Assembly (NCBI GenBank): GCA_030017895.1 | Contig: JASEGV010000025.1 | Span: forward strand, 1-38,748 | From: Bacteroidota bacterium | Lineage (GTDB): Bacteria; Bacteroidota; Ignavibacteria; UBA10030; BY39 | Direction of reading: 5' to 3' | Length of the DNA stretch: 38,748 bases | Shown: in pieces, positions 1-38,748 of the stretch | Numbering within the stretch: the stretch's first letter is position 1 | Layout: each line of letters starts with the position of its first letter | Notes under the pieces: model-generated | Databases searched by the model: none | The model's input: the letters and a program-made list of their open reading frames with translations, nothing else | Told to the model about the DNA's origin: nothing | Translations under genes and position numbers: made by a program

Positions 1-74
1 GACGATAAAATCTATAACACTAAACTTATATTTGAATTTTTGGAACTGCCCTATAACCAAAAATCTTAGTGAAT

Positions 75-136
75 CTTAGTGTCCTTTGTGTCTAAGTGGT
101 TAAAAAGAAAACCACTAAGTCACGGAGATCACTAAG
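75..136. repeat. Imperfect 27-bp inverted repeat
   Basis: Two 27-nt arms (75-101 and 110-136) are inverted copies with a few mismatches, separated by the 8-nt A-rich loop 102-109. The arms carry the words CTTAGTG at the outside and AAGTGGTT at the inside. The element lies just upstream of the lyase gene at 167 and could form a long hairpin in the 5' leader. No T-run follows, so it does not look like a terminator. It is more likely a degenerate intergenic repeat. Confidence 0.6.
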
Positions 137-166
137 AACCACTAAGGAATATTTTAACTGCAAAAA

Positions 167-1078
167 ATGCACAAAATCATCATACACGAAGTCGGCTTAC
201 GAGACGGGTTGCAAATGGAAAAGCAGGTCGTCCCGCTTGAGCATAAACTTAAATGGATTAATGGATTAATGGATTCGAGTGTGGATATTATCCAGATCGG
301 CTCATTCGTCCATCCGGAAAAAGTGCCGCAGATGGCAGATACCGATAAACTATTTGCCGACCTTACAAAGAACAAGACAAGTAAAACAATTCTTTCGGGA
401 CTTGTTCTGAACGAAAAAGGTTTAGAGCGTGGTGAAAAATGCGGCGTTGAGATGTACTGCATGGGAGTTTCGGCAAGCGAAACACACAGCATGAAAAACA
501 CGGGAATGGGCATAGTTGAAGCAACTGAGCGGATTATTGCAACGGCAAAGCAAGCTGTGTCAGCCGGAAAAAAAATTCAGCTTTCTGTGCAGTCGGCTTT
601 CGGCTGTGGATTCGAGGGACATGTTCCGCATGAGCGAGTGCTCGGCATTGTTCAAAAATATCTTGATGCCGGTCTGAAGAATATCTCACTCGCCGATACT
701 GCCGGTCATGCGACTCCTGATCAAGTTGAGAAGGTGTATGAAGCAATCTTTAAACTCGATAGCTCCGTTGAAGCTACCTGCCATTTCCATAATACTTATG
801 GAATGGGACTCGCCAATGTATATGCAGCAATGAAGATTGGTGTACAAAATTATGAATCGTCCATTGCCGGACTTGGCGGTTGTCCATTCACAAAAGTTGC
901 AGCAGGAAATGTTTGCACTGAGGATTTCGTCCACGCGCTGCAGCGGATGGGTTTCAGAAAAGAGATTAATTTAGTAAAGTTGATTGACCTCGCGAAGGAA
1001 TTTTCAGAATTCTTCAACCGCGAGATGCCGGGACTTGTGCATAAAGCAGGTTCCATTGTTGATGAACCACAATCTTGA
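167..1078 (+). CDS. Hydroxymethylglutaryl-CoA lyase family protein
   Basis: This 303-residue TIM-barrel enzyme belongs to the DRE-TIM/HMGL family. HMG-CoA lyase splits HMG-CoA to acetoacetate and acetyl-CoA in leucine or ketone-body catabolism, and relatives cleave other 3-hydroxyacyl-CoAs. Visible signatures are the N-terminal EVGLRDGLQ (residues 8-16, with the catalytic Arg12-Asp13 pair), SFVHPEKVPQM near 46, the metal-ligand motif CHFHNTYG at 205-212 (His206, His208), and GLGGCPF with the flexible-loop Cys239. Length matches the bacterial MvaB type. The ATG at 167 directly precedes the conserved first strand, so the start is secure. The next gene, a CoA-transferase, starts 26 bp downstream in the same direction, suggesting co-transcription. 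The family is sure; the exact substrate is not, because neighbouring genes also fit citramalyl-CoA-type chemistry. Confidence 0.85.
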   Translation: MHKIIIHEVGLRDGLQMEKQVVPLEHKLKWINGLMDSSVDIIQIGSFVHPEKVPQMADTDKLFADLTKNKTSKTILSGLVLNEKGLERGEKCGVEMYCMGVSASETHSMKNTGMGIVEATERIIATAKQAVSAGKKIQLSVQSAFGCGFEGHVPHERVLGIVQKYLDAGLKNISLADTAGHATPDQVEKVYEAIFKLDSSVEATCHFHNTYGMGLANVYAAMKIGVQNYESSIAGLGGCPFTKVAAGNVCTEDFVHALQRMGFRKEINLVKLIDLAKEFSEFFNREMPGLVHKAGSIVDEPQS

Positions 1079-1104
1079 TGAATAATTATTTTTTGGAAAT
1101 CTGA

Positions 1105-2304
1105 ATGTCTCAAAAACTCCTCTCAAATATCCGCGTCCTCGATCTGACGAATGTCTTATCTGGACCGTTTGCAACACTACATCTCGCACTTCTAGGTGCT
1201 GAGGTCATCAAAATCGAAAATCCAACAGGGGGCGATCTCGCTCGTACGCTGGGATGTCTTCCTGAGTTAAATAAAAAACAAATGGGCACCAGCTTCCTTG
1301 CTCAGAACGCTAACAAGAAATCGGTTACACTCAATCTTAAATTTCCGGAAGGAAAAGAAATCTTCAAGAAATTGGTGAAAACTGCCGACGTGGTTGTGGA
1401 AAATTTTCGCCCGGATGTGATGGACAGGTTGGGAGTCGGGTATAACGCGCTGAAGGAAATCAACCCTAAAATTATTTATTGCGCCATATCGGGATTCGGA
1501 AAAGACGGACCCGATGCGATGAAACCTGCCTACGATCAAATCATTCAGGGTCTTAGCGGCGAGATGGCAATCAATGGCGATGAGAATTTGAACCCGTTGC
1601 GCGCCGGATTTCCGGTGTGCGATACAGTCGGTGGTTTGAATGCGGCATTTGCGATTATGGCTGCATTATATTACCGTGAGAAGATGGGTGAAGGGCAGTT
1701 CATAGACGTTGCGCTTCTCGATTCGATCATGCCACTGATGGGATGGGTGGCAGCAAATCTGCTCATCGGTGGTCAGCAGCCGGTGTTAATGGGCAACGAT
1801 AATTTTACTGCCGCACCTTCTGGGGTTTTCAAGACGAAGGATGGTTATATTAACATAGCAGCGAACAAACAAGAGCAGTGGGAATCGGTTGCGGATGTGC
1901 TTGGTGTTCCTGAGTTGAAAACGGATACACGCTTTCAGGAACGCGATACGAGAAAGAAAAACCGAAAACTCCTCACACCATTATTGGAAGCAAAGCTCGT
2001 TGAACAGGAAACAAAATATTGGGTTGAAAAATTAAACGCAAACGATGTACCGTCAGGTGAAATTCTCAGTTTGGAAGATGCTCTTAATCAACCCCAAATC
2101 AAACATCGAGAGACGATAAAGTCGATTCACAGCGAAGGCATCGGCGACTTGAAGCTTTTTAACTTGACTGCAAAGTTTAGCAAGACTCCTGGTACGATCG
2201 ATTCGCCGCCACCGAAGTTATCGGAACATACATTCGAAGTATTAAAGAGCGTTGGATACACAGAAGAAGAAATAAAAAGTTTTAAAGAAAAGAAAGTTAT
2301 ATAG
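1105..2304 (+). CDS. CaiB/BaiF family (class III) CoA-transferase
   Basis: A 399-residue family III CoA-transferase, which moves CoA between carboxylic acids through an enzyme-bound aspartyl-CoA. The protein opens with the family hallmark LLSNIRVLDLTNVLSGP and continues with GAEVIKIENP and VENFRPDVMDRLG. The catalytic Asp is expected in VCDTVGG as Asp173, matching Asp169 of formyl-CoA transferase. REKMGEGQ and the C-terminal lid with VPSGEILSLEDAL are also present. The start ATG at 1105 has only a weak GGA upstream. It follows the HMG-CoA-lyase-like gene by 26 bp, so the pair probably activates an acid as its CoA ester and cleaves the ester, or runs the reverse. Family certain; acid specificity cannot be read from sequence. 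Confidence 0.88.
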   Translation: MSQKLLSNIRVLDLTNVLSGPFATLHLALLGAEVIKIENPTGGDLARTLGCLPELNKKQMGTSFLAQNANKKSVTLNLKFPEGKEIFKKLVKTADVVVENFRPDVMDRLGVGYNALKEINPKIIYCAISGFGKDGPDAMKPAYDQIIQGLSGEMAINGDENLNPLRAGFPVCDTVGGLNAAFAIMAALYYREKMGEGQFIDVALLDSIMPLMGWVAANLLIGGQQPVLMGNDNFTAAPSGVFKTKDGYINIAANKQEQWESVADVLGVPELKTDTRFQERDTRKKNRKLLTPLLEAKLVEQETKYWVEKLNANDVPSGEILSLEDALNQPQIKHRETIKSIHSEGIGDLKLFNLTAKFSKTPGTIDSPPPKLSEHTFEVLKSVGYTEEEIKSFKEKKVI

Positions 2305-2311
2305 AAATCAA

Positions 2312-2512
2312 ATGAGAATACCGAAATTCAAAATACGAAACAATTTCAAATTTCCCAAAATACAAATCTGAAATACATTTATTTCAAAAGCAGTAATTTT
2401 TGATTTTCATTTTGGTTTTGATAATTAGGATTTGTTTCGAGCTTAGACTCGCCTGCCAAAGTACCGATGGAATCGGGACGGCGGGCAGGTATTCGGATTT
2501 CGTATTTTAACA
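2312..2512. repeat. AT-rich palindromic intergenic element
   Basis: The gap between the CoA-transferase and the aconitase-like gene is filled by an element whose ends are inverted, imperfect copies. The left end has GAATACCGAAATTC and AATACGAAAC; the right end reads GGTATTCGGATTTCG. The interior (about 2448-2489) has a GC-richer inverted pair, CCTGCC...GGCGGGCAGG. Similar words recur in tandem near 34297. It is probably a non-coding interspersed repeat, and it separates the two gene pairs transcriptionally unless it is read through. Confidence 0.45.
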
Positions 2513-2537
2513 AAGGAAAAAAGGAGTAAAATAATTT

Positions 2538-3827
2538 ATGGCTATGACTTTAGTAGAAAAAATACTTGCAAAGGCAACAGGACAGTCATCGGTGAAAGCC
2601 GGTGATGTGCTGGAGCCGCTTGTTGATCTTGCAATGTCGCATGAGAATGCGGCATTGGTTATCAACCAATTCACTGAAATTTATAAGGATACCGGCATTT
2701 CTCTTAAAGTTTGGGATCCATCGAAGATTGCAATCATCTTAGATCATCGTGTACCTGCAGAAAGTTCGAAAACCGCGACAAACCAGCAGAAGATCCGCGA
2801 CTTTGTGGGCAAACAGGGTATTGCTAAGTTTCACGACATTCGCGGCGATGAAGGCGGAATTTGCCATCAAGTTTTACCGGAGAACGGTTATGTCATTCCC
2901 GGGTCAGTTATTGTCGGCACAGATAGCCACACAACGAGTCATGGCGCACTTGGCACATTTGCTTTCGGTATCGGTGCAACAGAGATGGCAAGTGTGTGGA
3001 CTCTTGGAACGGTTCTCAACGTTGAAGTTCCGGGAACAATAAAAGTGTATGTCAATGGGAAGTTTCCATCAGGAGTTTATCCAAAAGATTTAATTCTTTA
3101 TTTGATTGGAAAATTAACTGCCGAAGGTGCGAACTTTAAAGTGCTCGAATTTCATGGCGAGACAATTAATAATATGAGCACTTCCGGTCGCTTAACACTT
3201 TCAAATATGTCGGTAGAAGCAGGCGCCACATCGGGAATTGTTCCAGCTGATGAAGAAACACTGCGATACTTGCTTGAAGAAGCGTTCGTTGGATATAAGG
3301 GTGAACTTTTAAAACCCGATATTGATGCAAAATATGATCAAGTAATTGAAATTGATGTTTCCAAACTCAATCCCCAAATCGCATGTCCACACACAGTGGA
3401 TAACGTGAAACCAATTTCAGAAATTATAAATGTAAAAGTAAATCAAATTGTTATCGGTTCTTGCACAAACGGTCGGTTGGATGATTTAGAAGTAGCAGCG
3501 AAAATATTAAAAGGTAAAAAAGTTGCCAAGGATGTACGGATGTTAGTATTTCCAGCATCGTGGAGAATTTATAGAGAAGCTCTCAAACGAGGTTACATCG
3601 CTGAACTAATGGACGCAGGAGCCGTTATAATGAATTCCAATTGTGGATGTTGTCTCGGTGTTCATCAGGGCGCGTTAGCGGATGGCGACATCTCACTCTC
3701 TACAACTAATAGAAACTTTAAAGGCCGACAGGGAAATCCAAATTCAGAAGTTTATCTTTGCTCAGCCGCGGTTGCCGCAGCAAGTGCAATCACAGGAATT
3801 ATAACAGATCCGAGAGGAGTAAATTAA
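2538..3827 (+). CDS. Aconitase-family dehydratase, large (LeuC-type) subunit
   Basis: The 429-residue catalytic subunit of a two-subunit hydro-lyase of the isopropylmalate dehydratase/homoaconitase type. The [4Fe-4S] ligands are visible as Cys309 in IGSCTNGR and Cys369/Cys372 in NCGCCLG; Cys371 between them is extra, where most LeuC proteins have Pro. GTDSHTTSHGALG carries substrate and cluster contacts. The length fits the short archaeal-type LeuC (about 420) rather than the 465-residue enterobacterial form. GGAG lies 11 nt before the ATG. The small-subunit gene starts one base after the stop. No leuA or leuB is adjacent; the neighbours upstream are a CoA-transferase and an HMG-CoA-lyase-like gene. 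It could therefore be isopropylmalate isomerase, homoaconitase, or a citramalate/dimethylmalate-type dehydratase. Confidence 0.85.
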   Translation: MAMTLVEKILAKATGQSSVKAGDVLEPLVDLAMSHENAALVINQFTEIYKDTGISLKVWDPSKIAIILDHRVPAESSKTATNQQKIRDFVGKQGIAKFHDIRGDEGGICHQVLPENGYVIPGSVIVGTDSHTTSHGALGTFAFGIGATEMASVWTLGTVLNVEVPGTIKVYVNGKFPSGVYPKDLILYLIGKLTAEGANFKVLEFHGETINNMSTSGRLTLSNMSVEAGATSGIVPADEETLRYLLEEAFVGYKGELLKPDIDAKYDQVIEIDVSKLNPQIACPHTVDNVKPISEIINVKVNQIVIGSCTNGRLDDLEVAAKILKGKKVAKDVRMLVFPASWRIYREALKRGYIAELMDAGAVIMNSNCGCCLGVHQGALADGDISLSTTNRNFKGRQGNPNSEVYLCSAAVAAASAITGIITDPRGVN

Positions 3828-3828
3828 T

Positions 3829-4341
3829 ATGTCACATCATACATCAAAAGTTGTAGCAATACTACCAAACGATATCTCAACAGACATCATTTATCCCGGC
3901 AGATTCATGGCAACGGTACTCCCAACCGAAACACCGCAATACTGTTTTGCCGATATGGTGGAACTAAATAAGCGATTGAAGAACAAAGAAATTCCACAAG
4001 GCAGTGTGATAGTTGCGGGGACAAATTTCGGATGCGGGTCATCGCGTGAACAAGCAGTATCAACAATTAAAGGATACGAGATCGTTATTGTTGCGAAGGG
4101 ATTTGCTCGAATATTTTTGCAGAATTCTGTAAACCTCGGTTTAAAAACTGTTATTTGCCCGGCAATCGAAGCATCTGAAGGTGACGAGTTGGAAGTTCTT
4201 CCCGATAAAGTTGTAAATCACACCAAAGGCAAATCATTCCCGGTTGAACCGTTGCCAAAAGCCCGGCAAGCGATAGTAGACGCGGGTGGATTGATTGCAT
4301 ACACAAAAAAAAGGTTGTTAGAAAAATATCCAAATCGATAG
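3829..4341 (+). CDS. Aconitase-family dehydratase, small (LeuD-type) subunit
   Basis: A 170-residue swivel-domain subunit that completes the active site of the preceding large subunit. NDISTDIIYPGRF is the N-terminal signature and GTNFGCGSSREQAV (about 65-78) the substrate-carboxylate-binding loop. ARIFLQNSVNLGL is also typical. The specificity loop, which reads YLRL/YLRM/YLRT in isopropylmalate or homoaconitate enzymes of this short type, appears here as FMAT at 26-29, so the Arg is absent. This argues against confident assignment to leucine or lysine biosynthesis. A GGAG ribosome site precedes the ATG, and the gene is translationally close to its partner (1-nt gap). Subunit identity is sure; the substrate is open. 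Confidence 0.85.
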   Translation: MSHHTSKVVAILPNDISTDIIYPGRFMATVLPTETPQYCFADMVELNKRLKNKEIPQGSVIVAGTNFGCGSSREQAVSTIKGYEIVIVAKGFARIFLQNSVNLGLKTVICPAIEASEGDELEVLPDKVVNHTKGKSFPVEPLPKARQAIVDAGGLIAYTKKRLLEKYPNR

Positions 4342-4526
4342 TTTGAAATTATTGAATGGAGCTTTGTGAGCTTTCCGAACTAAGCGAAACGTGAAGTCTT
4401 AGACGTATGGTGAGCCTGTCGAACCAAACGGTATTGCTAATGGTCAATGGTGATTGGTTAATTGACAATTTACAATTAGCTATAGTTCGATAATCTCCCT
4501 ATGTAACGATGACGCTAAACGAAAGA
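4342..4526. other. Non-coding gap between convergent operons
   Basis: The space after the LeuD-like gene shows no credible coding. It holds words such as GGTGAGCCTGTCGAACC (about 4410-4426), a sequence type that recurs as interspersed repeats in this bacterial group, and an AT-rich stretch before the hairpins at 4527. It appears to be repeat debris. Confidence 0.4.
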
Positions 4527-4544
4527 AGTCCGCTGAAGCGGACT
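4527..4544. repeat. Perfect 8-2-8 hairpin palindrome
   Basis: AGTCCGCT and AGCGGACT (4527-4534, 4537-4544) pair perfectly around GA. The core TCCGC/GCGGA resembles the palindromes near 38019 and 38394. It sits at the convergent end of two operons and may help terminate the leftward nuo transcript, although only a broken T-run follows on that strand. Confidence 0.6.
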
Positions 4545-4554
4545 AAATATCCCC

Positions 4555-4579
4555 AGACCGATTCATCGGTCTTTTTTTT
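4555..4579 (+). terminator. Rho-independent terminator after leuCD-like genes
   Basis: The stem AGACCGAT (4555-4562) and ATCGGTCT (4565-4572) closes a tight loop and is followed by eight T residues. It serves the rightward transcript ending at 4341 and lies 32 bp before the stop of the convergent nuoF. Confidence 0.8.
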
Positions 4580-4610
4580 ATCAGCGTATCCATTTATGGA
4601 TATGCGAGAT

Positions 4611-5909
4611 TCAAACCTCCACCACATGCGGAGCTTTTACAGGTTGCCGCTGAATTGGTTCTTTGCGTGCTCTCTTCTCGAATTCATTCCTGAATTTTTT
4701 AATCACACTTTGCACAGGCCAAGCGGCAGCATCGCCGAGAGCACAAACAGTGTTACCCTCAATATTGTTGGCTACATCGAGGAGCAAATCAACATCACTC
4801 ATAGTTCCGTTCCCGTTAAGGAATCTCTCTAAAATCTTTTCCATCCAACCGCAACCTTCGCGGCAAGGAGTGCATTGTCCGCAAGATTCATGGTGATAAA
4901 AATGAACAAGTCGTTTTAAAACTTTCAGGACATCTGTATCCTCATCCAACACAATTACACCACCTGTGCCGATAGCAGAACCGGCAGCTTTGAGCGATTC
5001 TAAATCCATCCGAACTCCATCTAACTCATCACTCAATAACCACGGCACAGAAGAACCACCGGGAATTACGGCTTTTAGTTTTTTACCGTCTTTGATTCCA
5101 CCGGAAAATTTGTAAATTAAATCTGTGAGTAGTACACTCGTTGGAAGTTCATAAACTCCGGGTTTGTTGACGTGACCGCTAATTCCAAATAAAATGGTAC
5201 CAGGATGTCTCGAGTCGCCGATTTTTGAAAACCACTCTCCTCCATTCAAAATAATAGATGGTATGCACGAAAGAGTTTCAATATTATTTACGTTCGTCGG
5301 ATTACCCCACAGTCCTGATTGAGCCGGGAATGGTGGCTTGACACGCGGGTAGCCACGCTCGCCTTCGATTGAATTCATTAGCGAAGATTCTTCGCCGCAA
5401 ATATAAGCACCCGCTCCCCGATGAATGTAAATATCGGTGCTATAATTTTTTCCTAAAATATTTTTCCCAATGTAATTTTTGTCGTAAGCTTCATCAATTG
5501 CTTGTTGAAGTATATCTATCCACTTTTTGTATTCACCCCGAATGTAAACATAGGTTGCATTAATTCCCATAGCATAACTTGCTATCAAGCATCCTTCTAT
5601 AAAAAGGTGAGGATTGAATTCAAAAATTTGTCTGTCTTTAAAAGTTCCGGGTTCTCCTTCATCGCCATTAGCACAAAGGTATTTTGGCTTCTCGTTCGAT
5701 TTGGGCATAAAACTCCACTTCAATCCGGTCGGGAAAGCAGCTCCTCCGCGACCGCGTAATCCGGATTTTTTAACTTCATCTATCACCTCGTCGGGCTTCA
5801 TTTCAAATATTTTCCTCAAAGCCGCATAGCCGTTGTGCTGTTGGTAAATTTCGAGTCTGTGGAGATTAAGAATCTCGGGAAGTAATATCTTTATGGTAGA
5901 TTCTGACAT
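4611..5909 (-). CDS. nuoF: NADH-quinone oxidoreductase subunit F
   Basis: The 432-residue NADH-dehydrogenase module subunit of complex I. It binds NADH and FMN and carries the N3 [4Fe-4S] cluster on the cytoplasmic arm. LRGRGGAAFPTGLKW (51-65) is the FMN/NADH-binding glycine-rich loop, followed by CANGDEGEPGTFKDR and GAYICGEESSL. The cluster ligands are Cys343, Cys346 and Cys349 in ESCGQCTPC, plus Cys389 in TVCALGD. Length agrees with the family. It is the last gene of a leftward operon, with its ATG 4 bp after the nuoE stop. nuoG does not follow; instead two convergent-gene hairpins lie beyond the stop, so the remaining subunits must be encoded elsewhere. Confidence 0.96.
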   Translation of the reverse strand: MSESTIKILLPEILNLHRLEIYQQHNGYAALRKIFEMKPDEVIDEVKKSGLRGRGGAAFPTGLKWSFMPKSNEKPKYLCANGDEGEPGTFKDRQIFEFNPHLFIEGCLIASYAMGINATYVYIRGEYKKWIDILQQAIDEAYDKNYIGKNILGKNYSTDIYIHRGAGAYICGEESSLMNSIEGERGYPRVKPPFPAQSGLWGNPTNVNNIETLSCIPSIILNGGEWFSKIGDSRHPGTILFGISGHVNKPGVYELPTSVLLTDLIYKFSGGIKDGKKLKAVIPGGSSVPWLLSDELDGVRMDLESLKAAGSAIGTGGVIVLDEDTDVLKVLKRLVHFYHHESCGQCTPCREGCGWMEKILERFLNGNGTMSDVDLLLDVANNIEGNTVCALGDAAAWPVQSVIKKFRNEFEKRARKEPIQRQPVKAPHVVEV

Positions 5910-5913
5910 AGTA

Positions 5914-6378
5914 TTATTTTAGTTTTGAAATAATATCATCTATTTTTTCGAGTGTGAGATTTTCAAAATAATCATTATTAATTTGCATTGCCGGGGCGGT
6001 TCCGCAGGAACCTAAACACTCAACTTCGGAAATTGTAAAATTTCCATCTTTACTAATCTCGCCTTTTGAAACATCTAACTTCTTGCATAAATGGGCTACA
6101 AGTTTTTCGGAACCCAAGAGCTGACACGAAATATTTGTGCACACTTGAATATGAAATTTTCCCACCGGCTTTTTATTATACATCGTGTAAAATGAAGCAA
6201 CTCCATAAACATGATTGTATGGAATGTTCAGCAATACGGAAATGTATTTCATAAACGCTTCCGAGACCCATCCGAATTGTTCTTGAGCCATCCACAATGC
6301 CGGCAGTGTTAACGACTTAGTGTTCGGATATCGTCCTTTTAATGTTTCTACCTTTTTTAAATTTTCTTCTGTCAACAT
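5914..6378 (-). CDS. nuoE: NADH-quinone oxidoreductase subunit E
   Basis: A 154-residue thioredoxin-fold subunit of the NADH-oxidising module of complex I, carrying the N1a [2Fe-2S] cluster. The four ligands are visible as Cys80 and Cys85 (VCTNISC) and Cys121 and Cys125 (ECLGSCG). The helical N-terminal part has the usual LPALWMAQEQFGW and the VYGVASFYTMY segment. Length is typical of the 24-kDa subunit. It starts one base after the stop of nuoD and is followed by nuoF after 4 bp, so translation is coupled within the nuo operon. Confidence 0.95.
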   Translation of the reverse strand: MLTEENLKKVETLKGRYPNTKSLTLPALWMAQEQFGWVSEAFMKYISVLLNIPYNHVYGVASFYTMYNKKPVGKFHIQVCTNISCQLLGSEKLVAHLCKKLDVSKGEISKDGNFTISEVECLGSCGTAPAMQINNDYFENLTLEKIDDIISKLK

Positions 6379-6379
6379 T

Positions 6380-7615
6380 TTACTTGTCTGCTTCTCCCAT
6401 AACCGGGTCGATGCTGCCGATAATAGCTACAACATCCGAGATAAGATGTCCTTTTAACAAAACCGGTAATGCTTGTATATTTATAAATGAAGGTGAATGA
6501 ATTTTTAAACGCCACGGTGCACCCTCTCCGAGACTTGATATATAAAATCCTAATTCACCTTTTGAATTTTCAATCGCTTGATAAACTTCACCGACGGGCG
6601 GATTGATTCCAAAATTTATCAGCATGAAATCGTGTATAAGTTCTTCCATCTTTCCGTAGATACGTTCTTTCGAGGGCAAAACTTTTTTTGGTAGTGCCGC
6701 ATTAACAGGACCCTTTGGAATTTTTTCAAGTGCCTGACGAATTATTTTAACACTCTGTTTCATTTCTTCCATACGAATATAAAACCGTGCTATGGCATCG
6801 CCATCGTCGTAAGTCGGAATATCAAAATCGAATTCATCGTAAATGAGATACGGTTCGTCTCGACGTAAGTCGTGAGCCACACCCGATGCCCGAAGATTCG
6901 GACCAGTTAAGCCCATAGCGATTGCGTCGTGTTTTGAAATTACTCCTACACCTTCGCATCTTTGTATAAAGATACGGTTTTTAAAAAGTAAACCTTCGAC
7001 ATCTTTTATTTTTTCGGGGAATTGATCAAGGAAATTTTTCAGCATTGCAATGGCTTCATCCGACATATCCTGAGCCAACCCGCCGATGCGTGTGAAACTT
7101 GTTGTGAACCGAACTCCGGTAAAAACATCCTGTATATCCTGAAGTTTTTCCCTTTCTCTGAAGCCCCACAACAAAACTGTAAGCGCCCCCACATCCATTG
7201 CAGTTGAACCCATTGCAACAAGATGGGACATAATGCGAGCCATTTCGGCAATGATAACTCGGATAAACTGGGCTCTTCGTGGAACCTTGATGCCGGCTAA
7301 TTTTTCGACTGCTAAAACATAAGCAACATTGTTCGCTAAAGGCGAAAGATAATCTAACCTGTCGGTATGCGGTATGTATTCGTGGTAAGTCATATTTTCC
7401 GCGAGTTTTTCGTAACCGCGGTGTAGATAACCAACTTCCGGAACTGTTCCGAGAATGGTTTCTCCATTTAAACGAATCAGTAAACGTAAAACGCCGTGTG
7501 TAGCCGGATGTTGAGGCCCCATATTCAAGATCATATCATTCTCAAGAGGGTCATCAAAATATACACTTACATCCTGATTCTCGAGTGCTTGCAGTATTTT
7601 ACTTTTTGTATTCAT
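6380..7615 (-). CDS. nuoD: NADH-quinone oxidoreductase subunit D
   Basis: A 411-residue 49-kDa subunit of complex I that lines the quinone-binding cavity together with NuoB. MILNMGPQHPATHGVLR near the N terminus carries the conserved quinone-site His, and GYLHRGYEKLAE, DRLDYLSP and RASGVAHDLRRDEPY follow as expected of the group. The C-terminal GEGAPWRLKIHSPSF and DPVMGEADK, ending at the lysine, are family hallmarks. This gene is separate from nuoC, unlike the nuoCD fusion of enterobacteria. It lies 12 bp after nuoC and 1 bp before nuoE. Confidence 0.97.
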   Translation of the reverse strand: MNTKSKILQALENQDVSVYFDDPLENDMILNMGPQHPATHGVLRLLIRLNGETILGTVPEVGYLHRGYEKLAENMTYHEYIPHTDRLDYLSPLANNVAYVLAVEKLAGIKVPRRAQFIRVIIAEMARIMSHLVAMGSTAMDVGALTVLLWGFREREKLQDIQDVFTGVRFTTSFTRIGGLAQDMSDEAIAMLKNFLDQFPEKIKDVEGLLFKNRIFIQRCEGVGVISKHDAIAMGLTGPNLRASGVAHDLRRDEPYLIYDEFDFDIPTYDDGDAIARFYIRMEEMKQSVKIIRQALEKIPKGPVNAALPKKVLPSKERIYGKMEELIHDFMLINFGINPPVGEVYQAIENSKGELGFYISSLGEGAPWRLKIHSPSFINIQALPVLLKGHLISDVVAIIGSIDPVMGEADK

Positions 7616-7627
7616 AGTTTAAAAAAA

Positions 7628-8119
7628 TTATTTTCGTGGAAGAGGAATTGAACCGGGTATGCCCATTAATGGGAACTCTTTTCTTAGCGGGAAATACTCA
7701 AAATCCTCAGGCATATAAATTCTTCGCAAATCAGGATGACCATCGAATATAATTCCGAAAAAATCATAAACCTCTCGCTCGGGCCAATTAGCTCCGGGCC
7801 ATATATCAACAACAGAAGGGATATTCAAATCCGTTTCTTGCAATTTTGTTTTTAATAAAAATCGAAAATTATTTTTTATTGAATAAAGATTATATACTAA
7901 CTCGAATCTAAAGTCTGCCCTTTGATAATCAACGCCAATTACATCTTTGCACATATCGAAATAGAGATCGAAATCGCCCCGTAGGAAAGTACAAATTTCT
8001 TTTATCTTTTCCTTTGCAACTGTAATGGTGAGAGTTCCCTGAAACTCGACTACAGATTCGATACTCATTCCGTAGTTCTCCTTTAATTTTTCAATTAGTT
8101 TTTGTTTGATCTTTTCCAT
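7628..8119 (-). CDS. nuoC: NADH-quinone oxidoreductase subunit C
   Basis: The 163-residue 30-kDa subunit of complex I, part of the connecting module of the peripheral arm. The diagnostic block is WPEREVYDFFGIIFDGHPDLRR, split here as ANWPEREVYDFFGI and DGHPDLRRIYM, then FPLRKEFPL. The N-terminal third is weakly conserved, as usual. It starts 2 bp after the nuoB stop and is followed by nuoD, all in one leftward operon. No fusion to NuoD and no truncation are seen. Confidence 0.95.
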   Translation of the reverse strand: MEKIKQKLIEKLKENYGMSIESVVEFQGTLTITVAKEKIKEICTFLRGDFDLYFDMCKDVIGVDYQRADFRFELVYNLYSIKNNFRFLLKTKLQETDLNIPSVVDIWPGANWPEREVYDFFGIIFDGHPDLRRIYMPEDFEYFPLRKEFPLMGIPGSIPLPRK

Positions 8120-8121
8120 TG

Positions 8122-8616
8122 TCAGTTTTGGATAATAATTTTTTGAGAATCGCCCGGTTTTTCGTTTCGTGCAATTTTTTTCTGTAATTCGATAAGGGCA
8201 TTTAAAACATTCTCAGGACGCGGTGGGCAACCGGCGACATAAATATCTACCGGTATAAATAAATCGATACCTTGAACAACAGAGTATGACCTGTACATAC
8301 CGCCCGAAGAAGCACAAGCCCCCATCGACATAACCCATTTGGGTTCGGGCATTTGGTCGTATATTTTTCTCACAACTTTTGCCATTTTATAAGTTACTGT
8401 TCCTGCTACAATCATTAAATCGGATTGACGCGGCGAAAAGCGGAACACTTCCGAACCAAAACGGGAAACGTCAAATCGTGGTCCGGCAAACGACATCATC
8501 TCTATAGCGCAACACGAAATTCCCATCGGCATAGGCCATAACGAATTTTTACGTGACCAATTTAACAATGTATCTAATTTTGTTGTAAAAAAACCATCTT
8601 TATCCATTAGTCCCAT
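8122..8616 (-). CDS. nuoB: NADH-quinone oxidoreductase subunit B
   Basis: A 164-residue subunit (from the ATG at 8616) that holds the terminal N2 [4Fe-4S] cluster, which passes electrons to quinone. The ligands are the adjacent Cys35-Cys36 in [10 protein letters not shown], Cys101 in MGACASSGG and Cys130 in AGCPPRP. An in-frame TTG at 8637 would extend the protein by seven residues. The ATG at 8616 is preferred because AGAAAGG lies nine bases upstream and the N terminus MGLMDKDGF fits the family. The gene overlaps the end of nuoA by 10 bp, so the two are translationally coupled. Confidence 0.95.
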
Positions 8617-8963
8617 TTCAAGGCACCTTTCTTCCAAATGTAATAATACCCAAGCATCAAAATAAAAAGAAATACAAACATCTCAATAAATCCAAAAAGT
8701 CCTAACTGGCGGAAGTTAACTGCCCAAGGATACATGAAGACAATTTCGATGTCGAATATTATGAACAACATAGCGACAAGGAAAAATTTTACTGAAAAAC
8801 GTTCGTGGGCTGTTCGCACCGGCTCCATTCCGCTCTCGTAAGTTGTTTGTTTTTCTTCGGTAGGTTTTTTAGGACCGAACCATTCGTTCACTCTCGTCAT
8901 CACTAGTGCAAAGATAGTAGCAAACGTGAGGATTATTGCCAAAGGTATGTAATTATCCATCAT
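8607..8963 (-). CDS. nuoA: NADH-quinone oxidoreductase subunit A
   Basis: A small membrane subunit of complex I, 118 residues, with three predicted transmembrane helices: [15 protein letters not shown] near the N terminus, [18 protein letters not shown] in the middle and a C-terminal [15 protein letters not shown]. The hallmark is [18 protein letters not shown] with its acidic residues, preceded by YESGMEP. The reading frame is open to a TTG at 8990, but the tandem ATG ATG at 8963/8960 gives the normal N terminus. It is the first gene of the leftward nuoABCDEF operon and is divergent from the redox operon that starts at 9098. Confidence 0.94.
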
Positions 8964-8989
8964 TTTGAGTTTTCTAATAATTTGCTTCA

Positions 8990-9018
8990 AATTTATTGAA
9001 ATTAAATTAGAAAATCAA
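8990..9018 (-). promoter_or_regulatory. Candidate sigma70-type promoter for nuo operon
   Basis: On the minus strand TTGATT (9018-9013) and TAAATT (8995-8990) are separated by exactly 17 bases and lie about 27 bp before the nuoA ATG. The surroundings are very AT-rich, so chance matches are likely. The -35 box overlaps the palindrome at 9015-9032. Confidence 0.35.
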
Positions 9019-9032
9019 ACTTTTAAGTTTGA
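9015..9032. promoter_or_regulatory. Perfect 18-bp palindrome between divergent operons
   Basis: TCAAACTT and AAGTTTGA flank TT, giving a perfect dyad between nuoA and the redox operon. It overlaps the putative nuo -35 element. It could be an operator for a dimeric regulator acting on both operons. No regulator gene is adjacent, and the role is inferred from position only. Confidence 0.35.
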
Positions 9033-9097
9033 ATCCTATCGAATTTCATTGCATCCAATTAAGTGAATTCAAAAAACCAAAAGAAAGGATTCAAAAA

Positions 9098-9307
9098 ATG
9101 ACTAAAAATATAGGAAGTATAGATAGAGTTTTAAGACTCATATTAGGTTTAGTATTATTAGGTTTGTATTTCTTCGGTCCACAAACAACCTGGGGACTCT
9201 TAGGTATTATTCCAATTATCACCGCTTTAATCGGTTGGTGCCCGGTTTATGTACCATTTAAAATATCAACAATCAAAAAATTAAATGAAAAAAAAGAAAG
9301 TAAATAA
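9098..9307 (+). CDS. DUF2892 (YgaP-like) inner-membrane protein
   Basis: A 69-residue protein of the DUF2892 family, the membrane part of YgaP-type sulfur-handling proteins. It starts [14 protein letters not shown], the family signature, and has two membrane segments (about residues 12-30 and 35-55) that end with [10 protein letters not shown]. The open frame reaches back to 9029, but the ATG at 9098, preceded by AAGAAAGG, gives the correct N terminus. It leads the rightward redox operon; thioredoxin begins 1 bp after its stop. DUF2892 proteins often accompany rhodanese, thioredoxin and other sulfur-trafficking genes, which agrees with this context. The molecular role is not known in detail. 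Confidence 0.88.
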
Positions 9308-9308
9308 T

Positions 9309-9659
9309 ATGAATAAAAATATTTTAACAGCAACAGATCAAAATTTTCAAAAAGAAGTTTTACAATCTGAATTACCGGTGCTTGTAGATTTCTGGGCGCC
9401 GTGGTGTGGACCCTGCCGTATGGTAGCTCCCATGGTCGAACAATTAGCCGATGAGTATGCGGGCAAATTTAAAGTTGCCAAATTGAACACTGATGAAAAT
9501 AATGCAGTAGCGTCTAATTATGGAATTATGAGTATTCCAACTTTAGGAATATTTATGAACGGCAAATTAGTCGATGGTGTTGTGGGCTCTGTCCCTAAAC
9601 ATGTGTTAGCCGGTAAATTAGATGAGTATGTAACAAAAGCTAAAACAGCTGCCAACTAA
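9309..9659 (+). CDS. trxA: Thioredoxin
   Basis: A 116-residue cytoplasmic thioredoxin. The active site is WCGPC (Cys33, Cys36) within [16 protein letters not shown], and the cis-proline motif SIPTLGIF follows at about 76-83, so the fold is complete. Upstream in-frame codons inside the previous gene are excluded: the ATG at 9309 follows the DUF2892 stop directly and gives a canonical length. It would supply electrons to the membrane thiol relay (CcdA at 11354) and to other members of the operon. The first thirty residues lack a signal peptide. Confidence 0.93.
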
Positions 9660-9671
9660 ATGGAGTTCATT

Positions 9672-10139
9672 ATGCACAATCAAAACAAACAGAACGGCCA
9701 GCTTCATTTACACCGGCGACGAAACTTTTCCCCTGCTCAAGAATTACTGCATCGGCTATATCCGGATTTGCCCGATTATAATTATGCTGATAGAGTCGAG
9801 AAAAAAAATGATGCCGATTGGATCCCCGATGTTGATATATCGGAAAACAGTAATTCACTCGATATTAATATAGATTTACCCGGCGTAGAAAAAGAACAGA
9901 TCAGTTTAAAAATTGAAAATAGCGTACTTGTTCTACAAGGTGAACGGCATTCAGAATTTACCAGCAAATCTGATCGGAATTATTGCTGCGAACGAAAATA
10001 TGGTAAGTTCATTCGATACATCGAACTCCCTGAATCCTTAAATTTGGATAGCGTGAACTCCGAATTCAAAAACGGAGTTTTAAAAATTGCATTCACAAAA
10101 ATATTAACAAATAAAAACAAGAATATTGATATTTTATAA
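9672..10139 (+). CDS. Small heat shock protein, Hsp20/alpha-crystallin family
   Basis: A 155-residue ATP-independent holdase chaperone. The alpha-crystallin domain spans roughly residues 45-145: PDVDISENSNSLDINIDLPGV opens it (as PDVDISENS and DINIDLPGVEKEQI), VLVLQGERH is the central strand and FKNGVLKIAF the A-x-x-x-n-GVL-type motif. An ATG at 9660 is possible. GGAG at 9662 with six-base spacing favours 9672. A chaperone within a thiol-redox operon suggests a response to oxidative or thiol stress, in which unfolding and disulfide stress coincide; this is inference. Confidence 0.88.
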   Translation: MHNQNKQNGQLHLHRRRNFSPAQELLHRLYPDLPDYNYADRVEKKNDADWIPDVDISENSNSLDINIDLPGVEKEQISLKIENSVLVLQGERHSEFTSKSDRNYCCERKYGKFIRYIELPESLNLDSVNSEFKNGVLKIAFTKILTNKNKNIDIL

Positions 10140-10174
10140 TTATGAATATTTTTGTAAATTGATAACGGAATAAT

Positions 10175-10837
10175 ATGACAATCATAAAAGAAAAAGATCG
10201 ACAAGAAATTAAAAAGAGGTTCGAAGAACTCGAAGGTAACGTTAGGTTATTGTTCTTCACACAAGAATTGGAGTGCCAATTCTGCCGCGAGACCGGACAG
10301 TTGCTTAGCGAGGTTGCGGAGTTATCCGATAAAATAAAACTCGAAACATACAATCTCGTTACCGACAGAGCGATTGCTGATAAATATAGCATAACCAAAA
10401 TACCGGCAACAGTTGTGATGAGCGACGAAAAAGATTACGGCATTCGTTATTTCGGTATTCCATCGGGTTACGAGTTTGCTTCTCTATTAGAATCTATAGA
10501 AATGGTTTCGACTGGTAAAACACAGTTGAGCGAAGGAGTAATAGAAAAAGTAAAACAAATCGACAAGCCGGTGCATATTCAAGTTTTCGTAACGCCGACT
10601 TGTCCCTACTGCCCCCCCGCTGTTCTTATGGGGCATGCATTAGCTCTGTTGAACGATAATATCAAAGCCGAAATGATAGAAGCTACTGAATTCCCTGAGT
10701 TAGCGAACAAGTATAATGTTCGTGGTGTCCCACGAATTGTAGTTAACGAAGACCAACACTTCGAGGGTGCACTCTCCGAACAGCAATACCTTGAAGAAAT
10801 TTTACAGGTAGTTGAATCACATTCATTACAAAACTAA
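10175..10837 (+). CDS. Double-thioredoxin-fold protein disulfide oxidoreductase (PDO/glutaredoxin-like)
   Basis: A 220-residue protein with two fused thioredoxin folds, like the PDO of thermophiles and the N-terminal domain of AhpF. The first fold has CQFC (Cys34-Cys37) with KIPATV as its cis-proline loop; the second has CPYC (Cys143-Cys146) in VTPTCPYCPP with GVPRIVV. Such proteins have disulfide reductase, oxidase and isomerase activity in the cytoplasm. No signal peptide. Preceded by 35 bp after hsp20 and followed by tlpA after 14 bp. The CPYC half is probably the dominant redox centre, as in characterised PDOs. Confidence 0.88.
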   Translation: MTIIKEKDRQEIKKRFEELEGNVRLLFFTQELECQFCRETGQLLSEVAELSDKIKLETYNLVTDRAIADKYSITKIPATVVMSDEKDYGIRYFGIPSGYEFASLLESIEMVSTGKTQLSEGVIEKVKQIDKPVHIQVFVTPTCPYCPPAVLMGHALALLNDNIKAEMIEATEFPELANKYNVRGVPRIVVNEDQHFEGALSEQQYLEEILQVVESHSLQN

Positions 10838-10851
10838 TAGGAATAATAAAA

Positions 10852-11328
10852 ATGAAATCAATTTTTGCTTATATAATATTAACTGTCTTGCTCATTTCCT
10901 TTACAGCATTTTCAAACAACAAAATTGCACCGAATTTTAATCTAACCGATTTGAACGGCAAGCAAGTGAAATTATCCGATTATAAAGGTAAAGTCGTGTT
11001 TTTAAATTTCTGGGCAACGTGGTGTCCACCCTGCAAAAAAGAAATCCCTGATTTCATCGAGTTGCAAAAGAAATATTCGAACCAAGAGTTCACTTTCATC
11101 GGCATAGCCCTTGACGATTACCAAAGCGTTGTTCGTTTTGTAAAAGATAATAAAATTAACTATCCTGTTGTTATTGGAGACGAAGCATTAGTCAAACAAT
11201 ACGGCAACATTCGTGGTATTCCGACTTCTTTTTTAGTTGGCAAAGATGGAAAAATAGTACAGCGTTACGAAGGTTTTCGGACGAAGGAAGTATTCGAAAA
11301 AGATATTAAATTTCAAATTCAAAAATAA
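10852..11328 (+). CDS. TlpA/ResA-like periplasmic thiol-disulfide oxidoreductase
   Basis: A 158-residue exported thioredoxin-like protein. The first 22 residues form a signal peptide or membrane anchor (IFAYIILTVLLISFTAF). The AhpC-TSA/redoxin fold follows with APNFNLTDLNGK and the active site WCPPC (Cys58, Cys61), and RGIPTSFLV is the cis-proline loop. Members reduce disulfides on the outer face of the membrane, for instance in cytochrome c maturation, fed by CcdA. The ccdA gene lies 25 bp downstream, which fits a membrane relay of thioredoxin to CcdA to TlpA. Confidence 0.9.
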   Translation: MKSIFAYIILTVLLISFTAFSNNKIAPNFNLTDLNGKQVKLSDYKGKVVFLNFWATWCPPCKKEIPDFIELQKKYSNQEFTFIGIALDDYQSVVRFVKDNKINYPVVIGDEALVKQYGNIRGIPTSFLVGKDGKIVQRYEGFRTKEVFEKDIKFQIQK

Positions 11329-11353
11329 AAATCACTAACTAATAATTTAACTT

Positions 11354-12085
11354 ATGGAATCAGTAGGTATTTTTACAGCTTTTCTTTTCGGACTCCTCTC
11401 GTTCGCTTCACCCTGTGTGCTGCCGATTATTCCGGGATATCTTTCTTTTATTTCCGGGCTTTCTCTCGATCAGATGCAGTCGGGAAACAAAAAAGAGAAC
11501 ATGAAAAAGATTTTAACCAACTCGGTTTTTTTCGTTCTTGGCTTTTCAACAGTCTTCATTGCACTTGGTGCCTCGGCTACATTCATCGGACAATTTCTGT
11601 TATCTAATTTAGATATAGCAGGCAAAATAGCAGGCGTTTTTTTGATACTTTTAGGCATTCATCTTACCGGAATATTTAAATTAAAATTCCTTCAATTCGA
11701 AAAGCGTATTCATACAAATAAAAAATCCTTTGGTGTCATCGGGTCGTTCCTGGTTGGATTAGCTTTCGCATTTGGTTGGACTCCTTGCATAGGTCCGATA
11801 CTAGCCGGCATTTTAACTATTGCAAGTCAGCAGGAAACTGTATATCAGGGAATCGGATTATTAACTGCATATTCACTCGGATTGGGGATTCCGTTTTTAA
11901 TTGCTGCCCTCAGTATAAATGCATTCTTTTCAGTTTTTCACAAGGTTAAACGTTACTTCCGTGTTATTGAAATCGTGAGTGGTGGTTTGTTAGTGTTGGT
12001 TGGAATTCTGATGGTAACCGGTTCGTTAGCTGTTATTGCGAGTTACTTAACACGGTGGCTGCCGTTCTTAGGTGATCTCGGATGA
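11354..12085 (+). CDS. ccdA: CcdA-type thiol transporter (DsbD transmembrane family)
   Basis: A 243-residue integral membrane protein with six predicted helices, the minimal DsbD-like unit that moves electrons from cytoplasmic thioredoxin to periplasmic TlpA-like proteins. The two redox cysteines are visible: Cys21 in FASPCVLPIIPGYL and Cys145 in FGWTPCIGPILAG, each at the expected position in its three-helix repeat. Length matches CcdA. The stop codon overlaps the ATG of the following 53-residue mini gene (ATGA), so the two are coupled. Together with trxA and tlpA it forms a complete cytoplasm-to-periplasm thiol relay. Confidence 0.92.
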   Translation: MESVGIFTAFLFGLLSFASPCVLPIIPGYLSFISGLSLDQMQSGNKKENMKKILTNSVFFVLGFSTVFIALGASATFIGQFLLSNLDIAGKIAGVFLILLGIHLTGIFKLKFLQFEKRIHTNKKSFGVIGSFLVGLAFAFGWTPCIGPILAGILTIASQQETVYQGIGLLTAYSLGLGIPFLIAALSINAFFSVFHKVKRYFRVIEIVSGGLLVLVGILMVTGSLAVIASYLTRWLPFLGDLG

Positions 12086-12243
12086 TTGCATACGGAATAA
12101 TTGGAGCAGCGGTTGGTGCAGCGGCAGGTTTTTTTATCGGAAAATATTTTAGTAAGATTGGCGGTTTCTGTCCAATACTTTGTAAACCAAAAGTAAGTAC
12201 AATTTATTTTGCAGTAATTGGTTTTCTAATAGGATATAAATAA
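12082..12243 (+). CDS. 53-residue Cys-containing mini membrane protein
   Basis: A small gene overlapping the ccdA stop by ATGA and ending 19 bp before osmC. The product is a hydrophobic hairpin: a Gly/Ala-rich helix (IIGAAVGAAAGFFIG, residues 6-20), a loop with Cys30 and Cys34 (GFCPILCKP), and a second helix (TIYFAVIGFLIGY). The loop and second helix align with the DUF6132-like protein at 13180: GFCPI...KPKVST-Y-VIGFLI against GTCPI...NPLISTLY-VVGLLFI. The two therefore look like paralogues within one operon. Function unknown; proximity to CcdA suggests a membrane thiol role. Confidence 0.72.
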   Translation: MIAYGIIGAAVGAAAGFFIGKYFSKIGGFCPILCKPKVSTIYFAVIGFLIGYK

Positions 12244-12262
12244 ACAAAAAGAGAGAAACACA

Positions 12263-12694
12263 ATGGCAACCAAAAAAGCTATCGTAAAAAACATTCAAGG
12301 TGTAACCTTTTTAGGCAAAGCCGATTCAAACCACTGGGTAACTATGGATGGTCCCGAAGATTTCGGCGGAAGTAATGCCGGAACACGTCCTAAGGAGTTA
12401 ATCCTGCTTGCGCTCGGTGGGTGCACCGGAAGCGATGTAGCAGCAATTTTACGGAAAAAACGAACTAACCTGAAAAATTTTTTTATGAACATCGAAGCTG
12501 AAGTATCGGATGAGCATCCACAGGTTTACACAAAGATTAATTTAGAATATGTTTTTGAAGGCAAAGCGATTGAGCCGAAAGATGTTGAACGTGCTATCGA
12601 GCTTTCGCTTTCAAAATACTGTTCCGTTACTCACATGCTTCGTAAGTCAGTAGAAATTAACCATACTTATAAAATTGTAGAACTAACAGATTGA
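12263..12694 (+). CDS. OsmC/Ohr family protein
   Basis: A 143-residue alpha/beta protein of the OsmC family, whose members use two cysteines to reduce organic hydroperoxides or to handle reactive sulfur. Conserved Cys54 in LALGGCTGSDVA and Cys120 in LSKYCSVTHML are both present, as is the central PKELILLALGGC helix. It is of the YhfA-like OsmC subgroup by general pattern rather than Ohr. The start ATG is 19 bp after the mini membrane gene. Its stop overlaps the TTG start of the next gene. Its presence agrees with a peroxide/thiol-stress function for the operon. Confidence 0.88.
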   Translation: MATKKAIVKNIQGVTFLGKADSNHWVTMDGPEDFGGSNAGTRPKELILLALGGCTGSDVAAILRKKRTNLKNFFMNIEAEVSDEHPQVYTKINLEYVFEGKAIEPKDVERAIELSLSKYCSVTHMLRKSVEINHTYKIVELTD

Positions 12695-12912
12695 TAAAGA
12701 TAAAAAAGAATATTTCTATAGAAGAATTAGTAATATTACTCCCAGAATCGGTCAGTTATTTGATGCGTAAGGGAATAAAATGTTTAGCATGCGGTGATCC
12801 GATTTGGAGGACTTTAGAATCTGCTTCGAAGGAAAAAGGTTTCAACGAACAAGCGATAGAAGAATTTGTAAAAGATTTAAATAATTTAAAAGCAATTAAA
12901 GTTAAAAATTAA
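12691..12912 (+). CDS. DUF1858 domain protein
   Basis: A 73-residue cytoplasmic protein of the DUF1858 family, a small helical domain found alone or fused to hybrid-cluster or other redox proteins. ITIEEL-type opening, here ISIEELVILLPESV, and the family core GIKCLACGDPIWRTLE with Cys31 and Cys34 are seen. The start is TTG, overlapping the osmC stop by four bases, which implies coupled translation. The CxxC pair could bind metal or form a disulfide. Function is not established; the family often sits beside OsmC and sulfur-carrier genes. Confidence 0.85.
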   Translation: MIKIKKNISIEELVILLPESVSYLMRKGIKCLACGDPIWRTLESASKEKGFNEQAIEEFVKDLNNLKAIKVKN

Positions 12913-12937
12913 AAATACAGAAGAAGGAATTCATTCA

Positions 12938-13171
12938 ATGCCAGTTTACGATTACAGGTGTACAAAATGCGAAAAGACTTACGATATTTTTCATAAAGGT
13001 TCCGAAATACTCGATAACGTCGTTTGCCCGAAATGCAGCAGCACGGAATTTAAAAAATTATTTTCTGCCCCAATGGTAAAAATGGGTTCTTCCGATTCTT
13101 CGTGCGACACTTGTCCAGCTGATTCAGCTCCTTCGTACGGCGGTTGCTCAAGCGGAATGTGCGGATTGTAA
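12938..13171 (+). CDS. FmdB-type zinc ribbon protein
   Basis: A 77-residue protein of the FmdB/CxxC_CxxC_SSSS regulatory family. It begins MPVYDYRCTKCEKTYDIFH and has the zinc-binding pairs Cys8/Cys11 and Cys30/Cys33 (VCPKC). The Cys- and Ser-rich tail holds four more cysteines (56, 59, 70, 75), common in this family. Upstream, AGAAGGAATT gives a ribosome site. It may be a small metal sensor or regulator; FmdB itself was named from a formamidase operon, so no function should be inferred from the name. Confidence 0.87.
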   Translation: MPVYDYRCTKCEKTYDIFHKGSEILDNVVCPKCSSTEFKKLFSAPMVKMGSSDSSCDTCPADSAPSYGGCSSGMCGL

Positions 13172-13179
13172 GAATTAAG

Positions 13180-13395
13180 ATGAAAAAATTAATTCAAAAT
13201 TTGAAGGCTAATACATGGCTATTGCGAATCGGACTTCCCGTTCTCGGTGCACTCGGTGGTTATGCTTATTATCATTTCATCGGCTGTTACTCAGGAACTT
13301 GTCCGATTACAAGCAATCCATTAATTAGTACACTTTATGGTGGGGTTGTCGGTTTACTTTTTATACCACGCAAGAAAAAGCAACAGCCAATATAA
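13180..13395 (+). CDS. DUF6132-like small membrane protein
   Basis: A 71-residue membrane protein with two short hydrophobic segments (about 14-32 and 49-63) flanking a Cys-containing loop, FIGCYSGTCPITSNP (Cys36, Cys41). The C terminus is basic (RKKKQ), so both ends are likely cytoplasmic and the cysteines periplasmic. The start is ATG 13180, 8 bp after the zinc-ribbon stop; longer frames would run into that gene. Its loop and second helix resemble the mini protein at 12082, suggesting duplication. Similar proteins accompany thioredoxins in Bacteroidota; the function is unknown. Confidence 0.78.
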   Translation: MKKLIQNLKANTWLLRIGLPVLGALGGYAYYHFIGCYSGTCPITSNPLISTLYGGVVGLLFIPRKKKQQPI

Positions 13396-13398
13396 AAA

Positions 13399-13785
13399 AT
13401 GGATATTGTTTTAATAATCGTTGTAAACATTGTTTTACTTTTTATAGTTTTACAATTTCTTATGATACGTAAATCTAAATCGCAAAAAGGAAAGCTCATC
13501 GACAATGTTGACGGAGTGATCGGAGAAGCTATTAGCAAACATCAAAATCTATTAATTTATTTTTGGGGTCCCGGTTGCGCGGCTTGTCGACCCCAAACTA
13601 AAATTATTGATGACCTAAGACGAACGAATGATAACATACTCTCTTTTGATATTGCGAAGGAGCTAACCACTACGCGTAAATTAGGTATTATGGCAACTCC
13701 AACAATCTTAGTTATAAAAGATAAAGTAATCGAAGAAGTGTTGATTGGGGCTCAAAAAGCTGAGAAACTGCGAAAGTATTTATAA
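13399..13785 (+). CDS. Membrane-anchored thioredoxin-like protein
   Basis: A 128-residue protein with an N-terminal membrane helix (IVLIIVVNIVLLFIVLQFL, about 3-22) followed by a thioredoxin fold. The active site is PGCAACRP (Cys60, Cys63), non-standard against CGPC, and ATPTILVI is the cis-proline loop. The Arg/Lys-rich stretch after the helix (RKSKSQKGK) predicts that the redox domain faces the cytoplasm, so it may be a membrane-tethered reductant for CcdA-like or DUF6132-like partners rather than a periplasmic enzyme. Starts 3 bp after the DUF6132-like gene. Confidence 0.85.
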   Translation: MDIVLIIVVNIVLLFIVLQFLMIRKSKSQKGKLIDNVDGVIGEAISKHQNLLIYFWGPGCAACRPQTKIIDDLRRTNDNILSFDIAKELTTTRKLGIMATPTILVIKDKVIEEVLIGAQKAEKLRKYL

Positions 13786-13796
13786 TGGAATAGTGG

Positions 13797-14186
13797 ATGA
13801 GTATGCAATTAGGAATTACAAAACAAGTAGATTTATCGTTTGATGAAGCGATTAAGAAGGTTACTGATGAATTGCAGAAGGAAGGATTCGGTGTTCTAAC
13901 AACGATCGATGTTAAAGAAACAATTCAACAAAAGCTCAATCTAAATTTCCGGAAATATACAATCCTTGGTGCATGCAATCCTACCTTTGCGCATCAAGCT
14001 CTTGAAATTGATGACAGCATCGGATTGCTGTTACCTTGCAATATAGTTATTCAAGAAAAATCGGGTAAAACCGAAATCTCGATATTCAATCCCTCGCTTA
14101 TCACAAACTTTTTTCAGGACGATCATTTTGAAAAAATGTCAGTAGAATTACGGGGACTGATCAACAGAGTTCTTCAGCACTTATGA
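13797..14186 (+). CDS. DUF302 family protein
   Basis: A 129-residue cytoplasmic protein of the DUF302 family. The characteristic pattern is SFDEAIKKVTDELQKEGFGVLTTIDV followed by YTILGACNPTFAHQAL and IGLLLPCNIVI, seen here at residues 14-39, 59-74 and 80-90. Structures of the family show a TBP-like fold. Two conserved cysteines, in GACNP and LLPCN, are present. It is common next to thioredoxin, OsmC or sulfur-oxidation genes; biochemical function is unknown. It closes the redox operon. ATG 13797 and ATG 13803 are both possible starts. Confidence 0.87.
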   Translation: MSMQLGITKQVDLSFDEAIKKVTDELQKEGFGVLTTIDVKETIQQKLNLNFRKYTILGACNPTFAHQALEIDDSIGLLLPCNIVIQEKSGKTEISIFNPSLITNFFQDDHFEKMSVELRGLINRVLQHL

Positions 14187-14613
14187 TATTCTTAATGTAG
14201 GCAGATCAGCTTGCTCGTCTTTGGCTGGTTTTCTCGACCGATAAAACGGGAGCCGATTCTCTCTACGAGAACGTAGTCCGTCCACCTACGAATACTATCT
14301 AATCCGATAGTAACCCATCCTAGCACGACCGATTCGGATTTGTTCCACAATCCACATCTCGGGAATGTATCTTGAACTTGGAAGCCGATTTCCATTATTG
14401 TCTGTTTCATCCCATGTAAAAAAACTATTGTACTGTCAACTTTTTTAAACGACAGTAAACCCTGCAGGATTAATGACTACCTCATCCTTATTGATTATAA
14501 GTATTTTGGCTGGCATCGATGATTATAGAAATTTCAGGATTCTCTGATAGTGGCGAAACAACTAAATCCGTTTTCTTGCAGATTGTAACCCAGAGTGCAA
14601 ATAAGCAGACAAA
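14187..14613. other. 427-bp gap, possible degenerate transposase traces
   Basis: No intact gene is supported here. A leftward frame at 14192-14410 is open for 72 codons but resembles nothing I recognise. A rightward stretch at 14473-14547 reads SLLIISILAGIDDYRNF, loosely similar to the N-terminal region of ISAs1-type transposases (ISTILAGIDD-like), then stops. This may be eroded mobile DNA at the junction of the redox operon and the leftward outer-membrane gene block. The identification is weak. Confidence 0.25.
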
Positions 14614-15897
14614 TTAAAAATTATAAATAATCATTAGCCGATTAAATATTGGATTTAAATCGGTTTGTTGTATTCCAGCAAAACCGGAGAACAACAAATG
14701 ATTTTGGCTCCCATAATTAAAATTATAAATCAAATTAAAATTATCAAAGTTATATTCTAATCCTGTCGTTATAGTCGGAATAAAAGTACTATGTGAAGGT
14801 TTAATATAATATTTTACGGTATCATACTTACCTTCATAATTACCTTGGTACTTGTAATATTCAAATCCAAATCGACATTGCAATTCGTCAGTTAGATTAA
14901 CCTGAACACCCGATTTTAAACTCCAGTTCATAAATGTGTATTTAGATTTTTGATAATAAGAACCATACTCCTTTGGTTTATACTCATATATCAACCAAGC
15001 GGGTTCGATTGAAACTTCTGAAGCTAACATTATCACACCCGATTGGAAAATTCCACCAACTCCAAATTTTAGACTATATCCATCATAGGGGTCCATCTTT
15101 TTTTTATCTAAAGTGAATGTCCCGCCTATCAGGAGTGCATCATTTAATTTATGCTTATAGTCAGATTGGAATACCCAACCTTTTGTCATATCAAAAAATA
15201 ATAATTCTCTTTCCGATTGATAAAAACTCAACAACAGAGACAATTTATCAACATCATTTATTTTCATGTTTAAACCTCCCCGAACGATCAAATCATCAGT
15301 TTTACTGTGTTCATCAGGGTTTACAAAGTTTGTGGATTTTTCTTTGAAGGTATTTTTATCCACTCCTAATCCAAATGAAACCCAATCGCTAAATTCGTAC
15401 GACATAAAGGCAGCAAACGGATAACCCGTTTCTTTTGATTCAAATTTATAGACATTTCTCTGATAGCCTTCTTCAACCTGCTCCGATTTAAATTCGGTCG
15501 ATTGATAAGATATCTTACCTCCGATTAAAAACCTATCAAGTCTAAATATCCCCCCGATTGGACTTGATAAATGTGTATAACGCTGTTCATTGTGTGTAAT
15601 ATTGTAAAGCGATGGAGACAGTCGCTGTTCAAACTCGTTCTTCACCAATGTATGCGAAAGAGATAAAATTGTAAGATTATTTTTGATGAGATTACTTTTG
15701 GCTGGATTTATGAAAACATCCCGAATCGGATCATCTACAATGAATGCCAGACGACCCATCCCATCAGACCTTGAATTAATATCGAATGTCGGTTTAATTT
15801 GTAGGAAGGGAAATAATGATAGCTCGATGAACTGGGCATTAAGAATGTTACTGACTAACATTAAATTTAGAAATAAAATAAACATACGTCGTTGCAT
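14614..15897 (-). CDS. Outer-membrane beta-barrel protein, PorV/UPF0164-like
   Basis: A 427-residue exported protein with a signal peptide (MFILFLNLMLVSNILNAQ) followed by many alternating amphipathic strands rich in Tyr, Phe and Ser, ending LNPIFNRLMIIYNF with a C-terminal aromatic, as outer-membrane barrels do. The stretch IVDDPIRDVFINPA (about 52-65) is shared in pattern with the protein at 30087 and recalls PorV/FadL-like barrel proteins of Bacteroidota. Last gene of the leftward OMP-aroK-OMP group, 20 bp after aroK. No enzymatic motif seen; transport or secretion support is possible. Confidence 0.68.
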   Translation of the reverse strand: MQRRMFILFLNLMLVSNILNAQFIELSLFPFLQIKPTFDINSRSDGMGRLAFIVDDPIRDVFINPAKSNLIKNNLTILSLSHTLVKNEFEQRLSPSLYNITHNEQRYTHLSSPIGGIFRLDRFLIGGKISYQSTEFKSEQVEEGYQRNVYKFESKETGYPFAAFMSYEFSDWVSFGLGVDKNTFKEKSTNFVNPDEHSKTDDLIVRGGLNMKINDVDKLSLLLSFYQSERELLFFDMTKGWVFQSDYKHKLNDALLIGGTFTLDKKKMDPYDGYSLKFGVGGIFQSGVIMLASEVSIEPAWLIYEYKPKEYGSYYQKSKYTFMNWSLKSGVQVNLTDELQCRFGFEYYKYQGNYEGKYDTVKYYIKPSHSTFIPTITTGLEYNFDNFNLIYNFNYGSQNHLLFSGFAGIQQTDLNPIFNRLMIIYNF

Positions 15898-15917
15898 AAA
15901 TTACACCATTTTTGTTA

Positions 15918-16475
15918 TTATAATTCGATTAGCGGTTTTATTCTTTTAATTATCTCATCGACAGTAACTCCAACTGGTTTGTTGTCGGTTAAAAAAGTTA
16001 AATCGGATTGTTGATAAAAAGGTTCTCTGGTTTCCATCAACATCTTTATTTTGTCCTTCAATTCAGAATCACGCAGCCACTTTCTGTCCTTATCCATAAA
16101 TACCGGTCTGTCGGTTTTATAACGTAAACGTTTAAATATATTTTCCGAACCTGATTTTAGATAGAGCAGCAATCCGTTGGATTTTATAATCTTCAAATTT
16201 TTCGGATTAATAATTGTTCCCCCGCCCAAAGAAATTACATGACGCGGTAGTTTGCTTATTTCTGAAAGCACTTGTGTTTCTAATTCACGAAAATATGACT
16301 CGCCGAGTTCTGCAAATATTTCAGTTACTTTTTTACCCGATCTTGTCTCAATCTCTTTATCGATATCGGTATAAGCATAGCCCAAAGTATTTGCAACAAT
16401 CAGACCGATTGTGCTTTTACCGCCAGCCATAAAGCCGGTAAAATAAATTAAATCTTTTTTAATTTGTACTTTCAT
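15918..16475 (-). CDS. aroK: Shikimate kinase
   Basis: A 185-residue P-loop kinase that phosphorylates shikimate at O-3 with ATP in aromatic amino-acid biosynthesis. The Walker A motif is GFMAGGKST (14-22); the shikimate-site DID motif is Asp37/Asp39 in YTDIDKEIE, with Arg63 in SYFRELE and the glycine-rich SLGGGTI at 82-88. The lid has RPVFMDKDR. The start is ATG 16475, which overlaps the stop of the upstream gene by one base (TGATG), indicating coupled translation. No other aro gene is near; it is sandwiched between two outer-membrane protein genes. Confidence 0.92.
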   Translation of the reverse strand: MKVQIKKDLIYFTGFMAGGKSTIGLIVANTLGYAYTDIDKEIETRSGKKVTEIFAELGESYFRELETQVLSEISKLPRHVISLGGGTIINPKNLKIIKSNGLLLYLKSGSENIFKRLRYKTDRPVFMDKDRKWLRDSELKDKIKMLMETREPFYQQSDLTFLTDNKPVGVTVDEIIKRIKPLIEL

Positions 16476-17131
16476 CAAAAAGTAAAAACAATTCCTAATT
16501 CTACAATCATCCCATCAACATTAACTTGCGAAACGAACGACTTCTCATCAAAATCTGAAGCTACGAATTGATTAGTTGTTCTAAAATATAAATCGCGGAA
16601 TTTAAGTTGCGACCGGAGAATAAAATAATCATAAACTGAATAGTCAATTCCACCTAATACATGGATGCCGAATCCGGATTTTTTATCAATCAAATGAGCT
16701 TTCAAATTATTTAAAGAATATTTTCTCTCTCCAAAATATAAGCCACCTCCGGTTCCCATAAAAATGGAAATATTCGAATTTGTAATTGGAATATAAAAAT
16801 ATCCGGATATCTCTACCGGAATCGCAGTGAAACAATCTTCAGTTTTTTGCAAATCGTTTTTTTGAGCTTTGCTGATGTAATCGACAGATAGTCCTAATTG
16901 AATTTTTGCACTCGACAAATTAACGCGGAAATCTACACCTCCCCCATAAATGTTTTCTATCAGAAGATGTTTACTTCGCAATATAAAATCGGATGCGTTG
17001 GGATATAAGTATATTTTGGATGAAGTAATATATAAACCCTTCAAAAATATTGAAGACTTATAATCTTTTGCATGGACATTTCCAGCGCAGAGTATCAGCA
17101 ATAAACTTAGATATGCGATTCTTTTTTTCAT
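16475..17131 (-). CDS. Small outer-membrane beta-barrel protein
   Basis: A 218-residue exported protein: signal peptide MKKRIAYLSLLLILCAGNVHA, then about eight amphipathic strands with Gly-rich turns (FMGTGGGLYFGER, GIHVLGGIDYSVYD), ending VELGIVFTF with an aromatic C terminus. The size and pattern fit the 8-strand OmpX/OmpW-like barrels often annotated as outer membrane beta-barrel protein. It overlaps aroK and is the first gene of its group. Nothing in the sequence points to a specific ligand. Confidence 0.68.
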   Translation of the reverse strand: MKKRIAYLSLLLILCAGNVHAKDYKSSIFLKGLYITSSKIYLYPNASDFILRSKHLLIENIYGGGVDFRVNLSSAKIQLGLSVDYISKAQKNDLQKTEDCFTAIPVEISGYFYIPITNSNISIFMGTGGGLYFGERKYSLNNLKAHLIDKKSGFGIHVLGGIDYSVYDYFILRSQLKFRDLYFRTTNQFVASDFDEKSFVSQVNVDGMIVELGIVFTF

Positions 17132-17141
17132 CGATACTTTA

Positions 17142-17195
17142 AATAAAAAAAAGACCGACTAAAATTTTGTTATTAAACTCAATGTTAGTCGGTCT
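17142..17195 (-). terminator. Rho-independent terminator of the PpiD-like gene
   Basis: AGACCGACTA at 17152-17161 and TAGTCGGTCT at 17186-17195 form a perfect 10-bp stem around a 24-nt loop. On the minus strand the stem is followed by a run of T residues (17151-17142). It lies 23 bp past the stop of the foldase gene and separates it from the OMP-aroK-OMP group. Confidence 0.8.
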
Positions 17196-17217
17196 CATAA
17201 TTTGTGTTTCTATTTAT

Positions 17218-19311
17218 CTATCTGAAATATAAATCCCGGTTATCTTTTATCTCAGCATTCTTCCTTAATTGTTCCAACCATTCACTGAGGAATTGACTTT
17301 TCTTTGTCTGTAAAATTTGTGTTGATAGCATTTCCTTTTGAGCTTTATAGGCAGTCGAATCAATTTCAACACGCTCGGTCAGTTTTGCGATGTAATAACC
17401 ACGTAATCCTTCGAAAGGCTTTGAAACCTCGTTCAGCTTCAACGATAGCAAACTTCCAATAAGCATCATATCCCTACCGATACCCGGAACTCCACCACCC
17501 GGTGTGAACTGTCCGGTTGATTGAATAACAAGGTCTGGATTCTGTTGAGTCAAATTACTCAATGGATCGCCGGACTGTAATTGTTTTCTGTAATCGCTTA
17601 CTTTGTTTTTCAGCAGTTGCATTTTTTTATCACGAAGCACGCGAGGACGAATACTTTCTTTCAATTCTGCCAATGGTCGTATTCCCTCTCTCTTCACTTC
17701 GGAAATCATAAACACCCCGTACCCTTCAGTCAGAGGAAGCACATCGCTAATGGTTCTAAGTTTTTTCTCAAAAGCAAATCGATTTACTGAAGGATGATTT
17801 CCAATACCGGGTATTATTCCTTGTTCACCGAATGAAGGTGTTTCGATAATTTCATAATTTGCAACTTCGGCTTCTTTAATAAAATCGTTTTCTTCCGCTA
17901 AATATTTAAAATCCTGGGCGTTTTGGTAAATAGCACTGCGGGTTTCGGAACTTACACGAACTGGAATTGCGATGTCGGCAATTTTAAGTTCGCGCTTGCT
18001 TTTGCCTGTTACCTTAATAATATGATAACCAAATTGTGTTCGTACCAAACCTGTGATTTGGTTTATCAGAGTTTTATAACAAGCCTCTTCGAACTGTTTA
18101 ACCATTCTTCCTTTACCGAACCAACCTAAGTCGCCACCCTTTACCGCTGAGCCCGGATCTTGCGAATACTTTTCAGCTAATTTTGCAAAATCTTCGCCTG
18201 AGCGAATTCTATTTAAAACATCTTTGGCTTCCGTTAAAACTTTAGCGCTGTCGGCACCCTGAATCGAAAATAAGATATGGCTTGCTTTTACAAAATCTTC
18301 GGTACCGGTTTTTTCTTCCAAGATTTTTATTAAATGATATCCATCGTGGTCAGCGAAAGGTTCCACGATGTCGCCCACTTTAGCTGAGAATATTTTATCG
18401 GCTTTTACAGGAGTTAGATCGGATGGTTTGTAAAAAATATCAGTAGTCTGGTTTTCGGTGTATGTACTGAGGAGGTCCATAAAATCAGCCCCCGCTGCTG
18501 CGCGGCGTAGAACGTCATCCAATTCGGCAACCACAGAGAGAGTATCTTTTGAGGAAGGCTTTTCGATAAACTTAACATATTTAAGTTTTCGAGTTGCTTC
18601 AACTTTATACTCGGTTGAATTTTCGTTATAAAATTTTTCAATATCTGAATCGGTAACGTTAGCTTCCTCATCAGTAACAAATTTATTTGGATCGAAGAAA
18701 ATATATTCGGCTCCTAATTTCAAATTTTGTTCTGCGAACTTTTGGAAGATTTCCGATTCGGATACACGAACACCAGCCAAGATTATACTTTGAAGTTTTT
18801 CCTGCATCCTCTGCTTTTTCAGTCCTTCTTCTACACGTATCCAGATTTCCTTATTACGAGGATCGGAAATAGCTGATTCGTAAGCTGCACGGTTGAAATT
18901 TCCAACTGAGTCAACAAACTGACGGTGTAAGAATTCTGGTGGATTTTCGCCCTTTACCCAATCGATTATTTCTTGGTCAGGAACTTCAATTCCCAATCGT
19001 TGAATTTCTTCATCGATTAATGTTTGCGTAACCAGAGAGTTCCAAACCTCATCGCGTATTCGATTCAATTCGTTTTCATCAGGTTCTTTTCCGGTTTGAG
19101 TTTTCTGTTGTTCAGACCGTTCTCTTACGAGTTCAACGAACTCTTGATAATTAATATTTCGATTGTTGATTACCCCCACGTATTCTTGTCGTTGTGAAGA
19201 TAGCCCGAGGTAATCCATACCCCATTCAAAGATGATGGTTAAAATGAAAGCGAAAACAAGAAAAATAATAATCGCTGGCATGTTATCGCGCATTCGAGTC
19301 ATTAATGGCAT
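17218..19311 (-). CDS. PpiD/SurA-like peptidyl-prolyl cis-trans isomerase
   Basis: A 697-residue membrane-anchored periplasmic foldase. One N-terminal helix (MPAIIIFLVFAFILTIIF, 11-28) leaves the rest in the periplasm. A SurA_N-type chaperone region (about 40-230) is followed by a degenerate parvulin-like module (about 240-332, ending GYHLIKI) and a canonical parvulin domain (341-436, KASHILFSI to FGYHIIKV, with GGDLGWFGKG). A long C-terminal chaperone part follows. AAGGAG lies ten bases before the ATG. It is divergent from secD, so export and periplasmic folding genes share an intergenic region. Confidence 0.9.
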   Translation of the reverse strand: MPLMTRMRDNMPAIIIFLVFAFILTIIFEWGMDYLGLSSQRQEYVGVINNRNINYQEFVELVRERSEQQKTQTGKEPDENELNRIRDEVWNSLVTQTLIDEEIQRLGIEVPDQEIIDWVKGENPPEFLHRQFVDSVGNFNRAAYESAISDPRNKEIWIRVEEGLKKQRMQEKLQSIILAGVRVSESEIFQKFAEQNLKLGAEYIFFDPNKFVTDEEANVTDSDIEKFYNENSTEYKVEATRKLKYVKFIEKPSSKDTLSVVAELDDVLRRAAAGADFMDLLSTYTENQTTDIFYKPSDLTPVKADKIFSAKVGDIVEPFADHDGYHLIKILEEKTGTEDFVKASHILFSIQGADSAKVLTEAKDVLNRIRSGEDFAKLAEKYSQDPGSAVKGGDLGWFGKGRMVKQFEEACYKTLINQITGLVRTQFGYHIIKVTGKSKRELKIADIAIPVRVSSETRSAIYQNAQDFKYLAEENDFIKEAEVANYEIIETPSFGEQGIIPGIGNHPSVNRFAFEKKLRTISDVLPLTEGYGVFMISEVKREGIRPLAELKESIRPRVLRDKKMQLLKNKVSDYRKQLQSGDPLSNLTQQNPDLVIQSTGQFTPGGGVPGIGRDMMLIGSLLSLKLNEVSKPFEGLRGYYIAKLTERVEIDSTAYKAQKEMLSTQILQTKKSQFLSEWLEQLRKNAEIKDNRDLYFR

Positions 19312-19409
19312 ATACTAAAATGTCTCCTTATAATGATATTATTGTTATTAAAAACGTATTAAATATATATCAAAAATTTGAGATAAGCAATAAGTTTTTT
19401 TATTGTTAT

Positions 19410-19438
19410 TGACTTTTATGTAATATTCCGTTATATTT
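19410..19438 (+). promoter_or_regulatory. Sigma70-type promoter for secDF
   Basis: TTGACT (19410-19415) and TATATT (19433-19438) are separated by the optimal 17 bases, about 65 bp before the secD start. This is the clearest vegetative promoter seen in the window. The leader continues to a GGAGG ribosome site at 19490-19494. Confidence 0.6.
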
Positions 19439-19504
19439 TCATCTCAAAAATTAACTATGAACCATAAAATCAACAAATATTAGTCTTATGGAGGTTTAGC
19501 TTTC

Positions 19505-21358
19505 GTGAAAAAAGAACGCGGTAAAATTATTATTATCATCGCCAGTATCCTAATCGCTTTGTATCTTTTATATCCCACTTATAAGGATTATAATTTTACA
19601 AAGCAATTAATAAGTTTGGCTGGCGAAGATAGTGTTAAATATCTTGAACAAAACGAACATGCTATTCGTGAAGCCCGAATGAAAAGAATCAAATTGGGTT
19701 TGGATCTTCAGGGTGGTATGCGCGTCGTTTTAGAAGTGAACATCCCTAAATTGCTTGAAGATTTGGCAAAAAATAAGGATGAAATTTTTAATACCATAAT
19801 AAATGAAGTTCATGCTGAAACAAAAGTATCGGATCAACCAATTACAGGTATCCTGCTTCGTAAATTTGAGGAAAGAGGTATTCGGCTGAGCAGGTATTAT
19901 GGCAGCATTCGGGATAATAACGAAGAAATCATATCAAAATTAGATGAAGAAGCCGTTAATGCAATAGATAGAGCCGTAGAAGTTGTTCGAAACCGAGTTG
20001 ACCAATATGGTGTATCCGAACCTACCATCCAGAAACAAGCCGCTACAAGAATTATTGTTGAATTACCAGGTGTCAGTAAAGAATCCGAAGTCAGGCAGCT
20101 TCTCCAAGGAACAGCCTTACTCGAATTTAAATTACTTAAAGAACCTGAAATCGTCAATAGAGTTACTGAAACTATTGATAAATATTTGGCTGGTAAGCAA
20201 GTAGTTGATACGTTAGGGCAAGATACAGCCAAATTATCAGCTGTAAAAGATACAAACGATATTACCATACCGGAAACAGCCACACAAGCTGATGCCGATG
20301 CTGCCAAAGAACATCCATTCTTTTTCCTTGCACGACCTGACCCGCAAATACAGGGGGAGTTTTTTGTTGCTGAAGAAAATCGTGAAAAAGTAAATCGGAT
20401 GTTCAAAAGACCCGAAATAAAAAAATTAATTCCGACAGATATGATTTTCCTCTGGTCAGCAAAGCATTCAATAATAGCTGAAGGAAAAAAATGGTATAAA
20501 CTCTATCCTGTTAAAAAAGAAGCTGAATTGACTGGTGGTGTTATTGTGAATGCACGGGCGACTATCGATCCTAACTACAATACACCAGTTGTTAACATGG
20601 AAATGAATACTGAGGGTGCACGGGATTGGGCACGAATTACAGGAGCGAACATTCAGAAACGCATTGCAATCGTTCTTGATAACTCAGTATTTTCTGCACC
20701 CGTTGTACGCCAAAAAATAATTGGTGGTAATTCCCAAATTGAGGGAATGGACAATATCGAAGAAGCAAGGTTATTAGAAATTGTCTTAAAAGCTGGTGCG
20801 CTCCCCGCCCCTGTCGAAATTATTCAACAACAAACTGTTGGACCATCGCTAGGCCAGGACTCCATTAATAAAGGAATCGATTCATCATTGCTTGCTTTTG
20901 CACTCACAGTTTTGTTTATGATTATTTATTACAGCAAAGCCGGCTCGATAGCAGATTTTGCTTTGATGTTCAATGTAGTATTCGTTCTTGCTGTGTTAGC
21001 CGCTTTTCAGGGCACACTTACATTGCCCGGAATCGCGGGTATGATTTTAACAATGGCAATCGCAGTTGATTCTAATGTTCTAATATTCGAGCGAATCCGA
21101 GAAGAAGCAGTTACAGGTAAAACTTTAAGAGCTGCTATTGACGCAGGTTATAGCAAAGCCTGGACTGCCATTTTCGATTCGAACTTAACGACATTCTTCA
21201 CGGGCGTTATTCTTTACAATTTCGGCAGCGGACCGATACAAGGTTTTGCGTTGACATTGATGATTGGTATAGCGGCCAGTTTATTTAGTGCTATAGTCAT
21301 AACACGTGTAATATTTAATATAATGACTGAACGCAATTCAAACATCAGTTTTGGTTAA
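19505..21358 (+). CDS. secD: Protein translocase subunit SecD
   Basis: A 617-residue proton-motive-force-linked subunit of the Sec translocon that pulls proteins out on the periplasmic side. An N-terminal helix (residues 7-24) precedes the hallmark LGLDLQGGMR (64-73). The large periplasmic P1 region includes VVRNRVDQYGVSEP and IIVELPGV; the C-terminal five-helix part begins near 455 and has AVDSNVLIFERIREE and GFALTLMIGI. GTG start with GGAGG ten bases upstream. The insertion around residues 235-300 is longer than in E. coli and typical of this lineage. secF follows after 21 bp. Confidence 0.96.
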   Translation: MKKERGKIIIIIASILIALYLLYPTYKDYNFTKQLISLAGEDSVKYLEQNEHAIREARMKRIKLGLDLQGGMRVVLEVNIPKLLEDLAKNKDEIFNTIINEVHAETKVSDQPITGILLRKFEERGIRLSRYYGSIRDNNEEIISKLDEEAVNAIDRAVEVVRNRVDQYGVSEPTIQKQAATRIIVELPGVSKESEVRQLLQGTALLEFKLLKEPEIVNRVTETIDKYLAGKQVVDTLGQDTAKLSAVKDTNDITIPETATQADADAAKEHPFFFLARPDPQIQGEFFVAEENREKVNRMFKRPEIKKLIPTDMIFLWSAKHSIIAEGKKWYKLYPVKKEAELTGGVIVNARATIDPNYNTPVVNMEMNTEGARDWARITGANIQKRIAIVLDNSVFSAPVVRQKIIGGNSQIEGMDNIEEARLLEIVLKAGALPAPVEIIQQQTVGPSLGQDSINKGIDSSLLAFALTVLFMIIYYSKAGSIADFALMFNVVFVLAVLAAFQGTLTLPGIAGMILTMAIAVDSNVLIFERIREEAVTGKTLRAAIDAGYSKAWTAIFDSNLTTFFTGVILYNFGSGPIQGFALTLMIGIAASLFSAIVITRVIFNIMTERNSNISFG

Positions 21359-21379
21359 TCAAACAGGATTTTTATTACT

Positions 21380-22291
21380 ATGAGATTCTTAAAAAAAACA
21401 AATCTAAATTTCCTTAGTGTCAGAAAAACTTTTTATATAGCTTCTCTGACCCTTCTTTCTTTCGGAATAATTTCACTTTTTATAAAAGGAATCGATTTGG
21501 GTATCGATTTCCTCGGTGGAACAGAGTTAATTGTGCAGTTTCAAACTCCGGCAAAAATATCTGATATCCGTGAAGCCTTAAATAAAGAAGGTATTACACG
21601 AGCCGAAATAAAAATTTATGGCGACCCGCTTAACATTTTAATTAGAACACCTGTACACGAATTCGGCACGGTTGTAGGCGACAATATCAAGACAACTCTT
21701 GGAAAAAATTTCCCTGACAATCCAACTACGATTTTGGAAGAACAAAAGATCGGACCCAAAATCGGTGCAGAACTTCGCCGTGGTGCTATTTACGCAATTC
21801 TTGCATCGCTGATAGTAATGTTGATATACATCGGCTTCCGGTTTAAATTTATTTACGGTGTCGGTGCCGTTGTTGCTTTATTCCATGATGTTCTTATAAC
21901 TTTGGGTATTATCTCCCTTCTCGATGGTATGACTCCCTTTTTAGATTTTGAAATAGATCAAAATATGGTTGCCGCATTCCTCACACTCGTTGGTCTTTCG
22001 GTCAACGATAGTGTAGTTATTTTCGACCGTATCAGGGAAAATTTGAAAATCTATAAAACAATGAGTCTGTTCGATGTAATAAATAAAAGTATAAATGATA
22101 CACTCAGCCGTACCATTATTACATCGGGAACAATATTCATGGTACTATTTATCATTATGTTATTCGGTGGCGAAGTAACCCGCGGGTTCGCTTTCACACT
22201 TACAATCGGTATTGTAGTTGGTACTTACTCATCCATCTACATTGCAAGCGCCGTGGTTTACGAATGGTCTTTAAGAAAAAAACAAAGCTAA
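21380..22291 (+). CDS. secF: Protein translocase subunit SecF
   Basis: A 303-residue partner of SecD with six transmembrane helices: one at the N terminus (about 17-35) and five in the C-terminal half. The signature GIDLGIDFLGGTEL (37-50) is the SecF counterpart of the SecD motif, and SVNDSVVIFDRIREN (about 210-224) carries the conserved Asp/Arg of the proton-path region. The separate secD and secF genes agree with a non-fused arrangement; many Bacteroidota have a fused secDF. The STAS gene follows 9 bp later. Confidence 0.96.
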   Translation: MRFLKKTNLNFLSVRKTFYIASLTLLSFGIISLFIKGIDLGIDFLGGTELIVQFQTPAKISDIREALNKEGITRAEIKIYGDPLNILIRTPVHEFGTVVGDNIKTTLGKNFPDNPTTILEEQKIGPKIGAELRRGAIYAILASLIVMLIYIGFRFKFIYGVGAVVALFHDVLITLGIISLLDGMTPFLDFEIDQNMVAAFLTLVGLSVNDSVVIFDRIRENLKIYKTMSLFDVINKSINDTLSRTIITSGTIFMVLFIIMLFGGEVTRGFAFTLTIGIVVGTYSSIYIASAVVYEWSLRKKQS

Positions 22292-22300
22292 TAATAAAAT

Positions 22301-24000
<1,700 letters not shown>

Positions 24001-24002
24001 AT

Positions 24003-25199
24003 ATGGCAACACCCCGCTCCACGAACATTAAACTATCATTAGTAATTGCCGCCATCATACTTGTTGTGGCAACCATAATTTATACACAAATTATCGTCGA
24101 TAAATTATTGGTGAAGGAACGTGAGATAGCCGACCTCTATGCAAAATCTCTGGAATACCTTGCTACGAGTCCTGATGCTCAAGCAGATTACAGTTTCGTT
24201 TTTAATGAGGTGATAAAAGCAATAGACTTCCCTATTATTTTATCCGATAATCAAAGATTTCCTATCCCTCCATACAAAATGAATATACGAAATATTCGGC
24301 TGGATACAACTCTATCGGAAATTGAACAAGAAATATTTCTCAAAAAACTAATCACCCGGTTTGACGAAACTAACGAACCGATTAAGGTGGCGCTTAACGA
24401 TACAATCATTCTTCAGTACCTGCACTACGGCGAATCTCAAATAGTTACAGAACTGCGTTGGCTACCTTTTATCGAAATCGGTTTAGCCGGAATTTTTATC
24501 CTCCTCGGTTACGTCGGTTTTAGTTACATCAAACGAACTGAGCAAAGTAATATCTGGGTTGGTATGGCGAAAGAAACTGCTCATCAGCTCGGCACACCGT
24601 TGTCGAATGTTATGGGCTGGATGGAATTAATAAAACTAAATGCAGAGAAAAGTAATAAAGTTTTAGAGACAGTAAACGAGATGGAGAACGATTTAATTCG
24701 TCTCCAAAAAGTTACTGAACGTTTCTCGAAAATTGGCTCTAAACCAAACTTGAAATTAGAACCGCTGAACGAGCTAATAGAAAATGTTACTAATTATTTC
24801 CGGAAACGACTGCCACAGTTGCGCAAAAACATTGAAATATCAGTTAACCTGAACAAAAATGTCTCTGTAAATATTAATCGCGATCTGTTCGAATGGGTTC
24901 TTGAGAACCTCATCAAAAATTCTATCGACGCTATCGAACAAGGAGAGGGTAATATTTCAATTTCCATACAAGAAAAAAATAAGTATTTTTTTATTGATGT
25001 AAAAGATACAGGCAAAGGCATCGACCAAAAATTTAGAAAGGATATCTTCAGACCGGGTTACAGCACTAAAGAACGCGGATGGGGATTAGGATTGAGCCTC
25101 TCGAAAAGAATTATTGAGACCTACCATAAAGGAAGATTGATTTTACTAGAAAGTAAATTGGGAAAAGGAACAACTTTTCGGATAAAGCTGAATAAGTGA
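24003..25199 (+). CDS. Sensor histidine kinase
   Basis: A 398-residue membrane histidine kinase. Two transmembrane helices (about 11-31 and 155-175) enclose an extracytoplasmic sensor of about 120 residues without a recognised fold. The H-box is ETAHQLGTPLSNVMGW, with phosphorylated His194, a variant seen in Bacteroidota-related kinases. The catalytic domain shows the N-box LENLIKNSIDAIEQG (Asn306), DTGKGID and WGLGLSLSKRI. No HAMP domain is evident and no response regulator is adjacent, so it is an orphan kinase. It is coupled to purA by only two bases. The signal sensed cannot be inferred. Confidence 0.9.
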   Translation: MATPRSTNIKLSLVIAAIILVVATIIYTQIIVDKLLVKEREIADLYAKSLEYLATSPDAQADYSFVFNEVIKAIDFPIILSDNQRFPIPPYKMNIRNIRLDTTLSEIEQEIFLKKLITRFDETNEPIKVALNDTIILQYLHYGESQIVTELRWLPFIEIGLAGIFILLGYVGFSYIKRTEQSNIWVGMAKETAHQLGTPLSNVMGWMELIKLNAEKSNKVLETVNEMENDLIRLQKVTERFSKIGSKPNLKLEPLNELIENVTNYFRKRLPQLRKNIEISVNLNKNVSVNINRDLFEWVLENLIKNSIDAIEQGEGNISISIQEKNKYFFIDVKDTGKGIDQKFRKDIFRPGYSTKERGWGLGLSLSKRIIETYHKGRLILLESKLGKGTTFRIKLNK

Positions 25200-25513
25200 G
25201 CTAAGAGCGATGAGCAGCGAGCAATGAGTTGTGAGGGTTGAACATTAAAGCTGTGAAGAAATGGATAGTGGGAATATTGGATTGATGGAGTAATTATAAC
25301 TTACCAAACGCTATTGACCATTGACAATTAAAATTGTTTTTATCGCCTAAATTCCGTTTATTTCATAAAATTATCTGAAGTTACGCAGAATTGACTTTTT
25401 GTCATGTTGAGCGAAGCGAAACATCTAAAAATAGCCTGAATTTGAGGTTTCAGATTCTTCACTTCGTTCAGAATGACTCTTTTGCGTAACTTCAGAAATT
25501 ATTATAAATTTTA
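25200..25513. other. 314-bp repeat-bearing gap upstream of mutS
   Basis: No coding region is supported. The left part has short repeated GAGC/ATGAG words. The right part is the long inverted repeat annotated at 25374-25496. The mutS ATG lies 17 bp beyond the element, so its promoter is either inside the repeat or upstream of it. Confidence 0.5.
25374..25496. repeat. MITE-like 123-bp inverted-repeat element
   Basis: The terminal arms TCTGAAGTTACGCA (25374-25387) and TGCGTAACTTCAGA (25483-25496) are perfect 14-bp inverted copies. Inside them, GTCAT-TTGAGCGAAGCGAA and its imperfect inverse TTCACTTCGTTCAGAATGAC extend the dyad over most of the element. Sequences of the GAGCGAAGCGAAACATCT type are common interspersed repeats. 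It has no ORF and so is a non-autonomous palindromic element. It lies 17 bp before mutS and could affect its expression. Confidence 0.7.
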
Positions 25514-28144
25514 ATGAGTTCAACTACAAATATCAAATCAACACCGCTGATGCGGCAGTACCAACAAGTAAAAGCAAGATACCCTGATACAATTTTACTA
25601 TTTCGGATGGGAGATTTTTATGAAACTTTCGACGACGATGCAAAAGTTACATCAAAAATTTTAGGTATCACACTTACAAAACGAGGGAATGGAAATGCGG
25701 GAGAAACGCCCCTCGCCGGCTTCCCTTATCACGCCCTCGATAATTATTTACCAAAACTTCTCAAAGCCGGAAAACGAGTTGCAATCTGCGAACAATTAGA
25801 AGATCCAAAATTTGCAAAAGGGATTGTAAAACGGGATGTGATTGAAGTTGTAACACCAGGGGTTTCGTTCTCCGAAAAAATTTTAGAAACCAAGCAAAAC
25901 AATTATTTAGCATCAGTTTATCTCCCTTCACCTTTAGCTACAAGCGATGATATAATCGGCTTTGCTTTCGTGGATGTATCTACGGCTGAATTCGGTGTCA
26001 GCGAGTTCCCACTCAAAAACTTAAAGGATCAGATTCAAACTTTCAATCCTGCTGAAATTTTAGTTCAAAAAAGAGACATCGACACAATCCAAAATATTCT
26101 TAAAGAAAGTTACAAAAGTATATTCACCAAATTGGATGATTGGATTTTTAATTATGATTACAGTTACGAGCTCCTCATCACACATCTTAAAACTCAATCG
26201 TTAAAAGGTTTTGGAATTGAAGGATCTCGCGTCGGAATCGTAGCAGCGGGCGCTGTTCTCAACTATCTTCAGGAAACTCAAAAAGCCAATCTTACACACA
26301 TCAAGAAAATTTTCCCACACAACACAAGCGAGTATATAACTCTCGACCCATCGACTAAAAGAAATTTAGAAATCACCAAATCTATTGAAGGTAAAGAAGA
26401 GGGAACACTTTTCTGGGTTTTAGATAAAACAAAAACTCCCATGGGTGGACGCTTACTAAAAAGATGGATCATTCAACCATTGCTCAACATCAAACCGATA
26501 CAAGAACGATTGGAAGCAGTGGGTGAATTGGTAAAATATTCGGACATGCTCCGTAAGGTTGGTGATGTTCTTCTAAATTTCGGAGATCTCGAACGTTTGA
26601 TTGCAAAGGTTTGCACCGGACGTGCTAATCCTCGCGAAATGATTGCTCTAAAAAACAATTTAATGCAAGTCGTAAACCTTAAATCGGCTATTAATAAGGC
26701 AGAATGCCTGACACTTTCAGAGATTAGAGACGAGTTTGTAATCCTATCTGATTTGATTGATGATATTTCAAAAACAATTAACGATGAACCTCCCCTTTCG
26801 TTAGCTGATGGCGGTGTAATTAAGAAAGAATGTAATTCGAAATTAGATGAGTTAAGAGATATTACACTCAACGGTAAAAGTTGGATCGCCAATCTCCAAT
26901 TAAAAGAGCGAGAGCGGACTGGAATTAATTCACTTAAGGTGGCTTTTAACAATGTGTTCGGCTATTACATTGAAGTTACTAATACACACAAAGATAAAAT
27001 TCCTTCTGATTACATTCGTAAACAAACAATTTCAACCGGTGAACGATTTATTACTCCTGAGCTTAAAGAGTATGAAGAAAAGATTTTAAATGCTGAAGAA
27101 AAGATTGTCGCTCTCGAAACAGAAATATTTAACGAGCTACGTTTGAAAGCAGCCGATCAAGCTGCGGTAATACAAAAAAACGCTCAACTTGCAGCAACGA
27201 TTGATGCGCTTGCCTCATTAGCTGAAACAGCAGTTGAACAAGAATACACATATCCTGAAATTGACGATGGAAACTTAATAAATATTATTGAAGGACGACA
27301 TCCAGTAATTGAGCGACTGCTCCCGCCAGGCGATCAATACACCCCAAATGATACTTACTTGCTCAACGAGGAAAATCAGATTCTGATTATTACCGGGCCC
27401 AACATGAGCGGTAAGTCCAGCTACCTAAGGCAGGTTGGTCTAATTGTCTTGCTTGCACAGATTGGCAGCTTCGTCCCCGCAAAAAAAGCTCACATCGGGA
27501 TTGTTGATAAAATCTATACGCGCGTAGGAGCCAGCGATAATATTGCTTCGGGCGAGAGTACTTTTTTAGTCGAAATGCACGAAGCGGCTCACATTGTGAA
27601 TACCGCAACTCCAAGAAGTTTAATTCTTCTCGACGAAGTCGGAAGAGGGACAAGTACATTCGATGGAATCAGTATTGCTTGGGCTTTGACTGAACACTTA
27701 CACAACCGGATAGGCGCGAAAACACTTTTCGCAACGCATTACCACGAGTTGAACGAGCTTGCTGATTTATTCCCGAGAATCAAAAATTATAAAGTCGATG
27801 TGCGTGAATATGGTGATAAAGTAATTTTCTTGCACAAAGTTACTCCTGGTTTCGCCGACCATTCGTATGGAATTCAAGTTGCGCAGATGGCTGGCTTGCC
27901 TGAGGAGGTAACAGATAGAGCAAAGAAGATTTTAAAAAACCTTGAAGGCTCTGAATTAATTTTACACGATGAAGGCAAAAGTGAAAGCGTGAAGGGACGC
28001 ATCGCCCCCGCCGAAGTACAACTCACTTTGTTCGAGATGAAAGACGATAAAATAAGAGATGAAATAAAAAAAATTGATATAGATAAATTAACTCCTTTAG
28101 ATGCCTTAAAAAAGTTAGCCGAGTTAAAAAAGAAAGTTACGTAG
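25514..28144 (+). CDS. mutS: DNA mismatch repair protein MutS
   Basis: An 876-residue mismatch-recognition ATPase. The mismatch-binding FxE motif is Phe35-Tyr36-Glu37 in RMGDFYETFDDDA. The connector, core and clamp domains are complete. The ATPase shows Walker A GPNMSGKSS (from 628), the conserved SDNIASGESTFLVEM, Walker B with LILLDEVGRGTSTFDG, and the TLFATHYHEL His switch. The C-terminal helix-turn-helix and tail with LTLFEM are present. Full length for MutS1. The following phosphatase gene begins 5 bp after the stop, with unrelated function. Confidence 0.97.
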   Translation: MSSTTNIKSTPLMRQYQQVKARYPDTILLFRMGDFYETFDDDAKVTSKILGITLTKRGNGNAGETPLAGFPYHALDNYLPKLLKAGKRVAICEQLEDPKFAKGIVKRDVIEVVTPGVSFSEKILETKQNNYLASVYLPSPLATSDDIIGFAFVDVSTAEFGVSEFPLKNLKDQIQTFNPAEILVQKRDIDTIQNILKESYKSIFTKLDDWIFNYDYSYELLITHLKTQSLKGFGIEGSRVGIVAAGAVLNYLQETQKANLTHIKKIFPHNTSEYITLDPSTKRNLEITKSIEGKEEGTLFWVLDKTKTPMGGRLLKRWIIQPLLNIKPIQERLEAVGELVKYSDMLRKVGDVLLNFGDLERLIAKVCTGRANPREMIALKNNLMQVVNLKSAINKAECLTLSEIRDEFVILSDLIDDISKTINDEPPLSLADGGVIKKECNSKLDELRDITLNGKSWIANLQLKERERTGINSLKVAFNNVFGYYIEVTNTHKDKIPSDYIRKQTISTGERFITPELKEYEEKILNAEEKIVALETEIFNELRLKAADQAAVIQKNAQLAATIDALASLAETAVEQEYTYPEIDDGNLINIIEGRHPVIERLLPPGDQYTPNDTYLLNEENQILIITGPNMSGKSSYLRQVGLIVLLAQIGSFVPAKKAHIGIVDKIYTRVGASDNIASGESTFLVEMHEAAHIVNTATPRSLILLDEVGRGTSTFDGISIAWALTEHLHNRIGAKTLFATHYHELNELADLFPRIKNYKVDVREYGDKVIFLHKVTPGFADHSYGIQVAQMAGLPEEVTDRAKKILKNLEGSELILHDEGKSESVKGRIAPAEVQLTLFEMKDDKIRDEIKKIDIDKLTPLDALKKLAELKKKVT

Positions 28145-28149
28145 CATTA

Positions 28150-29811
28150 ATGGCGATTAACAGATTAAATTATTTTTTTCTTTACACACTATGCTTGCTG
28201 CTCTCTGCTCTAAGCTCTTCGCTCCTTTATTCTCAACCTGCACAACAGCATGCCATTCTTGTAATCATTGATGGAGCGAGATATTCTGAAACACTTGGCG
28301 ATCCCACAGGGCAGTATATTCCACGCATGAAACAACTCGCTACCCAATCCGCTGTTGTAGATACATTCCTCAACGACAGTGTAACAGTAACAAAGCGAGC
28401 GATCCCGGCAATCTGGTCGGGTTCGTGGAAAACTCCTCGCGATACAACTATCGGTGGTGTTGCAACCCAATATACTCTCGACCCAACTGTTTGGGAATAT
28501 TTCAGAAAACACCGAAATCAGGATTCAACTAATGCGATGTATATACTTAAACAACTATCAGGACCTTGGCTGCCAAGCTACCATCCACAATACGGTCCTC
28601 AATATTGGCCCTGGTATATAATGCAAGACGGTTACTGGAGCGACCTCTTTGTATGGAATCTTGCAAAACAAAAACTAAATGCACATCATCCTATATTTTC
28701 TGTAATCTATTTCGCCGATGTTGACGCTGCCGGTCACTCGGGTGATTGGAACAACTACACGCGTAAAATAACAATTGCTGATAGCATTGTAGGAATGATT
28801 TGGGATTACGTTCAAAGCGATTCGATATTTAAAAACCAAACTACACTCTTTGTAACCAACGACCACGGTCGTCATCTCGATGGTGTTTCAACAGGGTTTG
28901 TAAGCCACGGCGATGGATGCTGGGGATGCAGAAGAATCCAATTACTCGCAATTGGCAGTGGAGCAAAGAAAGGAGTTTCCTCAACCAAACGTAGAATTCC
29001 CGATATCGTTCCTACTATCGGAGCTTTGTTAAATTTCACATCTCCATTTTCTACCGGCACTGCAATGACTGAAATTCTAAAGCCGATTATCTCAATCGAT
29101 AAAAAATCCATTAACTTCGGAACTTTACCGTTTTCATCATCAAAAACGGATAGTATAATCGTCTATAATTCAGGAGGCAGCAGCTTGAACATTACCACCT
29201 CCACCCCATCGAGTTTTTCAATAAATCCGACAAGTACATCTATATTACCTCATACAAATCGAAAATTTTATATCACATTTTCTCCTACAAATTCCGACAG
29301 CATATCATCTTTCATTATAATCAATCACAACGATGAACATTTGAGAGATACAATCAGAGTATCGGGAAAAGGAACCCAACGCATCCCAGTTGCAGTCAAT
29401 AAAGGATGGAACTTAATATCTTTGCCACTTTCAGTCGATAATGGTCGGATAAACTCGCTCTTTACGAATACAACTTCGTTTGCATTTTCATACGATGGGC
29501 AGTATATTCAAACCGATTCATTGAAAAAAGGAATCGGATATTGGTTGAAATTCGATTCAACAATGAACTTTAATATTACAGGAATTGAATTTTTAACTGG
29601 CACTATTGATGTTGCAGCAGGTTGGAATTTAATCGGCTCTGTGTCTCAGCCGATCTTAGTCTCTTCAATTCAGACAATTCCAGGTGAAATAATTTCTTCA
29701 AGTTTTTACGGATACGATAATTCGTATATTGATGTGAACACAATTTTACCCGGAAAAGGTTACTGGATAAAGGTAAACGCTACCGGTAAATTAATCTTGA
29801 AAGGTAATTAA
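28150..29811 (+). CDS. Secreted alkaline-phosphatase-superfamily protein with C-terminal beta domains
   Basis: A 553-residue exported protein. Residues 1-29 form the signal peptide. The metal-dependent hydrolase domain (about 33-315) has ILVIIDGAR (Asp41), a likely Thr nucleophile in DSVTVTKRAIP (about 76-86), ADVDAAGHSGD and TNDHGRHLDG with SHGDGC, the two-metal ligand set of phosphodiesterase/sulfatase-like enzymes. An Ig-like choice-of-anchor domain (about 318-420, INFGTLPFSSS) follows, then two copies of a GWNLISLPL-type domain (about 424-480 and 494-550), each ending GYW-K. Typical of secreted proteins in Ignavibacteria-like genomes. The physiological substrate is unknown. Confidence 0.75.
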   Translation: MAINRLNYFFLYTLCLLLSALSSSLLYSQPAQQHAILVIIDGARYSETLGDPTGQYIPRMKQLATQSAVVDTFLNDSVTVTKRAIPAIWSGSWKTPRDTTIGGVATQYTLDPTVWEYFRKHRNQDSTNAMYILKQLSGPWLPSYHPQYGPQYWPWYIMQDGYWSDLFVWNLAKQKLNAHHPIFSVIYFADVDAAGHSGDWNNYTRKITIADSIVGMIWDYVQSDSIFKNQTTLFVTNDHGRHLDGVSTGFVSHGDGCWGCRRIQLLAIGSGAKKGVSSTKRRIPDIVPTIGALLNFTSPFSTGTAMTEILKPIISIDKKSINFGTLPFSSSKTDSIIVYNSGGSSLNITTSTPSSFSINPTSTSILPHTNRKFYITFSPTNSDSISSFIIINHNDEHLRDTIRVSGKGTQRIPVAVNKGWNLISLPLSVDNGRINSLFTNTTSFAFSYDGQYIQTDSLKKGIGYWLKFDSTMNFNITGIEFLTGTIDVAAGWNLIGSVSQPILVSSIQTIPGEIISSSFYGYDNSYIDVNTILPGKGYWIKVNATGKLILKGN

Positions 29812-29812
29812 T

Positions 29813-30060
29813 TTGAATTATGTAGAAAGAATAAAAAGCAGCGGTGTGGTGGGTTGCGGCGGTGCGGGCTTTCCTGCTCACGTCAAGGCAGCATTAAAAG
29901 TTTAATATGTAATAGCAAATAAAGCTGAATGCGAATCACTTTTGGATAAAGATTTGGAATTAATGAAACATGAACCCGAAGTGGTTGTTGGTTGGCTGAA
30001 TAATGATTTTTACTTACTTGCTCAAAAAAAGAAATAATCGCCTTTATAATTAATAAAATA
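29813..30060 (+). pseudogene. Decayed 5' copy of the pduS-like gene
   Basis: The frame from TTG 29813 reads NYVERIKSSGVVGCGGAGFPAH and continues with AECESLLDKDLELM and HEPEVVVG, clearly the start of the protein encoded at 31659. A GAA codon of the intact gene (in KVEYVIAN) is TAA here, and later the match shifts by one frame (KKEIIAF against KKAIIGV) and fades near 30060. Only about 80 codons are recognisable. It is two bases past the phosphatase stop. It represents either a tandem duplicate that decayed or the residue of a recombination that inserted the outer-membrane gene at 30087. Confidence 0.88.
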
Positions 30061-30086
30061 TCAATCAATATTAAGGAGTTTTATTT

Positions 30087-31577
30087 ATGAAACATAACGG
30101 ATTTCTTTTAGCCATGTTAAGCCTCCTCATTTATCACAATTCAAATGCTCAATATTACCAATACTATCTGAGTGACCCATATAGCACTTCGATAGTCTTT
30201 GATAATATCTTCACACTTCCAAAACCCACAGACTCATATCAATCGCAAAGAATGCGGACATTTTCTGAAGGCTCATTCGGTCTAATACTGGACGATTACT
30301 CAGACCATTTCCGCAATCCAGCATATTTGATAGAGGGTAATAAAAATGAAATTTTTGGTGATTTAGGATCTATTCAGGATAATGGTAAATTCTTTTTAGG
30401 GGGGTTTGTTCCAATTGTAGACAAATCATTAGGTATATCTATCAATCTTGAAGGTTTGAAAAAATACAAAAACACAACAGAATATAATTCTTCTAGTTTA
30501 GACCAAGATTATATAAATACATTTACAGAAGAAAACTCTCCCAAAAAATATGGGACAAGATTAAGTTTTTCAAGCCCTATCAGCTCTGAAGTAACTGCCG
30601 GTGTAAGCTATCATTTTTTAAAATTTGAAGCACGAACCCAGTCGAGTCAAATCAGAAATAATTCTTCCTCATCAAATTATTATGATTATATAAGATTATT
30701 AGATTTATCAAAATTTGGAACAATCCATAAAATTGATGCTGGAACATTATTAAATTTTACAAAATTTGTTTTGGATTTGAAAACAACGTTATTATTTTCA
30801 TCACACCAATCCAAAAGTCAGGATGAAACAACAACTCGTTCATCATCTTTGATAGAATATTTTGCGAGGATCGGACCCACAGATATCGATACACGAGGCG
30901 GATTAATTTCAGCGTTACTAAGTTACACGTCTCCGGATAAAAGTCATTATCTCAGATTCTTGGTTCAGTCGGGCTATACCTCGTATGACATAAAAGGTAT
31001 TTTAATCCAAATGGACACTGTTAGATATTTGCCTGGACCCGCTTATAAATATATTTTAAATAGTACACGCGAAGGAGATGGAACCGTTTTAGATATCAGA
31101 AGTGGTTGCAGCTATGAAAGAAATTTTTCTGAAACTTTTATGGCTTTTGGTGCTATTTCAGTGAATTATATTCTCCATAAAACAAATATTTCAGAAAATG
31201 GGAACCGTAGTTATATTGGTAACATTACAACTACAGAAAATATTTCAAAAACTCCATCAGAAACGACAGAAACTATAGACATTCGATTACCTATAGTTAT
31301 CGAATATTATCATGGTGATTATGTAATTCTGCGAGGTGGGGTCGAACCAAAATATAGATCAGGTGAAACAATAAAATCTTTTCTGACTAGTGAAATTTAC
31401 AACAATAGTGCTCTTACCTACGGGCATAAAAATGAAATAACACGTAATGAATTATCACTGACATTAAATTTCGGTGCAACTTTCAAACATAACGATTATG
31501 GTGCTGTAGATTTACTCTTTGGTAATGTTTTAACAGATACGAAATTCTGGTCAATATCTATAAGGTTATTTTTATAA
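30087..31577 (+). CDS. Outer-membrane beta-barrel protein, distant paralogue of the 14614 gene
   Basis: A 496-residue exported protein with signal peptide MKHNGFLLAMLSLLIYHNSNA, then beta-strand-rich sequence with many Tyr, Ser and Asn residues, ending TKFWSISIRLFL with an aromatic near the C terminus as in outer-membrane barrels. LILDDYSDHFRNPA (about 70-83) matches the pattern IVDDPIRDVFINPA in the other barrel protein. Good ribosome site AAGGAG eight bases before the ATG. It lies between the pduS pseudogene and intact pduS. Function unknown; no evidence for a link to the microcompartment beyond position. Confidence 0.65.
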   Translation: MKHNGFLLAMLSLLIYHNSNAQYYQYYLSDPYSTSIVFDNIFTLPKPTDSYQSQRMRTFSEGSFGLILDDYSDHFRNPAYLIEGNKNEIFGDLGSIQDNGKFFLGGFVPIVDKSLGISINLEGLKKYKNTTEYNSSSLDQDYINTFTEENSPKKYGTRLSFSSPISSEVTAGVSYHFLKFEARTQSSQIRNNSSSSNYYDYIRLLDLSKFGTIHKIDAGTLLNFTKFVLDLKTTLLFSSHQSKSQDETTTRSSSLIEYFARIGPTDIDTRGGLISALLSYTSPDKSHYLRFLVQSGYTSYDIKGILIQMDTVRYLPGPAYKYILNSTREGDGTVLDIRSGCSYERNFSETFMAFGAISVNYILHKTNISENGNRSYIGNITTTENISKTPSETTETIDIRLPIVIEYYHGDYVILRGGVEPKYRSGETIKSFLTSEIYNNSALTYGHKNEITRNELSLTLNFGATFKHNDYGAVDLLFGNVLTDTKFWSISIRLFL

Positions 31578-31658
31578 GCACTATGTCACCCTGATTTTAA
31601 AATATTACTCGATGAAATTTATTATATTTAACCAACACTTAACTAACAGGATTAAAAA

Positions 31659-32972
31659 TTGACATACATAGAAAGAATCAGATCGGCAGGCGTTGTCGGC
31701 TGCGGCGGTGCCGGATTTCCCGCCCACATCAAGGCTTCTTCCAAAGTTGAATATGTGATAGCAAATGGCGCCGAGTGTGAACCGCTCCTTCATAAAGATT
31801 TGGAATTAATGATACATGAACCTGAAGCGGTTGTGGGTGGACTGATCCAGTGGTTAGTTTCTACAGGTTCAAAAAAAGCAATCATTGGCGTAAAGCGAAA
31901 GCACGAAGAATCTCTTTCGGGTTTAAAGAAAGCGGCTGAAAATACAAACATCCAACTAAATTGGCTTGGCGATTTTTATCCCACCGGTGATGAGTATGTT
32001 CTGGTTTATGAAACAACAAAACGTTTAATTCCGCCACAAGGTATTCCATTAGATGTAGGTATCGTTGTAAATAATGTGGAAACATTACGTAACGCGTATC
32101 TGGCATCGGAAGGAATTCCGGTTACACACAAATACATTTCAGTTGTTGGGGCAGTAAATAAACCATCTACACTTTTAGTCCCTATCGGAATTAGTTTTGC
32201 GGAAGTAATCGCGGCGGCTGGTGGTGCTAATGTTTCCGACTTCGCCGTCTTCATCAGCGGTATTATGATGGGAACGCTCACAACCGATATGAGTTTACCT
32301 ATTACAAAAACTTGCGCCGGACTTGTTGTTCTTCCTATGGAGCATCGACTTGTAAAACGTAAAAGTTTACCCGAGACCTCGATGCACCGAATCGGGAAAT
32401 CAGCATGCGACCAGTGCAGTTACTGCACGGAGTTTTGTCCGCGTTACTTGCTTGGCTACGATGTTCAGCCACATAAAGTTATGCGAAGCCTCGGTTTTAC
32501 TGTAACCGGCGAAGCATTATGGAATCAATATGCTCAGCTTTGCTGTGCTTGCGGCTTGTGCACGTTGTATGCCTGCCCTGAAGATTTATATCCAAAAGAA
32601 GCATGCGACCGTGCTAAATCGGATTTACGCGCTAAAGGAATGAAGTGGGAAGGCAAACGCGATGTTAAAGTCCACCCTCTTGGCGAAGGTCGCCGAACTC
32701 CTTTAAAACAACTCGTAAAAAAATTAGGTGTTGATCGCTACGATGGACCGGCACATTTTGAAGATGTGAAATTTTCACCTAATATTGTTCGCATACCTCT
32801 TTCACAGCACATCGGTTCACCCGCTTTGCCTATGGTCAATGTTGGAAAAGCAGTAAAGATAGGTGATGTAATTGGTGATATTCCGGATGGAAAATTAGGA
32901 GCACGTATTCACTCAAGCATCGACGGAGTTGTAACAAAGATTAATAGTGAAGTGGTGATTGAGAAGAAATGA
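31659..32972 (+). CDS. PduS-type RnfC-like flavin/iron-sulfur electron-transfer protein
   Basis: A 437-residue protein of the RnfC/PduS family. GVVGCGGAGFPAHIK (residues 10-24) opens a Complex1_51K-like FMN/NADH-binding domain; an SLBB domain follows (about 160-215). Two ferredoxin-type clusters are ligated by Cys250, 253, 256, 260 (CDQCSYCTEFC) and Cys295, 298, 301, 306 (CCACGLCTLYAC). A lipoyl-like barrel ends the chain (GAPALP-type and IHSSIDGVVTKI). PduS in the propanediol microcompartment is a flavoprotein that reduces cob(III)alamin and is thought to pass electrons through shell protein PduT. A PduT-like gene lies 750 bp downstream, supporting a microcompartment role over a membrane Rnf complex. 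TTG start with AGG upstream. Confidence 0.87.
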   Translation: MTYIERIRSAGVVGCGGAGFPAHIKASSKVEYVIANGAECEPLLHKDLELMIHEPEAVVGGLIQWLVSTGSKKAIIGVKRKHEESLSGLKKAAENTNIQLNWLGDFYPTGDEYVLVYETTKRLIPPQGIPLDVGIVVNNVETLRNAYLASEGIPVTHKYISVVGAVNKPSTLLVPIGISFAEVIAAAGGANVSDFAVFISGIMMGTLTTDMSLPITKTCAGLVVLPMEHRLVKRKSLPETSMHRIGKSACDQCSYCTEFCPRYLLGYDVQPHKVMRSLGFTVTGEALWNQYAQLCCACGLCTLYACPEDLYPKEACDRAKSDLRAKGMKWEGKRDVKVHPLGEGRRTPLKQLVKKLGVDRYDGPAHFEDVKFSPNIVRIPLSQHIGSPALPMVNVGKAVKIGDVIGDIPDGKLGARIHSSIDGVVTKINSEVVIEKK

Positions 32973-33083
32973 GATGAGTGATTTTAGATTTATGATTTTG
33001 GATATAGAATTTATGGTTTTGAATTTTAATTTTAAATTTTGATATCATTTTTAACGAGGAACAAACTAAGCTCGAATATTAGT

Positions 33084-33647
33084 ATGGTGAAAACAAAATC
33101 TATAATACCAGTAGGATTGATCGAACAACGAATCTTTATCATCAGAGGATTAAAGGTAATGATCGACCGTGACCTTGCAGACCTCTATGCAGTTGAAACA
33201 AAATATTTGAATCGTCAAGTTAAACGTAATAAAGACCGATTCCCAAGTGAATTCATGTTCAAGCTTACGAAAAAAGAACGAAACGAACTGGTGACAAATT
33301 GGCACCGGTTCGATACACTTAAGCATTCGTATGTTTTACCATACGCCTTTACAGAACATGGTGTTGCTATGCTCGCATCTGTGCTGAAAAGTGAACGGGC
33401 TATAAAGATGAGTATAATGATTGTAAAAGCATTTGTGCGACTGAGAGAGTTCCTTGCAACGCAACGAGAACTATCAAAGAAAATCCACATTCTTGAATCG
33501 AAAATTGATACACACGATAAGGAAATTCATTCGATAATCGAAGCAATACGCCAACTTCTCCAACCACCTGAAAAACCAAAAAGAGAGATTGGGTTTCGTA
33601 TTTCAGAACCTAAAGTAATATACAGCACTCGAAGAAAGAACAAATAA
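33084..33647 (+). CDS. ORF6N-domain protein
   Basis: A 187-residue protein whose N-terminal half is the ORF6N DNA-binding domain: VGLIEQRIFIIRGLKVMIDRDLADLYAVETKYLNRQVKRN, then FPSEFMFKLTKKER. A coiled-coil-prone region (about 130-165, LATQRELSKKIHILESKI) and a basic tail (STRRKNK) follow. Such proteins are of phage ancestry but are scattered singly in chromosomes of this group. The frame extends to a TTG at 33039; the ATG at 33084 gives the usual N terminus. It lies between the pduS- and pduT-like genes without apparent functional connection. Confidence 0.82.
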   Translation: MVKTKSIIPVGLIEQRIFIIRGLKVMIDRDLADLYAVETKYLNRQVKRNKDRFPSEFMFKLTKKERNELVTNWHRFDTLKHSYVLPYAFTEHGVAMLASVLKSERAIKMSIMIVKAFVRLREFLATQRELSKKIHILESKIDTHDKEIHSIIEAIRQLLQPPEKPKREIGFRISEPKVIYSTRRKNK

Positions 33648-33723
33648 CTATTTACTCATATGCTTAGAGTAGTAGAGATTAAGAATAAAATTAGTAACGA
33701 ACATAGAATAATAGGAATTTAAT

Positions 33724-34278
33724 ATGATAGAAATGAATGCAATAGGACTTGTAGAATTATCGAGTATCGCGGCTGGCTTCGAGGTAGCAGATACGATGCT
33801 CAAAACTTCGGAAGTAGAACTTCTCGTTATGCGAAGTATCTGCTCGGGAAAATTTATGGTCTTGGTTGGCGGCGACGTAGCAGCCGTTCGTGCAAGTGTT
33901 GAAGCCGGAGAACGAACTGGAGCCGGTTGTGTAGTGGATGCTATGGTAATACCCAATGTCCATAAATCGGTTTTCCCTGCAATCTCCGGTATGAGTCAGG
34001 TTGAAGTGCTTGAGGCGCTCGGTATCGTTGAGTCGTTTAGTGTTGCTTCACTTATCGAAGCGGCAGATGCATCAGCAAAAGCAGCGAATGTGAAGTTGAT
34101 TGAAGTCCGACTTGCAATGGCATTAGGAGGCAAAGCGTTTGTGACAATGACAGGTGAGGTTGCTGCTGTCCGCTCGGCAGTTGAAGCGGGCGCTTCAGTA
34201 TGTGCTAAACGCGGATTGTTGGTAAATAAAGTCGTTATAGCAAATCCGAAAAAGGAGTTGCTGAAAGAGATGATATGA
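33724..34278 (+). CDS. PduT-type tandem-BMC shell protein with Fe-S Cys
   Basis: A 184-residue protein with two BMC domains (about 5-88 and 95-180), hence a trimeric pseudohexameric shell protein (BMC-T). Domain one: AIGLVELSSIAAGFEVADTML; domain two: ALGIVESFSVASLIEAAD. The segment RSICSGKFMVLVGGD with Cys40 matches the loop of PduT whose Cys38 binds a [4Fe-4S] cluster at the trimer axis, and the link PNVHKSVFPAISG matches PduT too. This cluster would let electrons cross a microcompartment shell, with PduS as partner. AGGA precedes the ATG. No further shell gene is visible in the window. Confidence 0.9.
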   Translation: MIEMNAIGLVELSSIAAGFEVADTMLKTSEVELLVMRSICSGKFMVLVGGDVAAVRASVEAGERTGAGCVVDAMVIPNVHKSVFPAISGMSQVEVLEALGIVESFSVASLIEAADASAKAANVKLIEVRLAMALGGKAFVTMTGEVAAVRSAVEAGASVCAKRGLLVNKVVIANPKKELLKEMI

Positions 34279-34296
34279 TTTGGGATTTAAGGAAAA

Positions 34297-34324
34297 AATC
34301 AGAAATCCGAAATCAGAAATCCGA
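34297..34324. repeat. Two tandem 14-bp repeats
   Basis: AATCAGAAATCCGA occurs twice head to tail at 34297-34310 and 34311-34324, followed by a partial third unit. It resembles the words of the intergenic element at 2312-2512 (AATACGAAATCCGAA) and lies in the leader of the ECF sigma gene. Confidence 0.7.
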
Positions 34325-34370
34325 AATTGAATAAATTCCCTCCACAAGTGTATCATATACAGAAGCTCAA

Positions 34371-34928
34371 ATGACAGATACTGAAAAAGACGCAGAACTC
34401 ATAACAAAAGCCCAAAAGGGCAACAAAGAAGCATACGGCGAAATTGTGAAGCTTTATATGAAACGCGCTTATTTTTCGGCGCTTTCAATCGTTGGTTCGC
34501 ACGATGATGCTCTCGATTTATCTCAAGATGCTTTTATACGCGCATACAGGTCCATTAGAAATTTTGATACAACCAAAAAGTTTTACACTTGGTACTATAA
34601 AATTCTTCGCAACCTATGTTTGAATCATTTGAGAGATAAATCGAATCGTGCTAATAATTTTTCTGAAATACTTGAAGATCTAGAAAATATCAAAGATGAA
34701 AGTCAAAGTACTGATAAAATGATCGAACAAAACGAAAATAAAAAAATAGTTTGGGAAGCAATCTGGAAACTTACGCCCGAAGACCGCGAAATAATAACCG
34801 CAAAGGATATTCTAAATACGAGTTATGAAGATATCGCCGGTTTATTGCAAGTACCGACAGGAACCGTAATGTCGCGCCTTTACTACGCACGAAAGAGATT
34901 ACGAAAAATAATCGAGGAGCTTCAATGA
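34371..34928 (+). CDS. ECF-type RNA polymerase sigma factor
   Basis: A 185-residue extracytoplasmic-function sigma factor. Region 2 spans about 12-80 with DALDLSQDAFIRAYRSIRNF and FYTWYYKILRNLCLNHLRD, the promoter -10 recognition and core-binding part. Region 4 spans about 125-180 with LTPEDREIITAKDIL, SYEDIAGLLQVPTGTVMSRLYYARKRLR, the -35 helix-turn-helix. The gene for a membrane anti-sigma-like protein overlaps its stop by ATGA, the usual arrangement for a regulated pair. The promoter set controlled is not visible, though the operon itself is a likely target. Confidence 0.95.
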   Translation: MTDTEKDAELITKAQKGNKEAYGEIVKLYMKRAYFSALSIVGSHDDALDLSQDAFIRAYRSIRNFDTTKKFYTWYYKILRNLCLNHLRDKSNRANNFSEILEDLENIKDESQSTDKMIEQNENKKIVWEAIWKLTPEDREIITAKDILNTSYEDIAGLLQVPTGTVMSRLYYARKRLRKIIEELQ

Positions 34929-35377
34929 GCACCGAATTAAATCGCTTCCAAACATTGCTAAATAAAGCTTTAGACAATATGCTAACCGAAGCAGAGCAAG
35001 TCGAGTTCAACAGTTTATTAGCTTCATCAAATGAGTATCAAGAAGAGTGGCAATCAATTAAAAAGATAAAGGAGGTAACAAATAATATGAAATTTAAAAA
35101 ACCGCCTGAAGAAGTGTGGGATAAATACTGGCTCGGTATATACTCGCGATTAGAAAGAGGAATTGCCTGGATATTGATTTCAATTGGAGCCATAATAGTT
35201 TTAATATATGGCGGCTTCAAAGCTGTCGAGTCAGTTATTCAAGATCCAACTTTAGCATGGTTTCTTAAGGCGGCAATCTTAATGTTAATAGCGGGCGGGG
35301 CAATTTTACTTATCTCCGTCATACGTGAACGAATATTTTTAAGAAAAACTGATAAATACAAGGAAATAATAAGATGA
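34925..35377 (+). CDS. Putative membrane anti-sigma factor
   Basis: A 150-residue protein coupled to the sigma gene by a 4-bp overlap. The cytoplasmic N-terminal part (1-78) is helical and begins ELNRFQTLLNKALDNMLTEAEQ, the pattern of anti-sigma domains, but lacks the HxxxCxxC zinc motif. Two transmembrane helices follow (about 79-100 and 112-135), leaving only a short loop outside and a basic cytoplasmic tail. It probably holds the sigma factor at the membrane. The external loop is too short for a sensor domain, so it may sense membrane state or another partner. Confidence 0.72.
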   Translation: MSTELNRFQTLLNKALDNMLTEAEQVEFNSLLASSNEYQEEWQSIKKIKEVTNNMKFKKPPEEVWDKYWLGIYSRLERGIAWILISIGAIIVLIYGGFKAVESVIQDPTLAWFLKAAILMLIAGGAILLISVIRERIFLRKTDKYKEIIR

Positions 35378-35694
35378 TAGTAACAACTTCAAGCACCATA
35401 GCAGGAAAAAAGATTATTAAAACAATCGGTATAGTAAAAGGAAACACAGTCCGCGCGCGACATATCGGAAAAGATATCGTTGCACTGTTTAAGAATCTGG
35501 TCGGTGGTGAAATACAAGAATACACAAAACTACTCGCAGAATCGCGCGAACAATCAGTTGACAGAATGATATCCGAAGCTGAAAAATTAGGAGCGAATGC
35601 AATAGTTGATGCAAGATTCGGAACAAGTTATATAATGCAGAATGCGGCTGAAATTCTGGTTTTTGGAACGGCGGTGGTAGTAAAAGATGAATAG
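35374..35694 (+). CDS. YbjQ/UPF0145 family protein
   Basis: A 106-residue cytoplasmic protein of the YbjQ family (heavy-metal-binding domain by name only). The pattern is IVTTSSTIAGKKIIKTIGIVKGNTVRAR, then GGEIQEYTKLLAESREQSVDRM and EAEKLGANAIVDARF, all present. Family members form pentamers with a dodecin-like fold; the function is unsettled. The start overlaps the anti-sigma stop (ATGA) and the stop overlaps the hydrolase start by eight bases, so all four genes form one coupled operon. Confidence 0.9.
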   Translation: MIVTTSSTIAGKKIIKTIGIVKGNTVRARHIGKDIVALFKNLVGGEIQEYTKLLAESREQSVDRMISEAEKLGANAIVDARFGTSYIMQNAAEILVFGTAVVVKDE

Positions 35695-36991
35695 AATAAT
35701 AATTGGTTTATTACTCATCCTTCCGTCTCTACTTCCATCACAAGAAAAAGAGATCGCAGGAAAATTTGTAAAACTTTTGTTTGATAACAAAATAGCAGAA
35801 GCCTACCAACTTTTCGATTCTACGGTTCAATCTAAAATTACAGTCGAACAACTCGGCAGTATTATACCGGGAATCGAGAAACAGTTTGGCAAATTTATTT
35901 CGGGTATTGATACTTTGGTAAATCCGTCAGCTAATGGAGAGAATGAACTGACGACATTCGACTTCGGCTGTAAATTCGAAAACGGATCGCTCAATTTCAA
36001 AATTGTTGTAAACAATAAGCAGGAAATATCCGGCTTCTGGATAACGCCTAAGACTGATAAAGTTGATTACAGAATTCCCGAATACGTTAATATTGCAAAA
36101 TTCAAGGAAGTTGAGGTTGAGTTTGGTTTACCTGAATGGAGATTAAAAGGAACTCTCACTATCCCCCGACGGATAGAAAAACCTCCGGTTGTAATTTTGG
36201 TACACGGTTCCGGACCGAATGATAGAGACGAGACTATCGGACCAAACAAACCCTTCAAAGATTTAGCTTGGGGATTTGCTTCAAAAGGTGTTGCAGTTCT
36301 CCGCTACGATAAACGGACAAAACTGCATGGCAGTAAAATGAAGCCCGGAGATATCAACATCCAAGCTGAAGTTATAGATGATGTGCTTGAAGCTGTAAAT
36401 TATTTAAACTCACGGGATGATGTAGATATAAGTAAAATCGTTGTAATCGGACATAGTTTGGGCGCCATGGTAGCACCGATGATTGCCTCGCAGTCGAAAA
36501 CAATTTGCGGAATTGTAATGATGGCTGCTCCTACCCGCAAACTTGAGGATTTAGTTTTAGAACAGATGGAATACATTTATTCTTTGAAGGAAACAATCTC
36601 CGATGATGAACGGAGTTTTTTAACCGACCTGAAATTGAAAGTCGATAGTTTGAAAAATAATACCCTCCCCCCTTCAACCCCCTTAATAGGAATACCAGCA
36701 AGTTATTTTTACGATTTGGGAAAATACGCCCAAGTTAAAACTGCAAAAGGTTTGAAACTTCCGATATTAATTTTGCAAGGAGAAAGAGATTACCAAGTAA
36801 CAACGGAAGATTTTAATACTTGGAAGAAAGAACTTTCCGACCATAAAAATGTAATGTTAAAGTCCTTTCCTAAACTCAATCACTTATTTATGACAGGCGA
36901 AGGGAAAGCCAAACCTGAAGAATACAATCTACCAAAATCAGTTGATATCGAAGTAATTCAAGACATTGTGGAGTGGGTGAATATAAGATGA
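35687..36991 (+). CDS. Secreted alpha/beta hydrolase with DUF3887-like N-terminal domain
   Basis: A 434-residue exported hydrolase. Signal peptide 1-18 (MNRIIIGLLLILPSLLPS) is followed by a DUF3887-type domain (about 20-120: AGKFVKLLFDNKIAEAYQLFD), then an alpha/beta hydrolase: VHGSGPNDRDETIGPNKPF oxyanion region, nucleophile Ser257 in GHSLGAMVAP, an acidic residue in LQGERDYQV and the catalytic His in LNHLFM. Members act as esterases or peptidase-like hydrolases of unknown substrate. As the last gene of the ECF operon it is the likely effector at the envelope. Confidence 0.85.
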   Translation: MNRIIIGLLLILPSLLPSQEKEIAGKFVKLLFDNKIAEAYQLFDSTVQSKITVEQLGSIIPGIEKQFGKFISGIDTLVNPSANGENELTTFDFGCKFENGSLNFKIVVNNKQEISGFWITPKTDKVDYRIPEYVNIAKFKEVEVEFGLPEWRLKGTLTIPRRIEKPPVVILVHGSGPNDRDETIGPNKPFKDLAWGFASKGVAVLRYDKRTKLHGSKMKPGDINIQAEVIDDVLEAVNYLNSRDDVDISKIVVIGHSLGAMVAPMIASQSKTICGIVMMAAPTRKLEDLVLEQMEYIYSLKETISDDERSFLTDLKLKVDSLKNNTLPPSTPLIGIPASYFYDLGKYAQVKTAKGLKLPILILQGERDYQVTTEDFNTWKKELSDHKNVMLKSFPKLNHLFMTGEGKAKPEEYNLPKSVDIEVIQDIVEWVNIR

Positions 36992-37052
36992 CATTGACCC
37001 CAAACTGATTTTATATTGCGTTCTTAGTCGCTAAGGTGTAAGAAAATAGAGT

Positions 37053-37073
37053 TATATTATTCAGTGAATAATA
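37053..37073. promoter_or_regulatory. AT-rich palindrome upstream of the methyltransferase
   Basis: TATTATTC and GAATAATA flank a 3-nt centre in the region 37053-37073, a perfect dyad about 160 bp before the methyltransferase. Size and composition would suit an ArsR-type operator, but no regulator gene is present here. It could equally be chance in AT-rich DNA. Confidence 0.3.
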
Positions 37074-37232
37074 TTTTACATATTAATTTGACTTTCAATA
37101 TACGATCAGGCATTGCGTCACTAACTCGTTTGAAAAAGATTCTTGTGTTCGCTTAATTTCGCTTTCACAATATAATTGCTTTGTTACTATTGTGAAGCGA
37201 AACAAAATTACTCCATCACACGTAATAACCGT

Positions 37233-37880
37233 GTGTTAATAAGGAAAAAATGTATTAGGAACAACAAACAGTACTTTAATGAGGTTGCCTCTCAATGGGA
37301 CAAGATGCGGAAAAGTTTCTTTTCAGAGTCACTTAGAGAAAAAGCTTTTGCAGTTGCGGGTGTCCAGCCATGCAAGCTTGCTGCAGATATTGGAGCAGGT
37401 TCAGGCTTCATCACAGAAGGGCTTATTCATAAAGGCTTGAAGGTAATTGCTGTTGACCAGTCCGAGGCAATGTTAGCAGAGGTGAGAAAAAAATTCGCCA
37501 GCATCGCTGAGGTTGATTACAGGTTGGGAGAGGCAGAAAGACTACCTATCTCAGATGAAAATGTTGATTTTGTGTTTGCCAACATGTATCTGCATCATGT
37601 CGAATTGCCAACGGAGGCAATAAAAGAAATGGTGCGAATTTTGAAGCCGGGCGGTAAACTTATTATTTCGGATTTAGATGAGCACACTTTCGAGTTTCTA
37701 AAATACGAACATCATGATCGCTGGATGGGTTTCAATAGAGAGGAGATTATGAGATGGTTTGCAGCAGCATGCCTAAAAAATGTTGCGGTAGATAATGTTG
37801 GTGAGAATTGTTGTGCGCAATCGAGTTGTAGGGACGAATATGCCCGCATTAGCATATTCGTGGCTTCAGGTGTGAAATGA
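37233..37880 (+). CDS. Class I SAM-dependent methyltransferase (ArsR-associated type)
   Basis: A Rossmann-fold methyltransferase of about 215 residues. QYFNEVASQWDKMRKSFF leads into motif I AADIGAGSGFITEGL, then VIAVDQSEAML (motif II), DFVFANMYLHHV (motif IV) and LKPGGKLIISDLDEH (post-I). The C terminus has GENCCAQSSC, and the pattern is like the methyltransferase half of ArsR-methyltransferase fusions, but no winged-helix domain precedes it. The start is uncertain: GTG 37233 is used, TTG 37176 is possible, and neither has a good ribosome site, so an N-terminal truncation is possible. The substrate is unknown. Confidence 0.75.
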   Translation: MLIRKKCIRNNKQYFNEVASQWDKMRKSFFSESLREKAFAVAGVQPCKLAADIGAGSGFITEGLIHKGLKVIAVDQSEAMLAEVRKKFASIAEVDYRLGEAERLPISDENVDFVFANMYLHHVELPTEAIKEMVRILKPGGKLIISDLDEHTFEFLKYEHHDRWMGFNREEIMRWFAAACLKNVAVDNVGENCCAQSSCRDEYARISIFVASGVK

Positions 37881-37934
37881 ATTGTCACACAACGTTATAA
37901 CATTGTGTTGCCTAACCAGTCACTACTAATGACA

Positions 37935-38112
37935 TCAAGTTGAAATAAGTTGGAAGCCGAGAGATATAGCTTTATTTTGTAACAGTCGAAGTTGTTGTTC
38001 TTTTGCGCCAGAGGCGCATCCACCTTTGGTGGAGAATATTTGCTGATAGAGTTCGATACCGTGTTCGACGAAGGCAAGCCCTTTGGTCATGATGCGATAA
38101 TAGATTGAGTAA
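37935..38112 (-). pseudogene. C-terminal remnant of an IS transposase, with in-frame palindrome insertion
   Basis: On the minus strand one frame reads YYRIMTKGLAFVEHGIELYQQIF, then ten foreign codons, then KEQQLRLLQNKAISLGFQLIST and a stop at 37935-37937. The pattern (R-M-x-x-G-x-x-FVE-G-I-x-x-Y-x-x-x-x-x-EQQ-x-x-L-x-x-x-A-x-x-LGF-L) recalls the C termini of IS transposases, though I cannot name the family. No upstream coding is found beyond about 38112, so it is a truncated relic. The foreign 30 bp is two adjacent palindromes, annotated separately. Confidence 0.55.
38004..38033. repeat. Two abutting 15-bp palindromes (6-3-6)
   Basis: TGCGCC-AGA-GGCGCA (38004-38018) and TCCACC-TTT-GGTGGA (38019-38033) are perfect inverted repeats placed end to end. 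Together they equal exactly ten codons of the transposase remnant on the minus strand. Removing them restores the spacing IF-KEQQL expected between the Tyr-rich and EQQ parts. Related copies lie at 38325-38339 and 38394-38408. Confidence 0.8.
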
Positions 38113-38324
38113 AATTTCTTCGTGCGGCTCTGTGAAAATACTTACACGAAGAAACACAAAGAAATACAAAGAGCCACAAAGCTAATAAAGCTTCGTGTAA
38201 CTTCGTGAAATAAAAATAGAGGGCTTGGAGTTTAATGTCTGTTAGATAGAAGCAAACCGGATTATTTTGAAATGGAATGAAAACAAATAAACATACTAAT
38301 TCTAACACACACACTACCGACTTG

Positions 38325-38408
38325 TCCGCCTCTGATGGATGTGTTAGACGGATTATCAAGCATTTTCACCCGCCGATCTTTATGGCGGGTTTATCCGCCT
38401 TTGGCGGA
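38325..38408. repeat. Cluster of palindromic repeats related to 38019-38033
   Basis: A degenerate TCCGCC-TCT-GATGGA copy (38325-38339), a hairpin ACCCGCC...GGCGGGT (38368-38390, 9-nt loop) and a perfect TCCGCC-TTT-GGCGGA (38394-38408) are spaced over 84 bp. The last differs from the coding insertion only at two compensating stem positions, so base pairing has been kept. Confidence 0.75.
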
Positions 38409-38418
38409 ATAATTAATA

Positions 38419-38440
38419 GAGACTTCTGAAAAATTGATAA
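38419..38440 (+). mobile_element. Putative left terminal repeat of an IS5-like element
   Basis: GAGACTTCTGAAAAATTGAT resembles the terminal inverted repeats of IS5-group elements, which commonly start GAGACTTTTG. It is preceded by TTAATA, compatible with a short target duplication. The transposase start lies 93 bp inside. The right end is beyond the window. Confidence 0.5.
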
Positions 38441-38511
38441 AAAGAGATATTTTTATTTTAAAATATTAATTTATGTATTATCTTAATACAAATAAAAAAA
38501 TAGGATAAAAA

Positions 38512-38748
38512 ATGTCAACCAGAAGCAACAAAATACATAATGTCGATTTATTCACTCAAACAGCAAACGAGAATTTTGAGAAACATATAAAAACCCAAAG
38601 CAAAGCGGCATTGACACTGATCGAACAAAAAGTTAACTGGGATAAACTGATTAGCCCGATACAGCAAAAGATCGAAAGTCTCAGGTCAGACGCTCCTGCC
38701 GGACGAAAACGTCATGAGCTAATAGTTATTGTCAAATGTTTCCTCTTG
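38512..38748 (+). CDS. Transposase N-terminus, IS5-like (cut by window end)
   Basis: The first 79 codons of a transposase: MSTRSNKIHNVDLFTQTA, then KVNWDKLISPIQQKI and a GRKRHELIVIVKCFLL segment, the DUF772-type N-terminal domain of IS5-family transposases (usually P-x-L-V-x-K-x-L-L-LQ). Upstream TAGGATAAAA holds an AGGA ribosome site. The catalytic DDE part is not in the window, so intactness cannot be judged. The adjacent left terminal repeat at 38419 suggests a recently inserted element. Confidence 0.72.
   Translation, partial: MSTRSNKIHNVDLFTQTANENFEKHIKTQSKAALTLIEQKVNWDKLISPIQQKIESLRSDAPAGRKRHELIVIVKCFLL

Follow-up and report, generated by a model that had tools for sequence, protein, structure and literature searches.

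A decayed 5′ stub of pduS beside a genus-restricted gene in the pduS-pduT locus of an Ignavibacteria-type Bacteroidota genome

RESULTS

Gene content of the pduS locus

The window, which is the whole stretch of 38,748 nucleotides analyzed here, is contig C25 of a 3.2-Mb genome in 176 contigs (G000). Its plus strand carries, in order, mutS, a phosphatase-like gene, a stub of pduS, an outer membrane protein (OMP)-like gene, intact pduS, an ORF6N gene, and a pduT-like shell gene. The features discussed below are as follows.

28150 to 29811, plus strand: phosphatase-like gene, the ancestral upstream neighbor of pduS, with Metalloenzyme and HYDIN-type Ig Pfam matches; its orthologue overlaps pduS in G002 and G004
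29813 to 30038, plus strand: decayed pduS 5′ stub, codons 1 to about 76 (226 bases), with a TTG start, a TAA, and a frameshift near 30000
30087 to 31577, plus strand: inserted genus-specific gene, probably for an outer membrane beta-barrel protein, judging from its signal peptide-like start and aromatic C terminus
31659 to 32972, plus strand: intact pduS, 437 amino acids, TTG start, with Complex1_51K, SLBB, 4Fe-4S dicluster, and RnfC_N barrel-sandwich domains
33099 to 33647, plus strand: ORF6N-domain gene between pduS and pduT, a second insertion, confined within the family to this genus
33724 to 34278, plus strand: gene for a pduT-like tandem-BMC shell protein, the usual downstream neighbor of pduS

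The phosphatase-like gene ends 1 nt ahead of the stub. The OMP gene has no Pfam or NCBIfam match, and we rejected it as a copy of the other OMP gene of the window (14614 to 15897), as the two show no similarity (E value, 0.20). The product of intact pduS is 37 to 38% identical to annotated Salmonella PduS over 95 to 98% of the query. It lacks the N-terminal part of RnfC of about 120 residues, its residue 4 aligning with RnfC residue 124, and it scores 223.7 on the rnfC model, for which the cutoff is 245.95. In this and almost every related locus read, a pduT-like gene lies downstream of pduS, and more BMC shell genes are found on contig C55, separate from the contig of this locus.

Two further differences were seen between G000 and the other species of the genus (G001). 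The ORF6N genes of the two (33099 to 33647 and L034:9420-9965) share 96.7% DNA identity, with 0.89 at 4-fold sites compared with 0.60 to 0.70 for their neighbors, and their 5′ flanks differ; several further ORF6N genes occur in the same genome, and this one may have moved or been exchanged after the species split. G001 also has an insertion (L034:10604-11300) between pduT and a sigma-factor gene, where the window is empty (34279 to 34370). This insertion carries a gene with a YHIYNRG motif that resembles those for REP-associated tyrosine transposases; close to either end lies a palindrome.

A partial pduS pseudogene precedes the OMP gene

Positions 29813 to 29998 align without gaps with the start of intact pduS (31659 to 31844), 140 of 186 bases being the same (75.3%), and the local alignment score is 160, a value compared with which none of 300 shuffles exceeded 30. 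Over 62 gap-free codons, the stub has 75 to 77% amino acid identity to the product of intact pduS (31659 to 32972). A 1-nt indel near codon 62 (about 30000) breaks the frame, and codon 31 is TAA (29903 to 29905) where intact pduS has GAA, so that the stub translates as LNYVERIKSSGVVGCGGAGFPAHVKAALKV*YVIANKAECESLLDKDLELMKHEPEVVVGWL. Homology extends from the start codon to near 30038, its tail (30015 to 30038) matching intact pduS at 31862 to 31885 with a shuffle P value of 0.005, but in A-rich sequence. The remaining 360 or so codons of pduS (77 to 437) were not detectable in 30046 to 31658 (score, 17; shuffles, 13 to 21.5). In a whole-genome translated search, the stub was the only second piece of pduS (E value, 1.9e-25; 75% identity; residues 2 to 64; one TAA), and all remaining matches were remote NuoF/RnfC-type proteins with 27 to 29% identity.

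A preliminary description of this DNA had placed a decayed second pduS copy at 29813, with a GAA-to-TAA nonsense change and a frameshift, and the alignment bears out all of this. Its count of some 80 matching codons reflects a real match, of which about 62 are cleanly aligned and about 76 are present in all. The string LLDKDLELM that it assigned to both copies occurs in the stub, intact pduS having LLHKDLELM, and its end point of 30060 runs too far, since 30050 to 30086 or so is the leader of the OMP gene. Judged by its sequence, 29813 to 30038 is a partial pduS pseudogene, an ordinary and dead gene remnant, and annotators should not label it a second pduS.

The stub occupies the ancestral pduS slot

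To place the stub, gene order was compared with that in relatives, namely G001, the sister genus (G002 and G004), and the third genus of the family (G003). In the sister genus, the last 23 nt of the phosphatase gene lie within pduS, and neither an OMP nor an ORF6N gene lies between the phosphatase gene, pduS, and pduT. In G003, a relic of the phosphatase gene lies between mutS and pduS and reads QPVQQHVILVNIDSARYAE, the window counterpart being QPAQQHAILVIIDGARYSE. This scrap of about 20 codons (L036:1640-1880, minus strand, contig C10) stands beside a perfect GC-rich hairpin, CCCGTCCCGAAGGCATTCGGGACGGG. Apparent breaks in pduS were seen in two more genomes: in G006 (C116:3485-4265), a frame change and a stop appear to disrupt the gene, and in G010 (C15:7593-8948), it appears to be interrupted by a short insertion that leaves the frame open.

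Of the 98 genomes of the order, 3 have an OMP homologue. Two of these are both species of this genus, whose copies are 71% identical; the third is the only one among the other 96 genomes (33%), and the gene is absent from the remainder of the family. The ancestral order of the family is thus mutS-phosphatase-pduS. Because pduS of the sister genus directly overlaps the phosphatase gene, with no OMP gene between, the position of the stub is the original one of pduS, and it is the OMP gene that arrived later. Relatives outside the genus lack the OMP gene at this locus, and their single pduS directly follows the phosphatase gene, which is the outcome that the preliminary description expected; we refine its proposal in that the ancestral position is held by the stub and not by the intact copy. 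We are highly confident in this core, which comprises the homology, the lesions, the gene order in relatives, and the genus-restricted OMP gene. It gives one local rearrangement a direction: phosphatase-pduS is ancestral, the OMP gene arrived at the level of the genus, and pduS was kept beside pduT throughout.

The insertion predates the split of the two species

In G001, the OMP gene lies at the same place with the same leader (about 30050 to 30086 in the window), which implies that the insertion predates the species split. In a profile test, the G001 spacer matches pduS columns 151 to 181 or so (29 nt) at 22.3 bits, compared with at most 18.1 bits in 300 shuffles and at most 20.3 bits in 80 overlapping control intergenic windows; by a simple pairwise test, the same 29-nt scrap is weak (P values of 0.02 to 0.17). 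On this sequence match, the scrap is probably a remnant of the same stub. As G001 shares both the OMP insertion and this probable remnant, the stub probably arose before the two known species of the genus diverged. The alignment pattern in G001, a deletion bounded by two AATTAAT copies, suggests that its stub may have been lost by deletion between them.

Phylogenetic trees were built on the 186 clean bases, so that placements and branch ratios carry wide error. The best tree joins the stub with G003, with which it shares six sites (codons 2 and 7 to 10) against both intact copies of the genus. A tree with the stub as sister to both intact copies is also among the best, being 1.6 log units worse. 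Placing the stub inside the intact copies costs 5.2 log units, which is not significant (approximately unbiased [AU] test, P = 0.11). Formation of the stub after the species split is disfavored.

The stub has decayed under relaxed constraint while intact pduS is conserved

At sites that are otherwise unanimous in the family, the stub has changed at 6 of 44 first positions and 4 of 56 second positions; the corresponding number is 0 to 2 for G003 and for the intact copies of the genus. The ratio of first- plus second-position change to third-position change, a branch ratio with wide error, is about 0.47 for the stub (0.16 to above 1) and 0.07 for the intact pduS lineage (0.02 to 0.22), and the first- plus second-position branch is longer in the stub than in intact pduS in 96% of 200 bootstraps. 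These patterns indicate relaxed constraint on the stub, and either fully neutral decay since birth or a working phase followed by decay would fit. Branch lengths by codon position carry too large an error to date the onset of neutral decay.

Intact pduS of G000 and G001 has identities of 0.95, 0.99, and 0.70 at the three codon positions, a pattern indicative of purifying selection, and the suggestion made earlier that the retained copy is under selection is borne out. Within the gene, third positions of the first 186 bases (31659 to 31844) are the same at 33 of 62 codons between the two species (0.53), compared with 0.76 in the 3′ part and 0.75 in mutS; this stretch of high divergence is the very one duplicated in the stub. 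Gene conversion from the stub to one of the intact copies gained no support as its source, as the stub is equally close to both at third positions (35/62 and 36/62).

DISCUSSION

The succession of stub, insert, and complete gene, in which the stub lies where pduS lay ancestrally, leads us to a duplicative insertion as the likelier origin, a view held with moderate confidence for the explanation as a whole, its one-step mechanism included. In an ancestor of the genus, DNA with the OMP gene and a second pduS start would have entered the pduS locus. Downstream of the OMP gene, the body of pduS would have gained a new, whole 5′ end; the old one would have been severed and left without function. 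A one-ended homologous integration or a single crossover could produce stub, insert, and whole gene in one step. The stub would then have drifted, acquiring its nonsense codon and frameshift, with nearly all of it deleted in the sister species, and the intact copy would meanwhile have been kept by purifying selection together with pduT. The data support one event ahead of the species split; the one-step mechanism is inferred from the layout alone. Neither junction homology nor a mobile element was found, no donor was found among the 98 genomes of the order, and the 5′ and 3′ parts of pduS show no firm switch of affinity.

A tandem duplication of pduS within the genome is possible, if tentatively so: both copies would have been active for a while, the OMP gene would have landed in or next to the first, and the 3′ part of that copy would have been deleted. 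Most differences between stub and intact pduS are at third positions (identical bases, 51/62, 54/62, and 35/62 at the three positions), as if partly diverged while translated, and the tree with the stub as sister to both intact copies, which this history would give, is among the best. However, about three events are needed where one suffices, and the interval holds no trace of pduS codons 77 to 437 or of a duplicated phosphatase end. In particular, the sequence between the OMP gene and intact pduS does not significantly resemble the 3′ end of the phosphatase gene (P = 0.11). The 5′ limit of the duplicated stretch is the start codon, a place not favored by a random breakpoint. Homology from the start codon, with no copy of the phosphatase end, is more readily explained by a second 5′ end that brought along its own upstream DNA than by a local tandem copy. 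The preliminary description had left a choice between a tandem duplication and an insertion that copied the 5′ end of the gene; its interpretation is supported, and the insertion is the likelier of the two.

Within the duplicative insertion itself, the second start may have been foreign, the stub being the native 5′ end and both the OMP gene and the 5′ part of present pduS deriving from another lineage. We regard this sub-case as rather unlikely. The grouping of the stub with G003 in the best tree, the six sites in the first 30 bases that match G003 against G000 and G001, the lack of the OMP gene elsewhere in the family, and the lower third-position likeness of the 5′ 186 bases between G000 and G001 (0.53, compared with 0.76 in the 3′ part and 0.75 in mutS) all speak for it. 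Yet the other placement of the stub costs just 1.6 log units, whole-pduS distances follow those of mutS, and among the 98 genomes of the order none outside the genus was found to have this OMP gene beside pduS. On 186 aligned bases, the second start may be of foreign or of local origin. If it was foreign, present pduS would be a mosaic, and the stub would be a legible fossil of one-ended recombination in a microcompartment locus.

It is very improbable that codons 1 to 30 of the stub still serve a purpose, whether in translational coupling or by encoding a short leader peptide. A TTG-started frame of 30 codons does lie 1 nt after the phosphatase stop, and stub codons 5 to 27 contain no unique replacement, but the count is small, the partition was picked after viewing the data, and the stretch is entirely gone from G001. 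Finally, a remnant of an unrelated old RnfC/NuoF-family gene, for which the glycine-rich N-terminal motif common to the whole superfamily might be cited, is ruled out by the identity of the stub to pduS, which lies far above the level of distant RnfC-family members raised as a doubt in the preliminary description (75 to 77% over 62 codons, compared with 27 to 29% for the in-genome paralogues) and is colinear from the start codon.

The duplicative insertion that we prefer concerns a locus with known counterparts. PduS is the cobalamin reductase of the propanediol-utilization microcompartment, and in Citrobacter it interacts with PduT (PMC2982820). The gene described here shares the FMN-binding and 4Fe-4S domains and the adjoining PduT-like shell gene; it differs in being part of a small locus close to mutS and in belonging to an Ignavibacteria-type Bacteroidota genome. 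One tandem-BMC shell gene with pduS here, and other BMC genes on C55, also recall satellite-like BMC loci (PMC4207490), except that the two loci are on separate contigs.

For the rearrangement itself, our search of the literature on xenologous displacement within operons yielded no parallel closer than the type VI clusters of Vibrio cholerae, whose orphan immunity genes have been proposed as leftovers of homology-facilitated illegitimate recombination (PMC5361080), a process described in PMC3240628. Here, in contrast, the leftover is the dead 5′ stub of a metabolic gene, with a mechanism read from the layout only. In both cases, a module anchored in a conserved stretch would displace the resident, and the old piece stays beside the new.

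Follow-up and report, generated by a model that had tools for sequence, protein, structure and literature searches.

Genes at the locus

The window analysed here is the entire 38.7-kb contig C25 of a draft genome of 176 contigs. A PduS-type NADH:FMN/Fe-S oxidoreductase gene is located at 31659-32972 (+), uses TTG as its start codon, and encodes 437 aa. A PduT-type gene, encoding a tandem-BMC (BMC-T) shell protein of 184 aa, is located at 33724-34278 (+), and 4.5 kb of the contig follow it. The two genes lie on the same strand and next to each other, apart from one inserted ORF6N-domain gene (PF10543; 33039-33647, +) that is outside the system. Of the 30 PduS loci read, two have the ORF6N gene between the pair, namely G000 and G004, which belong to the genus of the window; L023 has it there as well. 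No further PF00936 or PF03319 gene was found within the window. This agrees with an earlier sequence-only reading, which described a pair without the rest of a BMC locus.

A lineage-specific 496-aa ORF (30087-31577, +), which has no Pfam family and is outside the system, separates pduS from the upstream gene. It was found in L023 and L142, and not in L024, L025, L143, L144, or L145. The 5′-end of pduS (first 62 codons) is also present as a decayed copy (29813-29998, +), with 77% identity to PduS 1-62 and an in-frame stop. The copy occupies the pduS position of the relatives, in which pduS comes directly after the upstream gene. The sequence-only reading was silent on the ORF6N gene, the decayed copy, and the TTG start.

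PduT came next after PduS in 29 of 30 loci read, and the 30th stops at a contig edge. Among 80 named PduT loci, PduS adjoined PduT in 76 by script and, on reading, in L050 as well; L082 and L090 start close to the end of a contig, which leaves L084 as the sole real exception. In 3/80 named loci, those of the three nearest relatives, the pair is flanked by MutS and ECF-sigma genes like those in the window.

The PduS-type protein

The Pfam domains of the PduS-like ORF are arranged in the order Complex1_51K, SLBB, Fer4_17, and RnfC_N, which is the architecture of PduS. The Complex1_51K match starts at residue 7, and a glycine-rich FMN/NADH motif, GCGGAGFP, was recognised in the sequence at residues 14-21 (31698-31721, +). 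The first cluster motif is C250-x2-C-x2-C-x3-C260 (C250/253/256/260; 32406-32438, +), and the second is C295-x2-C-x2-C-x4-C306 (C295/298/301/306; 32541-32576, +). The alignment comprised 104 sequences including the own copy (98 distinct). Every Cys of the first motif was present in 104/104 sequences, and those of the second in 104, 104, 104, and 103 of 104, respectively. The FMN-type N terminus, the SLBB domain, and the eight cluster cysteines claimed by the sequence-only reading are thus borne out by the Pfam domains and the conserved cysteines.

Both tetracysteine spacings are those given for Citrobacter PduS, which is described in the same source as an NADH-dependent FMN/2×[4Fe-4S] protein that binds PduT and reduces cobalamin (PMC2982820). 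The protein matches, over its full length and with 37% identity, the product of the gene at the PduS position in a pdu operon. Among relatives with a solved structure, RnfC (7zc6) is the closest in sequence. The names RnfC (TIGR01945, 223.7 bits) and PrdC (TIGR04481, 193.8 bits) were rejected, because the scores are below the curated cut-offs of 245.95 and 490, respectively.

The PduT-type shell protein

The PduT-type protein has two PF00936 domains (E 3.8e-47). Its monomer model (pLDDT 91.9) showed a VIA Z of 28.9 against 3nwg and 27.8 against 3pac, with 180 residues aligned. Cys40 (codon 33841-33843, +) lies in the ICSGKF loop, and its position was occupied by Cys in 101/101 compared sequences (own copy included, 95 distinct). 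In an ungapped alignment, Cys40 matches the Cys38 site of PduT (3pac/3n79, of which 3n79 is the C38S mutant). The tandem-BMC protein with Cys40 in this loop and the homology to the matching Cys of PduT, both taken from the sequence-only reading, stand. By homology to Cys38, Cys40 is predicted to be a ligand of a [4Fe-4S] cluster at the trimer axis of the pore. The protein scored 119.2 bits against TIGR02526 (eut_PduT equivalog), which is under the curated cut-off of 250.3; it is therefore named PduT-type and is not filed as that equivalog.

Compartment genes elsewhere in the genome

The sequence-only reading had proposed a genome-wide search for PF00936, PF03319, an aldehyde dehydrogenase with an encapsulation peptide, and signature enzymes. 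The search returned two BMC-H genes, three BMC-P genes, an acetylating acetaldehyde dehydrogenase (AldDH) and a DeoC, both tailed, on five contigs other than that of the window. By profile search, PF00936 was present on C25 (window) and C55, and PF03319 on C35 and C19, with exactly three PF03319 matches in the genome. No main BMC locus was found in this genome, and none of these four contigs has both BMC-H and BMC-P. The curated cut-offs were exceeded by the AldDH (TIGR02518; acetaldehyde dehydrogenase, acetylating), DeoC (TIGR00126), and DeoB (TIGR01696). The DeoB-type phosphopentomutase gene is in line with two of the BMC-P genes.

No PduL was found in the genome. The two weak matches to Fe-alcohol dehydrogenase are both dehydroquinate synthases by Pfam. 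Three PTA_PTB matches represent Pta-type PTAC, and the best of them (327 aa) has no room for a tail. This best match, the one Pta that was read, thus offers no explanation of CoA recycling inside the compartment, which counts against the reading proposed below. A second PF01791 match (C11, 351 aa) was judged by eye to be a class I fructose-bisphosphate-type aldolase without a tail. Three other AldDH genes were also set aside: the Pfam domain stops 15 residues (C57) or 6 residues (C24) before the end, and C22 was judged by eye.

Tails of DeoC and AldDH

The N-terminal tail of DeoC and the C-terminal tail of AldDH are both encapsulation-peptide-like. The DeoC model has a helix at 3-15, a stretch at 17-69 under pLDDT 50, and then the barrel; the mean pLDDT is 78 at residues 1-10 and 59 at 11-20. 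A terminal amphipathic helix with a flexible linker is thus indicated by model and moments for DeoC, and from sequence for AldDH. Averaged over the sequences, the tails exceeded shuffles in amphipathicity (mean z 1.72 for 36 DeoC and 1.65 for 30 AldDH, the AldDH C-termini having been read in 30/54 genomes; DeoC core windows, 0.02). The tails of this genome were borderline against shuffles (0.048 for DeoC and 0.073 for AldDH). We infer that the tails may direct the enzymes into the shell. In the shell-less genome G060, the N-terminus of DeoC is likewise helix-like, though it has no Cys motif of the kind described below; this speaks against the reading proposed below.

The linker of DeoC carries invariant C36, C41, and H44 and a near-invariant C31 (35 sequences). 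Of 36 DeoC tails read, 33 conform to the strict Cys pattern, and L215, L216, and L218 have a variant spacing. Nine SPU-type DeoCs have different Cys-rich linkers at the same place. The Cys/His motif resembles a metal site, and none of the papers seen describes it.

Co-occurrence across the order

The order was represented by 98 genomes, 68 with shell genes and 30 without. N-extended DeoC was found in 56/68 shell genomes versus 0/30 shell-less genomes, and this AldDH in 54/68 versus 0/30. "N-extended" here denotes a match that begins no later than query residue 27, as in the 56 genomes. Tails were read directly in 36 genomes, and the DeoC of G058 matches in two pieces. In permutations of the DeoC and AldDH associations within families, 0/20,000 reached the observed value; within genera, p was 0.016 and 0.018, respectively. 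PduS orthologs were present in 33/98 genomes, and shell genes in 33/33 of these.

Fifty-one core genomes have shell genes, N-extended DeoC, and AldDH together. A PduS ortholog is present in 30 of them, no PduS in 20, and only a divergent PduS in one. The 20 without PduS have exactly two PF00936 matches each, so PduT is taken as absent there. Both matches were listed in 19/20, as neighbours with frames of different length; in G078 one was listed. PduS-PduT behaves as one optional, all-or-none unit. In G016 the pair is 3.4 kb from the BMC-H pair.

Twelve shell genomes lack N-extended DeoC (G014, G018, G032, G038, G045, G047, G048, G049, G051, G052, G067, and G077), and 14 lack this AldDH (G008, G009, G014, G021, G038, G081, G082, G047, G048, G049, G051, G052, G067, and G077). 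PduS is divergent (40–52%) in G047, G048, G049, G051, G052, G067, and G077, which probably carry another BMC type. Two genomes that are 100% complete run against the reading: G018 has shell genes and AldDH with no DeoC match, and G081 has shell genes and N-extended DeoC with no AldDH at the cut-off.

Comparison with known microcompartments

FRAG BMC types are described in Ignavibacteriae as having shell genes, a BMC-P triplet among them, that are spread over as many as six places and mostly remote from known enzymes; in that description there is no obvious signature enzyme, and function and substrate are left open (Sutter et al. 2021, PMC8217296). The genome of the window likewise has dispersed shell genes and no locus with both BMC-H and BMC-P. 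It differs in that a DeoC with an encapsulation-peptide-like tail and an optional PduS-PduT unit are here tied to the compartment by co-occurrence.

The sugar phosphate utilization (SPU) BMC shares the DeoC-type PF01791 protein and AldDH. Nine named genomes (seven titled Elusimicrobia, L071, and L095) carry the same PduS-PduT family together with BMC-H, three BMC-P, AldDH, and DeoC on a single stretch. Unlike in SPU, the enzymes and shell here are on separate contigs with no single locus, and the own AldDH is 26–32% identical to the AldDHs of the nine-genome and similar stretches. The compartment is not filed as SPU but, judged by its genes, may work like one.

The four-domain PduS, its cysteine spacing, and the adjacent pduT are as published for Pdu and GRM systems, and Cys40 fits the pore motif C-P/S/A-G-K/R/S-Y/F given in those sources (PMC2982820, PMC6325248). 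The pair is, however, outside any Pdu or GRM operon, in a genome in which the search returned neither PduL nor Fe-alcohol dehydrogenase. The HO BMC of Haliangium is similar in that some genomes have a distant DeoC with an encapsulation-peptide-like N-terminal extension, but HO owns a main locus (PMC8217296). The sequence-only reading had suggested a satellite locus serving a main BMC elsewhere. Like satellite loci, the pair is an incomplete shell set away from other shell genes, and BMC-H, BMC-P, tailed AldDH, and tailed DeoC do lie elsewhere, which supports the view that the pair serves a compartment encoded at other sites; but these parts are dispersed, and the non-satellite locus that the definition needs (Axen 2014, PMC4207490) was not found in the genome.

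Proposed function and alternatives

The pair is likely to be a module for electron export from a fragmented (FRAG-type) deoxyribose-5-phosphate metabolosome in an Ignavibacteriota-like bacterium. The pair would stand alone because the genes of the whole compartment are scattered over the chromosome. The shell would consist of two BMC-H, three BMC-P, and the BMC-T of the window, and the putative cargo would be DeoC and the acetylating acetaldehyde dehydrogenase, held by their N-terminal and C-terminal helices, respectively. The DeoB-type phosphopentomutase may supply deoxyribose-5-phosphate, and the dehydrogenase would yield acetyl-CoA and NADH inside. PduS would oxidise the lumenal NADH via FMN and two [4Fe-4S] clusters, and the electrons would pass through a [4Fe-4S] cluster, held by Cys40 from each subunit of the PduT trimer, to a cytosolic acceptor. 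At the level of sequence, the gene content, the domain and cysteine conservation, the dispersal, the co-occurrence, and the all-or-none pair may be regarded as settled, and it is from these that we infer encapsulation, substrate, direction of electron flow, and acceptor.

The flow could also be inward, or serve maintenance: PduS/PduT would feed electrons to the lumen, where they might, e.g., maintain the reduced state of a metal or Fe-S site in the linker of the aldolase or in other cargo. The conserved C31, C36, C41, and H44, the Cys-rich linkers of the SPU-type DeoCs, and the proposal that GRM PduS reduces an activating enzyme (PMC6325248) are consistent with this. However, the DeoC motif also occurs without PduS/PduT, e.g., in G011, G012, G013, and G022 (L121, L123, L124, and L125), and a dehydrogenase that yields NADH inside leads one to expect an outward load, so inward flow is unlikely. 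A role of PduS as cobalamin reductase, in which the pair serves a B12 enzyme as in Pdu, is more doubtful still. The activity and PduT binding of Citrobacter PduS (PMC2982820) would fit, but no B12 enzyme was seen by eye in the six compartment-gene neighbourhoods of this genome, and SPU and GRM loci are described with PduS and without cobalamin-dependent enzymes (Axen 2014, PMC4207490).

We hold it equally improbable that the two genes are a relic, or encode a free pore or flavin reductase that works outside any compartment. The pair is alone in the window with a decayed pduS copy upstream, and in 20/80 named PduT loci no further shell gene is present within at least 8 kb to either side (the flanks of 37/80 are too short to judge). 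MAGs assigned to the culturable relative Melioribacter roseus (L032 and L063) also carry the pair with no shell gene nearby. Yet PduS occurs in 0/30 shell-less genomes of the order, which argues against the shell pore outside a normal metabolosome that the sequence-only reading had considered; the ligand cysteines are conserved, and pduS-pduT linkage was kept in 29/30 loci. An assembly artefact, with a full operon beyond the contig end, might be suspected from a draft of 176 contigs and the 4.5 kb left after pduT. It is highly improbable: every other shell gene found sits inside another contig, the three nearest relatives (3/80 named loci) share the MutS/ECF-sigma flanks, and in G019 (~10 contigs) the parts are at C7:16 kb, C7:392 kb, C6:149 kb, C6:162 kb, C4:208 kb, and C4:225 kb.

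For the order as a whole, we tentatively extend the electron-export reading. Ignavibacterial FRAG compartments could be DNA-sugar (deoxyribose-5-phosphate) metabolosomes whose genes became dispersed in a common ancestor and since then have largely remained at fixed chromosomal positions. Many lineages might close the NAD cycle by PduS-PduT export through the shell, replacing internal alcohol dehydrogenase and PduL, with an aldolase tail linker bearing the metal-site-like Cys/His motif. If so, through-shell export would make FRAG compartments respiratory metabolosomes in which acetaldehyde is fully oxidised. Export would not be the sole route to redox balance, since 20/51 core genomes lack PduS/PduT.

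FRAG genes are not neighbours, and gene neighbourhood therefore cannot settle their function. Co-occurrence in one order gives a testable FRAG assignment, namely deoxyribose-5-phosphate via encapsulation-peptide-tailed DeoC and acetylating AldDH; these two likely enzymes suggest that the compartment breaks down the sugar of DNA. The order is also a natural experiment on the PduS-PduT conduit, with 30 core genomes that have it and 20 that do not, the compartment being otherwise similar.

The PduS and PduT genes

The window (38,748 bases) is the entire contig C25 of a draft genome of 3.20 Mb, which comprises 176 contigs at completeness 100 and contamination 0.7. The PduS-type ORF (31659–32972, + strand) showed Complex1_51K, SLBB, Fer4_17 and RnfC_N domains in a Pfam profile search, the same architecture as reported for PduS (PMC6325248). 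The eight cysteines of its cluster motifs are spaced as reported for Citrobacter PduS (PMC2982820). The domain search and this spacing bear out the sequence-only reading of a PduS-type protein with SLBB and eight cluster cysteines. Among the best 15 of 64 records from a plasmid collection, the top match (39% identity) was an Ilyobacter protein adjoining a BMC-domain gene, with pduB and propanediol/glycerol dehydratase a few genes away. A second full-length match (37%) was an SLBB protein immediately upstream of an annotated pduT in a pdu operon. RsxC and PrdC scored lower among these records, and an RnfC or PrdC identity was rejected because both curated cut-offs were missed.

The PduT-type ORF (33724–34278, + strand) encodes two BMC domains. 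Its predicted model (pLDDT 91.9) aligned over 180 residues with both 3nwg (Z 28.9, rmsd 1.4) and 3pac (Z 27.8, rmsd 1.7), the latter titled as PduT with a 4Fe-4S cluster binding site. Cys40 matches, in an ungapped alignment, Cys38, the residue substituted in 3n79. It is cysteine in all 101 PduT sequences (95 distinct, window copy counted), whereas Cys69 and Cys160 vary across the same set. The homology of Cys40 to the PduT cluster cysteine, proposed earlier from sequence alone, was upheld. In one near relative, titled 'Ignavibacteriae bacterium isolate BY39', PduT is 89% identical to that of the window.

The rest of the compartment

The earlier reading of an orphan pair called for a genome-wide check for other PF00936 and PF03319 genes, a tailed aldehyde dehydrogenase and signature enzymes, and this check located them on other contigs. 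Two BMC-H genes lie on C55, two BMC-P genes on C35 (in line with the phosphopentomutase gene DeoB, 5-bp gap) and one BMC-P gene on C19 after a phosphoglucomutase-type gene. C16 carries a 539-aa acetylating acetaldehyde dehydrogenase, AldDH (634 bits against a 620.1 cut-off), and C23 a deoxyribose-phosphate aldolase, DeoC (276.5 against 117.3 bits). Profile searches found no contig of this genome bearing BMC-H and BMC-P together. At the BMC-H locus L008, the second BMC-H (15877–16479, − strand) has a C-terminal extension of about 110 aa, whose sole match is a weak KIX_2; a similar gene comes after the BMC-H gene in 7/7 BMC-H loci read.

DeoC and AldDH carry tails that are on average amphipathic. 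In the DeoC model, residues 3–15 form an N-terminal helix (mean pLDDT 78 for residues 1–10 and 59 for 11–20), and residues 17–69, between helix and barrel, fall below 50. A conserved helix-like tail ends 29 of the 30 AldDHs read, out of 54 AldDH-bearing genomes; the remaining one (L181) ends short. Compared with shuffles, mean z was 1.72 for DeoC tails (0.33 to 3.17, n = 36) and 1.65 for AldDH tails (−0.16 to 3.10, n = 30), and 0.02 for control windows in the DeoC core. For the tails of the window's own genome, shuffles attained the observed value in 4.8% (DeoC) and 7.3% (AldDH).

Between the putative targeting helix and the aldolase barrel of DeoC lies a near-invariant C-x4-C-x4-C-x2-H-N (residues 31–45; L020:1438–2337, − strand). 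Across 35 tailed DeoCs, C36, C41, H44 and N45 never vary, and C31 is almost invariant. The strict pattern occurred in 33/36 tailed versus 0/14 untailed DeoC loci and was absent from all other frames in the loci examined. It is possibly a metal or Fe-S site. Cys-rich linkers occupy the same position in 9/9 DeoCs of the sugar phosphate utilization (SPU) type. The SPU-like linkers of L071 (2271–3746) and L095 (near 3524) have a ferredoxin-like CxxCxxCxxxCP signature. L071 moreover encodes an RpiB-type domain (PF02502) ahead of PF01791 in a single open frame.

Co-occurrence across the order

We searched 98 genomes of the order for PF00936, PF03319, DeoC, PduS and AldDH. N-extended DeoC was a match beginning at query residue 27 or earlier, AldDH required E of at most 1e-100, and PduS orthologs at least 56% identity. 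At least one shell gene was present in 68 genomes. N-extended DeoC was found in 56 of these, AldDH in 54 and a PduS ortholog in 33, versus none in the 30 shell-less genomes; 8 further shell genomes have a divergent PduS. The DeoC and AldDH associations were reached in 0/20,000 permutations within families, and within genera p was 0.016 (DeoC) and 0.018 (AldDH). In genus g19, two genomes (G029, G031) combine shell genes with a tailed DeoC and AldDH, and four (G026, G027, G028, G030) have neither shell nor AldDH and a DeoC without helix or Cys motif, that of G030 with an internal stop. Against the association, 12 shell genomes lack N-extended DeoC and 14 lack AldDH. One genome without shell genes (G060, L211) has a helix-like DeoC N-terminus without the Cys motif, possibly a recent loss.

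The PduS–PduT pair is a single optional unit. Shell genes, N-extended DeoC and AldDH occur together in 51 core genomes, 30 of which have a PduS ortholog. These 30 have 4 (20 genomes), 5 (4), 6 (2), 7 (1), 1 (2) or 2 (1) PF00936 matches. Twenty others lack PduS and show two PF00936 matches each, no more, and therefore no sign of PduT; the last (G063) has a divergent PduS only. In 29/30 loci read, PduT comes after PduS in the same orientation, and L163 stops at a contig edge.

Among the best 80 of 113 named PduT loci, PduS adjoined PduT by script in 76, another shell gene lay in the available flank in 23, and none lay within at least 8 kb on either side in 20. A profile search of these 20 found PduT as the sole shell match in all. 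Isolated pairs are thus also present in other records, with titles that include Acidobacteria, Verrucomicrobia, Elusimicrobia, Latescibacterota and Cloacimonadota. In nine loci (L071, L095 and seven titled Elusimicrobia), a single stretch contains the pair together with BMC-H, three BMC-P, AldDH and DeoC, a direct link between this pair family and a DeoC compartment.

Dispersal and local history

The dispersal of compartment genes is real and old. In G019, an assembly of about 10 contigs, the six fragments are either on different contigs or separated by distances of 11 kb to hundreds of kb. Within the loci sampled, fragments have largely retained their chromosomal addresses. The BMC-P pair is followed by the RpoD gene in 17/19 loci and preceded by DeoB in 12/19; this count omits a 20th stretch, L243, a different BMC. 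The latter is a second, compact locus in G070 (three BMC-P, AldDH at 27%, BMC-H) alongside the dispersed set. The order PGM-BMC-P3-DprA held in 8/8 loci, YbbR was near the BMC-H pair in 5/7, and AldDH had RuvB within 3 kb in 5/5 and MPG beside it in 4/5. MutS, PduS-PduT and an ECF sigma gene come in this order in L023, L024 and L025, and in G016 3.4 kb separates the pair from the BMC-H pair. Compartment genes lie near DNA-repair or DNA-uptake genes in L018 (RuvB and MPG), L010 (DprA) and the window (MutS), which may be coincidental.

In relatives, pduS begins at the end of an upstream phosphatase-like gene. In the window's genus, a lineage-specific 496-aa ORF (30087–31577) now lies between the two; in the window, a decayed pduS 5′ end (29813–29998) persists beside it at the former place of pduS. 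An ORF6N-domain gene (33039–33647) splits pduS from pduT, among the 30 order loci read in the window's genus only. ORF6N-domain genes are often part of mobile elements.

Proposed function

Fragmented (FRAG) BMCs were already known from Ignavibacteriae: their shell genes are distributed over as many as six places, no signature enzyme is obvious and their function was left open (PMC8217296). This was the sole paper on them found in the open-access collection searched, from 2021 on. Among the titles listed in wider searches of open-access papers, none concerned a DeoC assignment for FRAG BMCs.

Based on the named families, DeoB would yield deoxyribose-5-phosphate, DeoC would convert it to acetaldehyde, and AldDH would convert acetaldehyde to acetyl-CoA and NADH. 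Electrons would then pass from PduS to PduT to the cytosol. In Citrobacter, PduS is reported to bind PduT and to be an NADH-dependent FMN/2x[4Fe-4S] protein, and export of electrons from the compartment by the two was suggested (PMC2982820). Discharge of NADH through the pair would be the simplest redox balance, since neither PduL nor an Fe-ADH was found in the window's genome (two Fe-ADH matches were rejected as dehydroquinate synthases). In the 20 core genomes without the pair, another NADH route must exist, or none is needed. The window also carries complex I genes (4611–7615; NuoF-type 4611–5909, 49-kDa subunit 6380–7615), about 24 kb from the pair, and this complex is a possible cytosolic electron sink for it.
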